Source: Alphaproteobacteria bacterium (lineage in GTDB: Bacteria; Pseudomonadota; Alphaproteobacteria; SMXP01). From it: a stretch of DNA of 64,000 bases. The stretch spans positions 62,001-126,000 of the forward strand of contig JANQPV010000044.1 in NCBI GenBank assembly GCA_028285305.1, given 5' to 3'. This document shows positions 1 to 64,000 of this stretch, one piece after another. The notes beneath the pieces were generated by a model, which saw only the letters and a list, made by a program, of their open reading frames with translations, was not told the DNA's origin and made no database searches. How positions within the stretch are numbered: position 1 is the first letter of the stretch; every line of letters starts with the position of its first letter. The translations under genes were made by a program, and so were the position numbers.

Positions 1-1390
1 CTTTGCCGTATACTGAATTCAGGCGCCCAAAGAGAATGGTGTCGGCATCGCTGGGCGGAAGGTGTCCATCAAGCGGTGTCGCCAACTGCTTTTCGTTCAC
101 AGGACCCGCCAAATACGGTGTGACGATGATGACGAGTTCCGTTTGGTTGGTCGCAAAGTCCCGGCTTTTCGCCAAGGCTCCGATCACCGGCATGTCCTTG
201 ACGCCCGGAATGCCGTCAATGTTCTGTTTTGTGCTGTCCGAGAGAAGTCCGGCCATAACGATGCTGCCGCCGCTTGGCAATTCCACGGTCGATTCTGCCC
301 GGCGGACCGTCAGACCAGGAATGGTCGTTCCAGGAACCACGACGACGTTTCCATCACCGTCGGTGGTGACACCTTGGTTGAAGACAAATTGGTCTTCGGA
401 CGAGAGTTCGCTGACCTCAGTCGAGATCCTCAGTGAAATCCGGCCTTCGTCGAGCACGACAGGCGTGAAGCCAAGACCGACACCAAAGGGTTTGAATTCC
501 AGGGTTATGTTGCCGTCCCGGTCTCTGGAGACAGGAACCGGAAACTCACCGCCCGCGAGGAAGTTGGCGCTCTCACCAGAAATCGCCGTCAGATTTGGTT
601 CTGCCAGAGTGCGAATGATACCGGCCCGCTCGAACGCGCGCACTGCAGCGTCCGGATCGTTGCCTTCGTTGGAGTTCAAGTCAAAGAAGCCGATCTGGTT
701 CGGGCTGAGGGGGTTACCTTCGATTGAGAAGGGGTTGCGTGATTGAGGGTTAAAGACGAATTCACCGGCTTCGATCACGGCGTCAAAGTCTACACCGATC
801 TGTTTGGCGACCTGGCGCTGCATTTCGACAATGCGAACCTTCAGGAGAACCTGTTCTCCGCTTTCGATTGCCAACATCGTTAGGACTTGGTCGGGGCTCC
901 CCACGAAGCGAGCAGCCAGCTCGCGGGCACGGTCGGCCAGCATTGCGTTGCGTACGGACCCGGTTAAAACGATGTTATCGTTAATGGCCTCTACACCGAT
1001 CCGGCTGTCCGGAATGAATTTGTCGATCATCCCTTCCAAGGCGGCAAGGTCTCGTTCGACGCGAATCTCGAGGTTGAGTATCTGATTGCCGGCGGCATCA
1101 AAGAAGAAGGCGTTTGCCTGACCGACTTGATTACCCATCAAGTATGTGCGCCGGGGCGTACGGATGACGGCGTCAACAATGTCGGGCTCCGACACCAGCA
1201 CATCTTTCGCGTCCGCGGGCAAGTCGATGATGACCGCTTTGTTGAGCGGCAGGACAATCGCCCGTGAAGGAACGCCGGACTCCGTCGGCTTGACTTCGAG
1301 CTTGGGCGCAGACGTTCCTGGAGCACCTGCAGTTAGTCCGATCCATACCAAAGGCAGTATGAGGACGGAAAGTGTTTTGCGACTGAACAT
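1..1390 (-). CDS. cpaC: Flp pilus secretin CpaC/RcpA, 3' end beyond window
   Basis: This is the outer-membrane secretin through which the Flp/Tad pilus exits the cell. About 463 codons are visible and the stop lies left of the window. The protein opens with a basic n-region and hydrophobic core typical of a signal peptide (MFSRKTLSVLILPL). A pilus-assembly N-domain and a BON-like segment follow in the first ~200 residues. The C-terminal part contains the secretin segment ending in EFKPFGVGLGFTPVV and later the VIIVTPYLAGPVN stretch near the left edge. The ATG shares one base with the stop of cpaB (TAATG), so the two are probably translationally coupled. The order flp-cpaA-cpaB-cpaC is the usual alphaproteobacterial one, so cpaE and cpaF are expected further left. 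The family assignment is firm; the exact domain limits are estimates. Confidence 0.93.
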   Translation of the reverse strand, partial: MFSRKTLSVLILPLVWIGLTAGAPGTSAPKLEVKPTESGVPSRAIVLPLNKAVIIDLPADAKDVLVSEPDIVDAVIRTPRRTYLMGNQVGQANAFFFDAAGNQILNLEIRVERDLAALEGMIDKFIPDSRIGVEAINDNIVLTGSVRNAMLADRARELAARFVGSPDQVLTMLAIESGEQVLLKVRIVEMQRQVAKQIGVDFDAVIEAGEFVFNPQSRNPFSIEGNPLSPNQIGFFDLNSNEGNDPDAAVRAFERAGIIRTLAEPNLTAISGESANFLAGGEFPVPVSRDRDGNITLEFKPFGVGLGFTPVVLDEGRISLRISTEVSELSSEDQFVFNQGVTTDGDGNVVVVPGTTIPGLTVRRAESTVELPSGGSIVMAGLLSDSTKQNIDGIPGVKDMPVIGALAKSRDFATNQTELVIIVTPYLAGPVNEKQLATPLDGHLPPSDADTILFGRLNSVYGK

Positions 1391-2211
1391 TATTTTGCGT
1401 TCTCCACAAAGACGTTATAAGTGGCGCCGTAGCGATGAATACGGACGGTTGCTGAATCGCTCGCTAACTCACCTTCTTCTTCTTCAGATGAGTTAGCTTG
1501 CGGGCTGGAGTCAGAAAGACTGCGCAAGGAAAGTGTGATTTCACCGGCCACTTCCGCTTCTGCGAGCTTCTCAGCTTGCTTTGGCGAGAGTTCAAGTGTG
1601 GCGGTGCTACCCACAACGACCCGTTCACCGTCTTCGGATTGTTCGTAGGTTTGGTCGATGGCCAGAATTCGAATATTCTCAAGGATTGTTTCCGCAGACT
1701 GGAATTCCTCGCCCGTTAAAGTCGTTTGTGTGCGTGTGGAAATAACGTCAACGCGGTCATCGGGAAGAATGAAGCCTCCCGCGCCTGTTTCTGGAGAAAT
1801 CTCCGTTGATACCGCACGTTTTCCTTCAGTGATCATGACCGCCATAAAGCCGCGGTTGTCGGATTCGACGACCTTCTCTTCCGTTACGGGTTCCCCGCTT
1901 TTGGTCGTGATGCGGACCATAGCACCTAAATAGTCCTCAATGGCTTCCGGGTTGGACTTTTCCTTGATGAAGGCTTTGTGTAGTCCTTCTTCCGGCCAGT
2001 GTTGCCATTTGAGGCTTTCCTCGGTGATGCGGTCGCCCCTGTGAAGATCTATGTTCGCCACCAACACTTTGGTGGTTGGCATTTGTACGATCTGTGGGGT
2101 TGTCGTTGCAGTGGCGGTGTTGTTGTCCGACAACAATCCCCGAATGAGAAAAACACTCAAGGCAGCAGCCGCTGCAGCTATGACCAAAACGACAATTCGT
2201 GCTGTACCCAT
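1390..2211 (-). CDS. cpaB: Flp pilus assembly protein CpaB/RcpC
   Basis: CpaB/RcpC is an inner-membrane-anchored periplasmic protein that works with the CpaC secretin in Flp pilus assembly. The 273-residue product has an N-terminal membrane segment at about residues 4-27. A SAF-type domain follows, containing VLVANIDLHRGDRI and then the conserved RVDVISTRT stretch. The middle of the protein is typical in length for the family. An acidic Ser/Glu-rich linker (SSEEEEGELASD) lies near residue 245. The gene sits 147 bp downstream of cpaA and overlaps the cpaC start by one base. Known families give the role; no residue of this protein has a proven catalytic function. Confidence 0.92.
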   Translation of the reverse strand: MGTARIVVLVIAAAAAALSVFLIRGLLSDNNTATATTTPQIVQMPTTKVLVANIDLHRGDRITEESLKWQHWPEEGLHKAFIKEKSNPEAIEDYLGAMVRITTKSGEPVTEEKVVESDNRGFMAVMITEGKRAVSTEISPETGAGGFILPDDRVDVISTRTQTTLTGEEFQSAETILENIRILAIDQTYEQSEDGERVVVGSTATLELSPKQAEKLAEAEVAGEITLSLRSLSDSSPQANSSEEEEGELASDSATVRIHRYGATYNVFVENAK

Positions 2212-2358
2212 GACCTGTCTATCCGTTCACTTAGAATTCTGAAGTCGCCGATTGAGCAGTTGAGGCGACTATCGCAAGAAGAAGTCAAGTTAGAGTTAAT
2301 TTTCTTAGTGATCCGTAAGAGGATTTATTTAGATAAGCTTAAAGATGGGGAAGGGGCA

Positions 2359-2853
2359 TTAGGAGAAAAACAGGGATTCGGGAAAGACGAAAAAGCCGCC
2401 AGCAGCAATAGCGAGCGCATACGGCATGCCCACATCTGCATCATGCAAACGCATGAGCCACTTTTGATTGTGGACCATGGAGGGCAGCGGAATCCTGCGA
2501 AAAAATATGAGGCTCACCGCCAACACGCCACCGAAAAGAGCAACGTGGAACAAAAAGCTCACAAGGATCGTACCCGGACCAAACCACAACGCAGCGGCCG
2601 CCAACAACTTTCCGTCCCCTCCGCCCATCACCTTGAGCGCAAACAGGGTGAAACCAAAGATCAGCATTAAGAAACCAACGAGCAGATGCGCCCCGATTGT
2701 TGGAAAACTCACGCCGGTCAGGAGGGCAGCGGCGAGGAACCCAAGAGCTAGTCCTGCCGGTACAAAGTTGGGAATGCGCAGAGCCGCCAAGTCGTGCACC
2801 GCGGCGAGACTCATGAAAAAAGCAAAAAGAAGGACTGGAATGTACTCAAGCAT
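2359..2853 (-). CDS. cpaA: Prepilin peptidase CpaA/TadV (A24 family)
   Basis: This is an inner-membrane aspartyl protease that removes the leader of Flp pilin and TadE-like pseudopilins. The product is 164 residues, the short form expected for CpaA, which lacks the N-methylation domain of PilD. It is strongly hydrophobic with about six membrane segments. Both catalytic aspartates are visible: D22 in DLAALRIPN and the GxGD-type aspartate in GGGDGKLL near residue 78. Its likely substrates are encoded next to it: flp just upstream and the two TadE-like proteins at 4.3-5.5 kb. A terminator separates it from flp, so its expression should be lower than that of the pilin. Confidence 0.93.
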   Translation of the reverse strand: MLEYIPVLLFAFFMSLAAVHDLAALRIPNFVPAGLALGFLAAALLTGVSFPTIGAHLLVGFLMLIFGFTLFALKVMGGGDGKLLAAAALWFGPGTILVSFLFHVALFGGVLAVSLIFFRRIPLPSMVHNQKWLMRLHDADVGMPYALAIAAGGFFVFPESLFFS

Positions 2854-2904
2854 CGATCACTCTTGTGTTTGAGCGATCCTTACAGAAAAATGGTTACCAC
2901 AAAG

Positions 2905-2938
2905 AAAATCGCCTCAGGCCCGGGCCTGAGACGATTCC
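2905..2938 (-). terminator. Rho-independent terminator or attenuator after flp
   Basis: A perfect 18-base palindrome at 2913-2930 (CTCAGGCCCGGGCCTGAG) is flanked by further pairing ATCG/CGAT. Reading on the minus strand it is followed by TTTTCTTT. It lies between the flp stop and cpaA, so it would terminate most flp transcripts and let a fraction continue into cpaA-cpaB-cpaC. Confidence 0.75.
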
Positions 2939-2985
2939 CAAATCAGAAAAGGTTTGACCTTTTGGCAGGTCAAGCCGTAGACGAC

Positions 2986-3150
2986 TTAGTTAAGCGCAGC
3001 ACCAACGTTGGTCATCGTACCCTTAAGGTTGGTACCAACGGTCTGTACAGCGAGGATCACAACAACTGAGATGCCAGCAGCGATGATGCCGTACTCAATA
3101 GCGGTGGCGCCAGATTCGTCTTTCAAAAACTTAGAAACAAGATTAGCCAT
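2986..3150 (-). CDS. flp: Flp/Fap-type pilin
   Basis: This gene encodes a 54-residue type IVc pilin, the structural subunit of the Flp adhesion pilus. A short basic leader ends at glycine 14, followed by the mature start ATAIEYGIIAA with the conserved glutamate at +5 and the adjacent tyrosine typical of Flp pilins. Processing by CpaA between G14 and A15 is expected. One hydrophobic helix follows, then a short tail ending in TNVGAALN. A strong ribosome-binding site (AAGGAGT) lies nine bases before the ATG. The gene is first in the minus-strand pilus cluster and has its own terminator. Length, motif and context all agree. Confidence 0.96.
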   Translation of the reverse strand: MANLVSKFLKDESGATAIEYGIIAAGISVVVILAVQTVGTNLKGTMTNVGAALN

Positions 3151-3484
3151 GACTCATACTCCTTAACTAATTTAACTCCGAAGATTTATCTTTCCACTGG
3201 AAAGCGTTTCATTTTCTGAAACTGAACCAAAGGTATCCACGTGTTCCTAATTCTCTGTTAAGAACCATGGTAAAGTTCTGTTAATGATTGAACGTATGCG
3301 GAGTAGAGCGATGCGCCCCATTTACATTAGGTTTTCGGCGTTTTCCGGGAGCCGGTATTCCGCTTTTTGATTGCCCGTCTCGATTTCTCTTATTCATTTA
3401 CATGATGAGTTATGATTATCCGACAAGAATGGCGACAGAGTTTTAGTCGAACTTGAATGAGTTTATTTCGAGAGACGTCTCCCC
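3151..3484. promoter_or_regulatory. Divergent upstream region between flp and the plus-strand pilus gene
   Basis: This is an AT-rich non-coding stretch, about 466 bp in all when extended to 3616. It must carry the flp promoter on the minus strand and the promoter for the gene at 3617. TTAA elements occur at about 3163 and 3173, but their five-base spacing does not fit the seven-base spacing of a CtrA site. I could not fix a -35/-10 pair with confidence. I see no convincing small ORF or RNA gene. Confidence 0.4.
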
Positions 3485-3514
3485 AAATTCGGTTGAAAAT
3501 TTAACCGAATTTTT
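3485..3514. repeat. Perfect 10-bp inverted repeat with T-tract
   Basis: AAATTCGGTT at 3485-3494 and AACCGAATTT at 3503-3512 are perfect inverted copies around an eight-base centre, and the right arm runs into TTTTT. The structure lies about 100 bp before the start of the pilus N-domain gene. It could be an attenuator-like terminator in that gene's leader or a protein-binding site. The sequence alone does not decide between them. Confidence 0.6.
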
Positions 3515-3616
3515 CCTTAGGTTTCATACAAAGAGTTTCTGAAAACGAGTGCGTGCTTGCAGACCTGGTTTTGTGGGACGCAGAAGACAAGGCCTTATCC
3601 AACGTTAGAGAGCTCC

Positions 3617-4147
3617 ATGCGCAAAAATTCAAAGTCTATTCGACTGCTGACCAACGCCCTCTTCGGCGCGGCAATGATTGTTGTAGCGCCCAATGCCTTT
3701 GCGAACGACACGCGTCAGCCAATCGCATTCAAGAACGAGGAAAAGCTTCAAGACTATATTGACTTGAGCCAAGACCAAGCCGTTTCAATAAAGTTGGAGC
3801 GCAAGGCATCATCCATCCTCATTGGCAATCCAATGATTGCAGATGTGATTGCCCACGACAGCACTCATATTTTCGTCACTGGCCGTATGGTTGGAACAAC
3901 CAATGTCATCGCCGTTGATGAAGTGGGCGATGTGATCGTTAACCGCGTTGTTCATGTTGAACCGACACAAACAGCGAGTGTTAATCTCTTTAAGAATTCC
4001 GAGCGGTTTTCGCATACCTGTCGGCCTGAATGCGGTCCTGTGGTCGCGCCTGGCGATGAAGAACTCTCTTTCAAGAAATTGGTTGACCAAACTCAGCGGA
4101 AGATCCAGTTGGCCGAACAGTCCAAGCTGGCGGGCAAAGCCAACTAG
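3617..4147 (+). CDS. Periplasmic pilus-assembly N-domain protein
   Basis: The 176-residue product has a signal peptide ending near PNAFA|N (residues 1-29). A compact domain of the type found at the N-terminus of CpaC secretins follows, with the segments SIKLERKASSILIGNP, DVIAHDSTHIFVTG and TTNVIAVDEVG. It lacks a secretin channel domain. The C-terminal third is a charged extension with a Cys pair in CRPECGP. The start at 3617 is chosen because GAGAG lies just upstream and the signal peptide begins there. The gene is divergent from flp and precedes two TadE-like genes, so it is probably an accessory factor of the Tad machine. The family call is good; its precise job is inferred. Confidence 0.8.
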   Translation: MRKNSKSIRLLTNALFGAAMIVVAPNAFANDTRQPIAFKNEEKLQDYIDLSQDQAVSIKLERKASSILIGNPMIADVIAHDSTHIFVTGRMVGTTNVIAVDEVGDVIVNRVVHVEPTQTASVNLFKNSERFSHTCRPECGPVVAPGDEELSFKKLVDQTQRKIQLAEQSKLAGKAN

Positions 4148-4172
4148 TCACGTCTAAGATTGCCGAATGTCG

Positions 4173-4199
4173 AAAAGGGTGCCGGTTGGCACCCTTTTT
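4173..4199 (+). terminator. Rho-independent terminator
   Basis: An 11-base-pair stem (AAAAGGGTGCC / GGCACCCTTTT) with a GGTT loop is followed by a T-run. It lies 25 bp after the stop of the pilus N-domain gene. It separates that gene from the downstream TadE-like pair. Confidence 0.9.
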
Positions 4200-4353
4200 G
4201 CTGCGCCCACTTCGACCATCGGCAAAGCTAAAAACTATCTTAAAAGTAACCTTGTTTTTTAGACAGATGTTTACTGATTTCGTCGCAGAGTAAGTGCGGC
4301 GATAAAGCGGACGTAACAGTCACGCAAATGGTATGTTGGGTGGAGTAAGAGTT

Positions 4354-4908
4354 GTGCAGTCTTCTAAAAACGTCAGTTTACGCCGCCGTCTAGGGCGAGC
4401 GCTTCTCAGTCCATTTCTCAAATCAAAAGATGGGACCGCGGCCATTGAGTTTGGAATCGTGGCCATTCCGTTCTTCATGTTCTTGATGGGTATCATGGAG
4501 ATGTCGATCCTATTCTTTGGCGGTGTTGCCTTGGAAAACGGGATGGTCGAGGCGGCCCGTCAAGTGCGAACCGGGCAGTTGCAATTCGGCGGTGGCGGAG
4601 CCAACCAATTCCGCGACGTGGTTTGCGACAGTATCGATGCCTTCATGAGTTGCGACCCGTCCGAGCTTTATATTGATGTACGGACATTCGATGACTTTGG
4701 AAACGTCAATTTTGAAGATCCGCTCGAAGACGATGATTTGGGCGACGATCTCCAATTCGATCCCGGGCAAGGCGGTGACGTGATCCTGGTTCGGGTGTTT
4801 TACACTTGGGATATCCTCACCCCGCTCATTGGCGAGCTCTTCGTGAATACGGGCGGAGAATATCGTCTTGTTTCATCGGCGATGGCCTTTCGAAATGAGC
4901 CTTTCTAG
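4354..4908 (+). CDS. TadE/TadG-like pseudopilin 1
   Basis: TadE-like proteins are minor pseudopilins needed for Flp pilus assembly and are processed by CpaA. After a basic N-terminal region comes the TadE motif GTAAIEFGIVAIPF, with a processing glycine and the +5-type glutamate, inside a single membrane helix. The remaining ~130 residues are predicted periplasmic and acidic, with the Cys-containing stretch VVCDSIDAFMSCDP. I prefer the GTG at 4354, since GTGGAG lies eight bases upstream. An ATG at 4333 would add seven residues but has no ribosome-binding site. The gene is followed 18 bp later by a paralogue, and the two are probably co-transcribed. Confidence 0.88.
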   Translation: MQSSKNVSLRRRLGRALLSPFLKSKDGTAAIEFGIVAIPFFMFLMGIMEMSILFFGGVALENGMVEAARQVRTGQLQFGGGGANQFRDVVCDSIDAFMSCDPSELYIDVRTFDDFGNVNFEDPLEDDDLGDDLQFDPGQGGDVILVRVFYTWDILTPLIGELFVNTGGEYRLVSSAMAFRNEPF

Positions 4909-4926
4909 GATTGCAAGGAGACACAC

Positions 4927-5487
4927 ATGTTGAAGGCGATCGGAAAGTTGAATGCGAAGCTTTCACGGCTGGCGAAATCATACAGTGAAAACTCTTCCGG
5001 TCTTGCAGCGGTAGAGTTCGGTCTTATCGCGCCGATCCTTCTGATTATGCTCATCGGCATATTCGAGATCTCTCAGGGGCTTTCGGTTTCGCGCAAAGTT
5101 ACATCTGCGGGCAGCACGATCGGCGATTTGACCTCGCAGGCTCTCGAAATGTCGGATGAAGATATCGAGGATACGTTTGGATCGGCGATGGCGATCATGT
5201 TCCCCAATTCTGCAGGACCATTGAAAATGCGGTTGACTTCGGTCGAGATCGACCCTGTGGGGGATGCGACAGTCGCGTGGAGCGATTCCTCAAATTGGTC
5301 GTCCCTGCCGGAAGGTGCGCCGGTGACTTTGCCGGGAGGGATGAACGTTCCCAATACCAGTGTGATCATGTCCGAAATCGAGTATGATTATACGAGCTTG
5401 TTTGGGGAGTTCTTGCCCGGCACGACGACATTTAACGACAGGTTCTTCTTCATTCCGCGCCGCACGGTGGCTGTGCAGCGCGAATAG
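4927..5487 (+). CDS. TadE/TadG-like pseudopilin 2
   Basis: This second TadE-family protein has 186 residues and follows the first after 18 bp with the ribosome-binding site AAGGAG. Its motif SSGLAAVEFGLIAPILLIML sits at about residues 23-42 and carries the glycine, +5-type glutamate and membrane helix expected of a CpaA-processed pseudopilin. The mature part is soluble and predicted periplasmic, with no other recognisable domain. Paired TadE and TadF/TadG genes are standard in tad loci, so the pair probably forms a heteromer at the pilus base. A strong terminator follows the stop. Confidence 0.88.
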   Translation: MLKAIGKLNAKLSRLAKSYSENSSGLAAVEFGLIAPILLIMLIGIFEISQGLSVSRKVTSAGSTIGDLTSQALEMSDEDIEDTFGSAMAIMFPNSAGPLKMRLTSVEIDPVGDATVAWSDSSNWSSLPEGAPVTLPGGMNVPNTSVIMSEIEYDYTSLFGEFLPGTTTFNDRFFFIPRRTVAVQRE

Positions 5488-5530
5488 CCGCTTTGCGTCA
5501 GGCCCTTTTCTGATCAGAATCAAAGGTGAT

Positions 5531-5563
5531 AGGCTCTTCTTTTTCGACAAGAAGAGCCTTTTT
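5531..5563 (+). terminator. Terminator hairpin abutting the ggt start codon
   Basis: An 11-bp perfect stem (AGGCTCTTCTT at 5531-5541 with AAGAAGAGCCT at 5549-5559) has a seven-base loop and ends in TTTTT. It is a textbook terminator for the TadE pair. The T-run is followed directly by the GTG at 5564, the best ggt start. The only purine-rich ribosome-binding candidate, AAGAAGAG, is in the 3' arm of the stem. Confidence 0.85.
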
Positions 5564-7336
5564 GTGACCCGTTCTTTCCCGCGCCAGCTGGTTCTGGCGA
5601 GCCTTTCCTCACTCATCGTATTCACCAACGTCGTGCTTGCCGAGGTTTCGCGTTCCGATCCGGAGGGCGCGACCGAGGTGTTGCAGCTCAACGAACAGGC
5701 CGAGGCCAAGACGTTCATGATCTCGACGGCAAACCCGCATGCGAGCCAAGCGGGGTACGAGGTTCTGCGCAAAGGCGGGTCGGCTGTTGATGCGGCGATT
5801 GCTGCGCAGATGGTACTTAATCTGACAGAGCCTCAATCTTCGGGGATCGGAGGGGGCGCGTTTCTTCTCCACTTTGATCAGTCAACGGGAGAGCTTACGA
5901 CCTACGATGGCCGGGAGACGGCGCCGGCGGCGGTTACTCCCACTCACTTTCTGGATGCCGACGGCAAGTTCATCGGGTGGAGAGAAACGTTCGACAGTGG
6001 CCGGGCCACCGGCGTTCCGGGCGTACTCAAGATGCTGGAACTTGCCCATCAACGGCATGGCAAACTGTCGTGGAGTGAGTTGTTCGAAAGCGCCATCGAG
6101 CTTTCGGAAGAGGGGTTCGACGTATCTCCGCGTTTGGCCGGATTGCTGTCCCAGGGTGGGCCGCGGCTTTTGGCTTTCCCGGATACGCGCGCCTATTTCT
6201 TCCGCGAGCAAGAACCCTTAGCGGTCGGCTTCCGACTTAAAAACCCTCAGTTTGCTGAAAGCTTACGGCAAATCGCTGAGCAAGGGACGAAGGTCTTTTA
6301 CGAAGGCTCCATTGGTGAAGAGATTATCGCCCGCGTGAACAAGGCGGCGTCCACATCGGATGCAACTGGGTATGCGGGGATCACCATGGACGACCTGCGG
6401 TCCTATCAACCGGTGGAACGGGAAGCGATTTGCGGCACATACCGCGGCAACAAAGTGTGCGGCATGCGCCCGCCAAGTTCGGGCGGTGCCACGGTTCTAC
6501 AGATCCTGGGCATGCTCGAACGGTTCGACCTGAAGGCCATGGGTCCACAAAGTGCTGAGGCTCTGCACCTTTATGCGGAGGCAAACCGATGGGCTTTTGC
6601 AGACCGAAACTATTACTTGGGCGATCCTGCTTTTGTCTCTGCTCCCCTTGAAGATCTCGTATCTTCGGGATATCTGGCGACGCGGTCTGGGCAATTAGAC
6701 GGGGCGCGGGTTGCAAAACATACGGCCGTGCACGGAACGCCTGGGGAGGAGGTTTCGCTCAGCCCCGACACGGCGTCAAAGGGAGATGATACAACACACT
6801 TGTCGGTAATTGACGCTGAAGGGAATGCGGTTGCTCTCACGTCTTCGATCGAAACAGCGTTTGGGTCGCGATTGATGGCCGGTGGTTTCCTTTTGAACAA
6901 TCAGCTTACAGACTTCTCCTTTTATCCGGAAAAGGATGGACGGCCGGTTGCCAATGGTCCGGCCGCGGGAAAACGTCCGCTCTCTTCGATGTCACCCACC
7001 ATGGTGTTTCGTCCGGATGGGTCTCTCTATATGATTATCGGGTCGCCGGGCGGGAAGCGCATCATTAGCTTTGTTGCGAAAACCATCGTTGCCCATATCG
7101 ATTGGGGCCTTAACATCCAAGAGGCGATCGACATGCCTCACGTGACAAACTTAAACGGGGAGACAGATCTCGAATCATCTCCTGCCATGTTTGAAATGCA
7201 GGACGAATTGGCTGCTCGGGGACACAAAGTGCGGGTCCGGTCGATGCCGAGCGGACTTCACGGCATCGTCATTGAAGAAGACAGATTGCTCGGCGGAGCG
7301 GACTCGCGCAGAGAAGGGCTCGTCCTAGGCGACTAA
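5564..7336 (+). CDS. ggt: Gamma-glutamyltransferase
   Basis: This periplasmic enzyme hydrolyses or transfers the gamma-glutamyl group of glutathione. It is made as a precursor that cleaves itself before a catalytic threonine. The nucleophile is T410 in the motif TTHLSVID. Upstream hallmarks include GYEVLRKGGSAVDAAIA and SSGIGGGAFLL. The conserved GKRPLSSMSPT and GSPGGKRI segments are in the small subunit. The GTG at 5564 gives a 590-residue protein with a clear signal peptide (hydrophobic core LVLASLSSLIVF, cleavage near LA|EV); the first in-frame ATG lies after the signal sequence. No ordinary ribosome-binding site precedes this start because it abuts a terminator hairpin. The stop overlaps the convergent pabC stop by four bases. 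Confidence 0.92.
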   Translation: MTRSFPRQLVLASLSSLIVFTNVVLAEVSRSDPEGATEVLQLNEQAEAKTFMISTANPHASQAGYEVLRKGGSAVDAAIAAQMVLNLTEPQSSGIGGGAFLLHFDQSTGELTTYDGRETAPAAVTPTHFLDADGKFIGWRETFDSGRATGVPGVLKMLELAHQRHGKLSWSELFESAIELSEEGFDVSPRLAGLLSQGGPRLLAFPDTRAYFFREQEPLAVGFRLKNPQFAESLRQIAEQGTKVFYEGSIGEEIIARVNKAASTSDATGYAGITMDDLRSYQPVEREAICGTYRGNKVCGMRPPSSGGATVLQILGMLERFDLKAMGPQSAEALHLYAEANRWAFADRNYYLGDPAFVSAPLEDLVSSGYLATRSGQLDGARVAKHTAVHGTPGEEVSLSPDTASKGDDTTHLSVIDAEGNAVALTSSIETAFGSRLMAGGFLLNNQLTDFSFYPEKDGRPVANGPAAGKRPLSSMSPTMVFRPDGSLYMIIGSPGGKRIISFVAKTIVAHIDWGLNIQEAIDMPHVTNLNGETDLESSPAMFEMQDELAARGHKVRVRSMPSGLHGIVIEEDRLLGGADSRREGLVLGD

Positions 7337-8178
7337 ATCCGTGCCCCTTCGAACAAAGATTCGAGCCATGCTTCGTAGTGCGCCTTGATCGGATCAACCG
7401 GCGCCGTTTGGAACGAAGTCTCATCAATGGCCGATATTGGCAGTACACCCATCAGGCTGTTGGTCAAGAAGCAGGCGTCGGCACTTTTGAGGCGCGTCAG
7501 GTTGAACGACTCTGTATCGACTTGAACGGGTCCCGAGGCCAACAGTTCGATCAATTTGCCCCGGACCGTGCCTTCCAAAACGCCGTCTGCGGCAGGCGGC
7601 GTGATAATGTGGTTGCCTTCCACGAGCCAGATATTGGCGATCGATGTGCAAGCGACGCGCTGCTCTGTATTAAGAATAAGGGCATCGTCGTATCCCTCCG
7701 CCATGGCCTGCCGGCGTGCAAGGATGTTGTCCAGGTAATTCAAGCTCTTTAGCCGGGACAGAGGCGAGGTCGTGTTCCGCCGAATCGAAGCGGTCTTGAG
7801 GCGGAATGGTTTGGTGTAGTCCGGTGTGCCACCCGCTGTGATGAGACAGGTGGGTTCGGGAGTGAGCGGTAAGGCTACGCCGCGCCCGCCGGGTCCGCGC
7901 GATAAGGTGATGCGAATTGCAAGGTCTTCGCTGGATTGCCTGCCTTGGGCGACGTCCAAACAGGCATTTTCCAAGTCACGGTCGGAGTGGGGCAGGGGGA
8001 TGCCCAACATCTCCGAACCGGCGCGGAGCCGCGCTAAATGAGCTTGACCTAGAATCAGCGCACCGGCCCGATAGAATATCGTTTCGAACAGGCCGTCGCC
8101 CAGCAAAAAGCCTCTGTCGTGGGGCGATATTGCCGGATCGTCTGCATCCCGTAATTCGCCGTTGCGCCAACACTTCAT
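7333..8178 (-). CDS. pabC: Aminodeoxychorismate lyase-like class IV aminotransferase
   Basis: PabC releases p-aminobenzoate and pyruvate from 4-amino-4-deoxychorismate, the last step of PABA synthesis for folate. The 281-residue product carries the class IV PLP-fold hallmarks: N-terminal GFLLGDGLFETI, the PLP lysine K144 in SRLKSLNYLDNIL, and the C-terminal FLTNSLMGVLPI segment. On sequence alone, branched-chain or D-amino-acid aminotransferase activity cannot be excluded. The context settles the call, since the start overlaps the pabA stop by four bases in a pabB-pabA-pabC operon. It is convergent with ggt. Confidence 0.88.
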   Translation of the reverse strand: MKCWRNGELRDADDPAISPHDRGFLLGDGLFETIFYRAGALILGQAHLARLRAGSEMLGIPLPHSDRDLENACLDVAQGRQSSEDLAIRITLSRGPGGRGVALPLTPEPTCLITAGGTPDYTKPFRLKTASIRRNTTSPLSRLKSLNYLDNILARRQAMAEGYDDALILNTEQRVACTSIANIWLVEGNHIITPPAADGVLEGTVRGKLIELLASGPVQVDTESFNLTRLKSADACFLTNSLMGVLPISAIDETSFQTAPVDPIKAHYEAWLESLFEGARI

Positions 8179-8792
8179 TGGGCGGCTTCTTTATGAAACT
8201 GCCGAGCGATTTTCCACCCCTCGGCAAATTCAATGAAGTTGCGGATGAGGTCGTAACCGTTTTCGGTTAAAAGAGATTCCGGATGAAACTGCAGGCCAAC
8301 CTGGGGCAGAGACCGATGGGCAACGGCCATGATCACCCTCGAATTTCCTGGTTCTTCTAGCCAAGCTGTCGGGACGATTGGGCCGTTCTTGCGCAAGTGC
8401 ACTGCAAGGGAATGGTAGCGTCCGGTTCGCAGCGGCGAAGGTATGTCCTGAAAAATTCCTCTGCCGTCATGACGCACAATGCCGGTTTTGCCATGGACCG
8501 GGGGAACGCGGATGATTTGTGCTCCATGCGCTTGGGCAATCGTTTGGTGTCCCAGACAAATTCCGAGAATAGGGGTTTCGGCCCCTGCCGCTTTCACGAG
8601 ATCTAGCGAAACTCCAGCTTCTGCCGGCGTGCACGGTCCCGGCGACAAGACGATTGCTGTTGGAGAGAAGGCCAGCAGCTCCTGGGCGGAGCGTTCATCG
8701 TTCCGCACAATCGTAGTTTCGGCGCCGAGCTGTCTGAAATAGCGCGCCAAGTTATGGGCAAAGGAATCGTAGTTGTCGATGATCAAAAACAT
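8175..8792 (-). CDS. pabA: Glutamine amidotransferase subunit of ADC synthase
   Basis: This class I glutamine amidotransferase supplies ammonia to PabB for aminodeoxychorismate synthesis. In many alphaproteobacteria the same type of subunit can also serve TrpE. The 205-residue protein has the oxyanion motif PGPCTP, the catalytic cysteine C79 in GICLGHQ, and the His-Glu pair in LQFHPES near the C-terminus. The ATG shares one base with the pabB stop, and the stop overlaps the pabC start by four bases. The three subunits are therefore almost certainly translationally coupled. Its length is normal for the family. Confidence 0.92.
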   Translation of the reverse strand: MFLIIDNYDSFAHNLARYFRQLGAETTIVRNDERSAQELLAFSPTAIVLSPGPCTPAEAGVSLDLVKAAGAETPILGICLGHQTIAQAHGAQIIRVPPVHGKTGIVRHDGRGIFQDIPSPLRTGRYHSLAVHLRKNGPIVPTAWLEEPGNSRVIMAVAHRSLPQVGLQFHPESLLTENGYDLIRNFIEFAEGWKIARQFHKEAAQ

Positions 8793-10273
8793 CAGCTTGC
8801 GGACCTATGCCCCGTCAATTCGAGCGCTCTCGTCAGATTGAGCGCTTTGGTTAGACTTTCTTCCCATTCCTTCTCGGGAATTGAATCGGCGACGATGCCA
8901 CATCCCACGGGATAGAAGATGCCTGGTTTATCGGTTGAGGCGGGGCTGTACAAGGTGCGTATTGCGATGTTGAGATCCATTGTGCCATCGAAACCAATAT
9001 ATCCTATGGACCCGCAATAAGGGCCGCGCGGGCGCTGTTCCAACTCCGAGATGATCTGCATGGCGCGCACTTTGGGCGCGCCCGTTATGGATCCGCCTGG
9101 GAAACACGCTTCGAGGACGTCAATGCAATCCATTTCGTCTTTCAGGATCCCTGTCACTTCAGAAACCAGATGATGTAGCGTTTTGTAAGTTTCCGGTTCA
9201 CAGAGCGATTTCACCTCAACCGAGTCGTCCGTGCAGACTTTCGAGAGGTCGTTCCGCATCAGATCTACAATCATGATATTCTCCGCCCGATCTTTTGGAG
9301 AGTTCCGCAGCTCGTCAACAACGGCCTCATCGCATCCGCTGCGCCTTGCCGTCCCTTTAATGGGTTTTGTTGAAACACGGAACGTGTCCTTCGAGCGTGT
9401 CACCCTAAGGAATCGCTCGGGGGAATTTGAGGCGACGGAGATTTGGGGAAAGCGGCAAAAGGCAGCATACGAAACGGGGCTTGCGTCACAGAGTAGCTCA
9501 AAAAGGGTGTACAGATCCTGGGCGCCGTCCAAAACGAACTCGTGAGAGATATTGACCTGAAAAATGTCTCCCGCGTGAATGTACCGCCTCGCCCTCTCCA
9601 CTTTCTCGCAATAGTCGCGCTTGGAAACTGACTGGGACAAAACGGACTGCGTCCCTCCCATTGGGTCTAGGCCTAATGAATAGTCTTTTCCCAGCGTGGT
9701 TAGCGCATTGGGAAGACTCTCAAAAAACCGCTGCTGCAAACTGTCTGCCCGTTTTTGCGCCCTGACCATTCTCTTTGGTTCGTTGAGTTCTGGCAGGCCG
9801 CAAGAGAAGATCTTTGCCCTCCGCTCGGTATGGTCGAAACAGATGACCGTGTCGTAGGCGGCCATAGCCAATGCGGGTAGGTGAGATGGATTGTTCGGCG
9901 GCCCAACAGTTGGTTCGAGCTGGTGGAGGAGTTCGTACCCCAAAAACCCCACCAACCCGAAAGGTGCGATCAGTCCGTCTGCAGAGGGATCTATAGCCGG
10001 AGTGCAGCGATGGGTTTGAATTGCTCTGCGGATGGCGTCGAATGGGCTTTCCGCGCGGCCGTCCTGCCTCGACTCAATCGTGGGTTCCTCTGTCGAAATG
10101 ACATCGAACGGATCCGAGTAGAGGAGGGAATATCGGCCTCCACCCGCGGCCGACCGCCCAGAATGGAGCAATTGGCAAAAATTTGTCGCGGAAAACGCTC
10201 TAAATAGCTCGACGGGATTGACATAAGGCACGTCGCGGTCGACAATTGATAAGGTGGGTGATGTAGCCGCCAT
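8792..10273 (-). CDS. pabB: Aminodeoxychorismate synthase component I
   Basis: PabB converts chorismate and ammonia to 4-amino-4-deoxychorismate. The 493-residue protein has an N-terminal anthranilate-synthase-type domain and a chorismate-binding domain. The chorismate-binding domain carries PIKGTARRSG, DRAENIMIVDLMRNDLSKV and GGSITGAPKVRAMQI. The lysine in PIKGT is the residue that distinguishes PabB from TrpE, where alanine is found (PIAGT), so the aminodeoxychorismate call is well supported. It heads the pabB-pabA-pabC operon. A 129-bp divergent gap to the antiporter gene must hold its promoter. Confidence 0.92.
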   Translation of the reverse strand: MAATSPTLSIVDRDVPYVNPVELFRAFSATNFCQLLHSGRSAAGGGRYSLLYSDPFDVISTEEPTIESRQDGRAESPFDAIRRAIQTHRCTPAIDPSADGLIAPFGLVGFLGYELLHQLEPTVGPPNNPSHLPALAMAAYDTVICFDHTERRAKIFSCGLPELNEPKRMVRAQKRADSLQQRFFESLPNALTTLGKDYSLGLDPMGGTQSVLSQSVSKRDYCEKVERARRYIHAGDIFQVNISHEFVLDGAQDLYTLFELLCDASPVSYAAFCRFPQISVASNSPERFLRVTRSKDTFRVSTKPIKGTARRSGCDEAVVDELRNSPKDRAENIMIVDLMRNDLSKVCTDDSVEVKSLCEPETYKTLHHLVSEVTGILKDEMDCIDVLEACFPGGSITGAPKVRAMQIISELEQRPRGPYCGSIGYIGFDGTMDLNIAIRTLYSPASTDKPGIFYPVGCGIVADSIPEKEWEESLTKALNLTRALELTGHRSAS

Positions 10274-10402
10274 CGCCTATTACTCTGCAAGCTGAAAGAA
10301 AGGTCTATCGACGCACAATCGTGTTGCGCCGACGCGAAGCCGAGGACATCTTATCAACACGGGTACTGTGTCACAAATGAAGAAAGTGGATACCCGTCCT
10401 AC

Positions 10403-12124
10403 ATGCACATGCACAGTGAATCGTTTCTCCTAAATCCCGTTATTTTTCTTGCCGCCGCCGTAGTGGCGGTGCCCCTGTTCAAACGTTTTGGATTGGGCTC
10501 CATCCTTGGATATCTGACAGCAGGAGCTCTGATCGGCCCTTGGGGTCTTAACTTGATCCACCAAGAAAGCGAGCAGTTGATGCATGTCGCCGAATTGGGT
10601 GTGGTCATGTTATTGTTTATGATTGGGTTGGAATTAAGGCCCGCGCGGCTTTGGGTCATGCGACGGTCAATCTTTGGCCTTGGGGCTGCCCAAGTCTTGG
10701 TTTCGGGGATTGCTCTGACACTTTTGGCTGTTCTTGCCAATCTGACGCCCGTTGCTGCTTTGATCGCCGGTTTCGGACTGGCACTTTCATCGACGGCTTT
10801 TGCTCTCCAATTGCTATCCGAGAGGAATGAAGTCTCTACACATGTTGGACGGTCAAGTTTTGCGGTGCTGCTTTTCCAAGATTTGGCGGTTATCCCCTTT
10901 TTGGCCCTTATCGCCGTCTTCGCTGTGGATGCTTCCGGGGAAAGTTCGGGGTGGGTATGGCCCCTTGTTCAGGTCGTGGTGGCGATTGCCGGTGTGATTC
11001 TGGTCGGTCGCTATCTGATGCGTCCGATCTTCCGAATCATCGCGCTTTCTGACAGTAACGAGATCTTCACAGCCGCAGGGTTGTTGATCGTGCTCGGCGT
11101 TGCTCTGCTTATGCAATATGTCGGATTGTCGATGGCGCTTGGTGCCTTTTTGGCCGGCGTGCTTTTGGCGGACTCCGAATATCGGCACCAATTGGAAGCC
11201 GATATTGAACCGTTTAGAGGAATTCTCTTGGGGCTCTTCTTTCTCGCGGTTGGGATGTCGATTGACTTTGATCTGGTGCTCAATCAGCTCGGAACGATCC
11301 TGCTCGCTGTTGTCCTTTTGATTTCTGTAAAGATCTTTACAATTTGGGCGGTGGCGCGCTTCTTTGGACAATCTAATCATGATGCGCTGAAGCTCGCGCT
11401 GACCCTATCCCAAGGCGGTGAGTTTGCTTTTGTGATCTTCAGTGCGGCCTCCGTCGCGGGATTACTCAGCCCAGAACTGGCAAGCCCCCTCGTTGCGATC
11501 GCAACACTTTCGATGGTTTGCACACCGATTTTGTTGGCGATATTCGATCGCTTTCCGGTCAAAGCCGATCTCAACCAATTGGCCGCCTTCGATTCTTCCG
11601 CGCTTGAGCATGTCGAGAAAGCGAAGGTTATCCTCATTGGATTTGGCCGCGTTGGTCAGGTGGCCGGTCGGATCTTGCTGAAGCAACAAGTTCCCTTCGT
11701 TGCCCTTGATGCGGATCCCTTGCAGATCGAGCTTGCGAAGAAGTACGGCTATGAAGTGTATTACGGGGATGCGACACGGTTAGACGTCCTCATCGCTGCC
11801 GGGATCGCCGATGCGGAAGTTGTGATCATTTCTGCTGGTGAGCCCGCCATCTCTAAGAAAATCGTGGAGATGATCCAACGCAATTATCCCAAGGTCAAAA
11901 TCTTGGCGCGGGCGCGAAACAGACAACATGCGCGAACGTTGATCCAGGATTCCGGTGTTCACTACGCGCTCCGCGAAACCCTTGAGTGCGGTATCAGTTT
12001 GGGCAAGGAGACGCTCGTGGCGCTTGGATGGGAAGCGGAAACCGCGCGCACGTCGGTAGAGGAGTTTCGTGATGAAGACAACCAGCGGCTTCTCGACCCC
12101 TCTCTGATAGAAGCGCCGAGCTAA
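10403..12124 (+). CDS. Kef-type CPA2 cation:proton antiporter with RCK domain
   Basis: This is an inner-membrane monovalent cation/proton antiporter of the CPA2 family. The first ~380 residues form about 12-13 membrane helices (for example ILGYLTAGALIGPWGLN and LSQGGEFAFVIF). A linker is followed by a RCK-N/TrkA-N nucleotide-binding domain starting KVILIGFGRVGQVAG, a GxGxxG Rossmann loop with a downstream acidic ALDADP. The 573-residue length fits KefB/KefC proteins. Glutathione gating, as in KefC, is possible but cannot be read from the sequence. It stands alone between divergent pabB and the nrd genes. Confidence 0.9.
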   Translation: MHMHSESFLLNPVIFLAAAVVAVPLFKRFGLGSILGYLTAGALIGPWGLNLIHQESEQLMHVAELGVVMLLFMIGLELRPARLWVMRRSIFGLGAAQVLVSGIALTLLAVLANLTPVAALIAGFGLALSSTAFALQLLSERNEVSTHVGRSSFAVLLFQDLAVIPFLALIAVFAVDASGESSGWVWPLVQVVVAIAGVILVGRYLMRPIFRIIALSDSNEIFTAAGLLIVLGVALLMQYVGLSMALGAFLAGVLLADSEYRHQLEADIEPFRGILLGLFFLAVGMSIDFDLVLNQLGTILLAVVLLISVKIFTIWAVARFFGQSNHDALKLALTLSQGGEFAFVIFSAASVAGLLSPELASPLVAIATLSMVCTPILLAIFDRFPVKADLNQLAAFDSSALEHVEKAKVILIGFGRVGQVAGRILLKQQVPFVALDADPLQIELAKKYGYEVYYGDATRLDVLIAAGIADAEVVIISAGEPAISKKIVEMIQRNYPKVKILARARNRQHARTLIQDSGVHYALRETLECGISLGKETLVALGWEAETARTSVEEFRDEDNQRLLDPSLIEAPS

Positions 12125-12577
12125 AAGGGCCCGCCTCCCGATTCGACTCCCGGAACCCCAGGTAGGTCCACGCGATCCGAAGGATGGCTCTGGACGGGAC
12201 CCGATCCGACGCGATTCTTCTCTCTGCGTCTTGGTCCTTACGGATGGACGTGAGGGTCAAAAAGCCCCCAACTTCCGCCGCTTTTCCCGCCAAAAGGGAA
12301 ATTCTGTTAACAAAGGCAGAATCCATATTGACCTTTTTTCTGTCTTGGCCACTATATCTGGTATTGGCGAATTGGAGAGGCACCCGATCTAGGGGATCCA
12401 AATAAATACGGTAAATCGGCGGCAAGGGACATCTAAATATAGAATTTCTTGCATTTGGGGAAGTGATCAACACGCAAGCTGGTTTTGTGTGAATGCATCT
12501 CTGCGCCTTCAAGAGTGCAGGCCGTGAATTGGGTGGGCCGGTGCTTAGAGCATGTTGAGATTGGGAGAGTGTACATT
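12125..12577. promoter_or_regulatory. Long upstream region of nrdA with candidate promoter and NrdR boxes
   Basis: This 453-bp non-coding stretch precedes nrdA. A candidate -35 (TTGACC, 12328-12333) is followed by ACTATA at 12351-12356, 17 bases on. CTATATCTGG at 12352-12361 and CTAAATATAG at 12433-12442 match 8 and 9 of 10 positions of the core NrdR box CwAtATaTwG. Their 81-bp spacing is longer than the roughly 31 bp usual for NrdR pairs, so the call is tentative. I recognise no RNA gene in the first 200 bp. Confidence 0.4.
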
Positions 12578-14482
12578 ATGGGCGCATTGGAAGCCGTTGA
12601 TCAGGCATCGGTTGGACAGCACGGGGTCGAACAGCATCAGTTCGAACAGCCGAGGGCCAAACTAAAAACAGAGTCACGACTTAAGAAAGTCAGTGTCACC
12701 CGGAAATCCATCCGGTTGGAACATAGCCGCGATGAGCTGTTGACTGCTTTCGGGAAGGCCACACTTGAGGACCGGTATTTATTGCCAGGCGAATCCTACC
12801 AGGACATGTTCGCCCGTGTCGCTCAGGCCTACAGCGATGATAGTGACCATGCACAGCGTATCTATGACTATATCTCCAGGCTTTGGTTCATGCCCGCCAC
12901 ACCCGTTTTGTCGAACGGTGGCACGGAACGAGGGCTTCCTATTTCATGCTTTTTGAATTCAGTTGGCGATAGTTTGGATGGCATCGTCGGGACGTGGAAC
13001 GAGAATGTGTGGCTGGCGTCCAACGGCGGTGGAATCGGAACCTATTGGGGCCGGGTGCGCTCCATTGGTGAGAAAGTAAAGGGAAGCGGCGAGACGTCGG
13101 GGATCATTCCGTTTGTTCGCGTTATGGATTCTCTCACGCTCGCGATCAGTCAAGGCTCGTTGCGGCGTGGCTCGGCGGCAGTCTACCTTGATGTCTATCA
13201 TCCGGAGATTGAGGAGTTCCTTGAAATCCGCAAGCCGTCCGGCGATTTCAACCGCAAGAGTCTCAATCTGCATCACGGGATTAACATCACAGACGAATTC
13301 ATGGAGGCCGTGCGCGCAAACGAGCAGTTTGCGCTGAGAAGTCCCAAGACGGAAGAAGTGATCCGCTACGTCAGTGCACGGAATTTGTGGCAAAAGATTC
13401 TCGAGGCCCGTCTGCAAACGGGAGAGCCCTATTTGATCTTTTCGGATACGGTGAACCGCTCTATGCCGAAACATCAAAGGGAGTTGGGGCTAAAGTGCAC
13501 GACCTCGAATCTGTGCAGCGAGATCATGCTCCATACCGGGCCCGACCATAAGGGCGTTGACCGTACGGCTGTGTGCTGTCTGTCGTCGATCAATGCCGAA
13601 AAGTATTTTGAATGGTCGCAGGAACCCATGTTCATTGAGGATGTGATGCGGTTCCTCGACAATGTGTTGGAAGACTTTATTCGGCGGGCACCCGAAACCA
13701 TGAACGCGGCGCGATACTCGGCGATGCGCGAGCGGTCCGTCGGTCTGGGCCTTATGGGATTTCATTCGTTCTTGCAGTCTCAAGGCATCCCCTTCGAAAG
13801 CGCGATGGCAAAGAGCTGGAACTTGAGGTTCTTTAAACACATTCGCCAGGGCGCGGACGAGGCGAGCCTGAAACTGGCGCAAGAGCGTGGCCCTTGTCCG
13901 GATGCACAAGATCGGGGACTTCACGCCCGCTTCAGCCACAAGCTGGCCATCGCGCCTACGGCGTCGATCAGCATTATTTGCGGTGGGGCGAGCCCTTGCG
14001 TCGAGCCGATTCCGGCTAATATCTATACGCACAAGACTCTGTCAGGTTCGTACACAGTGAAAAACTCACACCTTCACGAACTATTGAAAGACAAAGGTCA
14101 TGACACTGAAGAGGTTTGGGCGTCGATTCTTGAGAACGACGGTTCGGTCCAGCATCTGGATTGCCTGAGCGACGACGAGAAAGCGTGTTACCGGACCGCG
14201 TTTGAAATTGATCAGCGTTGGATTGTCGATTTTGCGGCCGACCGGGCGCCGCTGATTTGCCAAGGCCAATCGATCAATCTTTTCTTGCCGGGTGACATCG
14301 AGAAGTGGGACCTGATGATGCTCCATTGGTCCGCTTGGGAGAAAGGTGTAAAGAGCCTCTACTATTGCCGTTCCAAGTCCGTACAGCGTGCCGCGTTTGC
14401 CGAAGGGACAAGCCGTGCGGAGGCCGAGCCAACAATCTCTACGCCGCGCACGGATTACGAAGAGTGCTTGGCTTGCCAATAA
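12578..14482 (+). CDS. nrdA: Ribonucleoside-diphosphate reductase, alpha subunit (class I)
   Basis: This is the catalytic subunit that reduces ribonucleotides for DNA synthesis. The 634-residue protein has the redox cysteine C124 in LPISCFLNS and the NxCxE motif NLCSEI (N311, C313, E315). Its partner cysteine is C334 in VCCLSSIN, and a C-terminal CxxC pair lies in ECLACQ (C630, C633). The ATG at 12578 is preceded by GGGAGAG. The N-terminus is a short Gln/His-rich stretch and not an ATP-cone, so the protein seems to lack the dATP activity-inhibition site of classical class Ia enzymes. nrdB follows 175 bp downstream. Function is certain; the allosteric point is inferred. Confidence 0.95.
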   Translation: MGALEAVDQASVGQHGVEQHQFEQPRAKLKTESRLKKVSVTRKSIRLEHSRDELLTAFGKATLEDRYLLPGESYQDMFARVAQAYSDDSDHAQRIYDYISRLWFMPATPVLSNGGTERGLPISCFLNSVGDSLDGIVGTWNENVWLASNGGGIGTYWGRVRSIGEKVKGSGETSGIIPFVRVMDSLTLAISQGSLRRGSAAVYLDVYHPEIEEFLEIRKPSGDFNRKSLNLHHGINITDEFMEAVRANEQFALRSPKTEEVIRYVSARNLWQKILEARLQTGEPYLIFSDTVNRSMPKHQRELGLKCTTSNLCSEIMLHTGPDHKGVDRTAVCCLSSINAEKYFEWSQEPMFIEDVMRFLDNVLEDFIRRAPETMNAARYSAMRERSVGLGLMGFHSFLQSQGIPFESAMAKSWNLRFFKHIRQGADEASLKLAQERGPCPDAQDRGLHARFSHKLAIAPTASISIICGGASPCVEPIPANIYTHKTLSGSYTVKNSHLHELLKDKGHDTEEVWASILENDGSVQHLDCLSDDEKACYRTAFEIDQRWIVDFAADRAPLICQGQSINLFLPGDIEKWDLMMLHWSAWEKGVKSLYYCRSKSVQRAAFAEGTSRAEAEPTISTPRTDYEECLACQ

Positions 14483-14509
14483 CGGCGTTCGAATTGAATT
14501 AAGCCGCTT

Positions 14510-14555
14510 GCCCTCTCCCCGGCCGAGTCAAACAAAGTTGGGGAGAGGGCATCTT
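14510..14555 (+). terminator. Hairpin between nrdA and nrdB
   Basis: GCCCTCTCCCC at 14510-14520 pairs perfectly with GGGGAGAGGGC at 14540-14550 across a 19-base loop, and ATCTTTT follows. It could terminate part of the transcription after nrdA or protect the 3' end of an nrdA message. It would thereby set the ratio of alpha to beta subunit. Confidence 0.6.
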
Positions 14556-14657
14556 TTCCGATTTACAAACAGGCACGGCGGGGAAACGATCATTGGTTTG
14601 ATTATGTCTGCGAATCGAGAAACACTCTCTGTTCTTGTCTTCTCATAGGAACTCTAC

Positions 14658-15692
14658 GTGTCTACTTTGTCCGGTCTCCTTGCTCCGTCCCACTCCTACA
14701 AACCTTTCCGCTATCCTTGGGCGTTTGACTATTGGAAGCGGCAGCAGCAAGTCCATTGGATGCCGGAAGAAGTGCCACTCGGTGACGATTGCAAAGACTG
14801 GGCGAACAAGCTGTCGGATGCCGAGCGGAATCTCCTGACACAGATCTTTCGTTTCTTTACTCAGTCGGATGTCGAAGTGAACGACAACTATATGGAGCGC
14901 TATGGCCGCGTCTTCAAACCGACCGAAGTGAAGATGATGATGTCGGCCTTTTCCAACATCGAAACGATCCATATCGCGGCTTACGCTTTGCTGCTTGAAA
15001 CGATCGGTATGCCGGAGACGGAGTTTTCCAGTTTTCTGGAGTATGAAGAGATGGCGGCAAAGCATGATTACATGCAGCGATTTTCCGTCGACACGGAACC
15101 GGATATTGCCCGCACACTGGCGATGTTTGGAGCGTTTACGGAAGGTTTGCAACTGTTTGCCAGCTTCGCGATGCTTCTCAACTTCCCGCGGCACAACAAG
15201 ATGAAAGGGATGGGTCAGATCGTTTCTTGGTCCGTGCGCGATGAGAGCTTACACTGCGAGGCCATGATCAAGCTGTATCATACGTTTGCCAAGGAAACCG
15301 GTTGCGTTACACCACCTGTGAGGGACGACATCGTTGACTGCGCGAAAACCGTTGTTGGTCTTGAGGACAAGTTCATCGATCTCGCCTTCGAAATGGGCGA
15401 TGTCGAAGGGATGAGAGCGGACGATATCAAGACCTATATTCGCTATATCGCCGATTGGCGCCTGTCCCAACTCGACCTCCCCAAAATCTATGGCGTCGAG
15501 AAGCACCCGTTGCCATGGCTGACAGAGATTCTCAATGGCGTTGAGCACGCCAACTTCTTCGAAACGCGGGCAACGGAGTATTCCAAGGCGGCGACAAAAG
15601 GGGAGTGGCATGGCGGCGAGGGCGTTTGGGCCGCCTTTGACTCCATTCAACAAAAACAAGACAGCGAGCCGGTTCACTCTGAACCCGCCTAG
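14658..15692 (+). CDS. nrdB: Ribonucleoside-diphosphate reductase, beta subunit (class I)
   Basis: This subunit houses the di-iron centre and tyrosyl radical that start catalysis in NrdA. The start is a GTG with AGGA upstream, giving 344 residues. Visible metal ligands are D71 in QSDVEV, then E102 and H105 in IETIHIAAY. The radical tyrosine is Y109, with the same E-x2-H-x3-Y spacing as E115-H118-Y122 of the E. coli protein. The second helix pair contains EGLQLF and RDESLHCEAM. Keeping Tyr argues against the Tyr-less class Ic type. The N-terminus has no ATP-cone. Confidence 0.95.
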   Translation: MSTLSGLLAPSHSYKPFRYPWAFDYWKRQQQVHWMPEEVPLGDDCKDWANKLSDAERNLLTQIFRFFTQSDVEVNDNYMERYGRVFKPTEVKMMMSAFSNIETIHIAAYALLLETIGMPETEFSSFLEYEEMAAKHDYMQRFSVDTEPDIARTLAMFGAFTEGLQLFASFAMLLNFPRHNKMKGMGQIVSWSVRDESLHCEAMIKLYHTFAKETGCVTPPVRDDIVDCAKTVVGLEDKFIDLAFEMGDVEGMRADDIKTYIRYIADWRLSQLDLPKIYGVEKHPLPWLTEILNGVEHANFFETRATEYSKAATKGEWHGGEGVWAAFDSIQQKQDSEPVHSEPA

Positions 15693-15728
15693 AGCTGTTT
15701 TGGTTTTGATGGAGACGCAAAACAGCTC
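15692..15728 (+). terminator. Hairpin after nrdB
   Basis: GAGCTGTTTTG (15692-15702) and CAAAACAGCTC (15718-15728) form an 11-bp stem immediately at the nrdB stop. The following bases (CAAGTTCTTT) are only weakly T-rich. This is a possible terminator or message-end stabiliser. Confidence 0.45.
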
Positions 15729-15773
15729 CAAGTTCTTTGCTTGGCGCGTTACCTGACGTTGAACCGGATTCCA

Positions 15774-15792
15774 TCCCGGATCGGGTCCGGGA
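15774..15792. repeat. REP-like palindrome TCCCGGA-N5-TCCGGGA
   Basis: A 7-bp inverted repeat lies in the convergent gap between nrdB and trhO. It resembles the TCCCGGA...TCCGGGA palindromes common between genes in alphaproteobacterial genomes. I noticed only this one copy in the window. Confidence 0.4.
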
Positions 15793-15814
15793 CAGGCTTT
15801 CCCTTAGAAACGCT

Positions 15815-16786
15815 CTAATTGCTCTCTTCCAGTTCCGGCATCCTTATGGCTTGGGCAATGTGCGCTTGTCCGCGTTCTTTGGCGATTTCGACTTGCCGCT
15901 GCCGGGCTTCGGCGCGGGCCCGGTTCTTTGCAGATTGAGTGGGTGCGCAATGAGGACAGGCGACGCCCTCTTCATAGAGAGGATCTAGCTGGTCTTCTTC
16001 CGTCAACGGAGTCCGGCAGGCGTGACACATAGAGAAGGTGCCTCTGGCAAGGGTGGTGTCAACACTCACACGCTGGTCAAAGACGAAACAATCCCCTAGC
16101 CAACGATTTTGGTTGTCTGGGGTTTTCTCCAAATAATTGAGAATGCCACCGCGGAGGTGAAAGACCTGGTCGAAACCCTGATCAAGGAGATAGCTTGTGG
16201 CTTTTTCGCAGCGTATACCCCCGGTGCAGAAGAGCGCGAGCTTTTTATGTTTGTGAGGATTGAGCTCTGTTTTCACAAAGTCTGGAAACTCTCGGAAACT
16301 ATCCGTTTGGGGATCGATCGCATTTGGAAACGTCCCAATGCGGGTTTCGTATCTATTTCGTGTGTCGATCACAGTGACCGCAGGATCGTCGATAAGACTG
16401 TTCCATTCGTCCGGTTCGACGTAGGCTCCGACACACCGATTCGGATCGATGTCCGGCACGCCCATTGTAACAATTTCATTCTTGAGTCGGACTTTCATCC
16501 TAAAGAAGGGATTCGAATCGCAGATGGAGAACTTAGGCGTGATTTCACCGAGTTCCAGATCATCGCTCAAATAAGAGATCAGAGTGTGGAGGGCCTCTTC
16601 GCGGCCTGACACGGTTGCGTTGATCCCTTCCTGCGCCAAGAGAATTGTACCTTTGAGTTTCAATCGCCGACACTGGCGCACGAGGGGCGCGCGCAAGTCT
16701 TGAAAGTGAGGCAGGCTCACAAACTTGTAAAAGGCGGCCACATGAGAACGAGTATGGGCCTCGTCTCTGGATAGCGTATTGCTCAT
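15815..16786 (-). CDS. trhO: tRNA uridine(34) hydroxylase TrhO (rhodanese-domain)
   Basis: TrhO (YceA) hydroxylates U34 at the wobble position of certain tRNAs in an oxygen-dependent route. The 323-residue protein has the family's N-terminal acylphosphatase-like domain, with YKFVSLPHF and LAQEGINATVSG. A rhodanese domain carrying the reactive cysteine in LFCTGGIRCEK follows. The C-terminal region has two Cys pairs, CHACRTPL and CPHC, suggesting zinc binding, and then a basic tail. The gene is convergent with nrdB and lies 42 bp downstream of the SDR gene on the same strand. The match to the family is full length. Confidence 0.92.
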   Translation of the reverse strand: MSNTLSRDEAHTRSHVAAFYKFVSLPHFQDLRAPLVRQCRRLKLKGTILLAQEGINATVSGREEALHTLISYLSDDLELGEITPKFSICDSNPFFRMKVRLKNEIVTMGVPDIDPNRCVGAYVEPDEWNSLIDDPAVTVIDTRNRYETRIGTFPNAIDPQTDSFREFPDFVKTELNPHKHKKLALFCTGGIRCEKATSYLLDQGFDQVFHLRGGILNYLEKTPDNQNRWLGDCFVFDQRVSVDTTLARGTFSMCHACRTPLTEEDQLDPLYEEGVACPHCAPTQSAKNRARAEARQRQVEIAKERGQAHIAQAIRMPELEESN

Positions 16787-16828
16787 GGGGTCTTTTAAGA
16801 TTCAACGCACCCGGGCGCAAGAGTGGGG

Positions 16829-17614
16829 CTAAAGTGCGGTGCCGCCGTCCACCGGCATTATGGCTCCGGTGATTCCTGCCCCTAGATCCGAAACCAAAAA
16901 CAAGGCAAGTCCGGCGACCTCCTCGACGGTGTTGAGCTTCTTGGTTGCAGCGTCCTGGGCGTAACTGTCCAAAAACTCTTCATAGGTGAGGCCCATGGAT
17001 TCAGCGGCCTCAGGGCCTGTATTTTTCATCAAATCTGTTTCGACCGCCCCGGGGCTGATGGCATTGCAGGTAATGCCTTGGGCGCCGTATTCAAACGCCA
17101 CCGCCTTGGTGAAACCGTTCAGAGCATGTTTGAACGTTATATAGTGGCTGACATTCGCTTTGTTTGCTTGCCGTCCTTCTACGGAGGAAATGTTTAGGAT
17201 CCGGCCCCACTGGCGTTTTTGCATGTCTTGAAGGGCGCGGCGGGTTGCCCAGAAGGCTGAATTTAGGATCCAATCGGCGGCCTCGGACCAAGCATCGTCA
17301 CTCAGCTCGGCCACCGAGGCAAACCCTGATGAACCGCCCGCATTGTTGACGAGAATGTCGACCCGTCCGAAACGCTCGATGGTTTGATCGATGAAGTTCT
17401 GGGTGTCACTTTGCCTCGTCACGTCGCCGGGGATGAAGAGAGAATTCTCCGGTGCCGCCATCTCCGCGATCGCTTGATCCCCTTTGTCCTGACTGCGTCC
17501 ATTGATGGCAATGTCTGCACCGGCACGCAGAAAGCACTCGGCAATGCCGCGCCCAATACCCCGGCTTCCGCCGGTTATGGCCGCCACTTTTCCGTTTAAG
17601 TCTATGTCTGTCAT
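16829..17614 (-). CDS. SDR-family NAD(P)-dependent oxidoreductase
   Basis: This is a classical short-chain dehydrogenase/reductase of 261 residues. It has the cofactor loop TGGSRGIGRGIAE near the N-terminus, NNAGGSSG in the middle, the catalytic serine in ILNISSVEG, and the YxxxK pair in HYITFKHALN. The C-terminal part has the LALFLVSDLGAGITG and PVDGGTAL features of 3-oxoacyl-ACP-reductase-like SDRs. The substrate cannot be assigned, and FabG-like or hydroxysteroid-type activity are both possible. It is followed by trhO on the same strand and preceded by the mscL terminator, so it likely has its own promoter in 17615-17677. Confidence 0.85.
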   Translation of the reverse strand: MTDIDLNGKVAAITGGSRGIGRGIAECFLRAGADIAINGRSQDKGDQAIAEMAAPENSLFIPGDVTRQSDTQNFIDQTIERFGRVDILVNNAGGSSGFASVAELSDDAWSEAADWILNSAFWATRRALQDMQKRQWGRILNISSVEGRQANKANVSHYITFKHALNGFTKAVAFEYGAQGITCNAISPGAVETDLMKNTGPEAAESMGLTYEEFLDSYAQDAATKKLNTVEEVAGLALFLVSDLGAGITGAIMPVDGGTAL

Positions 17615-17677
17615 GAACCCTCACGCGCACGGATGCCCAAGCCAGAATACTAGCCTGGACTAGACGCCCGTCAAAAG

Positions 17678-17713
17678 GGAAAAAGAGGAGGGCCCCGCAG
17701 TAAAGGCCCTCCT
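17678..17713 (-). terminator. Rho-independent terminator of mscL
   Basis: On the minus strand AGGAGGGCC (17713-17705) pairs with GGCCCTCCT (17694-17686) across a ten-base loop, followed by CTTTTTCCCTTTT. It lies 17 bp after the mscL stop. Confidence 0.88.
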
Positions 17714-17729
17714 TGAGGTTGTATGAAAC

Positions 17730-18140
17730 TTAAGAATTAGAGGCGCGGATGGCGTCGCGAATCTCGGTCAGCAACACTTCTTGCTTGGGTGGTTCGGCGG
17801 GCGCTGCTTTTTCTTCTTCTTCAAATTTCGCTTTGGCCGAATTGTACGCCTTGATCAGTAGAAAGACGGCAAACATGATGATGGCGAATGAGATAAGGGC
17901 GTTGATGAACAGTCCGTAATTGATGGCAACGGCTTCTACGTCCTCCGTCGCCGGCTGCAGCGTAACGGCGAGTTTGGAAAAGTCGACGCCCCCCGTCAAA
18001 AGGCCAATCGGCGGCATAATGATGTCTTTCACAAGCGAATTCACAACACTGGTGGTTGCGGCCCCGATCACAATCCCCGTCGCCATGTCCATGAAGTTGC
18101 TTTTGAGGGCGAAGTCCCTGAACTCTTGCATTATCCCCAT
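17730..18140 (-). CDS. mscL: Large-conductance mechanosensitive channel MscL
   Basis: MscL is an inner-membrane pentameric channel that opens under extreme membrane tension to release solutes after hypo-osmotic shock. The 136-residue protein starts with the family's amphipathic N-terminus (MQEFRDFALK). TM1 contains the glycine/alanine-rich pore-lining segment DMATGIVIGAATTSVVNSLV. A periplasmic loop and TM2 (FINALISFAIIMFAVFLLI) follow. The C-terminal helix is charged, with EEEEKAAPAEPPKQE before the conserved LLTEIRD. Length and domain order match. A CtrA-like box lies about 105 bp upstream of the start. Confidence 0.96.
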   Translation of the reverse strand: MGIMQEFRDFALKSNFMDMATGIVIGAATTSVVNSLVKDIIMPPIGLLTGGVDFSKLAVTLQPATEDVEAVAINYGLFINALISFAIIMFAVFLLIKAYNSAKAKFEEEEKAAPAEPPKQEVLLTEIRDAIRASNS

Positions 18141-18243
18141 GATGAGAACCCCCTTCTCAGGATATGGCGGTGCATTGCGGCAGCGCGATTGAATATGTGA
18201 GCCGACACTTATCCATAAAACTGGATCGGTGGGTAGAGAATGG

Positions 18244-18259
18244 TTAACAAAAGGTTAAC
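18244..18259. promoter_or_regulatory. CtrA-type binding site TTAA-N7-TTAAC
   Basis: TTAA at 18244-18247 and TTAAC at 18255-18259 are separated by exactly seven bases, which is the full consensus of the alphaproteobacterial cell-cycle regulator CtrA. The element also reads as TTAA-N7-TTAAC on the other strand. It lies upstream of mscL and just beyond the 3' end of the AAA+ protease gene. Confidence 0.5.
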
Positions 18260-18285
18260 GGTGCCAGAGCTACGGAAGACAAGCT

Positions 18286-20973
18286 CTATTTGACAAGTGT
18301 ACGGACTTCATCGCCCGTCAGTTCTTGCCTTTCCATCAAAACGCTCGCGACTTTCTTGAGCAGTCTCTGATTGTTCTTCAGACGGCTGACTGCTTCGCGA
18401 TAGAGCGTATCCAAGAGCTTGTTGAGTTCCTCTCGGATCTCGGGCGGTGTCGGGAGAAGACCGCCGATTATTTTGTCTACGTCGTACCAAACGAGTCCGG
18501 ACGATTCCGAGTAGCCGTGTTGGTAAAGGGCCCGCAAGAGGATATGGGTCGCTTGGGCGAGATCGGATCGAGCACTGCCACCTGACCCCGTGCTGACTTC
18601 GCTTTTGCCGTAGGTTACCTCTTCGGCGGCGCGCCCGCCAAGGGCAACGCGGACATATTCATAGATGTCGTCGCGCGTGGCGCTGGTCCGGTCATTGAAC
18701 GAGGCGACGAAGCCAAGAGAGCCATCTGCACGGGGAACAATCGAGATATAGGTGATTGAAGCGCCCTTTTCCGGGCCGGCGAGCTGCATGACCGCGTGGC
18801 CCGCCTCGTGAATAGCGGTTCGCCGTAATTCCTCGTCGGACAAGCGCTGATAGTCACTGTCGCTGAGAGGCCGGCCGGTGATTTCTGCAACAAAGTCTTC
18901 GTACACGATGGAGCGGCGTTCCTTGCGGGCACGGCGGCGGGCGCCGCGGACATAGAACTCGACGTCGGCGCCCGTTTGACCAAGGGTCATACGGCCGAGG
19001 GTCTTTGTGTCGATGTCTCCCGAGACGAGACCTTCGGTCCGCAACTCCTCAATGTAATACTCAAAGATCTGCTCAAGGCCCAATGCGTTTGGAAGAGGGA
19101 TCCGAATGATTTGATCGAGCCTGCCGGCGCGCTTGAGCGCTGGGTCGATGGCATCAGGGTTGTTCGTGGCGGCGATGACGATCACACCGCTGCGTTCCTC
19201 AAATCCTTGGAGCTCCTGGAGCATCGTGTTGACGATGTCGTTCACGTAGAGATTGTTGACGCCGTGATCGTGTTGGCGATTGCCGATCGAGTCAAACTCA
19301 TCGATGAATGCAATGGTCGGCGCCAGGCGCCGGGCCTCCATGAAAAAATTGCGGATAGCCGCAATGTGCGTTGAGATATAGCGGGTCGAAAACCACTCCG
19401 ACGTGGAGCCATAGAGGAACCGGAGACCGGTATCTTTCGAAACGGCTCGTGCCAGCATCGTTTTTCCGGTTCCCGGCGGCCCCACCAGCAGCATGCCTTT
19501 ATCCACCTCGGACCACGAGATGTGACCGGAGGCGGCAAGCTTTATGTCTGCCACCAGCTCCTCAGCTTGAACTTTGGCCTCTCCCAGTCCATGGATATCG
19601 GTCAAGCCCGGTGCATTCATCGCATTTGTGTTGGAGAGGCGCCGCTCGACTCGTGCCTTGAGATCGTGAACGGCGTCTCTGCCTCGTTTTCCGGAGTTGA
19701 CAATCTTTTGCAGGTCAAGTGGTACGACATAGCGGGCCCACGCGTCGTCTTCATTGTCGCCGGCGGCTTGTGGACCGAAGATGGCTGTGAATATTTTGTC
19801 GCGTACAGATGAATGGAGTTGGGGCAGTTCAATTTCCACATCGACATGATCGCGAAACAGTGTGGGCAGTGCATATCGGTTGGCGAGAACGCATAGGCCG
19901 ATGACGTTTGACGTGGCTAGGTTCGAAATCGCTTGCCTGACCCAGTCTTGGTTGAGATCCCGCCCGGCGCCAAAGATGCTGTCGTCGAACAGCACGAGCC
20001 TTTCCGTAGCTGAAAACTCTTCTATGCCGTAGGCGCCAAACGCGCGTCCTGCTGACGAGAAGGGGATTGCCAATTGTTCGGCCAAATATTTGCCCAGCGT
20101 CTCAGAGAGCTCCCAAAACGATGTTTCTATGACAATCAGTGGACGGTGCGTCTTGACTCTCTCCAAGAAGAGCGACCAGGTGGTGTCCGACGACGCGCGT
20201 TCCAGTTGATTTGTCGCGGTCGGGTCCAATAGATTGAGATTGCCTACCGCTTCCCTAAGGAGCACCTCGGACATTGTCTCTGTCACACTCACCCGAGGGA
20301 GTTCGGTGACCGGCGCAAGGGCGGAAGCCGTTTGCGTCTCGCGCTCAAGTTTGGCAACGGCTGGTGAAGCATCAAAATCTGATGCTGATAAAACGGTGTT
20401 CACGCTACCCGTGACCACTCCAATGGGTTCCCAAGGGCAAATTGGTTCATCAGTTAGAAGTTTTGAAATCGCAGATTGAAAATCTGTGTGCAAATAAAAC
20501 TCTCTTACGCCGATGCTCACTCGTTCGAGATCAAAAAAAATCAGCGTATGATCTTTGTACTTACGCTTTGCTTTCCGGGGGATGTCCGCTTGGTTTTCGT
20601 ACCAGAGTTTCAGTGACCGGCGTTCCATCCTATCGGCGATGTCTGAAAGCGAGCCGCGCTTGGCTGATGCGTTCGTGGCGCGGGGAGTGATTTCATAGCG
20701 CTGTGCGAAAGAATTGTCCGGTGGGATGTCGTGCTCCGCAACGATGGACAGGAGAGCTTCCGTGGATAGAAATCCTTCTCCCGATTCGATTTCGAACAGA
20801 CCAGAAAACGCCGCGTCAGGCTGGGACGCCCTTACTGTTCGCAAGCGCGTGAGCACCTCTTCAATGTAGTAGCTCTCTTCGCGATCGGATTCCAGCGCGA
20901 TATCTTGTGCCAAGCTGCGCGAGATGATGCTGCGATGATCGGGAACATGGAAGACCAATGTGTAATTTTTCAA
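18286..20973 (-). CDS. FtsH-like AAA+ zinc metalloprotease (M41) with long soluble N-terminus
   Basis: This is an ATP-dependent zinc protease. The C-terminal half holds one intact AAA+ module: Walker A GPPGTGKT at about 498-505, Walker B IAFIDEFD at 554-561, and the second region of homology DPALKRAGRLDQ. An M41 peptidase domain follows with HEAGH at 722-726 and the third zinc ligand D804 in SDLAQATH. The first ~455 residues have no membrane helix and no FtsH periplasmic domain. Residues ~275-395 look like a degenerate ATPase-like fold (HRPLIVIETSFWELSETLG, RLVLFDDSIFGAG). I prefer the TTG at 20973 because GAGGAA lies five bases upstream; a GTG at 20991 has no ribosome-binding site. Substrate unknown. 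Confidence 0.85.
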   Translation of the reverse strand: MKNYTLVFHVPDHRSIISRSLAQDIALESDREESYYIEEVLTRLRTVRASQPDAAFSGLFEIESGEGFLSTEALLSIVAEHDIPPDNSFAQRYEITPRATNASAKRGSLSDIADRMERRSLKLWYENQADIPRKAKRKYKDHTLIFFDLERVSIGVREFYLHTDFQSAISKLLTDEPICPWEPIGVVTGSVNTVLSASDFDASPAVAKLERETQTASALAPVTELPRVSVTETMSEVLLREAVGNLNLLDPTATNQLERASSDTTWSLFLERVKTHRPLIVIETSFWELSETLGKYLAEQLAIPFSSAGRAFGAYGIEEFSATERLVLFDDSIFGAGRDLNQDWVRQAISNLATSNVIGLCVLANRYALPTLFRDHVDVEIELPQLHSSVRDKIFTAIFGPQAAGDNEDDAWARYVVPLDLQKIVNSGKRGRDAVHDLKARVERRLSNTNAMNAPGLTDIHGLGEAKVQAEELVADIKLAASGHISWSEVDKGMLLVGPPGTGKTMLARAVSKDTGLRFLYGSTSEWFSTRYISTHIAAIRNFFMEARRLAPTIAFIDEFDSIGNRQHDHGVNNLYVNDIVNTMLQELQGFEERSGVIVIAATNNPDAIDPALKRAGRLDQIIRIPLPNALGLEQIFEYYIEELRTEGLVSGDIDTKTLGRMTLGQTGADVEFYVRGARRRARKERRSIVYEDFVAEITGRPLSDSDYQRLSDEELRRTAIHEAGHAVMQLAGPEKGASITYISIVPRADGSLGFVASFNDRTSATRDDIYEYVRVALGGRAAEEVTYGKSEVSTGSGGSARSDLAQATHILLRALYQHGYSESSGLVWYDVDKIIGGLLPTPPEIREELNKLLDTLYREAVSRLKNNQRLLKKVASVLMERQELTGDEVRTLVK

Positions 20974-21142
20974 AGTTATTCCTCGTGGCACGGTGAACGC
21001 ACAAGCGTATTCAAGTGGGAATGCTTGCCCAGATCAAGTCCCCAACGCAGGCAATGTGCGCTATTGGGTAACTGCTTTTTGAATAGGCAGATAGCATTGA
21101 CAGTTTTCTGGCCCTCGCTCTCTCGTCGGGTTAGAAGGACGT

Positions 21143-21829
21143 ATGAGGACCCTTTACCAGACTATGTATTGCCCGCGTTGCCGAAAGGTTCGCATTGCTC
21201 TTGCTGAAAAGAAGCAGGAGTTCACGGTGGTGGAGGAAGATACTTGGAACTTGCGAGACGAGTTTCTGCGCATAAACTTGGCGGGCACGGTTCCTGTCCT
21301 TGTCGACCCGCGTTCCGACGAAACAAACGATTCAGTCACCGTCGTGGGCAGCGCGACAATAATTGAGTACCTGGACGAGGTCTATGAAGGGACCACTCTC
21401 TTGCCTGGTTCGGTCAAAGGCCGGGCGGAAGTGCGCCGTCTGCAATCCTGGTTCGATGACAAATTCGCTCAAGAGGTGTCTTCGAGGCTGATCTTCGAAA
21501 AAATGGAGCGGCGGGCTCTGAATCTGGGGCCGCCGGATATGGAAGTGATTCGCGCTGCACTGGAGCATATCCACTATCATATGGAGCTTATTGGTTTCCT
21601 GACGGAGCATCGCCGCTGGCTCGCCGGGGACGAATTGAGTGCCGCCGATTTGGCTGCGGCTGCCCATCTATCGATCCTCGACTATATGGGGGATGTGCCC
21701 TGGCACAAATATGAAGCCGCCAAAGACTGGTACGTTCGTATAAAGTCCCGTCCTAGCTTTCGCCCCCTTCTGTCCGATCGCATTATGGGGATGCATCCGG
21801 CTCGGCACTATGACGATCTGGATTTTTAG
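21143..21829 (+). CDS. Glutathione S-transferase family protein
   Basis: The 228-residue protein begins with a thioredoxin-fold GST N-domain: TLYQTMYCPRCRKVRIALAE, in which a CPRC pair occupies the active-site position, then the cis-proline segment GTVPVLVD and a TIIEYLDE glutathione-contact region. The all-helical C-domain contains LAGDELSAADLAAAAHLSIL. The N-terminal CxxC is glutaredoxin-like, so it may act in thiol transfer or glutathione lyase chemistry and not in classical conjugation. It is followed 24 bp later by queG, and the two are probably co-transcribed. The substrate is unknown. Confidence 0.87.
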   Translation: MRTLYQTMYCPRCRKVRIALAEKKQEFTVVEEDTWNLRDEFLRINLAGTVPVLVDPRSDETNDSVTVVGSATIIEYLDEVYEGTTLLPGSVKGRAEVRRLQSWFDDKFAQEVSSRLIFEKMERRALNLGPPDMEVIRAALEHIHYHMELIGFLTEHRRWLAGDELSAADLAAAAHLSILDYMGDVPWHKYEAAKDWYVRIKSRPSFRPLLSDRIMGMHPARHYDDLDF

Positions 21830-21853
21830 ACCTTGTAAGTCGTCCGTAAGCGT

Positions 21854-22981
21854 ATGAAAACGATAACGGGATTTGTTGAAGGAAAAATCAAAGATCGGTT
21901 GGCGGCCGAAGGCTTCAACTCCGCAGGCATCACGGCGGCCGCTGTCGATTCTGAGTTCGGCTCTTTCCTGCAAACCTATCTTGCCAACGGGTACCAAGGG
22001 ACGATGGATTGGATGGAAAACCGATCGCGTGAACGCCGTCACCCAAATGCTCTTTGGCCGGAAGCCAAATCAATTGTTGTTGCGGCGATGAATTATGGTC
22101 CGACCGTCGATCCGATGACGAAGCTTGAGCGTTCAGGACATGGCAATATTTCCGTTTATGCATCGGGTACAGACTATCATGATTTGCTCAAAAAGCGATT
22201 GAAAGCAGTCGCGCGATGGATGGCCGAAGAGTGGGGCGAAGACGTTAAAGTCTTTGTGGATACGGCGCCTGTGATGGAAAAACCCTTAGCGGCTCGGGCG
22301 GGTCTTGGTTGGCAAGGCAAACACACCAATCTTGTTTCATCAGAGTATGGGTCTTGGCTCTTTCTTGGCGTCATCCTTACAACGATGGTGCTGCGCTCCG
22401 ATGAACCTCATTCGGATCAGTGCGGGACGTGCCACCGCTGTCTCGATATCTGTCCGACGAACGCCTTTCCTGCGCCTTATCAACTGGATGCACGGAAATG
22501 CATTTCTTACCTCACCATCGAACACAAGGGACATATTCCCGTTTCTTTTCGAAAGGCGATGGGAAACCGCATCTATGGGTGTGATGATTGCTTGGCGGTT
22601 TGCCCTTGGAACAAATTTGCAAAGGCAAGCCGTGTCAGTGCGTTTCATGCGCGTGCGGAGCTCCAGGCTCCCTTGCTTGGTGAGCTCGCTGCTCTCGATG
22701 ATGCAGGATTTCGGCAAATTTTTAGGGGGTCGCCAGTCAAAAGAACGGGCCGGGACCGCTTCGTTCGTAATGTGCTGATCGCTATCGGCAACTCAGGGGA
22801 TCCAAGTCTCGTTCCAACTTGTAAGGGATTGCTGGGGGATGCATCGCCACTCGTTCGGGCGATGGCCGTATGGGCACTCTCGCAGCTTGTGGATCCCCAA
22901 CAGTTTCACAATTTTAGGGATACGCACCTATCCGGCGAAACCGACGAGCACGTAAGAGGGGAGTGGCAAACTCATGAATGA
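21854..22981 (+). CDS. queG: Epoxyqueuosine reductase QueG
   Basis: QueG performs the last step of queuosine synthesis, reducing epoxyqueuosine at position 34 of tRNA with cobalamin and two [4Fe-4S] clusters. The 375-residue protein has the N-terminal cobalamin-binding region with RSRERRHPNALWPEAKSIVV and the conserved DTAPVMEKPLA and GWQGKHTN. The cluster motifs are CGTCHRCLDICP and GCDDCLAVCPWN, and a HEAT-like C-terminal tail follows. All eight cluster cysteines are present. It follows a GST gene and overlaps or nearly abuts an amidohydrolase gene, with no obvious functional link. Confidence 0.95.
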   Translation: MKTITGFVEGKIKDRLAAEGFNSAGITAAAVDSEFGSFLQTYLANGYQGTMDWMENRSRERRHPNALWPEAKSIVVAAMNYGPTVDPMTKLERSGHGNISVYASGTDYHDLLKKRLKAVARWMAEEWGEDVKVFVDTAPVMEKPLAARAGLGWQGKHTNLVSSEYGSWLFLGVILTTMVLRSDEPHSDQCGTCHRCLDICPTNAFPAPYQLDARKCISYLTIEHKGHIPVSFRKAMGNRIYGCDDCLAVCPWNKFAKASRVSAFHARAELQAPLLGELAALDDAGFRQIFRGSPVKRTGRDRFVRNVLIAIGNSGDPSLVPTCKGLLGDASPLVRAMAVWALSQLVDPQQFHNFRDTHLSGETDEHVRGEWQTHE

Positions 22982-23003
22982 ACGCGATGAGAGGAGGAAA
23001 CAA

Positions 23004-23999
23004 ATGCAACGGCTGGACTGGTTGGCGCAAGTGGACGAGGAGATCATAGATCCGGACAGACCGATCGTTGATCCCCATCATCATCTCTGGCATCACGATA
23101 AGAACCCATACCTGTTAGATGATTTGTGGGCGGATACGGGCAGCGGCCACAAGGTGGTTCAGACTGTTTTTGTGGAGTGTATGGCGGAGTATCGGACATC
23201 GGGGCCCGATGCGCTCAAGCCACTGGGTGAAACGGAATTTGTCGTGTCAGTTGCCAACGAAGCGAAGGCCCGGCCCGATTCCGCCCAGATCGCCGGCATC
23301 GTAGGCTATACGGATCTGACGTTGGGCGCTTCGGTTCGCGAGGTGCTCGAAGCTCATATCGAAATTGGCGGTGACCTCTTCAAAGGAATTCGACATGCAG
23401 CGGGTTGGGATGCCAGCGAAGTTGTGCGCAATTCGCACACTAATCCTCCGCAAAATCTGTATGAGGATAAAAACTTTCGCCAGGGCTTTGCCGAACTTGC
23501 GCGTTTGGGGATGAGCTTTGATGCTTGGAATTACCATCACCAAATTCCTCGGCTGACGGACCTGGCCAGAGTGTTCGAAGATACGACCATCATTTTTGAT
23601 CATTTTGGCGGCCCGCTGGGTATTGGGCCCTATGAGGGAAAACGCGCGGAAATACTTGCCCAATGGAAAGAAGATGTGGCCGATCTTGCGACTTGCAAGA
23701 ACGTCTATGCGAAGATTGGCGGGCTTGCCATGCCGATCAATGGATTTGGCTGGCACAAACAAGCGCGCCCCGCCTCTTCGGATGATCTCGTTGCGGTGCA
23801 CAAAGACTATTATGCCCACATGATCGACGTCTTTGGACCGGATCGGTGCATGTTCGAAAGCAATTTTCCTGTGGACAAACAGTCAATTTCTTACCCAGTT
23901 CTGTGGAATGCATTCAAAAAGATAGCGGCGGGATATTCAGAGGCTGAGAAGGACGATCTCTTTCAAGGAAGTGCAAAGCGGGCCTACCGGCTGAATTGA
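23004..23999 (+). CDS. Amidohydrolase-family TIM-barrel hydrolase (COG3618 type)
   Basis: This is a metal-dependent hydrolase of the amidohydrolase 2 family, to which lactonases and decarboxylases belong. The metal-binding motif near the N-terminus is IVDPHHHLW. Later barrel strands carry YHHQIPRLTDLARVF, TIIFDHFGG and the C-terminal CMFESNFPVDKQ, whose Asp position is conserved in this group. The start at 23004 has a strong AGGAGG six bases upstream. An earlier ATG at 22974, overlapping the queG stop, has none. The product is 331 residues, as usual for the family. The substrate is not predictable from sequence. Confidence 0.87.
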   Translation: MQRLDWLAQVDEEIIDPDRPIVDPHHHLWHHDKNPYLLDDLWADTGSGHKVVQTVFVECMAEYRTSGPDALKPLGETEFVVSVANEAKARPDSAQIAGIVGYTDLTLGASVREVLEAHIEIGGDLFKGIRHAAGWDASEVVRNSHTNPPQNLYEDKNFRQGFAELARLGMSFDAWNYHHQIPRLTDLARVFEDTTIIFDHFGGPLGIGPYEGKRAEILAQWKEDVADLATCKNVYAKIGGLAMPINGFGWHKQARPASSDDLVAVHKDYYAHMIDVFGPDRCMFESNFPVDKQSISYPVLWNAFKKIAAGYSEAEKDDLFQGSAKRAYRLN

Positions 24000-24015
24000 G
24001 TTCCGACCTTCGGTG

Positions 24016-24792
24016 ATGGGGGTGACGTTGCTTAACTTTGTCGCGTGCCTAGGGGTTGTGGTTTTGGTGTTTGCGCCGCTGGGTGAGGCCGAAGCGAGTA
24101 TAGGCGCGGCTACCCCATGTAGAGTGTGCAGTTTGGAAGATCAGTGCCGTGATTTGCCGGAGCACATATCGAACTCATTTCAGTTTATTCCCGACGTTTC
24201 GGGTGTTCGGTATTGCGAGGACGCTTCATACGGGTCGGCGCTCCCCGCTGTAGAAGCACTGTCTCCCATCCAAAATGATAATGGAGTCTGCTTTTACACA
24301 AGCAGGTGGATGTACTGGCACCAACGAACTGGGGAATGGCGATACGAGAATCCGCGAACGCAAGGGCAACATGCACTTTCGAGCTATATGCAATTGAAAG
24401 AAAAGGAACGCTGCGATCCCTACACTGCGGCGGAAACCCCCTACATCCGCACGGACGATTTAGACACGTTCACGTTTGGCGTCATCAAGCAGCAAATCGA
24501 CCGTATCACTTCAAGTCGGCGGCGCTTTACATCGTTCTTGTTGAAGGCCGACAGCGTTCAGTCCGATCATGGTCAAGAGGTGAAGTCGGGCCGCGGCAGA
24601 AAAAAGGAGATCAAGTCTTTGGTGCAGATGATATTGAAGAACGGTTTTTCGGTTGACGTCTTGAAGCGGTCGCGCGTTTATCCAGGTAAATTCGAGGCTT
24701 TGATTTCTTCTGCCGGCCAGCGATGGATTTTGGTGTATGAACTCGATGATGACGAACTCAAGGCGCGAGACTTCTTCAGTGTTCTGAAATAA
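24016..24792 (+). CDS. Secreted protein of unknown function
   Basis: I do not recognise this family. The ~258-residue product starts with a hydrophobic signal-like segment (LLNFVACLGVVVLVFA) ending near EAEA|S. A short Cys-containing region follows (CRVCSLEDQC), then isolated cysteines in RYCEDAS, GVCFY and ERCDP. The even number of cysteines suggests disulfides in the periplasm. The second half is basic in the middle (SGRGRKKEIKS) and ends in a strand-rich segment WILVYELDDDELKARDFF. A GTG at 24013 directly before the ATG is an alternative start. It stands alone between the amidohydrolase and a convergent TPR gene. Confidence 0.7.
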   Translation: MGVTLLNFVACLGVVVLVFAPLGEAEASIGAATPCRVCSLEDQCRDLPEHISNSFQFIPDVSGVRYCEDASYGSALPAVEALSPIQNDNGVCFYTSRWMYWHQRTGEWRYENPRTQGQHALSSYMQLKEKERCDPYTAAETPYIRTDDLDTFTFGVIKQQIDRITSSRRRFTSFLLKADSVQSDHGQEVKSGRGRKKEIKSLVQMILKNGFSVDVLKRSRVYPGKFEALISSAGQRWILVYELDDDELKARDFFSVLK

Positions 24793-24843
24793 TAGAGTTT
24801 GTTTGCTCGGATTTGTGCCGCAATCCGAAACTATATCTGCGCC

Positions 24844-25500
24844 CTAATTGCCTTTGCGCGTTTCCCGTAAGCGACCTTGCTGCAGGGCGGCGCTGACATT
24901 TTGCGGATCGAATTTAAACGCCATGTCGATATCCTCCTGGGCCTTGTCCAGCTCGCCCAAATCGATATTGGCTGTTGCGCGAAGCACATAGGCGTCGGAG
25001 AACGCCCTGTCGAGCGCCAAGGCCCGGGTGGCATCTTCGACAACTTTCTTCCAGCTCCCTGCCAGAAGATGAGCCTGTGCCCGTTCGTAGTAAAGGCGCG
25101 CATTGTTGGGCGTTAGTTCGATTGCAGAGGTAAGAGCGACTTCGGCTTCTGCCGTTCTCCCCGTCAAGAGCCACGCGTTGCCCGCTTGAGATAAGATCGC
25201 GGCGCGTTGTGCCCGGCCACCGGCATCAGGGGCGATGGCGATCTTTTCCAAACGGAAGGCTGCTTCTTCCTCGGCGCCCAAGTTCAGGAGCGCCAAGGCG
25301 GCGCAATGTTTGGCGGCCGAACCACCGCCTTCGTCCCGCCAGGTGATGGCGACCTCGAAGGCATCATCCGGTTTCTCGCGAGTCATTTCTACGCAGGCCT
25401 CGTATTTCGCGGCGTCCTCAGTGATGCTTGAAAGGGTCTCTGCCGCAAAAGCCGAACCAGCGCCAGTTAGGCAAAGGCAAAAAAGTGATATCGTGCGCAC
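24844..25500 (-). CDS. Periplasmic TPR-repeat protein
   Basis: The 218-residue protein has a signal peptide (MRTISLFCLCLTGAGSAFA|AE). Tandem tetratricopeptide-like helices follow through most of its length, for example GNAWLLTGRTAEAEVALTSA, NARLYYERAQAHLLAGSW and ANIDLGELDKAQEDIDMAF, with the typical Leu/Ala/Tyr spacing of 34-residue units. TPR proteins mediate protein-protein contacts; the partner is not evident. The gene is divergent from an NAD(P)-binding protein gene, with only 53 bp between the two starts, so the promoters must be closely spaced or overlapping. Confidence 0.82.
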   Translation of the reverse strand: MRTISLFCLCLTGAGSAFAAETLSSITEDAAKYEACVEMTREKPDDAFEVAITWRDEGGGSAAKHCAALALLNLGAEEEAAFRLEKIAIAPDAGGRAQRAAILSQAGNAWLLTGRTAEAEVALTSAIELTPNNARLYYERAQAHLLAGSWKKVVEDATRALALDRAFSDAYVLRATANIDLGELDKAQEDIDMAFKFDPQNVSAALQQGRLRETRKGN

Positions 25501-25553
25501 CCGTCTTCCCCTATTACGTTGTCTGTTTGTACTATCACAATACGGGTCCGAAT

Positions 25554-26462
25554 ATGGCCGAATTTGAACAGGAACATTTGTTTTGTTTCGGATTGGGATT
25601 TACCGCATCCAAACTTTGCGAGGCTCTTCGGGCAGACGGCTGGCAGACGTCAGGAACGGTTCGCTCGATGCGGCGGCGCCGCCAGATTCGGGCTCACCAT
25701 GACAAAGTCCATTTGTTTTCACCGACAAAGCCGCTTAGCTCTTTGGAAGAGGTCTTGACCGACGTTACCCATTTGCTTGTGTCGGTCCGGCCGCTCGCAC
25801 CGGAAGAGACCCTCACCAATATGCTCGATCCGATATTAAATCTTCATGCGGATGACTTGCTCAATCACGCAGACTCGCTGCAATGGGTTGGCTATCTGTC
25901 GTCTACGGTCGTGTATGGGGATCATAGCGGGAAATGGGTGGACGAAAGCAGTGAGCTACGTACCAAACAGGATCGCGGCCTGAGGCGGATCGAAGCGGAG
26001 CGCCGTTGGCTCACGCTGTGGAAAGAATTCGGGCTGCCCGTTCATGTGTTTCGTCTCTCAGGTATTTACGCGGCCGGTCGCAGCGCCATCGATTCGGTTA
26101 AGTCCGGCAAAGCCACTCTTATTGACAAACCGGGGCATTTTACATCCCGGGTGCATGTCGAGGACATTGTGCAAGTGCTGCGTGCGTCAATGGCCCAGCC
26201 AGCCCCAGGGTCGATCTATAATGTCGCGGATGATTTGCCCTGCGAACAACGCGAACCGCTCGAATTTGCCGCGGACCTGTTGGGCCAACCGAAGCCGCCG
26301 ACGCTTGCGTTTGAGGACTTGGAAGACGGATCGTTCCGGCGAAGCTTTATGATTGAAAATAGGCGTGTGCGGAACGATGCGATTAAGGAACAGCTTGGCG
26401 TGACGCTCAAATATCCGACGTTTCGAGAGGGGATCCGGGCTATTGCCAGTGTGGCGTCTTAA
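25554..26462 (+). CDS. NAD(P)-binding epimerase/reductase-like protein
   Basis: The 302-residue protein has an extended-SDR Rossmann fold. The N-terminal nucleotide loop is FCFGLGFTASKLCEALRADGW. THLLVSVRPLA and WVGYLSSTVVYGDHSGKW follow, and then the ESSELRT...GLRRIEAERRW segment in the usual YxxxK region, in which I see no clear catalytic tyrosine-lysine pair. The C-terminal part SRVHVEDIVQVLRASM is typical of atypical SDRs related to the E. coli YeeZ group. It is probably a reductase or cofactor-sensing protein. The start at 25554 was chosen because the Rossmann fold begins ten residues later. It is convergent with the alpha/beta hydrolase gene, overlapping it by four bases. Confidence 0.82.
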   Translation: MAEFEQEHLFCFGLGFTASKLCEALRADGWQTSGTVRSMRRRRQIRAHHDKVHLFSPTKPLSSLEEVLTDVTHLLVSVRPLAPEETLTNMLDPILNLHADDLLNHADSLQWVGYLSSTVVYGDHSGKWVDESSELRTKQDRGLRRIEAERRWLTLWKEFGLPVHVFRLSGIYAAGRSAIDSVKSGKATLIDKPGHFTSRVHVEDIVQVLRASMAQPAPGSIYNVADDLPCEQREPLEFAADLLGQPKPPTLAFEDLEDGSFRRSFMIENRRVRNDAIKEQLGVTLKYPTFREGIRAIASVAS

Positions 26463-27253
26463 GTCTTTAGGTCCTCCAACAGTCCGTTTACTGTGCGCTC
26501 TAAGAGCGTGATGTCTTTGGGGGTCGAGAGACGGTGGTCTCCGCCTTTGACAAATGTCACGGTGAGGTCTTCGCTGGTCACCGCCTGCACGATCTTGAGA
26601 GAATGCTTCCAAGGTACGTCAGGGTCGGCCATGCCATGAAGGATTCGGACCGGGCACGACACTGCAATCGGTTCCTCTAGGATGAGGTGTCGGCGACCGT
26701 CTTCAATCAGCGCCATCGAGATTTCGTAGGGCTCCTCGTCATATTGAGAGGGTCGCATGATGTGTCCTTCTTTCTCCATTCGTTTCCTCATCTCTGGAGT
26801 AAAGGACTGCCACATAAGATCTTCGGTGAAGTCGGGAGCCGGCGCAATGAGGACCAGTCCAGCTACGCGGTCAGGCAAGTCGCGTGCAAGCAAAAGACTG
26901 ATCCAGCCGCCCATACTGGACCCTACGAGAATTTGTGGGCCCTTGGTCACTCTTTCTAAAACGGCTTTCGAGTCGTCCAGCCACCGGGAGATGGTACCTT
27001 GCTCGAAAGCGCCGCTCGAGGCGCCGTGGCCGAAATAATCGAACCGTGTGCACGTGTTATTCGTGCGCCCGGCCCATGCTTGAAGAGCTAAGGCTTTGGT
27101 GCCTGACATGTCTGAATGAAATCCGCCCAGCCACAGGATTTCGGGTGTGTCAGGCGCCGTTTGTTGTGTGCATCGGCTGTACGCCACGGTCTCGCCGGAG
27201 GGCATTACCAGACGGTGTACCTCGGTCCCTGATTCTTGTCGTGTTTCATTCAT
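26459..27253 (-). CDS. Alpha/beta-fold hydrolase
   Basis: This serine hydrolase of about 264 residues has an alpha/beta fold. The oxyanion region is ILWLGGFHSDMSGTKA, the nucleophile elbow is GSSMGG, the acid is probably the Asp in GMADPDVPW, and the His is in GGDHRLS. The architecture resembles the ABHD10/acyl-thioesterase group of small esterases. I prefer the ATG at 27253 with CAAAG just upstream, while an ATG at 27289 would add 12 residues. The substrate is unknown. It overlaps the convergent upstream gene by four bases and is divergent from a membrane-protein gene 79 bp away. Confidence 0.87.
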   Translation of the reverse strand: MNETRQESGTEVHRLVMPSGETVAYSRCTQQTAPDTPEILWLGGFHSDMSGTKALALQAWAGRTNNTCTRFDYFGHGASSGAFEQGTISRWLDDSKAVLERVTKGPQILVGSSMGGWISLLLARDLPDRVAGLVLIAPAPDFTEDLMWQSFTPEMRKRMEKEGHIMRPSQYDEEPYEISMALIEDGRRHLILEEPIAVSCPVRILHGMADPDVPWKHSLKIVQAVTSEDLTVTFVKGGDHRLSTPKDITLLERTVNGLLEDLKT

Positions 27254-27332
27254 CTTTGAGGCTTTGACATCATGGGCGGGCGACGGCAAGACTAAACGGG
27301 TAGACGACCGAATTGGGGAACTGGGGGGCGTT

Positions 27333-27956
27333 ATGAAGCCGAATTTTCTGCCCTTTCAACTTGCTGCTATCGCGGTGCCGGTGATTGGCTATGTCTCGTT
27401 AATGGTGTCGACAGGTCAGTACGACAACTACGGTCCGCACCTCTTCATGACGGCTGGGATCATTGGGTTCTACCTCAGCGCCGAGTTTTGTTTTCGTTCC
27501 GTGGGCGGGCTCACCCTTCTGGCGGCGGAAGAGGAAGGATTTGATGAGGACGAAGATTCCGGAACGCTGCCAAACTCTTACCGAATGATCTTCCTCTATT
27601 ACTTGATCGGCATTCCCAGCATTCTCCTTAGCATCTATTTCTGCGTTTTGGGTTGGAGCCAACTTGCTTACGGCAATGAGATATTGTTGGTGCGCGAAGG
27701 GCGTGATTGGGCAGAGAACAACGGTATTTTCCTCTTTGTTATCGAACAGTTCCTGAAAGGTGTTCTGTTCGATGTCTTGGAGATGTTCGAAGTTGAAATC
27801 AGCCCATTCGTTCACAATTCGAAGGACTTCTGGTTCACCAGTTTCCTCATCTTATTGCACATTCTGTCATCATTATTGTATCTGCCGCTGTTAGCGGCCA
27901 TCATTGTCCCCATCGTCAAACGGGCAGGGTTGGAGCGGTTGGCGCAGGGACGCTAG
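27333..27956 (+). CDS. Small membrane protein of unknown function
   Basis: I do not recognise the family. The ~207-residue protein has four probable membrane segments: near residues 7-24 (LAAIAVPVIGYVSLMV), 32-52 (LFMTAGIIGFYLSAEF), ~85-110 (MIFLYYLIGIPSILLSIYF) and ~165-195 (FLILLHILSSLLYLPLLAAI). An acidic loop (EEEGFDEDEDSG) lies between the second and third, and a basic tail ends the protein. The ATG at 27333 follows AACTGGGGGGCG, a weak ribosome-binding site. A neutral zinc metallopeptidase gene begins 26 bp later, so the two may be co-transcribed. Confidence 0.75.
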   Translation: MKPNFLPFQLAAIAVPVIGYVSLMVSTGQYDNYGPHLFMTAGIIGFYLSAEFCFRSVGGLTLLAAEEEGFDEDEDSGTLPNSYRMIFLYYLIGIPSILLSIYFCVLGWSQLAYGNEILLVREGRDWAENNGIFLFVIEQFLKGVLFDVLEMFEVEISPFVHNSKDFWFTSFLILLHILSSLLYLPLLAAIIVPIVKRAGLERLAQGR

Positions 27957-27982
27957 CAGAATGAAGATAGGGAATTAAGATT

Positions 27983-28864
27983 ATGCGCTGGAGACAGGGA
28001 CGCCGGAGCACCAATGTGGAAGACCGCAGAGGCGGCGGAATGGGAGGTGTCAATATTGGCCCGCGCACTGGCATCAGCGGTATTGGCGGAATTGTCTTGA
28101 TTGTCATCTTGTTGATGTTGGGGGTTGATCCGTCGGCACTTCTGACGAGCAGCGGTTCGATGCAGACACCGGGGCAGACCTCCGGACAGGCGCCCGGCAC
28201 GTATACAGGCAGCCCTGAGGAAGAAGAATTGAAAGAGTTCGTATCCGTGGTCTTGGCGGATACGGAAGATGTCTGGCGCGCTTTGTTTCGCGACATGGGC
28301 CGGCAATATCCCGACCCCACCCTCGTTCTTTATTCCGGTGCGGTGAGTTCTGCGTGCGGCATGGGCCAGGCGGCGATGGGACCATTTTATTGCCCGGGCG
28401 ATCAAAAGCTCTACATCGACTTGTCTTTCTATGATGATCTGAAACGGCGCCATAACGCGCCTGGCGATTTCGCCCAGGCCTATGTGGTGGCCCATGAGGT
28501 CGGCCATCATGTACAGACGGTGCTCGGCATTGCGAGTGAGGTTCGCCGGGCTCAGCAGGGCGCCAGCAAAGAAGAAGCCAATCAGATCCAGGTGCGGATG
28601 GAACTACAGGCAGATTGTTTTTCCGGTGTATGGGCAAAGCAAGCGGATCGTGCGCGGAACGTCATTGAACCGGGAGATATTGACGAGGCGCTCAACGCGG
28701 CGGCAGCAATCGGCGATGATCGCTTGCAGAGGCAGGCTCAAGGTTATGTCGTTCCCGAGTCTTTTACGCACGGAACCTCAGCCCAGCGGGCCCGGTGGTT
28801 CAAACGCGGTTTCCAATCGGGCAACCCGGATGCGTGTGATACTTTCAGCGCTGCGCAACTCTAG
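27983..28864 (+). CDS. Neutral zinc metallopeptidase (YpfJ family)
   Basis: The 293-residue protein belongs to the putative neutral zinc metallopeptidase family. It starts with the hallmark RWRQGRRSTNVEDRRG segment. A membrane helix GISGIGGIVLIVILLMLG follows, then a Gly/Thr-rich linker and the peptidase domain with FYCPGDQKLYID, the zinc motif HEVGHHVQ and the downstream ELQADCFSGVWA. The last of these supplies a probable third ligand. The C-terminal GTSAQRARWFKRGF stretch is typical. The domain is probably periplasmic and anchored by the N-terminal helix. Substrates of the family are not established. Confidence 0.92.
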   Translation: MRWRQGRRSTNVEDRRGGGMGGVNIGPRTGISGIGGIVLIVILLMLGVDPSALLTSSGSMQTPGQTSGQAPGTYTGSPEEEELKEFVSVVLADTEDVWRALFRDMGRQYPDPTLVLYSGAVSSACGMGQAAMGPFYCPGDQKLYIDLSFYDDLKRRHNAPGDFAQAYVVAHEVGHHVQTVLGIASEVRRAQQGASKEEANQIQVRMELQADCFSGVWAKQADRARNVIEPGDIDEALNAAAAIGDDRLQRQAQGYVVPESFTHGTSAQRARWFKRGFQSGNPDACDTFSAAQL

Positions 28865-28915
28865 CCTCTTGCTGAAGTCTCTGGCCTGGCGGTCGTAGAG
28901 GTGGTGGCTGGCCCA

Positions 28916-30079
28916 ATGATCGAATTTGGCAAGCGTCTTTGCGTGATGCAGGTGATTCCGAATTTGGACGCGGGCGGCGCAGAACAAACAACCATCGATA
29001 TTTCTCGGGCGCTGGTGGAGGCGGGCCGCCGGTCGCTTGTTGTGACTCAGGGCGGGCGGATGGTGCCCAAAGTCATAGAGGACGGCGGGCAGGTTTTGTT
29101 GATCCCCGCAGCTTCGAAATTGCCCTGGCGCATGATCATGAATGCGCGATTGATGGGCCAGTTTATAGACAAATACGGCGTCTCTGTAGTTCATGCGCGG
29201 TCCCGGGCACCGGCGTGGAGTGCGTACGCGGCTGCGTCGCAAAAGCGCGTTCCGTTTATTACAACCTATCATGGTACGTACAATGCCAAAACGCCTTTCA
29301 AGAAGCTCTACAATTCGATTATGGTACGTGGGCGGAGGGTTATAGCGAATTCCGAATTCACCGCAGAGCGCATCCAGACCAAGCACGGAATTCCCCCCCA
29401 GAAGATTGTAACAATTCCTCGCGGTTACGATCCGCAGGTTTTTTCGCCCGGTGCTGTCGGTCCGGAGCGGATTGCCGCGCTGCGCTCAGAATGGGGAATA
29501 ACGGATTCCAGGACCAATGTGATTCTTCTGCCGGGTCGCCTCACCCGCTGGAAGGGGCAGATGGTTCTTATCGATGCGCTCGGTCAGCTTAGAGGCCAAG
29601 AAAACCCTGATTTTCTGGGGATTCTTGCGGGCGATGCCCAAGGCCGAACGGACTATGAGAACGAGTTGAGAGCGCGGATTTCGGACCTTGACCTGACGGA
29701 CTGCGTCAAGATTGTTGGTCATTGTACGGACATGGCGGCGGCCTATTGTGCGGCCGATCTTGTGATCTCGGCCTCAACGGAGCCAGAGGCGTTTGGCCGC
29801 ATTGCGATTGAAGCTCAGGCCATGGGGCGTCCTGTCATCGTAACCGATCATGGCGGGGCACGAGAAACGGTCCTTGATGGGAAGACGGGTTGGCGCGTGC
29901 AGCCCGGAGACGCCAGCGCATTGGCGTCAAAGATTCACCATGTTTTCCAGCTAAATGGTGAACAAAAGCAAGAGATATGCAGCCAAGCACAAAATCATGT
30001 GCTATCGTCATTTACGGTTAATGAAATGTCCCGGAAAACAATAGAACTGTACAATACTATTGTAATGGGAAGAACGTAG
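28916..30079 (+). CDS. Glycosyltransferase family 4 (GT-B)
   Basis: The ~387-residue protein has two Rossmann-like GT-B domains. The N-terminal acceptor domain begins CVMQVIPNLDAGGAEQTT, a Gly-rich loop typical of GT4 enzymes. The C-terminal donor domain has LLPGRLTRWKGQ and the EX7E motif in EPEAFGRIAIEAQAMG. Sugar and acceptor are unknown; lipopolysaccharide or another surface glycan is likely because a heptosyltransferase-like gene follows. In-frame GTG codons at 28901 and 28904 are alternative starts. A 219-bp gap without a recognised gene separates it from the GT9 gene. Confidence 0.9.
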   Translation: MIEFGKRLCVMQVIPNLDAGGAEQTTIDISRALVEAGRRSLVVTQGGRMVPKVIEDGGQVLLIPAASKLPWRMIMNARLMGQFIDKYGVSVVHARSRAPAWSAYAAASQKRVPFITTYHGTYNAKTPFKKLYNSIMVRGRRVIANSEFTAERIQTKHGIPPQKIVTIPRGYDPQVFSPGAVGPERIAALRSEWGITDSRTNVILLPGRLTRWKGQMVLIDALGQLRGQENPDFLGILAGDAQGRTDYENELRARISDLDLTDCVKIVGHCTDMAAAYCAADLVISASTEPEAFGRIAIEAQAMGRPVIVTDHGGARETVLDGKTGWRVQPGDASALASKIHHVFQLNGEQKQEICSQAQNHVLSSFTVNEMSRKTIELYNTIVMGRT

Positions 30080-30298
30080 GACCGTCTTAAAGCGCGCTCA
30101 ACAAGGAGCGGAACTTCTTGGTGAGCAGACGCGGGTAAATGGGCACCGCGATCGTGGAACAAAGTCGAGACACTTGAAAGGTGTCGTTCCGATTCGCAAG
30201 AACAATCGACTCGATCATTGTCTGTACTAAGGGTCGGGCAAGCGGAGTGAATTGGCACATTTGTGGGGTGTTTGGATGGGGAAAGGAGCTTGTTTCGA

Positions 30299-31420
30299 AT
30301 GGACTCGCATGAGGAACAGATCAAACAGAAGGTAGAAAAAAAGGAAGCGGCCAGGAAATCCGCAAAAGGAAAGAAGAAGCGCTCGAACCGCGTGCTGGTT
30401 ATCAAGTTGAGTGCTCTGGGTGATTTTGTTCAAGCCATGGCGGCTTTTAAGTCTATCCGAGATTATCACGAAGGTGACTATATCACCTTGTTGACCACCG
30501 ACCCGTATGTGGCTCTCGCCGAGGCGTCCCCCTATTTTGACGAAGTTTGGTCCGGTGGCCGTCCCAACAATTCGTTTGGCGTACTGCCTCTCATCGCTAA
30601 AATCCGGAAGCGGAAATTCTATCGCGTCTATGACTTGCAGACGTCTGGGCGAACAAACTTTTACTATCAAATGCTGTGGCCCTTTCGACCCGAATGGTCC
30701 GGCGTTGCTTTGGGTTGTTCCCATCCACACAAAAATCCCAATCGCGGAAAGATGCACACGATCGATCGGCAGGCGGAACAACTTGCGATGTTGGGCGTTG
30801 GGCTTGGCCGCGGCCGGGTCGGCGGAACTGCGCCGCCTCCCGATCTAACCTGGATGGACGACGTTCAAAAAGGTGCGGCGCGTACGGAACTTAATTGGTT
30901 CGGTGTCAGAAAGCCCTATGCGCTTCTCGTTCCGGGCAGTGCTCCACATCGGCCGGGCAAGCGATGGAAAGCCGAGTATTTCGGTGATCTTGCGATGAAG
31001 CTGCGGCGGGCAGGTGTGATGCCTGTCATTTTGGGCACGGATGCCGACAAAGACGTCGCGTTCGTTATTCAACGCGTTTGTCCTGGCGCGCTCAGCCTCA
31101 TTAACAGAACCGATTTCATCCAGATTGTCGTGCTGGCGCGACAGGCGAATTTGGCCATCGGAAATGATACGGGCCCGATGCATTTGATTGCTTCGGCCAA
31201 TTGTCCCAGTGTTGTGCTCTTTTCTGATTCTTCCGATCCAGACAGATGCGCGCCGCGCGGCCTTGAAGTCACCGTCATCAAGAAACGGAATCTTCAAGAT
31301 CTTGGGCCTGGTGAGCTTTGGGAAACCATGCAAATGACCGGAAAGCTCGAGTTCTTGAAGGATGCTCCGACCGGCCAGAAGCTGGGCGATAATGTGGAAC
31401 GCTTGGTCCCGAAGCGTTAG
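30299..31420 (+). CDS. Glycosyltransferase family 9 (heptosyltransferase-like)
   Basis: The 373-residue GT-B protein is of the heptosyltransferase family that builds the lipopolysaccharide inner core. The family signature at the start is RVLVIKLSALGDFVQAMAAF. The C-terminal donor-site segments are LVPGSAPHRPGKRW and the diagnostic NDTGPMHLIASANCPSV. The start ATG at 30299 follows AAAGGAG. An unusual Lys/Glu-rich leader of about 30 residues (EEQIKQKVEKKEAARKSAKG) precedes the catalytic fold; it is predicted to be helical and not a signal peptide. It lies downstream of a GT4 gene. The exact sugar is unknown. Confidence 0.9.
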   Translation: MDSHEEQIKQKVEKKEAARKSAKGKKKRSNRVLVIKLSALGDFVQAMAAFKSIRDYHEGDYITLLTTDPYVALAEASPYFDEVWSGGRPNNSFGVLPLIAKIRKRKFYRVYDLQTSGRTNFYYQMLWPFRPEWSGVALGCSHPHKNPNRGKMHTIDRQAEQLAMLGVGLGRGRVGGTAPPPDLTWMDDVQKGAARTELNWFGVRKPYALLVPGSAPHRPGKRWKAEYFGDLAMKLRRAGVMPVILGTDADKDVAFVIQRVCPGALSLINRTDFIQIVVLARQANLAIGNDTGPMHLIASANCPSVVLFSDSSDPDRCAPRGLEVTVIKKRNLQDLGPGELWETMQMTGKLEFLKDAPTGQKLGDNVERLVPKR

Positions 31421-31692
31421 CGGGAACGGGTGTGCTGCGCGTCGTTTTCTTACCTGAGTCGTGTTGGAATGGCAGGGGCTTGGTTGTGTCCGCCCGTCAC
31501 TTGTTGTGCAACGGCAGCGGCAAACGGTTGCACTCTTGAAGACGCACTGTCATGCTCAAAACTCACGGATAACCGGGAACGCTTGATAACCAGGCCTTAA
31601 TATACATATACTTAGACTCCCGCTTTTGTTGTTTTGAAGCGTTCGCTGACAATCGGGATGGCATTGGATTAAACATTGAAGGAGGTAGAGAC
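31421..31692 (+). promoter_or_regulatory. infC leader region
   Basis: This is a 272-bp non-coding stretch upstream of infC. It contains a hairpin GTGCAAC (31506-31512) / GTTGCAC (31527-31533) and ends with the perfect Shine-Dalgarno AAGGAGGT at 31679-31686, six bases before the ATA start codon. I could not identify a promoter with confidence. Confidence 0.5.
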
Positions 31693-32232
31693 ATAGCTAG
31701 ACGACCAATGAGAATGGAGGCTCCGAAAGATGAGGGCCCCCGAATTAATGGGCAAATCGACGTCGACGAGGTTTTGCTCATTGGCGCAGATGGTGAAAAA
31801 ATGGGTGTCGTTCCCATAAAGGAAGCGCTTGCTGCCGCCCTGGCAGCCGATCTTGACTTAGTAGAAGTCTCGCCGGATGCTAAACCTCCGGTCACTAAGA
31901 TCCTCGACTACGGCAAATACAAATACCAAGAGCAGAAGAAGAAAGCCGAAGCCAAGAAGAAGCAAAAGACCGTCGAGGTTAAGGAAATCAAGATGCGTCC
32001 GATGATCGATACGCACGATTATCAGACCAAACTTAGAGCGATGCACAGGTTCTTCGAAGCAGGCGACAAAGTAAAGGTTACTTTGCGTTTCCGCGGACGG
32101 GAGATGGCTCACCAGGAACTTGGGATGGATCTCATGCAGCGGGTTCAAGACGAAGTTGAAGAGATCGCGAAGGTCGAGCTGCCGCCCAAAGTAGAAGGCC
32201 GGCAAATGGTTATGGTCATGGCGCCACGCTAA
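31693..32232 (+). CDS. infC: Translation initiation factor IF-3, AUA start codon
   Basis: IF-3 binds the 30S subunit, keeps it apart from 50S and checks start-codon pairing. The 179-residue product has the N-domain with [20 protein letters not shown] and [21 protein letters not shown] Lys-rich linker follows, then the C-domain with [20 protein letters not shown]. The start is read as ATA at 31693, giving the family-typical [19 protein letters not shown]. The AAGGAGGT element is spaced correctly for the ATA. The ATG at 31708 would cut conserved residues and place the Shine-Dalgarno too far away. A rare start codon in infC is the known basis of autoregulation in E. coli (AUU). The gene is not next to rpmI-rplT here. 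Confidence 0.93.
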
Positions 32233-32333
32233 GTGGTGCCCCAGCGCGCTCATTCTTCGCTCAGAGTCGTTTCTGGTCGTGAAACCACCGGTGTTGGGCC
32301 GGAATGGCAAAGGTTTGCAAGGCGCAGGTCGTT

Positions 32334-33620
32334 TTACGGTGGCCAGCCCAATATTCGCATATCGGCAAAGCCGCCCACCAATGCAATAAGCAGCATGATC
32401 ATCAACAGTCCTTGGACTGCGACCTGGAATTCCTTTTCTTGGTGAAAGCGGCGCCTGCGGGATCTGGATTCCATTGCCGATATCAAATAATCAGCGCGTT
32501 CGCGTGTTCCCTGGATGTCCCAGCGGTCCAAGATCGCTCCCCGAATTCCAGCGGTCTCATCTTTTACCGACTCGATTGGGCCTATAAGCCGCAAATAGTT
32601 TAGCGTCATTCGCTTATGGAGTTTTGCGAAGTCATTCGCAGACAGATCTTTTTCGGAACGATAGAGACGTTCCGCCTGGGCGCAAGAGTCTACGTATCTT
32701 GCATATAGAGCGTGACATGTGCGCAGGACAAATGCGATCTTAGACATGCGTGCGCCAAGTTCGGCTTTCGTACCCAGCAGCGAAACGGATGATCCAAACT
32801 GGATATGTTCGGTGGCTGACCAAATCGGATTGGTGTCTGTGGTACTTAGTGCGCTTGGGTCGATCATCGAATAAGCAGTCGAATGGGACCCGCTCAGGGA
32901 AACTCCCGCCTCAATTTCTCCGCTTAGTAAGAAGTGTGCTGATTTAAACTCCGGGCTGTCCGCAGGTACTTTTTGCGGTATCACTTTTCTGGTGACTGAT
33001 TTGTCACCTCTGGATTTTGGGAAACTCGCAAACGTGGCGACGGCTTTCCCTGTCATGAAGGATGCTTGATCGGCAAATGCCTTCGATACGGCACTCTTTT
33101 GTTGTCCAGAACCAAAGAGGGTGGCAATGGCTCCCGAGGACCAGCCGTTTTCAACAAGGCCTGCGAAGCCGAAGGACATTATACCGTTCTGCCCAATGAC
33201 TAAGTCGGCGCCGATGATCTCAAAGCCCGAAGGGAGTAGCAGCCTGTAGTCTGAATCGAACACGGCTTTGTGCACCGAGCGCGTGAGTTCATCAAACGGA
33301 TACCGATTCACGACCTGAAGTTTAAACAGAAACGGGGAGAGGCCTTGGGTTGTCGGGCCGCCGTCACAATCAAGCAGTCTTCGTTCGGCTTTCAAATCGC
33401 GCACTGTCCACATGTCAGAATTGGCGCCAAAGAACGACACCAGATCCTTTGCCTCTTCCGCCGAAAAGCTGTCTGCGTTGATGACTTTTGCGAGACATGC
33501 CGAACGGCTGGACAAAAAGGCCTGGAAAACGCCGTCTCCCGAGAACTCTATTGTCTGTTTCGGCTCAGTCAGGCCTAGATCCGCGAACTCACCAACCGGA
33601 AAGGGTACGGGATGGGACAT
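32334..33620 (-). CDS. C-terminally membrane-anchored protein of unknown function
   Basis: I do not recognise this 428-residue protein with confidence. It has no signal peptide. The first ~300 residues look like a soluble mixed fold. From about 320 to 390 it is rich in charged residues and predicted helical (SANDFAKLHKRMTLNYLRL, TRERADYLISAMESRSRRRR). It ends in one hydrophobic helix VAVQGLLMIMLLIALVGGF followed by nine residues, giving a tail-anchored layout. The order helix, Arg-rich segment and terminal membrane helix is reminiscent of DUF3422 proteins, but I cannot confirm that. It lies convergent to infC and is divergent from shc. Confidence 0.72.
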   Translation of the reverse strand: MSHPVPFPVGEFADLGLTEPKQTIEFSGDGVFQAFLSSRSACLAKVINADSFSAEEAKDLVSFFGANSDMWTVRDLKAERRLLDCDGGPTTQGLSPFLFKLQVVNRYPFDELTRSVHKAVFDSDYRLLLPSGFEIIGADLVIGQNGIMSFGFAGLVENGWSSGAIATLFGSGQQKSAVSKAFADQASFMTGKAVATFASFPKSRGDKSVTRKVIPQKVPADSPEFKSAHFLLSGEIEAGVSLSGSHSTAYSMIDPSALSTTDTNPIWSATEHIQFGSSVSLLGTKAELGARMSKIAFVLRTCHALYARYVDSCAQAERLYRSEKDLSANDFAKLHKRMTLNYLRLIGPIESVKDETAGIRGAILDRWDIQGTRERADYLISAMESRSRRRRFHQEKEFQVAVQGLLMIMLLIALVGGFADMRILGWPP

Positions 33621-33723
33621 GCTTGATCATTTCAGTTTGTGGCCAGGAACAAAAATCAATTTGGCTTGAATGCATTGCTCCAGATGAACTGGGTTTCGGG
33701 CAATTCTCACCAGGCAAGAGAAC

Positions 33724-35913
33724 TTGACCCATTCGGGTCACTCTGACAAAAAATCGCTGACTCAAGCATCGCACAAACGCAGGACAAGGGGCAAGAACTT
33801 GGCGACGTACATTAACGACAATTCCAAGGAGAAAGCGGATTGGGTTGAAACCGGCGGACAAAACTATGTGAACGCAGAGGATCACACGCAGACCGAGCGA
33901 CGTCAGCTCGAACGTCAACTCGAGACCTCTATCCAGTCCGGTCTATCTTGGTCTCTGGGTGCCCAAACATCTGAAGGGTATTGGGTCGGCAACTTGCAAT
34001 CTAACTCTTGCATGGAAGCTCAGTGGATTTTGGCTCTGCACTTCATGGAGCTCCGCAGTCATCCTCAATGGAACGGTCTGGTCCAATGCCTGTTTAATGA
34101 GCAGCGCACGGACGGTGCCTGGGGAATTTATCATGATGCTCCCGCCGGGGACATCAATACGACGGTAGAATGCTACGCGGCACTTCGGTGCGCCGGAGTG
34201 GAAAAAGAAGATCCTCGCCTGAAAAGCGCGCTCGCATTCATTCACGCCAATGGCGGTCTCAAACACATCCGTGTCTTCACCAAATACTGGTTGGCGCTGA
34301 TCGGTGAATGGCCCTGGGACAAGACCCCCAATTTGCCCCCGGAAGTCATCTACTTTCCGAAGTGGTTTCCGTTTTCCATCTACAATTTCGCCCAGTGGGC
34401 GCGGGCAACCTTGATGCCGATCGCACTTTTGAGCGCGCGCCGGCCAGTTCGTCCTCTGCCGAATGGCCTCAAGCTGGATGAGTTTTTTCCAGAGGGCCGA
34501 GACCGGTTCGATTTCAGCTATCCAAAACAACCAGAACCAATTAGCTGGGAAGCTTTTTTTCTGCGCGCTGACAAGATATTGCACGGAGCGCAAAAGTTCG
34601 GGCTTCCGCCATTTCGCGAAGGTGCGGTTTCTCGCGTTATCGAATGGATCATCAAGCATCAGGATGCGGATGGGGCTTGGGGAGGGATTCAACCGCCTTG
34701 GATCTACGGACTGATGGCGCTTTACAATGAAGGCTATCCCGTCTCGCATCCCGTCATGGCGAAGGGGTTGGGAGCGATTGAAGATCCCCGCTGGGCCTAT
34801 GAAAAAGACGGCGCCACCTACGTTCAGGCGAGCGTGAGCCCGGTTTGGGATACGGTTTTGACAATGCTTGCCATGAAAGACTGTGGCGCCTCGGACGACA
34901 ATGAAGACGCGCTCGAGCGGGCCATCGACTGGCTGCTGGCTAACGAAGTTCGAACAAAAGGGGACTGGAGCGTCAAGTTGCCGAAAGTCGAGCCTGGCGG
35001 ATGGGCGTTTGAATATGAAAACGCCATGTATCCTGACTTGGACGATACGGCCGTGGCGCTTATCGTTCTTGCTCCTTATAGAGATGATCCTAAATGGAAA
35101 GCTAAAGGCATAGGTGAGGCCATTGATCGGGCGGTCAATTGGACTCTTGCGATGCAGTGTAAGAATGGTGGTTGGGGCGCGTTCGACAAGGACAACGATA
35201 AGAAGATCCTGACGAAAATTCCGTTCTGCGATTTCGGCGAGGCTCTCGACCCACCAAGCGTTGACGTGACGGCGCACATTATCGAAGGCTTGGCGGCCTT
35301 GGGATATAAGAAATCCCATCCGGCGATCGCCCGGGCTTTGGACTTTATCCGCAATGAACAAGAGCCGGACGGCAGTTGGTGGGGCCGGTGGGGTGTCAAT
35401 TACATTTACGGGACCTCTGCGGCGCTGCCGGCGCTCGAGGCGATCGGCGAAGACATGCAAGCGCCAAACATAACACGGGCTATTGAATGGATTATCAGTA
35501 AGCAGAACGAGGATGGGGGATGGGGCGAGACCTGTGGCTCCTATATGGACGCGTCTCTTGCTGGTTGCGGCCCGTCTACCGCATCGCAGACCGCATGGGC
35601 TTTGATGGCTCTGTTGGCCGTTGGCCGCCCGGAAGACCGGCCGGTGATCGAACGGGGACTGTCCCATCTTATGGACCGGCAGAAAGACGGGACTTGGGAT
35701 GAACCTGAATTCACGGGAACCGGGTTTCCCGGTTATGGCCTTGGCGAGCGCATCGACTTGGGGCGCTCCGGTTTGGAAGATGACTTGGCCCAGTCTACAG
35801 AGCTATCACGCGCCTTTATGATCAACTACAATTTGTATAGACACTATTTTCCGCTAATGGCGATGGGCCGGGCGCAACCCTATCTCCAACGTACTGCCAA
35901 TCAACCTGTTTGA
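33724..35913 (+). CDS. shc: Squalene-hopene cyclase
   Basis: Shc cyclises squalene to hopene, the committed step of hopanoid synthesis, as a monotopic inner-membrane enzyme. The catalytic acid motif is PDLDDTAVAL (DxDD) in the middle of the protein. Several QW repeats are visible: QDADGAWGG, QNEDGGWGETCGS, DGSWWGRWGVNYIYG and DGTWDE. No ATG lies before the conserved region. The longest reading starts with TTG at 33724 (729 residues, AAGAG upstream). A TTG at 33799 gives about 704 residues and also has AAGAA upstream. Both carry an N-terminal extension relative to the ~650-residue core. A flavoprotein gene follows 11 bp later. Confidence 0.95.
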   Translation: MTHSGHSDKKSLTQASHKRRTRGKNLATYINDNSKEKADWVETGGQNYVNAEDHTQTERRQLERQLETSIQSGLSWSLGAQTSEGYWVGNLQSNSCMEAQWILALHFMELRSHPQWNGLVQCLFNEQRTDGAWGIYHDAPAGDINTTVECYAALRCAGVEKEDPRLKSALAFIHANGGLKHIRVFTKYWLALIGEWPWDKTPNLPPEVIYFPKWFPFSIYNFAQWARATLMPIALLSARRPVRPLPNGLKLDEFFPEGRDRFDFSYPKQPEPISWEAFFLRADKILHGAQKFGLPPFREGAVSRVIEWIIKHQDADGAWGGIQPPWIYGLMALYNEGYPVSHPVMAKGLGAIEDPRWAYEKDGATYVQASVSPVWDTVLTMLAMKDCGASDDNEDALERAIDWLLANEVRTKGDWSVKLPKVEPGGWAFEYENAMYPDLDDTAVALIVLAPYRDDPKWKAKGIGEAIDRAVNWTLAMQCKNGGWGAFDKDNDKKILTKIPFCDFGEALDPPSVDVTAHIIEGLAALGYKKSHPAIARALDFIRNEQEPDGSWWGRWGVNYIYGTSAALPALEAIGEDMQAPNITRAIEWIISKQNEDGGWGETCGSYMDASLAGCGPSTASQTAWALMALLAVGRPEDRPVIERGLSHLMDRQKDGTWDEPEFTGTGFPGYGLGERIDLGRSGLEDDLAQSTELSRAFMINYNLYRHYFPLMAMGRAQPYLQRTANQPV

Positions 35914-35924
35914 GGGAGCTGACG

Positions 35925-36911
35925 ATGCCCGCGACAGGTTCAAGAACCGCAATCATTGGTGCAGGCCTTGCCGGTGTGACTTGCGGACGCCGGCTTTTGG
36001 AAGTCGGTCACGATGTTACGATCTTCGAAAAGAGCAGAGGTATAGGCGGACGAGCGGCGACACGGCGCTCGGAGGCGGGGACCACTTTTGATCATGGTGC
36101 GCAGTATTTTACGGTTAGAGATCCACTTTTTCTGGAAGACGTGGAACACTTGGCCGTGGCTGGGCTCGTTCAAGAATGGCCGGTGGAGCTTATGCAATTC
36201 AACTCTCAGGCCTGGCAGCCCGAGGAGGCGGGCGCCAAAAAACTGGTTGGCTCGCCCCGTATGCCGCTTTTTGTTCGCGAGTTGGCCGGAGAGCTTGACG
36301 TAAGACTGGAGTGCCAGATCGGACGGCTTTGGCGGGATGAGAACGGATGGATTCTGCACGAACAGGCCGGAAGCCAATGGGGGCCGTTCGATGCGTTGGT
36401 GCTTGCTGTTCCGGCGCCTCAAGCCGTAGCGCTCTTGCAAGACTACCTGCCGATCAGGGCTCAGTTAGACCACGTCCAGATGGATCCGTGTTGGGCGGTG
36501 ATGGTTGAGACTCCGATCAGTGGGCTCCCCCATGATGCGGGCTTTATCGCTGATCATCCCGTAGCCTGGTTTGCACGGAACAATTCAAAACCGGGCCGCC
36601 CGCAAAAAGAGGGACATGAAAGTTGGGTTCTTCATGCGTCCGGAGATTGGACCCGCGATCATCTAGAAGATGACGCTGCACGGGTCGCGGATGGGCTGTG
36701 GAAGGACTTTGCCGGGACCGTGGGCGTTGATGCGCAACCTGTTTGGTTGACCGCACACCGTTGGAGGTATGCGCGTGTCGTGCGAGCACTGGGCCAGACC
36801 CATATCTGGGATGCGGATTTGGCGCTTGGACTTTGTGGAGACTGGTGCATCGATGCCCGCGTGGAGGCGGCTTGGCTCTCGGGCTCCTCTCTCGCCAAGG
36901 AGATCGCGTAA
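35925..36911 (+). CDS. FAD/NAD(P)-dependent oxidoreductase (renalase/amine oxidase-like)
   Basis: The 328-residue protein has an N-terminal dinucleotide-binding loop TAIIGAGLAGVTCGRRLL, the acidic end of the second strand in VTIFEKSRGIGGR, and the FDHGAQYFTVRD segment typical of renalase-like flavoproteins. The C-terminal FAD-contact region is LGLCGDWCIDARVEAAWLSG. The start at 35925 follows GGGAG by six bases and lies 11 bp after the shc stop, so co-transcription with shc is probable. Whether it modifies hopanoids is not shown by the sequence; its genomic position only raises the possibility. Confidence 0.88.
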   Translation: MPATGSRTAIIGAGLAGVTCGRRLLEVGHDVTIFEKSRGIGGRAATRRSEAGTTFDHGAQYFTVRDPLFLEDVEHLAVAGLVQEWPVELMQFNSQAWQPEEAGAKKLVGSPRMPLFVRELAGELDVRLECQIGRLWRDENGWILHEQAGSQWGPFDALVLAVPAPQAVALLQDYLPIRAQLDHVQMDPCWAVMVETPISGLPHDAGFIADHPVAWFARNNSKPGRPQKEGHESWVLHASGDWTRDHLEDDAARVADGLWKDFAGTVGVDAQPVWLTAHRWRYARVVRALGQTHIWDADLALGLCGDWCIDARVEAAWLSGSSLAKEIA

Positions 36912-36977
36912 CCCCTTCTCGAATTCATTGTTCCCCGCTAAGGTTGCGCAAAAACCACGCGTCCTTGGAGGGAACAG

Positions 36978-38531
36978 ATGAAAGATCTACTGACAACCTA
37001 TGCCGAAGTGCAGCCGGACAAGCTCGCCATTGTCGATGACCGTCCCGATGGAACTTTGATCCAGTGGACATATGCCGACTTGGAAGCGCGGGCCAATCAA
37101 TTGGGGCGAGTTCTTGTTGGTTTGGGGCTTGAGCCCGGTCAAAAATTGGTTTGGTGCGGCCAAAACTCCGTCTATGTGGTTTTGGTGGGGCAGGCGTGCC
37201 GCAAGATTGGCGTGACGGCGGTACCCCTAAACTATCGTCTGTCTGAAGAGGAATCAGCCTACGTCATTGACAATTCCGATGCGAAAGTCGTCTTTGCAGA
37301 TACCGAATACGCGGAGAAATTTCATAAGATTCGCAAGGACATTCCCAATGTAGAGAATATCATCATTTTTGACGGCAAGCCGGGGCCCGAGATGTTGTCG
37401 TTCGATGACTTGACGCAGGGAGTGGACTCATCTGAGCTGGATATCGGGCTTGAGGAAGGCCAGCAAGGGCGTTCGATGATCTATACGTCTGGGACGACCG
37501 GAAAGCCCAAGGGGGCTGTTCGCAACGGGATCGGAGATCCCAATCAAATGGCCAAGATGATCGAAGTCTATCGGGCGACATCGAACGACGTCTATCTGAC
37601 CACCGGGCCTCTTTATCATTCCGGTCCCGGAGGATTTCTGGCTGTTGCTTATTTGCTGGGTCAAACGGCAATCGTTCAAAGAAAGTTTGACCCTGAAGAC
37701 TGGCTGCGCCTCGTTGACAAGTACAAGGTGTCCTCGACATTTGCCGCGCCGACTCCCATCCGCAGGATTGTGCACCTGCCGGATTCAGCCTTTGACCAAT
37801 ATGACGTATCGTCCATGCGTATTATGGTGGCCAATGCGGCCCCATGGTCTTTCGCCCTCAAGAAGGAGTATCTTGCTCGGTTTCCCGCAGAGTCGCTTTT
37901 TGAGGTTTACGGCTCGACGGAGCTGGGGGTGAATACGATTTTGGAGCCCGAGTATCAGCTTTCAAAACCGGGCTCCTGCGGCAAGCCGGCTCCTGGTGTC
38001 GTCATTAAACTTTATACTGATGATGGCAAGGAAGTCACCACACCGCGTGAGCCTGGTGAACTCTATGTGCAAAGTGCGAGCGTCTTTTCCACATATCACA
38101 AGGCCCATGAGAAATACATGGAAGACCGGCGGGGCGAAATGCAGACCGTCGGCGACATAGCCTATTTCGACGAAGATGGGTTCTATTACATCTGTGATCG
38201 GAAAAAGGATATGATTATCTCTGGCGGCGTGAATATCTATCCAGCTGGCATAGAAGCAGCGCTCGAAGAGCATCCGGACATTGCCGAAGCGGCCGTGTTT
38301 GGTATTCCGAGCGAAGAATGGGGTGAAAGTGTGCACGCTGTCGTGGTTCTCAGACCGGGATCGAGCCTTTCTGCGGCCGAGGTGGAGGCTCATGCGCGTG
38401 AGCATCTGGCAGGCTACGAAGTTCCCCGCACCATTGAGTTTGCGGACGAGTTGCCGAAGACAGGGTCCGGTAAAATCCTCAAAAGAGAGCTTCGCGCTCC
38501 CTATTGGAAAGATCATCAACAGGCAGTCTAA
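36978..38531 (+). CDS. Acyl-CoA synthetase (AMP-forming)
   Basis: This is an adenylate-forming ligase that activates a carboxylic acid to an acyl-CoA with ATP. The 517-residue protein has the P-loop motif MIYTSGTTGKPKGA, the A5-type EVYGSTELG and the A7/A8 hinge VGDIAYFDEDGFYYICDRKKD. The catalytic lysine is in KTGSGKILKREL near the C-terminus. This domain order matches medium/long-chain fatty-acid or aromatic acid CoA ligases; the substrate cannot be assigned. AGGGAAC precedes the ATG. The stop shares one base with the start of the GNAT gene (TAATG), suggesting translational coupling. Confidence 0.92.
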   Translation: MKDLLTTYAEVQPDKLAIVDDRPDGTLIQWTYADLEARANQLGRVLVGLGLEPGQKLVWCGQNSVYVVLVGQACRKIGVTAVPLNYRLSEEESAYVIDNSDAKVVFADTEYAEKFHKIRKDIPNVENIIIFDGKPGPEMLSFDDLTQGVDSSELDIGLEEGQQGRSMIYTSGTTGKPKGAVRNGIGDPNQMAKMIEVYRATSNDVYLTTGPLYHSGPGGFLAVAYLLGQTAIVQRKFDPEDWLRLVDKYKVSSTFAAPTPIRRIVHLPDSAFDQYDVSSMRIMVANAAPWSFALKKEYLARFPAESLFEVYGSTELGVNTILEPEYQLSKPGSCGKPAPGVVIKLYTDDGKEVTTPREPGELYVQSASVFSTYHKAHEKYMEDRRGEMQTVGDIAYFDEDGFYYICDRKKDMIISGGVNIYPAGIEAALEEHPDIAEAAVFGIPSEEWGESVHAVVVLRPGSSLSAAEVEAHAREHLAGYEVPRTIEFADELPKTGSGKILKRELRAPYWKDHQQAV

Positions 38532-39085
38532 TGACGATCGCAGATGTCATTCCCAGCGTACCCATTCCGCGCCTGGAAACAGAACGGCTTCTCCTAAGAG
38601 GATTCATGTTGGAAGATGTTTCGCCCTTGGTGGAGATGTGCGCCGATCCGGAAACGATGAAATATATGGGTGGACCGCGCGAGCGTGTCTTTACCGCACA
38701 AAATCATGCCTCGTTTGTTGGTCATTGGGTTCTGTTCGGCTACGGGATGTGGGCGGTAGAAGAAAAAGAGAGCGGCGAATTCGTCGGGCGCGTCGGGCTC
38801 ATCAATTTTGATGGTTGGCCAGCGATAGAAGTCGGTTGGCTGATCGGACGACCGTGGTGGGGGCGCGGTTATGCGCCAGAAGCCGCGATCGCTTCCGCGC
38901 GTTGGGCCTTTGACTCCCTTGAACTCGATTCTCTGTGCAGTCTCATCCATCCGGCAAATGACAAGTCCGTACGAGTCGCAGAAAAACTGGGTGAGGTTTG
39001 TTCCAAATCGATACAGATCTTCGGCACTGAAGTGAACATGCACACGGTTTCGCGCGATGACTTTGTTCGCAAGCATGGTCCCTAA
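38531..39085 (+). CDS. GNAT-family N-acetyltransferase (RimJ/RimL type)
   Basis: The 184-residue protein opens with the RimJ/RimL-type phrase IPRLETERLLLRGFMLED. The acetyl-CoA binding region follows, with VGWLIGRPWWGRGYAPEAA (the R/Q-x-x-G-x-G/A loop) and ALRWAFDSL-like helices. The end is marked by SLIHPANDKSVRVAEKLG, another hallmark of this subgroup. It modifies a small molecule or a protein N-terminus; the target is unknown. The ATG overlaps the stop of the acyl-CoA synthetase by one base. Confidence 0.9.
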   Translation: MTIADVIPSVPIPRLETERLLLRGFMLEDVSPLVEMCADPETMKYMGGPRERVFTAQNHASFVGHWVLFGYGMWAVEEKESGEFVGRVGLINFDGWPAIEVGWLIGRPWWGRGYAPEAAIASARWAFDSLELDSLCSLIHPANDKSVRVAEKLGEVCSKSIQIFGTEVNMHTVSRDDFVRKHGP

Positions 39086-39194
39086 CAAAGCTTGAACCAG
39101 ATTGTTGAGACTCGGCCCCGCAGAGCGAGGCTTCTTTAACGCTTCTTGGTTAATGTGATTTCTCTCGTTCATCGAATTCACATCCTTGAGGCGT

Positions 39195-39713
39195 ATGTCC
39201 GTACAATTCAGCTATAAGTGTGCCTGTTGTGACAAAATCCACTATGGATTACCTGACGTCACCTACAGTGCTCCCGCATATTACTTTATGATCCCGGAGG
39301 AGGAACGTGAGGAACGCGTTGCTCTCGATACGGATCTCTGCATTATGGACGATGAGCATTTTTTCGTCCGCTGTGTTCTGGAAATCCCGATCCTCGGTCA
39401 AGAGCAGCCGTTCGGCTTTGGGATTTGGTCAACGCTCAGTGAAGAAAACTTCGAACTCTATAAGGATACGTTCCACGACGATGTTCAAAGTCATCTCGGA
39501 CCGTTCTTTGGATGGTTTTCCAGCAACGTGGTTGGCTTTGAAGACACGCTCAACTTGCCATGTGATGTGGATCTGCGCGATCACGGTGATCGGCCGCTTG
39601 TTTACTTGCACGACGGAGATCATCCGCTTGTGGCGGCCCAGCGCAATGGGATCACCGTGGATCAAGCACTCGGTCTTGCGGAACCGGTCATCAAGGCCAT
39701 GGGGCACCACTAG
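39195..39713 (+). CDS. DUF2199 domain protein
   Basis: The 172-residue protein matches the DUF2199 pattern. An N-terminal CxxC (KCACCDKIHYGLPDV) is followed by an aromatic-rich YYFMIPEEER, LDTDLCIMDDEHFFVRC, then PFGFGIWSTLSEENF and a C-terminal DHPLVAAQRNGIT. No signal peptide or membrane helix is seen, so it is cytoplasmic. The function of the family is unknown; the two cysteines near the start could bind a metal. TTG at 39186 with GAGG nearby is an alternative start three codons upstream. Confidence 0.85.
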   Translation: MSVQFSYKCACCDKIHYGLPDVTYSAPAYYFMIPEEEREERVALDTDLCIMDDEHFFVRCVLEIPILGQEQPFGFGIWSTLSEENFELYKDTFHDDVQSHLGPFFGWFSSNVVGFEDTLNLPCDVDLRDHGDRPLVYLHDGDHPLVAAQRNGITVDQALGLAEPVIKAMGHH

Positions 39714-39774
39714 ACCGGGGCTGGCTCCAGAAGCGGGCACCCTGTAATGTCGTTGGCTTAGGAGAGCCAAGACG

Positions 39775-40182
39775 TTGACTGAAGCCGAAATTCTCAATCA
39801 AATCCAAATGGGCCGATACAATATCGGTTTCATGGCGAGCCAGATGATTGCTGTCACTTTTGCTCTGGTGGCCGCCATCTTCTATTTTCTTCACAAAGCC
39901 TCATTTGTCTTGAAGCTGGCCGCTCACTTCCTCTATTCGGTGGGTTATGGATCGCTGCTTAGCCTTTATGTCTGGGAAGTTCGGCATATGGCCGCTCTCG
40001 AAGTTTCTCTTGAGGATCTCTCCACCGACAAGACCCTGTCCATGGTCGGGCAGCAGATGATGGCTGACTTTGCGGTAATGGATTTGGTGCAATCGATCGG
40101 GCCCTGGATTATTATTGGCGGGTCGTGGCTTATGGTGACCATCCTACTGTTCTTTCCGCAGGTGTGGCGCAGGCACGTCTAA
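39775..40182 (+). CDS. Small four-helix membrane protein of unknown function
   Basis: I do not recognise the family. The 135-residue product begins at a TTG with GGAGAG about ten bases upstream. It has hydrophobic segments at about residues 20-38 (MIAVTFALVAAIFYF), 44-64 (VLKLAAHFLYSVGYGSLLSLY) and 108-128 (WIIIGGSWLMVTILLFF). A polar loop lies between the second and third. It is convergent with the endonuclease/exonuclease-type gene, 14 bp apart. Nothing else in the sequence indicates a role. Confidence 0.7.
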   Translation: MTEAEILNQIQMGRYNIGFMASQMIAVTFALVAAIFYFLHKASFVLKLAAHFLYSVGYGSLLSLYVWEVRHMAALEVSLEDLSTDKTLSMVGQQMMADFAVMDLVQSIGPWIIIGGSWLMVTILLFFPQVWRRHV

Positions 40183-40196
40183 CACCCTGTGCATGG

Positions 40197-41249
40197 TCAT
40201 GGCTGCACGATGCTTGATCGCTTGGGTGCAGAGGCGGTGCGGACCGTTCCGGAAACTTCAAACTCACCGACGATAGGCAGATGGTCCGAGCCGGCGGGCC
40301 TGCCAAGATATACGCGCTTGGCCTCGATCCCGGATGAAAAGAACAGATGATCGATGGCCAGTTGAGGCGGGAACCACGCCACACGGTGTTGCTGGATGGG
40401 CCATGACGGCAGAATGCCTGGGAAGGCATTTAGTTCCGCCCATTTTTTGAGTCTGCGGACGGTGATGGACCATGGGGTTGCGTTGAAATCGCCACCGATG
40501 ATGTATGGATTGTTCGTTGAGCGGAGAAGGTTTGCCAACGCCCGCAGTTCCTTTCCTTGTCTCACCGTTGACTCGAGGGGGCGGGCCATGTGGACGCCGT
40601 AAATCCGTACGCTCCCCAAGTCCTGACCGAATTGTATCCATGCCAACTCGGGATAGGTGCGATCTCTGATCTGGCGCCCGGTGCTTGCCCACGGGTGCTT
40701 GGAAAAGATGACTGTATGGCAATGCCAGTTGTTTTCGCAGGTGTGACTGTAGGGATAGCGATCTTTCAGCGGCTGTAGCAGCGGTGCATGCCATCTGGCA
40801 AATTCATGGAGAATAAGAACATCTGCTTGGTGACGATCGAACAGATCGATCATTTGATCGAAGTTCTTGTTGGCAGCCCAGATGTTATAGGTCAGAACCT
40901 TAAGCGAAGTTTGCGAGAGCGCTTCCGGTTTTGCAAAACTGAAGCTCCAATAGGAGATCAGAGCCGGGAGCAGAAACGCTATTGCTCCCCCGGCGGCCAG
41001 AATAGGAATGCGCCGCCCACAGATGAGAAGTGCGGACAGTCCAGCCAATGCGAGTAGACCCAGCTGAACGGTGAACTGCATGATCAGATCAAGTCTGGGT
41101 AAGTAGGCGCCCATCAGACCCAATAGGAGTGCGAGCAGCGCGCCAATAAAGGTGGCGGCGCTTGCCAACACCAAAAGCCGTCTGACAGATCTGTCGCGTT
41201 CGAATAATTGCAGAAAACGAAAGAGGCGCACCATGACGTTTGTTGGCAT
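40197..41249 (-). CDS. Membrane-anchored endonuclease/exonuclease/phosphatase-family protein
   Basis: The ~350-residue protein has three N-terminal membrane helices within residues ~25-115 (for example LLVLASAATFIGALLALLLG and LGLLALAGLSALLI). An EEP catalytic domain facing the periplasm follows. Its motifs are LKVLTYNIWAANKNF (metal-binding Asn), LILHEFARW (Glu), IIGGDFNATPW (Asp/Asn) and the C-terminal DHLPIVGEF (Asp-His). This layout is common in bacterial membrane EEP proteins, whose substrates are largely unknown. The start at about 41249 places the first helix near the N-terminus; upstream in-frame codons are probably not translated. Confidence 0.88.
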   Translation of the reverse strand: MPTNVMVRLFRFLQLFERDRSVRRLLVLASAATFIGALLALLLGLMGAYLPRLDLIMQFTVQLGLLALAGLSALLICGRRIPILAAGGAIAFLLPALISYWSFSFAKPEALSQTSLKVLTYNIWAANKNFDQMIDLFDRHQADVLILHEFARWHAPLLQPLKDRYPYSHTCENNWHCHTVIFSKHPWASTGRQIRDRTYPELAWIQFGQDLGSVRIYGVHMARPLESTVRQGKELRALANLLRSTNNPYIIGGDFNATPWSITVRRLKKWAELNAFPGILPSWPIQQHRVAWFPPQLAIDHLFFSSGIEAKRVYLGRPAGSDHLPIVGEFEVSGTVRTASAPKRSSIVQP

Positions 41250-41442
41250 ATCGGTTGAGCGGAACGGGCAACTAACCACTAAAAGGTAAACGAGGTATGA
41301 GGCCCGGCGTCTGGCTTGATGGTCTCGTGCTCCGTCAAACCAAAGGCAGTCCTCGCGGGTCGCGACGTTACGCTTTTTTGTGTCGAAATTCGGACCAAAC
41401 GGGAGCCAAACAGCCGCTGGGCCAATGCTTTTCCAGTCCGTT

Positions 41443-41457
41443 TTGTGCGCTGCACAA
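41443..41457. promoter_or_regulatory. Inverted repeat TTGTGC-GCT-GCACAA, candidate PhaR-type operator
   Basis: This is a perfect 6+6 inverted repeat 94 bp upstream of the first phasin gene. PhaR repressors of polyhydroxyalkanoate storage recognise TGC/GCA-rich dyads upstream of phasin genes, and this site fits that pattern. A related dyad (TTGC-GCGT-GCAA) lies at 42045-42056 before the second phasin gene. Confidence 0.45.
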
Positions 41458-41550
41458 ATTAGAATGCGTTTTCTAACTTTCTTTCCTATCTTTGCATCAT
41501 CACACAGCCCCCAACACACCAGCGGGCACGGGATGACAAAGGAGAATAAA

Positions 41551-41994
41551 ATGGCAAACGCTGAAACAAACATTTTCGAGAAGCCCGCCGAATTGGCGCG
41601 CAAAGCAATCTTGGCAACCATCGGCGGCTATGGGATGGCCTTCGAGCAGTTTCAAAACCGCATGAATGAAGTTCGCGATAATATTGAAGACATCCGCGAG
41701 AAGCCGTCGGATTTCATCGATCAATTGGTCGAAAAGGGCGAAGAGATTGAGCAAACCGCTCAGGAATCGCTAGAAAAATTCCGCGAAGAATCAAAGTCTC
41801 GCGTCGAAGATAGCGTTGACCAGATCCGCAATTTTCAATTCGCTACTCCGTTCTCAAGTTCAGCTTCCAAGGACCGCGTTGCCGAACTCGAAGCTGAAGT
41901 TGAAGCGCTAAACAAGAAAATCGCAACCCTGACCAAAACCTCGCGGGCTAAGAAAACCACGCGGGCGAAGTCGGCAAACAGTAAAGCCGCATAA
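41551..41994 (+). CDS. Phasin family protein (PhaI-like)
   Basis: Phasins coat polyhydroxyalkanoate granules. The 147-residue protein has the phasin-domain start KPAELARKAILATIGGYGMAFEQF. A long amphipathic helix follows (FIDQLVEKGEEIEQTAQESLEKF), then a short heptad region AELEAEVEALNKKIATLT and a basic Lys/Ala tail (SRAKKTTRAKSANSKAA). The ATG at 41551 has AAAGGAG upstream. It precedes a second phasin and a PhaD-like regulator in the same direction. The polymerase and depolymerase genes are not in this window. Confidence 0.87.
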   Translation: MANAETNIFEKPAELARKAILATIGGYGMAFEQFQNRMNEVRDNIEDIREKPSDFIDQLVEKGEEIEQTAQESLEKFREESKSRVEDSVDQIRNFQFATPFSSSASKDRVAELEAEVEALNKKIATLTKTSRAKKTTRAKSANSKAA

Positions 41995-42044
41995 GGGATT
42001 TGCACTCTTTTAACTCTCTTCCCTCTTGGTGGCCCAGTTCCTTG

Positions 42045-42056
42045 TTGCGCGTGCAA
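42045..42056. promoter_or_regulatory. Inverted repeat TTGC-GCGT-GCAA upstream of second phasin
   Basis: This 4+4 dyad with a four-base centre lies 135 bp before the start of the second phasin gene. It resembles the longer dyad before the first phasin. It may be a weaker site for the same regulator. Confidence 0.3.
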
Positions 42057-42190
42057 AAAGGGGTATGGGCCGCTCTCTTTTTGAGGATTTGTTTTCGGAC
42101 CGTCCGCACGGTAACCTGAGGGATCAACGTGCAAGCGGACCCAAAGGCATCGTCTGCGAAACCGGGAACGAAACGAAGGGATAGGCAACT

Positions 42191-42649
42191 ATGGCAGCTC
42201 GCAAAACTCGTGCGGACAAATCGAGCGACCTTGCACGGCGCATTTGGTTGGCCGGTATCGGCGCCTATGGACGCGCCTTCGATGACGCACAAGAAACTTA
42301 CGAAAAGGTCAGCAAGGAAACTGCCAAGAGATTCGAAGAGCTGGTAGAAAAGGGCGAGGGGCTCGAAGACGCCGTCGCCGAAGCGGGAAAGAATCTGATG
42401 CCGCAGATGCGGAAACAAACACTGACAATCGAAGATCGATTAGATCGTATGCGGCGCTCTTTGGGACTAGTTGCGCCCGGCGAGGATGTGGAAACGCGCC
42501 TGGAGGCGATCGAAGAGCGGCTCGAAGGGATCGATGAAAAGCTCGACCGGCTCTTGGCCCAAGAGGCGCCTAAGAAATCTACGCGCGGGCAATCTAAACC
42601 CAAAACCCCCAAAACAAAAACGACCGCGAAAAGGGCTGCAAAGCGTTAG
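42191..42649 (+). CDS. Phasin family protein with histone-like tail (PhaF-like)
   Basis: The 152-residue protein has the same phasin-domain phrase as its neighbour, ARRIWLAGIGAYGRAFDDAQ, followed by FEELVEKGEGLED. A short coiled segment ETRLEAIEERLEGIDEKLDRL comes next, and a Lys/Pro/Thr-rich tail (PKTPKTKTTAKRAAKR) resembles the DNA-binding tail of Pseudomonas PhaF. In that protein the tail links granules to the nucleoid; the same role here is an inference. The PhaD-like gene starts 15 bp after its stop. Confidence 0.88.
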   Translation: MAARKTRADKSSDLARRIWLAGIGAYGRAFDDAQETYEKVSKETAKRFEELVEKGEGLEDAVAEAGKNLMPQMRKQTLTIEDRLDRMRRSLGLVAPGEDVETRLEAIEERLEGIDEKLDRLLAQEAPKKSTRGQSKPKTPKTKTTAKRAAKR

Positions 42650-42664
42650 CGGAGACGTTCCGAT

Positions 42665-43312
42665 ATGGCGCCGCGCGGAAAGACACGCGACCGGATTTTA
42701 GCCGCCAGCCTTCTGTTGTTTAACGAAGAAGGCGAGGCCAACATTTCGACGGTGGATGTTGCGAACGCCATCGAGATCAGTCCGGGCAATCTCTACTATC
42801 ACTTTCACGGTAAAGACGAAATCATCGAGGCGTTGTTCGACGCATTTGAAGTCGAGATCAAACAGGTTTTGCGCGCGCCCATCAAGAAACCGCTTGAGCT
42901 CGAGGACAACTGGATCTTCTTGTATATTATCTTTGAGGAGATCTACGACTTCCGATTTTTCTATCAGAATCTGGCTGACCTTTTGCACCGCTACGAGAAA
43001 TTGTCGAAGCGGTTCGCGCGGCTGCTGAAACTCAAAAGCGAGACTCTGTCGGCATTGCTGAAAGGCCTTTCGAAGCAGGGGTTCATCGAATTGAGCGACT
43101 CTGAGCTGGAGTTGTTCGCGGAACGCGCAACGATGCATGTCACCTATTGGCTCACCTATCAGAGCCTTTATGCACCTGGTGCTTCTGAGCGCGAGATCAT
43201 TCACCGGGGCGTTTATCAGTTGGTCTTGCAGATTATTCCTTATGTTGCCTCAGGACGCGATGACTTTCATTCGCTTATCGCAGCCTACTATGAGCAAGTT
43301 ACCGCAAAATAG
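42665..43312 (+). CDS. TetR-family regulator, PhaD-like
   Basis: The 215-residue protein has a TetR N-terminal helix-turn-helix with KTRDRILAASLLLFNEEG and the recognition region STVDVANAIEISPGNLYYHFHGKDEI. This is very close in pattern to Pseudomonas PhaD, the activator of the phasin operon phaI-phaF. The C-terminal ligand domain is helical and typical in length. It is 15 bp downstream of the PhaF-like gene. In Pseudomonas the order is phaC1-Z-C2-D and phaF-phaI, so the association of a PhaD-like gene with the phasins is conserved even though the synthases are missing here. It is probably responsive to an acyl-CoA. Confidence 0.85.
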   Translation: MAPRGKTRDRILAASLLLFNEEGEANISTVDVANAIEISPGNLYYHFHGKDEIIEALFDAFEVEIKQVLRAPIKKPLELEDNWIFLYIIFEEIYDFRFFYQNLADLLHRYEKLSKRFARLLKLKSETLSALLKGLSKQGFIELSDSELELFAERATMHVTYWLTYQSLYAPGASEREIIHRGVYQLVLQIIPYVASGRDDFHSLIAAYYEQVTAK

Positions 43313-43399
43313 TCCGGCGCTTTCGATTTGAGGCGACAGCGGGCGCTCTGTGTGTATGGTCTTGCCTCGAAAACGGAGCGGCAGGGAGCCAGTTGTCGA

Positions 43400-44188
43400 A
43401 TGACCTACACGACCATTACCTTCAGCATTGAGAACCAAGTTGCGGAAATCCAGCTCAATCGGCCTGATGCGGCCAACGCGATGAATCTCGAGTTGATGAA
43501 GGAGTTTGCCGAAGTCGCCCTAAAGTGCGACGAGTCGGAAGAGGTTCGCGCCGTTCTGATCAGCGGTGCTGGAAAGATGTTTTCCGCAGGCGGAGATCTA
43601 CAGTCGTTCGCTTCTGAGGGAGACAATTTGGCGCCGCTTCTTAAAGACATGACCATGTATTTGCACGCCGCCATTTCGCGGCTGTCGCGCATGGACGCCC
43701 CGCTTGTTGTGGCCGCGAACGGCATGTGCGCCGGCGCCGGTCTTAGCCTTGCGGCCGCAGGCGATATGGTCATTGCCGGGGAGTCCGCCGGCTTCGTGAT
43801 GGCGTACACCGCGGCTGGGCTGTCTCCCGATGGCAGCTCCACGTATTTTTTGCCGCGGCGGATCGGCGACCGGAGGACACGAGAATTGATGCTGACAAAC
43901 AGGCGCTTGTCTGCTGCTGAGGCGCTTGAGTGGGGTCTGGTAAACAAAGTCGTTCCCGATACTGACCTTATGGAAGAAGCGCGTAAGCTTGCAAGCCAGC
44001 TGGCGTCTGGTCCAACCAAGGCCTACGGTCAAGTCAAGGCTTTGCTGACTGCCAGTCTGGAAAATGGGCTTGAAACTCAGATGGAACTAGAGGCGCGGGG
44101 GATCGCCGCAATGAGCCATACGGACGATGCCAAAGAAGGCATCGATGCGTTTCTCAATAAGCGCAAGCCAGCATTTAAGGGAAAGTAG
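43400..44188 (+). CDS. Enoyl-CoA hydratase/isomerase family protein
   Basis: The 262-residue crotonase-fold protein has the N-terminal VAEIQLNRPDAANAMN, the oxyanion-hole region LISGAGKMFSAGGDL and GMCAGAGLSLAAAGD, and the DGSSTYFLPRRIGDRR helix. The AFL-type C-terminus GIDAFLNKRKPAFKGK is also present. In the second active-site position it has PDGSS where classical hydratases have a Glu (PGGGG-type), so it may be an isomerase or act on a different acyl group. ATG at 43400 was chosen because the fold begins at once. It follows the phasin cluster by 87 bp; a link to PHA monomer supply is plausible but unproven. Confidence 0.88.
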   Translation: MTYTTITFSIENQVAEIQLNRPDAANAMNLELMKEFAEVALKCDESEEVRAVLISGAGKMFSAGGDLQSFASEGDNLAPLLKDMTMYLHAAISRLSRMDAPLVVAANGMCAGAGLSLAAAGDMVIAGESAGFVMAYTAAGLSPDGSSTYFLPRRIGDRRTRELMLTNRRLSAAEALEWGLVNKVVPDTDLMEEARKLASQLASGPTKAYGQVKALLTASLENGLETQMELEARGIAAMSHTDDAKEGIDAFLNKRKPAFKGK

Positions 44189-44210
44189 CGGCTGGAACTC
44201 TCTGACTGTT

Positions 44211-44825
44211 CTATCTGAAAAACACGAACCAAACAGCGATCACGATTACGCCGAGTGCGAGGAGTTGAACACGGCGAGATCTGAGGGGTTTGAGCGCTGA
44301 GGCCCCAAATCTTGCGACCACGCCGGCGGTTACGAAGTATTGCAGTGACCGTCCCAACGTGCAGGCAATAAAGAAGAGCAGTAATGAGAATCCCGCTGCG
44401 CCGCAGGTGATTGAAACGACCAGGTAGGGAAAAGGTGTGGTGGAGGCGAGCATAATCCAGAAGACACCGGTTGCCCGGAATTGTTCTTTGGCGGTCTCGA
44501 ACGCACTTTCGATGTTGTAGAACTGAATGATCGGCATACCGATTGTGTCAAGCGCAATCGCACCGATGGCGTATCCGATCAATGCGCCAAGGACGGCACC
44601 TGCTATGGAGATAATGGCATAGATCCACCAACGCTGGGGGTGGGCGAGGCAGAGGGGCACCAAAATGGCTTCAGCAGGGAAGGGGAGGATAAAGCTGTTG
44701 AGCGTTGCGAGAAGGAAGAGCCAGGCGGGTGCCTGAGGGCTGTTCGCCAATCGCACCAGGCGGGACCTCCAATCGCCTCTAGATGGGGCGCTGTTTTCGG
44801 TATCCGCCATGATGTGTTGGACCAA
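44211..44825 (-). CDS. YqaA-family (VTT-domain) membrane protein
   Basis: The 204-residue protein is a small VTT/SNARE-associated-type membrane protein, as in YqaA and DedA relatives. It has the hydrophobic segments WLFLLATLNSFILPFPAEAI, a Gly-rich GAVLGALIGYAIGAIAL helix, WIMLASTTPFPYLVVSITC, and LLALGVIVIAVWFVFF at the C-terminus. The conserved PxP-like and GxxxG elements are present. The function of these proteins (lipid scrambling or flippase-like transport is proposed for DedA members) is not assignable here. It is followed by the convergent enoyl-CoA hydratase gene. Confidence 0.85.
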   Translation of the reverse strand: MVQHIMADTENSAPSRGDWRSRLVRLANSPQAPAWLFLLATLNSFILPFPAEAILVPLCLAHPQRWWIYAIISIAGAVLGALIGYAIGAIALDTIGMPIIQFYNIESAFETAKEQFRATGVFWIMLASTTPFPYLVVSITCGAAGFSLLLFFIACTLGRSLQYFVTAGVVARFGASALKPLRSRRVQLLALGVIVIAVWFVFFR

Positions 44826-44907
44826 TTAGATTTCGTTTAAGTCTTGTTGTCGCATCGCTTTGCATATGCGCACTACCGGCTGAAACTTTCGTAAAGAAAT
44901 GAACAAT

Positions 44908-45543
44908 TCAGCTCGGCGCCTCGGTTTCTGTGGGCCATTGTGTCTCTTGTGCACTTCTTCGTGCTCTCATGGTGGTGAGCCAACGACGCAAAGGCAGGAG
45001 GCGGCTGACGATCATGTCCCCTTCCGGGGTAAGCTCTACTGCGCGCAGAACGCCGTACATGAAGATGTCGGCAAGGCTGATTTCTGGGCCAGCTAGGTGG
45101 GTACGTTCTTCAAGGCGATTGCTGACAATCGTCATTTGATAAGCAATCGTTGGTAGTGCTTTCTCAATTAGGTCTTCTCTGGGCGTGCCCCCCATAAGCG
45201 GAACCACCAATCTCGGCAGAACGAGCCCGGTTTCGGTGATGGGGAACAGGTACTGGTTGGCGATGGATACCCATTGGGTCATCCGCGCGCGCAACACGGG
45301 ATCTTTGGGCTGTAAGGCGCCTTGGTTGTGGCAGTCGTCAATATACTGACAGATGGCTGTCGACTCGTAAAAGCTCTGTCCATCCAGCTCCACGGAGGGC
45401 GTTTTCATGAAGGGATGGCGTAACTGGTTTTCGCGAGAAGCTGCCTCGGTGGGGACGACTTGCCATGGAAGACCGGCCTCTGCCGCGACCATGGCGACGA
45501 TGCGGCCGTAGGTGGAGATCGTTGGGGCGTAGATCTTCAGCAT
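44908..45543 (-). CDS. Glutathione S-transferase family protein
   Basis: The 211-residue protein has the GST N-domain start MLKIYAPTISTYGRIVAMVA, the cis-Pro segment FMKTPSVELDGQ and the glutathione-contact ES pair in SFYESTAICQYID. The C-domain holds HLAGPEISLADIFMYGV. It lacks the CxxC of the other GST in this window; a Ser or Tyr near the N-terminus (residues 9-12) would be the catalytic residue. Its start lies 13 bp downstream of the stop of the gamma-carbonic anhydrase gene, so the two are co-directional and probably co-transcribed. The substrate is unknown. Confidence 0.88.
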   Translation of the reverse strand: MLKIYAPTISTYGRIVAMVAAEAGLPWQVVPTEAASRENQLRHPFMKTPSVELDGQSFYESTAICQYIDDCHNQGALQPKDPVLRARMTQWVSIANQYLFPITETGLVLPRLVVPLMGGTPREDLIEKALPTIAYQMTIVSNRLEERTHLAGPEISLADIFMYGVLRAVELTPEGDMIVSRLLPLRRWLTTMRARRSAQETQWPTETEAPS

Positions 45544-45556
45544 GAGGCGAACGGTG

Positions 45557-46102
45557 TTAAGTCTTGTTTCCGGACATCATGAAGGCAACGTCGTGGTCTG
45601 AGAATCTATCTATGCCCTTTGCAAAGTTCTGAGCATTGCGCAGATAGAAGCGGGCATTGATCAAGTTCGCCTCGCTGTTGTCCCGCTCGGCGACTTGTTT
45701 GGCCGGGACGCCGGCAATGACGGCATTATCCGGGAAAACCGCACCTTCACGCACGATCGCATGGCCCGCCACAATGCAGTTCGATCCGATCCTGCAGCCA
45801 TCCATCAACGTTGCGTTGATGCCGATCAAGCATTTGTCTCCGATTTCACAGCCGTGGAGCGTTGCATGATGGGTGATGGAGCAGTCGTCTCCGACGATGG
45901 TGGGTGCGCCGCCCTCATGAACCATTACAAAGTCTTGGATATTGGTCCGTGCGCCGATTCTGATTTCATACATCTCGGAGCGCATAGCCACGTTTATCCA
46001 AACCGACGCGTCCGGACCAATATAGACCTTGCCGTAAATGTAGGCCGACTCGTGAATAAACGCTGGGTTGTCGAGAGTAACGTTCGGACCGATATGCCCC
46101 AT
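45557..46102 (-). CDS. Gamma-carbonic anhydrase-family left-handed beta-helix protein
   Basis: The 181-residue protein is built of hexapeptide repeats forming a left-handed beta-helix (for example ASVWINVAMR, CEIGDKCLIGINATLMDG). The three metal-binding histidines of the gamma-class fold lie in MVHEGGAP and SITHHATLHG. Close relatives (YrdA, PaaY) act as thioesterases or weak carbonic anhydrases; activity here is not proven. The ATG at 46102 follows GAGGGGAG, which is also the 3' arm of an 8-bp hairpin (46109-46136). It is co-directional with a GST gene. Confidence 0.9.
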   Translation of the reverse strand: MGHIGPNVTLDNPAFIHESAYIYGKVYIGPDASVWINVAMRSEMYEIRIGARTNIQDFVMVHEGGAPTIVGDDCSITHHATLHGCEIGDKCLIGINATLMDGCRIGSNCIVAGHAIVREGAVFPDNAVIAGVPAKQVAERDNSEANLINARFYLRNAQNFAKGIDRFSDHDVAFMMSGNKT

Positions 46103-46108
46103 GGGAAG

Positions 46109-46136
46109 CTCCCCTCTGAATCAAGAACGAGGGGAG
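46109..46136 (-). promoter_or_regulatory. Hairpin containing the ribosome-binding site of the gamma-CA gene
   Basis: CTCCCCTC (46109-46116) and GAGGGGAG (46129-46136) form an 8-bp perfect stem with a 12-base loop. On the minus-strand message the 3' arm reads GAGGGGAG and lies exactly six bases before the ATG, so pairing would hide the Shine-Dalgarno. The structure also sits just after the upstream DJ-1/PfpI gene's stop. Confidence 0.55.
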
Positions 46137-46146
46137 TTTGTTCTCT

Positions 46147-46797
46147 TCAGCTGGCTTCGGCAAGACTGGAAAACAGGTCTTGCACTTGGGCTGTGAGTTC
46201 GGGGCCGGCTTTTTCAGGCGTACCGGTGTCGAACGGAGGTCCGGGATCATACTCGACGCCCAACTGGATCAGTTTGGCCATGTCTTCGCCTGCGAGTTCT
46301 GCGGCAAGGGTTAACCCGAAATCAATCCCTGCCGTGACGCCGCCGCCCGACAGCCGGTTTCGATCCCGCACGATGCGTTCGGCAACGGGTATGGCGCCAA
46401 ATTCTTCGAGCTGGTCCCTTAGCGCCCAATGGCAAGCGGATTTGTAGCCCTTGAGCAATCCCGCGGCCCCAAGTATAAGCGAGCCGCTGCAAACCGAAGT
46501 AACGTATTTGGCATTTTCCCCTTGGCGTTTGACAAAGCTCAGCATCTCGGCGTCGTCCATTATGGCAAACTGACCGAAACCGCCGGGAATGCAAATCACG
46601 TCAAGATCCGGGCACGTGTCGAACGTGTCCGTCGGGTTTATTGAAAACCCCGCATCGGTTGGGATCGGGTCGAGAGTTTTCCATATCATATGAATCTTCG
46701 CGCCGGGTACCAAGCTCAACACTTGGGCGGGGCCGGTCGCATCCAGTTGGGTGACGTTGGGATACATCAAAAAGCCGATATGCAATTCGTCAGTCAT
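46147..46797 (-). CDS. DJ-1/PfpI family protein
   Basis: The 216-residue protein has the class I glutamine-amidotransferase-like fold. It begins LHIGFLMYPNVTQLDATGPAQ. The nucleophile cysteine is in the elbow VTSVCSGSLILGAAGLL, and the C-terminal part contains GGGVTAGIDFGLTLAAEL. This arrangement is like isonitrile hydratase and other transcription-independent PfpI enzymes. I see no AraC-type helix-turn-helix, so it is not a GlxA-type regulator. The ATG at 46797 has AAAGGAG upstream. The substrate is unknown. Confidence 0.88.
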   Translation of the reverse strand: MTDELHIGFLMYPNVTQLDATGPAQVLSLVPGAKIHMIWKTLDPIPTDAGFSINPTDTFDTCPDLDVICIPGGFGQFAIMDDAEMLSFVKRQGENAKYVTSVCSGSLILGAAGLLKGYKSACHWALRDQLEEFGAIPVAERIVRDRNRLSGGGVTAGIDFGLTLAAELAGEDMAKLIQLGVEYDPGPPFDTGTPEKAGPELTAQVQDLFSSLAEAS

Positions 46798-46980
46798 GGT
46801 CGTCTCCTTTTGGGTTACTCTAACGAACGCCGGCATGTGCGGAAATGACAAAGACCCCTCGTTCGGCGCCACCGGATTAGGGGCATGTCGTCTTATGAAC
46901 GACTTGCAAATTCAACCAAAACCCATATAACCCTCGGCTTCACGGGTGGTCCGGCCTGAACGGCATGCCGCGGCCGCTTT

Positions 46981-47030
46981 TACATACACACACATACATA
47001 CCCACAAACGGCGGTAAGCCGTTGTCAGGA
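46981..47030 (+). promoter_or_regulatory. rpmI leader: CA-rich tract and stem-loop
   Basis: A TACATACACACACATACATA low-complexity tract is followed by a stem-loop AACGGC-GGTAA-GCCGTT (47007-47023) directly before the AGGAG ribosome-binding site of rpmI. In other bacteria ribosomal protein L20 represses its own operon by binding such leader structures. That this one is bound is an inference. Confidence 0.4.
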
Positions 47031-47037
47031 GAAGAAA

Positions 47038-47238
47038 ATGCCGAAGCTTAAGACCAAAAGCGGTGTCAAAAAGCGCTTCAAGGTGACCGCAAAGGGGCGC
47101 ATCAAGGTTGCTCAGGCCGGAAAACGGCACGGAATGATCAAACGTTCGCCCAAGCAAATCCGAAACCTCAGAGGCACGAAGGTTCTCTCCGCTCCGGATG
47201 AGAAGATCATCAAACTCTATCTGCCGTACGCTCGCTAG
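47038..47238 (+). CDS. rpmI: 50S ribosomal protein L35
   Basis: The 66-residue product begins [20 protein letters not shown] and contains [18 protein letters not shown], both invariant features of L35. It is small, basic and lacks any targeting sequence. The ATG has AGGAGAAG five bases upstream. rplT follows 32 bp later, the universal rpmI-rplT order. infC, usually the first gene of this operon in gammaproteobacteria, is 15 kb away in this genome. Confidence 0.97.
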
Positions 47239-47270
47239 TTTCCAAGCAGCTTAAGAAGAGGAATTGAATT

Positions 47271-47624
47271 ATGTCTCGTGTCAAAAGAGGCGTAACCACC
47301 CACGCCCGTCATCGCAAAGTCATAAAGGCCGCTAAGGGCTATTACGGGCGGCGCAAGAATACGTTTCGGACCGCGAACCAAGCTGTCGAAAAAGCGGGCC
47401 AGTATGCTTATCGTGATAGAAAGGTCCGCAAGCGGTCTTTTCGGCGATTGTGGATTACGCGGATCAATGCCGCTGTGCGCGAGCATGGCATGACATACGC
47501 TTCTTTCATCAACGGCCTGACGAAGGCGGGGATTGAGGTGGATCGCAAAGTTCTGTCCGATCTGGCTATTCGCGAACCAGATGCGTTTAAAGCGATTGTC
47601 GATAAGGCACGTGCGGCCGCTTAA
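47271..47624 (+). CDS. rplT: 50S ribosomal protein L20
   Basis: The 117-residue protein starts [20 protein letters not shown] and includes [20 protein letters not shown] and the [13 protein letters not shown] segment, all hallmarks of L20. The basic N-terminal extension binds 23S rRNA early in 50S assembly. The ATG is preceded by AAGAGG. It is co-transcribed with rpmI. Length matches the family and there is nothing unusual in it. Confidence 0.97.
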
Positions 47625-47701
47625 TCGCGCTTCCCAGTCTTGACGCACAAGGCGACACACCCCACTCTAGCAGTTCTGAGCGTTGAGTGTGGGATCACAG
47701 A

Positions 47702-48820
47702 GTGAGCGCTTTACGAGAGATTGTGATTGGTGTTGGTGTCGCTTTTGCGCTGGTGCTCGGTGTTGCCTATTTCATATTCCGCCAAGACCTCTATGAGTAT
47801 TCAATCAATCCACGAAAGCCGTTCGCTGTCGAACAACGCAATGATGTTCCCAACTACGAAGACCTAGAGCAATGGGCAGCTTGGCCGGAAGAGGATCCGG
47901 CCGCAAAGCCGCTTGATGTGTTCTACATTCATACAACCACTTATTTTTCGAATGACAGTTGGAATGGCAGATTAAACGGCAGAGCGCGCCAGAAGGTCGA
48001 GCAGATCCTTTTGCCTGGACAGGCTTCGATCTTTGATCCACTGGCCCACATCTATGCTCCCCTTTACCGGCAAGCGACACTTTATGCTTTCTTTACACGG
48101 AGCTTGGACAGCTCCCGGGCAAGGGCGTTGGCATATGGCGATATTGCTCTGGCTTTTGAGACCTTTTTGAGCGCACGCGAGGTTGAACGCCCGTTTGTCA
48201 TTGTGGGGCATGGCCAGGGGGCTTTTCACGGTATCCGGTTGATTATGGATTATGTTGAAAACTCCTCCATTCAGGATTATTTCGTGGTGGCCTATCTTGC
48301 CGGATCTCCCGTCCCGGTGAGTTTGTTTCGACGCGGTCTCGAAACAATTCGCCCCTGTACGCGCCCGGACGAAATCGGCTGTGTTGCGTCTTGGAATGTG
48401 TTTTTTGACGGGGACGAGCCCGGAGAATTCCTGAAGCACTCGCTCTATTGGCGAGATGCGGAGTTGCTGCCCGGCGAAACCGAAGAGATCCTTTGCGTCA
48501 ATCCGCTAACTTGGTCAGCGGACGGGCGAGTGGCCAATGCGAGTGAAAACAAGGGTTCGGTCCCCCTCACTAAGCGGGCGTCACAGCAAATCAAACCCAT
48601 CACGAATACGGTTGGGGCCCAATGCCAAAATGGTATCCTGTTTACGGATCGCCCTCGCTTTCGATCGCTCAGGCGCGCGCCATTTGAGGGAGATCGTGCC
48701 CATCATTTTGCCGACTTTAATCTGTTCTATGAGAATGTGCGAGAGAACGTGGCGACACGGCTTGCCGCTTTCGATGCTCAGTCAGCCGAACGGTCCTTGT
48801 CCTCAGAAGTTCTCGATTAG
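47702..48820 (+). CDS. DUF3089 alpha/beta-hydrolase-like protein lacking the serine nucleophile
   Basis: The ~372-residue protein has an N-terminal membrane anchor (VIGVGVAFALVLGVAYFIF, residues ~8-26). The DUF3089 domain follows, with DVFYIHTTTYFSNDSWNG and HIYAPLYRQATLYAFF. The elbow that usually reads GHSQG in this family is GHGQG here (residues 169-173), the codon at 48212-48214 being GGC. The catalytic serine is therefore replaced by glycine. The C-terminal region contains ADFNLFYENVRENV. I start it at GTG 47702; another GTG at 47687 is possible. It is probably a periplasm-facing binding protein and not an esterase, unless another residue takes over. It overlaps the next, convergent gene by four bases. 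Confidence 0.85.
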   Translation: MSALREIVIGVGVAFALVLGVAYFIFRQDLYEYSINPRKPFAVEQRNDVPNYEDLEQWAAWPEEDPAAKPLDVFYIHTTTYFSNDSWNGRLNGRARQKVEQILLPGQASIFDPLAHIYAPLYRQATLYAFFTRSLDSSRARALAYGDIALAFETFLSAREVERPFVIVGHGQGAFHGIRLIMDYVENSSIQDYFVVAYLAGSPVPVSLFRRGLETIRPCTRPDEIGCVASWNVFFDGDEPGEFLKHSLYWRDAELLPGETEEILCVNPLTWSADGRVANASENKGSVPLTKRASQQIKPITNTVGAQCQNGILFTDRPRFRSLRRAPFEGDRAHHFADFNLFYENVRENVATRLAAFDAQSAERSLSSEVLD

Positions 48821-50250
48821 TCGGCTTTTGGGGCTGCCTGCGTTGAGAGGCCCTTCACGAGTTCGAAAAACTCGTCCACGACATCGGGATGCACAGGGTT
48901 AGGTGTCAAGCCGACTTTCTTTGCCACCGCCTCCTGATTGTATAGAAATTCCCGCATGACGTCTTCGGAATATTCAGCCAACGGCAGAGCGAAGCCACCT
49001 TGGCCTTGTGCGGTGAGAGCGTCCAAATGATAGGCGCGTCCGCCGAACCCATCAACTTGATGACAATAAATGCATTTGCCTTCGGACTTGAGCACATTGC
49101 GAATGGGCTCTGGATAGGGCGCTAGTCTTGATAAAGGATCTTCCCTGGAAAAGGAAATCCCGCCCAGATGGAGAAGAGAAGTCATCAAGGGCGGAACCGC
49201 CAGTTCGGGCGGTGGTGCCGTCTTAAAACTGAGGAAGGGCCCCAGTGGTTGCGCAGACAGGTTCTGTACCTCATCACGCCAACTGTACATGAGCTTGGTT
49301 TGGTAAAACCAAACAAAATGATACATATTGGACTGGTCATCCAAGCCCACAACGATTTCGGGCCCGAACGGGGCGTAGGTGTCGAGGTCCATAAAGAACA
49401 CTTGCCCGAGGCGGTTCTTGAGAATGGCATACCGGGCGCCGGGAGCCATGTGGTCTCGGTAGGCATACAAATCGAAGGCTGTGTAGCTTTTGAACTCCCA
49501 TTGTTTGAGCTGCCAAGGCTCGTACCTGTAGTGAAACCTAAACATGCTCTTTACATTATGGAGTGCAGTTCCCTGTTTGATGTACGCGGGGTCCGCCAGA
49601 AGTTTTTTATTGTTTGGGGGCAAGTGAGGCCATACGGTCTGCGCCGTCAGCAAAGCGAGCATTTGCTCTGAGTAAGGAGCGTATCCAGCAAAATAGAGCA
49701 GGGTCTCAAAAGCGACATCCCCAATGTCGGGGCCCGTTATTTGCCCGTTTTCAAGAAAGACAAGAGTGGCATCCCCAGTTGCTGAGCGGGCGGCAGATAC
49801 CCGCTTGCGCGCCTCCAATATGTAGGCGCCGGGATCCGTTTGTTCGACCAAGTGGACCAACTTTGAAGCGGACGGATCAATCGCGGCCGGTATGTGAGCG
49901 CTTTCGGACCCGAATGTTACGATCGCACTTACCGGGGTATCTTTTCTGTTTCGCGATAACAGTTGTCCGAGCGTCTGGTCATAATCTCCTCTGAGGACCA
50001 GCAGGGGTGCGTCGGGCGTATCAATGTTCATTAGGAGGTCGGATACGCACTCAACGTCGGAGGGTGCGCACTCGTCGTGACGAACGAGGAATTTTTCTTC
50101 TTCCCATCGGGAGCGATCTTGGTTTGACAAATGTCCAATCCAGACCACCGTTCCCAATGGTGCTTGTGTGACGGCGGAGGACTGGGCAAACCCGTTACAC
50201 GGCCAAAGAAACAGGCTCAGCAAGACAGATAAACGAAGTAACGAAAGCAT
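48817..50250 (-). CDS. Secreted protein with C-terminal mono-haem cytochrome c motif
   Basis: The 477-residue protein has a signal peptide (LLRLSVLLSLFLWPCNGFA|QS). A long N-terminal part of about 370 residues follows that I cannot place in a known family. The C-terminal ~90 residues look like a small cytochrome c, with the haem motif CIYCH at 393-397 and a downstream methionine in DVMREFLYN that could be the sixth haem ligand. Residues 255-355 contain LGQVFFMDLDTYAPFGPEI and AQPLGPFLSF and look beta-rich. It is probably a periplasmic redox protein, with the large domain as a possible substrate- or partner-binding module. It is divergent from pheS, with 104 bp between the starts. Confidence 0.78.
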   Translation of the reverse strand: MLSLLRLSVLLSLFLWPCNGFAQSSAVTQAPLGTVVWIGHLSNQDRSRWEEEKFLVRHDECAPSDVECVSDLLMNIDTPDAPLLVLRGDYDQTLGQLLSRNRKDTPVSAIVTFGSESAHIPAAIDPSASKLVHLVEQTDPGAYILEARKRVSAARSATGDATLVFLENGQITGPDIGDVAFETLLYFAGYAPYSEQMLALLTAQTVWPHLPPNNKKLLADPAYIKQGTALHNVKSMFRFHYRYEPWQLKQWEFKSYTAFDLYAYRDHMAPGARYAILKNRLGQVFFMDLDTYAPFGPEIVVGLDDQSNMYHFVWFYQTKLMYSWRDEVQNLSAQPLGPFLSFKTAPPPELAVPPLMTSLLHLGGISFSREDPLSRLAPYPEPIRNVLKSEGKCIYCHQVDGFGGRAYHLDALTAQGQGGFALPLAEYSEDVMREFLYNQEAVAKKVGLTPNPVHPDVVDEFFELVKGLSTQAAPKAD

Positions 50251-50354
50251 AACCGATCGACCGTCAAATGGTGAATAACCCCCAGATTGCCTCTATTGAT
50301 CTTGGTGAAACAACATGAGACAAGCAGCGCTCACTAAACGCTGACCGTAAAAGT

Positions 50355-51431
50355 ATGGAAGACATTTTAGAACTCGAAAAGGACATTTTGGACCAAATCG
50401 ACGCGGCCTCGGAGGAGAAGGCGCTTGAAGACGTGCGCATTGCGGCTCTCGGTAAGAAGGGCGCTGTGAGCGCTTTGCTCAAGGGCTTGGGGTCGATGGA
50501 TCCTGCGGAACGCAAGGAATGGGGACCAAAACTGAACGGTCTTAAGACCAGGCTGACAGATGCGATTGAGGTGCGCAAGGGCGACCTTCATAGAGCAAGC
50601 ATCAATAAACGTCTTGAGACAGAGAAAATTGATATCACCTTGCCGGTCCGAGCGGAGGCGGAAGGACGAATTCATCCGATTACGCAAGTCTTCGAGGAAA
50701 TTTTGGCAATTTTCAATGATATGGGATTTGTGGTGGAAGAAGGGCCCGACATTGAAGACGACTTTCATAACTTTGCGGCGCTGAACTTTCCTGAAGGTCA
50801 TCCTGCGCGCGAGCTTCATGACACGTTCTTCTTTGAAGCGGATGAGGTGGGCGATCAAAAGCTGCTCAGGACACATACGAGCCCGGTTCAAATCCGTACA
50901 ATGATGAGCCAAAAGCCACCATTGCGGATTATTGTACCGGGGCGGACGTTTCGTTGCGACTCGGACCAAACGCACACACCCATGTTTCACCAGGTCGAAG
51001 GTCTGGTGATCGACCAAGAAACGCATATGGGCCATCTGAAGTGGTGCCTCGAAGAGTTCGCGAAGGCGTTCTTTGAGGTGGAGACGATCAAATCGCGATT
51101 TCGTCCCCACTTTTTTCCATTTACCGAACCTTCTGCCGAAATGGACATCGGATATAAGCGCGTTGGCGACGAGATCCACATCGGTGAGGGGGATGACTGG
51201 ATGGAGATTTTGGGGTGCGGAATGGTCCATCCCAATGTTCTGCGCAATGTGGGATTGGATCCGGACGTTTATCAAGGGTTTGCCTTCGGACTTGGAGTCG
51301 ACCGGTTGGCGATGCTGAAATATGGCATTCCGGATCTCAGAGACTTTTTCGCTTCTGATGTTCGGTGGTTGCAGCACTATGGGTTTGCGCCTCTCGACAT
51401 GCCCAATCTTGCCACCGCGCTCAGTTGGTAG
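50355..51431 (+). CDS. pheS: Phenylalanine-tRNA ligase, alpha subunit
   Basis: PheS is the catalytic subunit of the class II phenylalanyl-tRNA synthetase (alpha2-beta2), which charges tRNA-Phe. The 358-residue protein has an N-terminal coiled-coil arm that contacts tRNA. The class II motif 2 region is [20 protein letters not shown] and the motif 3 region is [20 protein letters not shown]. Its length is normal. pheT follows 41 bp downstream. It is divergent from the cytochrome-containing gene, with no RBS irregularity noticed. Confidence 0.97.
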
Positions 51432-51472
51432 ACTGACGGTTCTGTGAACCTGCAAATAATGAATTGTCCATC

Positions 51473-53893
51473 ATGAAATTCACGCTGAACTGGCTTAAAC
51501 GACATCTAGAAACGGATTCCTCTCTGGACACCATCGTCGACACAATGGTGCGCATTGGATTGGAAGTGGAGAGCGTCAAGAACCCCGCCGAGGATCTGAG
51601 GGACTTTGTCGTCGCCGAGATCGTTGAAGCTGGGCCTCATCCGAATGCAGATAAACTCCAGGTGTGCCGTGTCAATACAGGTAGCGAAGCGCTTGATGTT
51701 GTGTGCGGGGCGCCAAATGCGCGCGCAGGTTTGCGCGGTGTCTTTGCGCCGGTTGGGGCGTACGTCCCCGGTATTGATCTGACGCTGACAAAAGCAAAGA
51801 TTCGGGGTGTTGAGTCCAACGGTATGATGTGCTCCGAAAAAGAACTGGAGCTGTCAGAACAGCACGAAGGGATCATTGAGCTTTCGGATGATGTTCCGAT
51901 CGGGAGCGATGCGGCCAGTGCACTGGGTCTCGACGATGCAGTGATCGATTTCGAAGTGACGCCCAATCGCCCAGATACGCTGGCGGTTGCCGGTGTTGCG
52001 AGAGATTTGGCCGCAGCGGGCTTGGGCAAGCTGATCACGCCCGACGTTACGCCTGTCAAGGGGGCGTTTCCGTGCCCGATTTCCATCGGGCTCAAATTTA
52101 CCGATGACACGCGCGACGCTTGCTCTCATTTTGCAGGACGCGTGGTTCGCGGCGTGAAGAATGGTCCGTCTCCGGACTGGCTGCAGCGGGAGTTGTTAGC
52201 AATTGGGTTGCGTCCGATCAATGCGCTTGTCGATATCACAAACTATGTCTCGTATGACCGCGCACGGCCCCTTCACGTCTATGATGCAAGTAAGGTGAAA
52301 GGCGAAATTCATGCGCGGCTCGCCGAGAAAGGCGAAAAACTTCTGGCGCTTGACGGTAAAGAGTATCAGCTCACAGATGAAATGTGTGTGATCGCAGACG
52401 ATAGCGGCGTGCTTGGCCTGGGCGGCGTGATGGGCGGGGAGACGACCGGGTCCACTGACGACACAACCGAGGTCTTTATTGAATCTGCGTACTTTGACCC
52501 TTTGCGGACGGCGCGCACCGGCCGTGCAACGGGCATTATTTCCGATGCCCGCTATCGGTTTGAACGCGGCGTTGATCCGGCTTTCGTGGAGCCCGGATTG
52601 GAACTCGCCACCCAGCTCGTCCTAGAGATATGCGGCGGTGAAGCCAGCGACGTCTTCGTTGCCGGGGGACATTCCCAATCTCCAAAGCTGATCGAGTTTC
52701 GCTCAAGCGAAGTTAAGCGTCTTTCGGGTCTTGAACTGGAAGACACGCAGATCCTCCAAATTTTGACGGATCTGGGCTTTGAGTCCGAGCGGTCGGGCGG
52801 GACTTTCTCCATCAGTGTACCAAGCTGGCGTCCGGACATCGAGGGTCCGGCGTGCCTGGTTGAAGAGGTTGCGCGCATCCACGGGTACGAGAATCTTCCC
52901 GCTGTGCCGATGAAGCGGCCTCGGGCTATCGCCAAACCGCTCTTAAAGCATGGTCAGCACCGGGCTCGTATCGCAAAACGCGTGCTTGCCGCGAGAGGCA
53001 TGATGGAAGCAGTTACGTGGTCGTTCGTGCCAGAAGACCATGCACGCTTGTTTGACGACGGATCAAACCTTCAGCTCCGGCTTGTCAATCCGATCTCATC
53101 GGAACTGGATACGATGCGTCCCAGTATCTTGCCCGGCCTATTGTCTGCGGTTGGACGGAACAGAGACCGCAGCATTCAGTCCATAGCTCTTTTCGAGGTT
53201 GGGCCGCAATACCATTCAGATACGCCCGATGGACAGCGCCTGGTCGCCGCCGGTGTTCGTTTGGGTGCCGTCGAGGGGCCCTCTTCGGCCCGTCAATGGT
53301 CCGGCAACGCCAGAGCGGCAGATGCAATCGATGCAAAGGCAGACGCTATTGCAGTTTTGTCAGCCTGCGGAGCCCAAGCGTCGAGCGCGCAAATCATTGA
53401 TGAGGCGCCGGACTGGTTTCACCCGGGACGATGCGGCACGCTGCGATTTGGTCCGCAGAATGTGCTGGCGGTGTTTGGAGAGATCCATCCGGGCGTCTTA
53501 GATGAATTGGATATTGCAGGGCCCATTGTTGGCTTTGAGATCTTCTTAGACCGTGTGCCCGAGCCGCGAGCAAAGGCGACGAAAACGAAGCCCGCTGCGG
53601 ATCTTCCTGATCTCCTGCCGGTCGAACGCGACTTTGCTTTTGTGGTGGGCGGGGAGGTAAGCGCAGCCGCCATCGTGTCTGCGGTGCAAAAGGCAGAAAA
53701 GAAACTGATCGTTGATGTTTCTATTTTCGATGTGTTTGAAGATGTTTCGCTTGGAGCTGGAAACAAGTCCGTCGCTTTGTCTGTGCGCCTTCAGCCAACG
53801 AAAAAGACCCTGACAGATGAAGAAATCGACGCTGTTGCTGACAAAATTGTTGCATCGGTGAAGAAAGCAACAGGCGGAACACTGCGCTCTTAG
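51473..53893 (+). CDS. pheT: Phenylalanine-tRNA ligase, beta subunit
   Basis: PheT is the 806-residue beta subunit of phenylalanyl-tRNA synthetase. It carries an N-terminal OB-fold tRNA-binding region with AGPHPNADKLQVCRVNTG and GMMCSEKELELSEQHEGI. The B3/B4 editing domain (SYDRARPLHVYDASKV, GGVMGGETTGSTDDT) hydrolyses mischarged Tyr-tRNA-Phe. The B5 domain and the FDX-ACB anticodon-binding domain follow, ending in TLTDEEIDAVADKIV. The ATG at 51473 is preferred; a TTG at 51464 would add three residues. It is in the pheS-pheT operon. Confidence 0.97.
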   Translation: MKFTLNWLKRHLETDSSLDTIVDTMVRIGLEVESVKNPAEDLRDFVVAEIVEAGPHPNADKLQVCRVNTGSEALDVVCGAPNARAGLRGVFAPVGAYVPGIDLTLTKAKIRGVESNGMMCSEKELELSEQHEGIIELSDDVPIGSDAASALGLDDAVIDFEVTPNRPDTLAVAGVARDLAAAGLGKLITPDVTPVKGAFPCPISIGLKFTDDTRDACSHFAGRVVRGVKNGPSPDWLQRELLAIGLRPINALVDITNYVSYDRARPLHVYDASKVKGEIHARLAEKGEKLLALDGKEYQLTDEMCVIADDSGVLGLGGVMGGETTGSTDDTTEVFIESAYFDPLRTARTGRATGIISDARYRFERGVDPAFVEPGLELATQLVLEICGGEASDVFVAGGHSQSPKLIEFRSSEVKRLSGLELEDTQILQILTDLGFESERSGGTFSISVPSWRPDIEGPACLVEEVARIHGYENLPAVPMKRPRAIAKPLLKHGQHRARIAKRVLAARGMMEAVTWSFVPEDHARLFDDGSNLQLRLVNPISSELDTMRPSILPGLLSAVGRNRDRSIQSIALFEVGPQYHSDTPDGQRLVAAGVRLGAVEGPSSARQWSGNARAADAIDAKADAIAVLSACGAQASSAQIIDEAPDWFHPGRCGTLRFGPQNVLAVFGEIHPGVLDELDIAGPIVGFEIFLDRVPEPRAKATKTKPAADLPDLLPVERDFAFVVGGEVSAAAIVSAVQKAEKKLIVDVSIFDVFEDVSLGAGNKSVALSVRLQPTKKTLTDEEIDAVADKIVASVKKATGGTLRS

Positions 53894-54040
53894 CGTCGTC
53901 ACTGCGACTTCTGCAAACATTCTCCTAGATTTCCGGACGCCGGGGCCCCATTTCAGACGCACGGCATGTGTTGAAACTCCAGGCTTGTTTGGGTAAGTGT
54001 CGGATATGTTCGCAAACGAAACTCGCGGGGTTAGGGGACC

Positions 54041-54691
54041 ATGGGTCGATTTCCAGATTTGTTAGTCGGAGTCATTTTGGTGGCCTTTCTGAGCGGGCTC
54101 GGCTTGTTCGTGTCGTACCGGGTCAACACTCAAGTCGATGATGAAGCGGTCATTGAAGAAGAAGTGGAGGCGGTTGTTGAAGGTGTACCCGCAGAAGACG
54201 GGTCTGACACATTGACGGGCGAAGGTGAAAGTGCCCTTTCGGAGGATGTGATCGACACAGAAGCGGCCGGTGAGGTCTTGTCGGACGAGCTTCAAAATGC
54301 GGCTGATGAGTTGGATCCAGCTGGCGAGCTCGTCGAAGAAGGTGCTGACCCAACAGGCGATCTGCTCGATCCGGTTGTCGAAGAGTCGGAACAAGCGGTT
54401 GAAAGTGTAAACGAGGCTGCCGAGCAGGCGGGCGAAGTTGCGGAAGATGTGGTTGAAGACGCCGGTCAAGCGGCCGATGAAGCTGCTGAGGATATTGGCC
54501 AAGCTGCCGAGGAAGCTGTTGAAGATACAAGCCAAGCCGCAGAAGAAGCAAGTCAGGCTGCCGAAGAGCCGGTGGTGCCTAAGCAAGAACCAGCAAAGCA
54601 AGTTGAGAAGACCGAAGAAGAAAAGCTGCAAGACGCGTTAGAAGCTGCAGAACGCGCGGTTCAAGAAGCTGTTGGCGGTTCCACTCAATAG
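54041..54691 (+). CDS. Acidic membrane-anchored protein with hendecad repeats
   Basis: The 216-residue protein has an N-terminal membrane helix (LLVGVILVAFLSGLGLFV, residues 7-24). A long Glu/Ala/Asp-rich region follows with a strongly negative charge. Residues 138-170 hold three consecutive 11-residue repeats of the pattern [VA]ED-x-[GS]QAA-[DE]EA (54452-54550). Such hendecads form extended amphipathic helices. The C-terminus is again charged and helical (EEEKLQDALEAAERAVQEA). I do not recognise the family. It is probably an inner-membrane or periplasmic coiled-coil scaffold. It is convergent with an AsmA gene 36 bp away. Confidence 0.75.
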   Translation: MGRFPDLLVGVILVAFLSGLGLFVSYRVNTQVDDEAVIEEEVEAVVEGVPAEDGSDTLTGEGESALSEDVIDTEAAGEVLSDELQNAADELDPAGELVEEGADPTGDLLDPVVEESEQAVESVNEAAEQAGEVAEDVVEDAGQAADEAAEDIGQAAEEAVEDTSQAAEEASQAAEEPVVPKQEPAKQVEKTEEEKLQDALEAAERAVQEAVGGSTQ

Positions 54692-54727
54692 GATCGGAGC
54701 AACGTCTTGCTGCTGCGTATCCCGACT

Positions 54728-56911
54728 TTACTGCTCTGACTGTTGCTGCTCTAGAACGCCGCCAAAAATATCGCGAAATATTTGCTCAGGCGTGGGCTCC
54801 TCTGCTGCCTGCTCTTCCGCAGGGGCCTCTTGGGGTTCCTCGCGCGCGTCCGAGGTTTGCGCTTCTGGTGCGGGTTCAGCCGTTTCTTCGTTCGTTCCCA
54901 GAACATCTCCCAGTGTGTCGCGAATGATGTTTTGAAGCGGGTCCGTCGGTTCACCTTCTTGCGGTGTGGTCGAAAGCGCACCCCCAATCAAGCCTGCAAA
55001 GTCAGGCGAGTACTTGATGTTGCTTAACGGGCCTTCGATGATTACGGGAATTGTTACGCCGCTCACATTAAAGTCGCCCCCTTGGCCGCCCGTATTCGCG
55101 GTGACTTTGGGGTTGATCCGAAAGCGGACATATTGCTGAGGCAAGTCCACTGTTCCTCCGCCGGTCACACGCACGAGCGGGCCAATCAGCGAGAGGTTCG
55201 AGTTTTTCACAATGCCGCGGTCGATTTGGAACGTGCCGCCGAATTCGGTGAAATAGGTCTTCTTGCTGTTGCCGACATCGTCTTGACCCGCTGAATTGTT
55301 GAGCCCCAGGCCCAGGTTTGGTGCAATTTGGTCGAGTGTTTTTGCCATGGCGGCAAGGTCTACGCCGCGCCACGCTCCATCGCGCACCAGCAGTTCGCCG
55401 GTCCCATTCAGATTTCTGACCAATTGAGCTTGGCTCACTCCAGACGAGCGCAGGGAATACGTCACTCTGCCAATTCCCTCCAGCATGTCGAACTTGGAGG
55501 AATCCCGCAAAAATGGAAGCATCTTAATGGCATCGATTGTAAACGAGGAAACGAGGCTGGGCGTGCGTTGATTGGCATTGAGAGTCAATTCCCCTTGGCC
55601 GGCGCCGCTATACATGGCCATCTCATTCAGTTTGGCGGTCATCACGCCGTTCGAGATATCAATGTCTACATCACTCTTTCCGATCTTGATGTCCTGGAAG
55701 AAAAGTTGATCTGTTGTCAGATCAAGATCGGCATTGAAGGATTTGAGAGCTGCAAAATCCATCGGTTCCGTGCTCCACTGGTCTGCGGAGCCGGAATTCA
55801 CGGTCACGGTGCCGCCGCCCGCATTTCCGCTTGTGGATGAGCCGGCGGCCGGTGTGGTTCCCATGAACTTATTGAAATCAAGCTTGTCCACGGCAAGCTT
55901 TGCGGTCACGGTCGGCACCTTCGTTGTAAGGTTGAGGTCTAACCGGCCGTTGCCTTGCATTCCGTCAAAAAAGATATCCAGATCGGGAAGGCTTGCGCGT
56001 TCGCCTGTGGCCTCTAGAGAACTCTTGATCCGCAACGCGCCAAATCCCCCGGTTCCGCCGATGGGATTGCCCATAAAGGCCGCAAATTTCCGTACAGACG
56101 GGATATCAACATTGATATTGCCGCCAATTTTGGTTTGGGCGTTGTTTAGCCCCTCCAATGAGCCATCGAATTTGACTTTTCCTAAGGTCGAGTCGAGGTC
56201 GATAAATGCCATAGTGGCGGATCCGTCCGAAAGAGCGCGGGGTTTATCAATACGGACGTTCAGTGCGACCGGTTGTCCATTAAAATCCAGATCGCCGTCG
56301 ACGGAAAACGGTGCGTCAATACTCTGTAGGGAAACCTGTACATTGACGTTTTCGTATACGTCCTTTGAGCCGTCCGCCCGAAACAAGCGGACCGTCCCAT
56401 TCTCAAGGCGCACATCCCCCAACTGAATATCTGATATCCGGCTCGTTCCGCCGGATTGGCCGGAAGTTTCTCCGGACGGTTCGGGTTGGGTCTTTTCTTC
56501 GGTTGCGGGGCTACCGGATCCGCCCTCAAACTCCCAATTCCCACCACCAGATGCGTTTTCCTCCAAATTAATTTCGGGATTGATCAGTACAAACCGTTCA
56601 ACCCGTGCAACGCCGCCGCTGAAGAGCGAGTCAAAAGGGAGCTGCACATCGACCTTTTCCGCCTTGGCAAAGAAATCGGACTTGCCGTCCGGCGCATTGC
56701 CAATTTTCACATCGCTGAGTTTCACCTTTAGGGTGGGAAAGAGAGACAGACTTACGTCGTCACCGATGCTGATATCTCTACCTGTTTGATTGCTTGCGAG
56801 TTCAGCCACCCGGTCTTTGTACAAGGATGCGGGAATAAAGTTTGGTGCCACCAAGACGGCAATGACCAAAACAACGAAAAGCGTGACAGTCCCACCCAAT
56901 ATTCGGTTCAT
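54728..56911 (-). CDS. AsmA family protein
   Basis: AsmA-like proteins are inner-membrane-anchored bridge proteins of the group thought to carry phospholipids to the outer membrane. The 727-residue product has an N-terminal membrane helix (GGTVTLFVVLVIAVLVAPNFI). The AsmA N-domain follows with RDISIGDDVSLSLFPTLKVKL. A long repeat-beta body ends in the AsmA C-domain (WRGVDLAAMAKTLDQIAP, VTGGGTVDLPQQYVRFRINP). The C-terminal ~80 residues are Glu/Ala/Pro-rich and low complexity. Length and order match the family. It is upstream of and divergent from the TetR gene at 57.3 kb. Confidence 0.9.
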   Translation of the reverse strand: MNRILGGTVTLFVVLVIAVLVAPNFIPASLYKDRVAELASNQTGRDISIGDDVSLSLFPTLKVKLSDVKIGNAPDGKSDFFAKAEKVDVQLPFDSLFSGGVARVERFVLINPEINLEENASGGGNWEFEGGSGSPATEEKTQPEPSGETSGQSGGTSRISDIQLGDVRLENGTVRLFRADGSKDVYENVNVQVSLQSIDAPFSVDGDLDFNGQPVALNVRIDKPRALSDGSATMAFIDLDSTLGKVKFDGSLEGLNNAQTKIGGNINVDIPSVRKFAAFMGNPIGGTGGFGALRIKSSLEATGERASLPDLDIFFDGMQGNGRLDLNLTTKVPTVTAKLAVDKLDFNKFMGTTPAAGSSTSGNAGGGTVTVNSGSADQWSTEPMDFAALKSFNADLDLTTDQLFFQDIKIGKSDVDIDISNGVMTAKLNEMAMYSGAGQGELTLNANQRTPSLVSSFTIDAIKMLPFLRDSSKFDMLEGIGRVTYSLRSSGVSQAQLVRNLNGTGELLVRDGAWRGVDLAAMAKTLDQIAPNLGLGLNNSAGQDDVGNSKKTYFTEFGGTFQIDRGIVKNSNLSLIGPLVRVTGGGTVDLPQQYVRFRINPKVTANTGGQGGDFNVSGVTIPVIIEGPLSNIKYSPDFAGLIGGALSTTPQEGEPTDPLQNIIRDTLGDVLGTNEETAEPAPEAQTSDAREEPQEAPAEEQAAEEPTPEQIFRDIFGGVLEQQQSEQ

Positions 56912-57267
56912 AAAAGACCTCCGGTCAGAGATGCATGGCGATGCCTCGCGAAGGTGCGAGGGATTGGTTCAGTATAGGTTAATTCACGCTTCGGATACAG
57001 GTATCAGGCGAATAAGAGGTTAAATCACTTTTACCTTCAAGTGGGGTCCAAACAGGGCAGAACAGGGACATTGAGGCGGCGATGATTGGGCCCGAACATA
57101 ATTCTACGGCCATGCCCGCGAGTACTCCTCGAACCGAGGATTTTTGTCTCACAAGGTTGCAAACTGCTGCTCGAAGTCCTGGTTCCTGGCATTTTCGGCG
57201 CGTTGAACCTCCACACTGACACTGTTTTTAACTGCCGGCTTGCCTTCATTTCGGCTGAATAATTTTG

Positions 57268-57302
57268 TTGACACTGTTAAGTAAACAATGTAAACAAAAC
57301 TC
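57268..57302 (+). promoter_or_regulatory. TetR promoter with a 21-bp operator-like inverted repeat
   Basis: A perfect -35 (TTGACA, 57268-57273) is followed after 17 bases by TAAACA (57291-57296) as -10. The dyad ACAcTGTT-aagta-AACAaTGT (57271-57291) has one mismatch between its arms and covers the spacer. The ATG at 57303 lies seven bases after the -10, so the message may have almost no leader. The 391-bp divergent gap 56912-57302 otherwise shows no gene. Confidence 0.6.
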
Positions 57303-57920
57303 ATGCCTAGACCTGCATATTCACAATCTGAACGCGAAGACATTGAGACCGACATCAGGAATGCGGCTTTGACGCTGTTCCGGAAGGTCGGTTACCGCGG
57401 CGCAAGCTTGCGCTCGATCGCGAGGGAGTTGGGTTGGAGCGCGACGGCTCTTTATCGCTATTACGAAAGCAAAGAGGCGCTCTTTGCAGCGGTTCGTGCC
57501 GAAGGGTTCAAAGAAATGCAGACTCTCCTTCGGCAAGCGCGTGAAGAGGCACCTTCGGCGGCTGACGCCGGCGCGCTCGGAATTCAAGCCTATGTTCGGT
57601 TTGCTGATGAAAAGCGCGCCCTTTACCAGCTGATGTATGAGTTGGATCAAGGAGATGTCGCTGAACTTCCGAACGTGCGGGCAGAAAGAGAAAAGGCGTT
57701 CGCGGAAGCCGAAGCTATAGCCGAAAATCTAATCAAAGAGACGGGGATCCGGCGGGAGCCAAATGAACTGGCTCACTTGATGTGGGTTAGTGCCCACGGT
57801 CTGGCGACGTTGCACGTGGCGAGCCAGCTGGATCTGGGAAAATCTGTCGGCGAACTTATTGAGCCCACGGTACAGGCGCTCATGTACGGATTGTTGGAAC
57901 GGGAGAAGAAAGATGTATGA
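57303..57920 (+). CDS. TetR/AcrR-family transcriptional regulator
   Basis: The 205-residue protein has a TetR N-terminal DNA-binding domain with RNAALTLFRKVGYRGASLRSI and the recognition helix region ELGWSATALYRYYESKEALF. The C-terminal ligand-binding domain is helical and of ordinary length. It heads a packed seven-gene plus-strand operon, and its stop overlaps the start of the flavoprotein by eight bases. The operator-like dyad in its own promoter suggests negative autoregulation and induction of the whole operon by a pathway substrate. The ligand cannot be predicted. Confidence 0.88.
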   Translation: MPRPAYSQSEREDIETDIRNAALTLFRKVGYRGASLRSIARELGWSATALYRYYESKEALFAAVRAEGFKEMQTLLRQAREEAPSAADAGALGIQAYVRFADEKRALYQLMYELDQGDVAELPNVRAEREKAFAEAEAIAENLIKETGIRREPNELAHLMWVSAHGLATLHVASQLDLGKSVGELIEPTVQALMYGLLEREKKDV

Positions 57921-59154
57921 TGCGATTATTGTTGGTGCACGGTGCGGCGGTGCTCCGCTAGCCATGTTGTTGGCCCGGCAAGGCCAGAAGGTTCTTCTGT
58001 TGGATCGTATGCCGATCGGCAGTGACATCATGTCGACCCATTTCTTGAAGAGATCCGGTGCGAGTCTCCTTCGAAAGTGGGGGTTGCTTGAGGAACTCAA
58101 TAAGACGGACACACCTGCCATTCAGGCGCTCAACTTCCATATTGATTCCCTCACTCTCTCGGGACGGGCACCTGCATGTGATGGTGTCGATACAGACTTT
58201 ACACCGCGCCGTACGATCCTTGACCCCATCCTGGTCAATGCGGCCGATGATGCTGGCGTGGAAATCCGGGACGAATTCACCGTCACCTCGCTTGTCTTTG
58301 ACGGGGACCGTGTGACTGGTATTAGAGGAAAAACGTCCAATGGCACGGATGTAACCGAGCATGCCAAAGTCGTGGTCGGCGCGGATGGGCCTCATTCATT
58401 GGTTGGAAAATCCGTTGGTGCGGACCTTTATGTCGATGCCGGCACTCATACGTGTGGCTACTATGCCTATTATAGCGGTATTCGAGATGCGGACGATACG
58501 GCGCATTTGCATGTTCTCACCGACAAGCGAAGATTCGCAATTACGTTTCCGACGAATGATGATCTGGACATGGTGTTTTTGTTTTGGCCGACGGCTGAGG
58601 CAAAAGATGTGCGCAGAGATTTGAATGCAGCCTCTGACGCTAGCCTTCGTCTTATTCCAGATCTGGAGGCGCGCGTGCGACGAGGGGAGCGACAGACTCG
58701 GATCACCGGCACCCACATTTTGCCCAATTTCTTCAGGCGGGCCCATGGGCCGGGTTGGGCTCTAGTGGGCGATGCAGCCCTCCATAGAGATCCGATTACG
58801 GCTCAGGGCATTACGAACGCGTTCACGCATGCCGATATCCTTGGTGAAGAGCTGGGCCTTGCTCTGGCGGGTGAAAAAGATCTTGATACGGCCTTGTCAG
58901 ACTATGATCGGCGCCAGTTCGAAAAGCTGAAACCCATGTTTGACTATACGGTCCATCTTGCGATGCTCCAGCCCTTGCCTGAGGACCTGCAGACGATGTT
59001 GCCCCAGATCGTTAATAATCCGGATGCTGTCGGTGCGTTCATCGGTGCCTTTATGGGAAGTGTGCCGCTTGATGCCGTCTTTCCTCCTCACTTGCTCCAA
59101 CGGTTTTCTGACGACGTGGAACGTGGACAGATGGAGGCGCGCCGTGCTGCCTAA
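57913..59154 (+). CDS. FAD-dependent monooxygenase-like oxidoreductase
   Basis: The 413-residue protein has an N-terminal FAD loop AIIVGARCGGAPLAMLLARQ, in which an RCGG segment replaces the usual GxGxxG. The expected acidic end of the strand follows in VLLLDRMPIGSD. A DG-type motif GADGPHSLVGKSV and the GD motif VGDAALHRDPITAQGITNAF mark it as a member of the p-hydroxybenzoate-hydroxylase/geranylgeranyl reductase-like group. It could be a hydroxylase or a reductase; the substrate is unknown. The ATG overlaps the TetR stop by eight bases. It is the second gene of the operon. Confidence 0.87.
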   Translation: MYDAIIVGARCGGAPLAMLLARQGQKVLLLDRMPIGSDIMSTHFLKRSGASLLRKWGLLEELNKTDTPAIQALNFHIDSLTLSGRAPACDGVDTDFTPRRTILDPILVNAADDAGVEIRDEFTVTSLVFDGDRVTGIRGKTSNGTDVTEHAKVVVGADGPHSLVGKSVGADLYVDAGTHTCGYYAYYSGIRDADDTAHLHVLTDKRRFAITFPTNDDLDMVFLFWPTAEAKDVRRDLNAASDASLRLIPDLEARVRRGERQTRITGTHILPNFFRRAHGPGWALVGDAALHRDPITAQGITNAFTHADILGEELGLALAGEKDLDTALSDYDRRQFEKLKPMFDYTVHLAMLQPLPEDLQTMLPQIVNNPDAVGAFIGAFMGSVPLDAVFPPHLLQRFSDDVERGQMEARRAA

Positions 59155-59626
59155 AAAGATGACCACAGAAGAACGGCTGCTTTGGTTGGCCGATATTGAG
59201 GAAATCAAACAGCTCAAAGCGCGGTATGCCCTGGCCTGCGATGACAATTACGATCCAGATGGAATTGCTGATCTGTTTACAGAAGATGCCGTTTGGGATG
59301 GCGGTTTCATGGGCAGGGCGGAAACCAAAGAAGGCATTCGTGAGTTCTTCAGGAACGCCTCCAACGTGGTTGCCTTTGCCGTTCATGGGGTAAGTAACCC
59401 ATTGATCGATGTGACCGGCGATAGGGCGACGGGGCGCTGGTATCTTCACCAGCCAATGGTCGTCCACGGACAAGAGGCGTGCTTCTGGCTCTGTGCCCAG
59501 TACGAGGATCTCTATGCGCGGACGGAGCAGGGCTGGAGATTCGAAAGAGTTCTCGTCAAGGCGCGAGCCTTTAGTCCCTATAAAGAAGGGTTTGGAAAAG
59601 TCTTGCTCGCAGATTTGCCGACTTAG
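59144..59626 (+). CDS. SnoaL/NTF2-fold protein 1
   Basis: The ~160-residue product resembles the SnoaL-like/nuclear transport factor 2 superfamily (a cone-shaped alpha+beta barrel). The typical start is DIEEIKQLKARYALACDDNY, then DLFTEDAVWDGGF and AVHGVSNPLIDVTGDRATG. Such proteins act as small cyclases, isomerases, dehydratases or ligand binders. GTG at 59144 is preferred because GGAGG lies exactly six bases upstream; an ATG at 59159 is less well placed. It overlaps the preceding gene by 11 bases. The specific reaction is unknown. Confidence 0.82.
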   Translation: MLPKKMTTEERLLWLADIEEIKQLKARYALACDDNYDPDGIADLFTEDAVWDGGFMGRAETKEGIREFFRNASNVVAFAVHGVSNPLIDVTGDRATGRWYLHQPMVVHGQEACFWLCAQYEDLYARTEQGWRFERVLVKARAFSPYKEGFGKVLLADLPT

Positions 59627-59638
59627 GAGGACACCAAG

Positions 59639-60040
59639 ATGACGCTCATAGAAAAAGCCAAGGGGTTTTACGCTCTCGCTTTGTCAGATCCAGGGCAGGC
59701 GTGTCAGACGTTTTTGGCGGATGATTTTTGTCTTGAGAACCCATTGCCCGAAATCGTTCCGTTTGGGGGAACGTATCAAGGCGCGGATGGTTTCGTGCGA
59801 TATCTGACCGAGATTGCCGGCGCCATCGATATGGGTCCCTTGGACATGGAAGAATGGACCGAGGGAAATGGGGTCGTCGCCGTGCGCGGTCACGAAGAGA
59901 GTCTCGTTCGGGCCACGGGGCGCACGTACCGAATGCGTTTCGTTCATTGGCTGTCTTTTGACGAATACGGAAAGATTCGTGTCATGCGCGAGTACAACGA
60001 CACCGCAGAAATGGAAAAGGCGTTCAAAAATGAAAACTAG
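59639..60040 (+). CDS. SnoaL/NTF2-fold protein 2
   Basis: This is a second small SnoaL-like protein, 133 residues, with ATG preceded by AGGAGG. It shares with its neighbour the overall SnoaL layout (FLADDFCLENPLPEIVPFGG, GADGFVRYLTEIAGA, FVHWLSFDEYGKIRVMREYNDT), but its sequence differs enough that the two are probably not recent duplicates. The pair may act on successive intermediates or form a heteromer. It lies 12 bp after the first and overlaps the sulfatase start by 11 bases. Confidence 0.82.
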   Translation: MTLIEKAKGFYALALSDPGQACQTFLADDFCLENPLPEIVPFGGTYQGADGFVRYLTEIAGAIDMGPLDMEEWTEGNGVVAVRGHEESLVRATGRTYRMRFVHWLSFDEYGKIRVMREYNDTAEMEKAFKNEN

Positions 60041-61691
60041 CGCAAGGATGACCCTGGTCGGTTCGGTTGTTCTCTTCGGATGGACAAGCGTTCAATCTGC
60101 AGATCTCATTCACGACGTTGAGCAACAAATCATCGCCGATCAGCACGCGGCTGACTGGCAAGAGGAAGATCGCGGCATTGACCAGTTGCTCGATGCATTG
60201 AAGTCAAAGCAGGGCAAAACGCCAAATCTCATACATATTATGTGGGATGATACGAGCGTCGGCGAAGTGGGTATCCCCGAGATCAATAAGATTCTGGGCT
60301 TCGATACGCCTCACATAAACCAAATGGCGGATGAAGGCATGGCGTTTACTCGTATGTATACGGAGCCGTCTTGCACACCCACACGCGCAGCCTTTTTGAC
60401 AGGTCGATTGTCCGTCCGTTCGGGCATGTACAAGGTGGGATTTCCTCCGGAAGGGGCGGGTCTTAACGGGGACGAGGTGACCCTGGCGGAAGTTCTCGGA
60501 TCCCATGGGTATCGAACCGGCTTTGTGGGCAAGGGCCATCAGGGCGATATCGAGCAATCCTATTTGCACAAACAAGGCTTCGACTACGCGAATTTCTCGC
60601 TCTACAATCAGTATCCTTTCATGACGTGGAACGTGCAAGCGGCGGCGGCGGGCCGGGCGAACGGTTTGTTTCCGTTTCAATGGGACAAAACCCATACTCT
60701 CGACAAAGAGTTTCGCCCCCTGGGATTCATAAATCAGCTGGAAGCGCGAAAAGGGGGCGAAGCCAAAGAGTTTATGGGGCCGCCATCGCCCGAGAACTAC
60801 AAGAAGCTCATGCGGGCAAATCAGCAACAGGCCCTTAACTTTGTCCGTGAGCATGCCAACGGAGATGCGCCGTTCTTTTTGACCTATTGGCCGCATATGG
60901 CGGATCCGTTTGTGAAACCAAAGGATCTGACGAGTGATGCGTCCACGTGGTGGGCGTACTCGATGGAGCAGCTTGACCGGGATATCGGCCAAGTCTTGGC
61001 GCTTCTCGAGGACCTGGGCGTTGCGGAAAACACTCTCGTGATCGCTATGGCCGACAATGGTCCCATGCATGAGTTGGCCCCTAACGGACCGCACGAAGTC
61101 ATCTTTTCCGGTTACAAGAGTGACCATCGGGAAGGGGGCGTGCGCGTACCGGCCTTTGCCTGGTGGCCCGGTACGATCAAAGACGGACAAGTCGTGAACG
61201 ATATGATTACCGTACACGATCTTTTTACGACCTTTGCTCGGTTGGGCGATGCGCTGGAGTCCGTTCCACGCGATCGTGTAATTGACGGTATTGACCAAAC
61301 GGCTCTTCTTCTGAACGGGGAGGGGCGCTCGCGCCGCGACTATTATCACATCTACACGGGCGACGAGCTTGCGGCGTCCATCAAACAACAGATCAAGAGG
61401 GACTGGACAAAGGACCGTCCCGGCTTGGTTGGAGACGCGTTCTTTGATCTGTACCGTGACACAAGGGAAGAAAACGGCGATATGCCGCCTTATCTTTGGG
61501 CGTGGCTGGCATTCGATCATATGAAGGAACGGCACCTGAAACAGATGGAAGACTATCCGAACCGTCCGGTCACGAGGGGCGTCCCCTATGAAGGCATTGA
61601 GGAGCTGCGATCGGAGGCCAAGCGCCTGTCCGAACGGTTGGTGAAGTATAACCTTCCGCCAGAAGACGAAAAAGAAGCGCAACTACGCTGA
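60030..61691 (+). CDS. Secreted sulfatase (arylsulfatase family)
   Basis: The 553-residue protein starts with a signal peptide (MTLVGSVVLFGWTSVQS|AD). The formylglycine motif is CTPTR with C115, in the segment EPSCTPTRAAFLTGRLS. Metal-binding aspartates are in IMWDDTSVGEVG (D73, D74) and a downstream AMADNGPMHEL. C115 must be converted to formylglycine by a maturase that is not encoded here. The enzyme would hydrolyse sulfate esters in the periplasm. The specific sulfate ester is unknown. Its position between a SnoaL pair and an integral membrane gene suggests a role at the cell surface. Confidence 0.92.
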   Translation: MKTSARMTLVGSVVLFGWTSVQSADLIHDVEQQIIADQHAADWQEEDRGIDQLLDALKSKQGKTPNLIHIMWDDTSVGEVGIPEINKILGFDTPHINQMADEGMAFTRMYTEPSCTPTRAAFLTGRLSVRSGMYKVGFPPEGAGLNGDEVTLAEVLGSHGYRTGFVGKGHQGDIEQSYLHKQGFDYANFSLYNQYPFMTWNVQAAAAGRANGLFPFQWDKTHTLDKEFRPLGFINQLEARKGGEAKEFMGPPSPENYKKLMRANQQQALNFVREHANGDAPFFLTYWPHMADPFVKPKDLTSDASTWWAYSMEQLDRDIGQVLALLEDLGVAENTLVIAMADNGPMHELAPNGPHEVIFSGYKSDHREGGVRVPAFAWWPGTIKDGQVVNDMITVHDLFTTFARLGDALESVPRDRVIDGIDQTALLLNGEGRSRRDYYHIYTGDELAASIKQQIKRDWTKDRPGLVGDAFFDLYRDTREENGDMPPYLWAWLAFDHMKERHLKQMEDYPNRPVTRGVPYEGIEELRSEAKRLSERLVKYNLPPEDEKEAQLR

Positions 61692-61708
61692 GGCGTAGGG
61701 AGGATGGT

Positions 61709-62920
61709 ATGATCTGGGAAATCGCACATTGGCTGTTGCTTGCATCGGCTGCTGGCCTTGCCTCTCTTTACTTCAGAGATCTCGGGGATGTTACGCAGAT
61801 CATCTTTGACGTAAAGCGGCGAAACGTGATGCGCGCCATCAGGCATGAACGCGCCATGATTGCGGCAAGCCTTTTGACCTTTGCCGGAGCTTTGGGGATT
61901 CACGTGTGGCAGGAAACCGGCGTGGCTTTGCTCGTGTGGATCGTGGCCTTCGCCCTGCTGGTTATGTTGGGGTTGCCTTGGCTCTGGCTTCACGTTGGAT
62001 TGCGTGATCAGCAGGACCGGGCAACCCATTATTCGATCCAAGAGGCCAAGCAGCATGTGCGGCCGGAGGACAGCGTCATCGTGATCGAGAATAACGGAGA
62101 GGCGCAGGCCTATCCTGACCACCAGATCAAACGCCCGCATCTGGCGAGCCGACCAAAAGGTCTGGGAGGGGAGGACGTGATGATGTCCTATTGCGCGATG
62201 ACGCATTTGGGTTTGGCCTACAAGCCTGTGATTGACGGCAAGAAATTGGACCTGGAAGTCATTGCTCAGCACGGCAATAATTTGATCATGAGAGATAAGG
62301 TAACGGGCGAACCCATCCAACAGGTCTACGGCACGCGAGAGCGGGATGGAAGGGGAGGTGTCGGCATGGCGCCCTGGCCGACGTTCCGTATGTCGTTTCG
62401 GGCGTTTGAGCAGGCCTTTCCCGATGGCGAAGTCTTTCTCAACAAGATCAAGACATTTCGGGAGAACCCCTTGCTGTGTGTATTCGACAATATTGTAGAG
62501 GCGATCTTTCTATGGGCCGTAACTTCCCATCACAACAGTCACACTCTCTTGTTTGAAACTTTGGATCACGAAGATGACCGATTGCCGCGCAAGGAGCTGA
62601 TCTGGGGTTTCACCGTTAACGGCGAGCCTGTTGCGTATACTGAGGAGTTCGTTCGCGGGGAGGGTAACGTCGTCAATGCAGAGGTTGGGGGTCGCCGCGT
62701 GGTCATCGCCTATGATCCGAACTACGAGTCCCTCGGTGTCTACTATAATGAAGGGGCGCTGCCTGTTCATAAGATTGATTTCTGGGGCAACTCAGATCGC
62801 GGACGGCTGAAACGTGTTGAGACGTTACAGGCGGGGGCGTATTGGTGTGTTTGGGCAAACTTCTTTCCAGAAACGGATCTCAATCGTACGGACTCTGTGC
62901 GACTGTCGGAGGCGGCTTAG
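61709..62920 (+). CDS. DUF3179 membrane protein
   Basis: The 403-residue protein has two to three N-terminal membrane helices (IAHWLLLASAAGLASLYF, LLTFAGALGIHVW, LLVWIVAFALLVMLGLPWLW). The DUF3179 domain follows, with EDSVIVIENNGEAQAYPDHQ, VMMSYCAMTHLGLAYKPVIDG and the C-terminal WCVWANFFPETDL. DUF3179 is a domain of unknown function found with redox and transport genes. Here it probably faces the periplasm. It lies 17 bp after the sulfatase and 3 bp before the amidase. Confidence 0.85.
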   Translation: MIWEIAHWLLLASAAGLASLYFRDLGDVTQIIFDVKRRNVMRAIRHERAMIAASLLTFAGALGIHVWQETGVALLVWIVAFALLVMLGLPWLWLHVGLRDQQDRATHYSIQEAKQHVRPEDSVIVIENNGEAQAYPDHQIKRPHLASRPKGLGGEDVMMSYCAMTHLGLAYKPVIDGKKLDLEVIAQHGNNLIMRDKVTGEPIQQVYGTRERDGRGGVGMAPWPTFRMSFRAFEQAFPDGEVFLNKIKTFRENPLLCVFDNIVEAIFLWAVTSHHNSHTLLFETLDHEDDRLPRKELIWGFTVNGEPVAYTEEFVRGEGNVVNAEVGGRRVVIAYDPNYESLGVYYNEGALPVHKIDFWGNSDRGRLKRVETLQAGAYWCVWANFFPETDLNRTDSVRLSEAA

Positions 62921-62923
62921 GAG

Positions 62924-64000
62924 ATGACATTGACAAACGATACATATGGTCCTTTTGAATCTCTTTTGGCGCTCTCAAATCGCATCAAGGCGCGTACGGT
63001 CTCGCCGGTTGAGGTTACACAAGCCGTCCTCGAGCGGATTAAACGAACGGATGACCATTATGGGGCTTACGTCCTGGTGGATGAGGCTGGCGCGATGGCG
63101 GCGGCGCGGGAGGCCGAAAGTGCCATTGCGGCCGGCGACTACAAAGGGCCCCTGCACGGTGTTCCCCTTGCGGTCAAAGACATCTTTGGAACTGAAAATC
63201 TACCCACGCGGTGTGGTTCCGTCATTTCAGAAGAGCTTGTGCCCGAACGAGATGCGCCCGTCGTACGGCGTCTGCGCCGGGCGGGCGCCGTTATTCTTGG
63301 CAAAACCGCTACGACGGAGTTTGCGTTGTCCGGCTATCATCCAACTTTGTCCCCACCGCAAAACCCTTGGGGGCACGATCGCTGGGCAGGCGTTTCGTCA
63401 AGCGGCTCCGGTGTTGCGGTTGCGGCCGGGCTCGCTTATGGAGCCCTTGGCACAGACACGGGCGGGTCCGTGCGCTATCCGGCGGCAGCTAATGGCTGTG
63501 TAGGGATGAAGCCTTCTTACGACCTGTTGAGCAGGGAAGGGGTCTTTCCTCTTGCGGAGAGTCTTGATCATGTGGGCGTGTTTGGCCGCCGGGTCGGCGA
63601 TGCGGCCTTGCTCTTAGATGTCTGCGCCGGCACAGCGCAACCTTCGGCTGATCGGTCTCGTCCATCGTCCGTTCGGATCGGCCTGGACCGAACTCTCGTT
63701 GAGCAATCGGCACATCCCGAAGTTGCAGCCTCGCTATCTGAGGCCCTTGCGGTGCTGGAATCCCTGGGTCACGAACTTGTGGAACTGGATCTTTCCATTT
63801 TCTCTCAGTTGGCGGAGTTGTGGGGTGCGACCACGGCGATGGAGGCCTGGCACGGCCACAAAGATCTATTTGAGGCGCATGCAGATGAATACGGACCGGT
63901 ATTTCGAAACTTGCTTGAGGAGGGGCAAAGACTGACGTCGGAGCAAAAGAACCATATCATTGAGACCCGCGAGGGGCTGGTCGCGCAGCTTATTTCGGTC
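62924..64000 (+). CDS. Amidase signature family protein, 3' end beyond window
   Basis: The 359 codons visible include the Ser-cisSer-Lys triad of the amidase signature family: the lysine in PLAVKDIFG, the cis-serine in WAGVSSSGSGVAVAA, and the nucleophile serine in GTDTGGSVRYPAA. Substrates of this family include amides, ureas and carbamates. It is probably cytoplasmic, since no signal peptide is seen. ATG at 62924 lies ten bases after GGAGG. It closes the visible part of the operon; more genes may follow to the right. Confidence 0.88.
   Translation, partial: MTLTNDTYGPFESLLALSNRIKARTVSPVEVTQAVLERIKRTDDHYGAYVLVDEAGAMAAAREAESAIAAGDYKGPLHGVPLAVKDIFGTENLPTRCGSVISEELVPERDAPVVRRLRRAGAVILGKTATTEFALSGYHPTLSPPQNPWGHDRWAGVSSSGSGVAVAAGLAYGALGTDTGGSVRYPAAANGCVGMKPSYDLLSREGVFPLAESLDHVGVFGRRVGDAALLLDVCAGTAQPSADRSRPSSVRIGLDRTLVEQSAHPEVAASLSEALAVLESLGHELVELDLSIFSQLAELWGATTAMEAWHGHKDLFEAHADEYGPVFRNLLEEGQRLTSEQKNHIIETREGLVAQLISV

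Follow-up and report, generated by a model that had tools for sequence, protein, structure and literature searches.

A candidate soluble FtsH-related protease of Alphaproteobacteria with a predicted inactive AAA+ domain in front of its active ATPase

We describe a gene in an alphaproteobacterial genome, found within a DNA stretch of 64,000 nucleotides (the window), whose product is probably an FtsH-related zinc protease of the AAA+ type, located in the cytosol and composed of N-domains, a dead AAA+ domain (D1) that would serve as a ring or assembly platform, an active AAA domain (D2) and an M41 peptidase. FtsH-type proteases are membrane enzymes. In the product of this gene, judged from its sequence, the catalytic motifs of D2 and M41 are intact and the membrane anchor is absent, and the dead AAA+ domain is predicted to lie directly before the active AAA domain and to follow a possibly duplicated N-domain. 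More tentatively, and with somewhat less conviction than we would need to call it the favoured view, the protein and its relatives could form an undescribed clade, a soluble one-chain bacterial analogue of a p97-like unfoldase plus protease, in which a ring of dead ATPase domains replaces the membrane anchor as the assembly platform.

The gene occupies positions 18286..20973 of the minus strand and encodes 895 amino acids followed by a stop codon. The longest open reading frame begins at an in-frame GTG at position 20991, 18 bases upstream of a TTG at 20973. Since a GAGG motif is located 7 bases before this TTG, and full-length orthologues begin at the same point, the 895-residue product is the likely protein, and the residue numbering of the initial annotation is valid.

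Searches of the 895-residue protein against Pfam identified an AAA domain (PF00004; E = 6.5e-34, 117.7 bits against a cut-off of 21.2) and a Peptidase_M41 domain (PF01434; E = 7.6e-28, 98.1 bits against a cut-off of 29.9). The active AAA domain (residues 460-700; 18874..19596, minus strand) contains a Walker A motif, GPPGTGKT, at 498, a Walker B motif, FIDEFD, at 556, sensor 1, AATNN, at 601, and arginine fingers in KRAGRLDQ. These elements, including the second region of homology, mark it as a classical AAA ATPase, and Cdc48 was its closest sequence match in the PDB. The peptidase domain (residues 714-895; 18289..18834, minus strand) carries HEAGH at 722-726 and the third zinc ligand, D804, within SDLAQAT; the HExxH motif, the distal Asp ligand and the score above the Pfam cut-off place the protein in peptidase family M41. 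The catalytic half of a full-length structural model matched FtsH structures with an E value of 2e-21 in Foldseek, and structures of Ycf2-FtsHi/FtsHi were also among the matches of this half.

No transmembrane segment was found in a 19-residue hydropathy scan over the whole protein, in which the highest mean value was 1.13, compared with approximately 2.4 in the two FtsH-type proteins of the same genome. The initial annotation had described a complete AAA+/M41 half lacking a membrane helix, and the Pfam matches, the motifs and the hydropathy profile together confirmed this description. The score of the protein against the FtsH equivalog model TIGR01241 was 258.9 bits, below the curated cut-off of 600, and the pore loop FVG of FtsH is absent, with EWFSTRYIS found in its place. 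On the combined evidence of the missing anchor, the score under the cut-off and the different pore loop, the protein falls outside FtsH proper. The same genome encodes two further M41 proteins, in open frames of 641 and 652 amino acids and both with strongly hydrophobic segments, so that the protein described here is an extra M41 protein of a genome already provided with two of the FtsH type. The second membrane-type paralogue (the 652-residue frame) is found at G000:C4:63173-64483, besides the main FtsH, and several other genomes of the class also carry at least two M41 genes.

The N-terminal extension, put at about 455 residues in the initial annotation, comprises some 459 residues, and relatives belonging to three further genome families show conservation along its length. 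Searched by itself, this N-terminal part gave no Pfam match at E<=10, and no PDB sequence was found with a profile of the N-terminal alignment. We rely, for the fold of its second part, on an AlphaFold2 model of residues 1-459 built from a 7-sequence alignment, with a mean pLDDT of 78, since a sequence-profile match of this part to active AAA domains was not significant (hhalign, P = 0.3). In the model, residues ~262-452 show the element order of an AAA+ domain: a helix (262-276), a strand (279-283), a helix (287-301), two strands (305-307 and 325-329), a helix (342-354), two further strands (357-363 and 379-382) and then the lid helices (389-452). Foldseek listed 50 PDB matches to this model, every one of them an AAA+ ATPase, with probabilities of 0.98-1.00 and E values from 9e-5; they included FtsH, Vps4, RuvB, p97, spastin, proteasome ATPases and a clamp loader, with TM-scores by target of up to 0.49. 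The viral-library matches of the same model were mostly AAA+ ATPases as well. The secondary structure of the model places these matches at residues ~228-452, and the prediction supports an AAA+ fold, with core order and helical lid, for residues ~262-452. An ATPase-like fold lacking Walker motifs had been suggested for residues 275-395; structure prediction of the N-terminal part returned an AAA+ fold there, rather than none, and residues 275-395 correspond to the large subdomain of a domain which reaches ~452.

This pseudo-AAA+ domain (residues 228-455; 19609..20292, minus strand) has lost its catalytic residues. The Walker A position reads IVIETSFW, and none of the six full-length proteins of the long form has a GxxxxGK[ST] before residue 498, the active P-loop. 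The Walker B position is degenerate, reading VLFDD in the window protein and SRR in one relative, as are the arginine-finger positions. A sensor-1-like Asn365 is invariant across the aligned long proteins, and the residues that follow it, N-R-Y-A-L-P-T-L-F-R-D-H-V-D-V-E-I-E-L-P, read as a worn-down second region of homology from which the arginine fingers have gone. The protein has two AAA domains in tandem, as in type II AAA proteins, the first assigned by prediction and the second by sequence.

Residues 1-212 were modelled by AlphaFold2 as two beta-beta-alpha-beta-beta-alpha units. The first (residues 1-95; 20689..20973, minus strand) has no Pfam match, and the second (residues 125-212; 20338..20601, minus strand) has the same order of elements. 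In hhalign the two units could be aligned along their length, with 2 of 100 column shuffles scoring as high. The N-domain may be internally duplicated, as the predicted secondary structure suggests and the sequence weakly supports. The structural matches listed for the model all fell to the AAA+ part and gave these units no fold assignment.

An orthologue search, called for in the initial annotation, recovered the full architecture from six other alphaproteobacterial genomes, which brings the families represented, including that of the window, to four. At the threshold used, matches were present in 7 of 385 genomes sampled across the class, namely the window genome and six more, which are spread over three other families and include a protein that is only partly sequenced, and the gene was not found in any of the four family mates sampled. 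A pattern-based scan of GTDB contigs gave six loci, all in metagenome-assembled genomes of Alphaproteobacteria; five were the same full-length proteins as those of the genome search, and one was partial. The long relatives are 25-33% identical to the window protein in the N-terminal part and 41-45% identical over full-length proteins.

Further relatives were detected by tblastn on plasmids of Bosea, Azospirillum, Methylorubrum, Bradyrhizobium, Rhodovastum, Shinella, Rhizobium, Paracoccus and Sulfitobacter. The plasmid proteins are ~570-890 amino acids long and annotated as 'AAA family ATPase'. The short forms (e.g. WP_174757081.1 and WP_049832758.1), which come mostly from alphaproteobacterial plasmids, resemble the long form in being soluble, in their AAA and M41 halves and signature pore loop, and in having an N-terminal region that is degenerate, but lack its first ~200 residues, the N-domains. 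In the five short forms examined, no clear transmembrane segment was seen (hydropathy 1.26-1.67), and their N-terminal region aligned with the pseudo-AAA domain of the long form (hhalign, P = 0.0024). In a tree of the catalytic halves, for a sample chosen by similarity and with several long terminal branches, the soluble proteins were split from FtsH (support 100/100), and long (95/97) and short (96/94) forms made up two separate groups. When a short form was searched against 142 genomes of the class (E<=1e-70), only long-form proteins came back. In most members of the soluble clade, the pore loop contains a Trp and, after it, G[HA]L[GD] (W....G[HA]L[GD]) where FtsH has GS[DE]FVE[MV]FVGVGA, and the motif can be used as a signature of the clade. 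Enterobacterial plasmid matches resembled the relatives from residue 344 on, and the one inspected was an ordinary ftsH beside rlmE and folP. No relative was found in viral contigs with the protein query.

The protein could instead be an accessory protease that serves mobile elements, in defence or in plasmid functions for instance, and that reached this chromosome by transfer. In agreement with this, the short forms on plasmids have transposases, toxin-antitoxin genes, a KwaB-like gene and a TIR protein as neighbours, and the gene is absent from the four sampled family mates. We consider such a role and origin unlikely, because the plasmid collection itself biases the search toward plasmids, the long forms are found in chromosome-like contexts, and matches of the protein in PADLOC were set aside as generic AAA similarity. 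Moreover, the window neighbours are ordinary chromosomal genes: nrdA, nrdB, a UPF0176/rhodanese protein gene (trhO), an SDR gene, mscL, a GST gene and queG. Two further neighbourhoods were observed. On Hyphomicrobiales plasmids (L016, L018, L044, L047), a metallophosphoesterase gene is repeatedly located next to or near the short soluble M41 gene. In the window, the nrdA-nrdB pair (12485-15692) is separated from the gene by no more than 3 kb; at the orthologous loci L024 (4563-7462) and L025 (4581-7433) it directly adjoins the gene, and it was not seen near other orthologues. A link to ribonucleotide reductase was dropped, because the neighbourhood is shared only with L024 and L025, which are close relatives of each other; the proximity, observed in two lineages, is possibly an old gene linkage or chance, and is given as a lead.

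How might such a protein work? The reading of a cytosolic AAA+ protease is supported by the intact Walker A and B motifs, sensor 1, arginine fingers and zinc ligands together with the lack of a transmembrane segment. The order N-domain, pseudo-D1, D2, M41 is supported by the predicted AAA+ fold without a P-loop in six full-length long proteins, by the recurrence of the architecture in four genome families and by the match of the catalytic half to FtsH. The pseudo-AAA region common to the short relatives, and the separation of the clade from FtsH, also speak for this reading, which we regard as the most probable. The dead D1 domains would form a ring that needs no nucleotide and is stacked on that of the active D2 domains, and would take over the assembly role of the FtsH membrane segment; D1 and the N-domains could then choose soluble substrates and pass these by way of D2 to the M41 chamber. 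A precedent for D1 as a platform is found in Pex1/Pex6, where the D1 ring, though dead for ATP hydrolysis, mediates assembly and is in communication with D2 (PMC10518020). Against this explanation stand the low pTM of the full-length model (0.36), at which the placement of the domains relative to each other and the stacking of rings are not confidently predicted, the 7-sequence alignment, the non-significant profile match to active AAA domains, and the pore loop, in which the soluble clade does not conserve the aromatic residue of FtsH, a loss that sits uneasily with strong unfolding.

The pseudo-AAA+ domain could also be a folded docking or spacer domain in each subunit of a single-ring soluble FtsH, with the N-terminal part only binding an adaptor or substrate. 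The low confidence at which the linker around residues 447-466 is modelled agrees with this, as does the loss of the P-loop and arginine-finger positions, which hold nucleotide-dependent AAA rings together. We regard it as a serious but rather improbable alternative, since a complete AAA+ core with its lid is retained directly before the active AAA domain, just as D1 precedes D2 in p97-like proteins, and D1 rings that are nucleotide-independent or non-hydrolysing do exist (PMC10518020). The pore loop raises a different question. Across the soluble clade, the FVG of FtsH has given way to a longer loop of the W....G[HA]L[GD] type, and this could point to a protein that acts mainly as a scaffold or regulated unfoldase and whose proteolysis is weak or specialised, as in the plant FtsHi proteins. 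Nevertheless, the long proteins have kept the ATPase motifs and the zinc ligands, so that proteolysis appears to be under selection, and a role mainly as unfoldase or scaffold seems very unlikely.

The proposed N/pseudo-D1/D2/M41 protease can be compared with three known groups. FtsH and related AAA proteases (MEROPS M41, TIGR01241) are AAA-M41 fusions with the same motifs in both domains and ~35% identity over the catalytic half; unlike FtsH, the window protein has no transmembrane segments, and it has 459 extra N-terminal residues, including the pseudo-AAA+ domain, and a different pore loop. The FtsHi proteins and the chloroplast Ycf2-FtsHi motor are likewise FtsH-family proteins with degenerated parts. 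In these, however, protease activity has been lost and the role is that of a membrane motor, whereas in the window protein the protease motif is intact and it is the extra AAA+ domain that is dead. p97/Cdc48, NSF and Pex1/Pex6 have the order N-domain, D1, D2 proposed here, and in Pex1/Pex6 there is no ATP hydrolysis by the D1 ring (PMC10518020); however, these proteins have no fused peptidase, their D1 is less eroded than that of the window protein, and the corresponding stacking of rings is, for the window protein, our inference. A description of the N/pseudo-AAA+/AAA/M41 architecture was not found in the open-access literature, which is weak evidence of novelty.

A clade that has no membrane anchor and carries a dead ATPase module instead would represent a second way of building an FtsH-type machine, in which the contributions of a membrane anchor and of a non-hydrolysing D1 to assembly and to the choice of substrate become testable.
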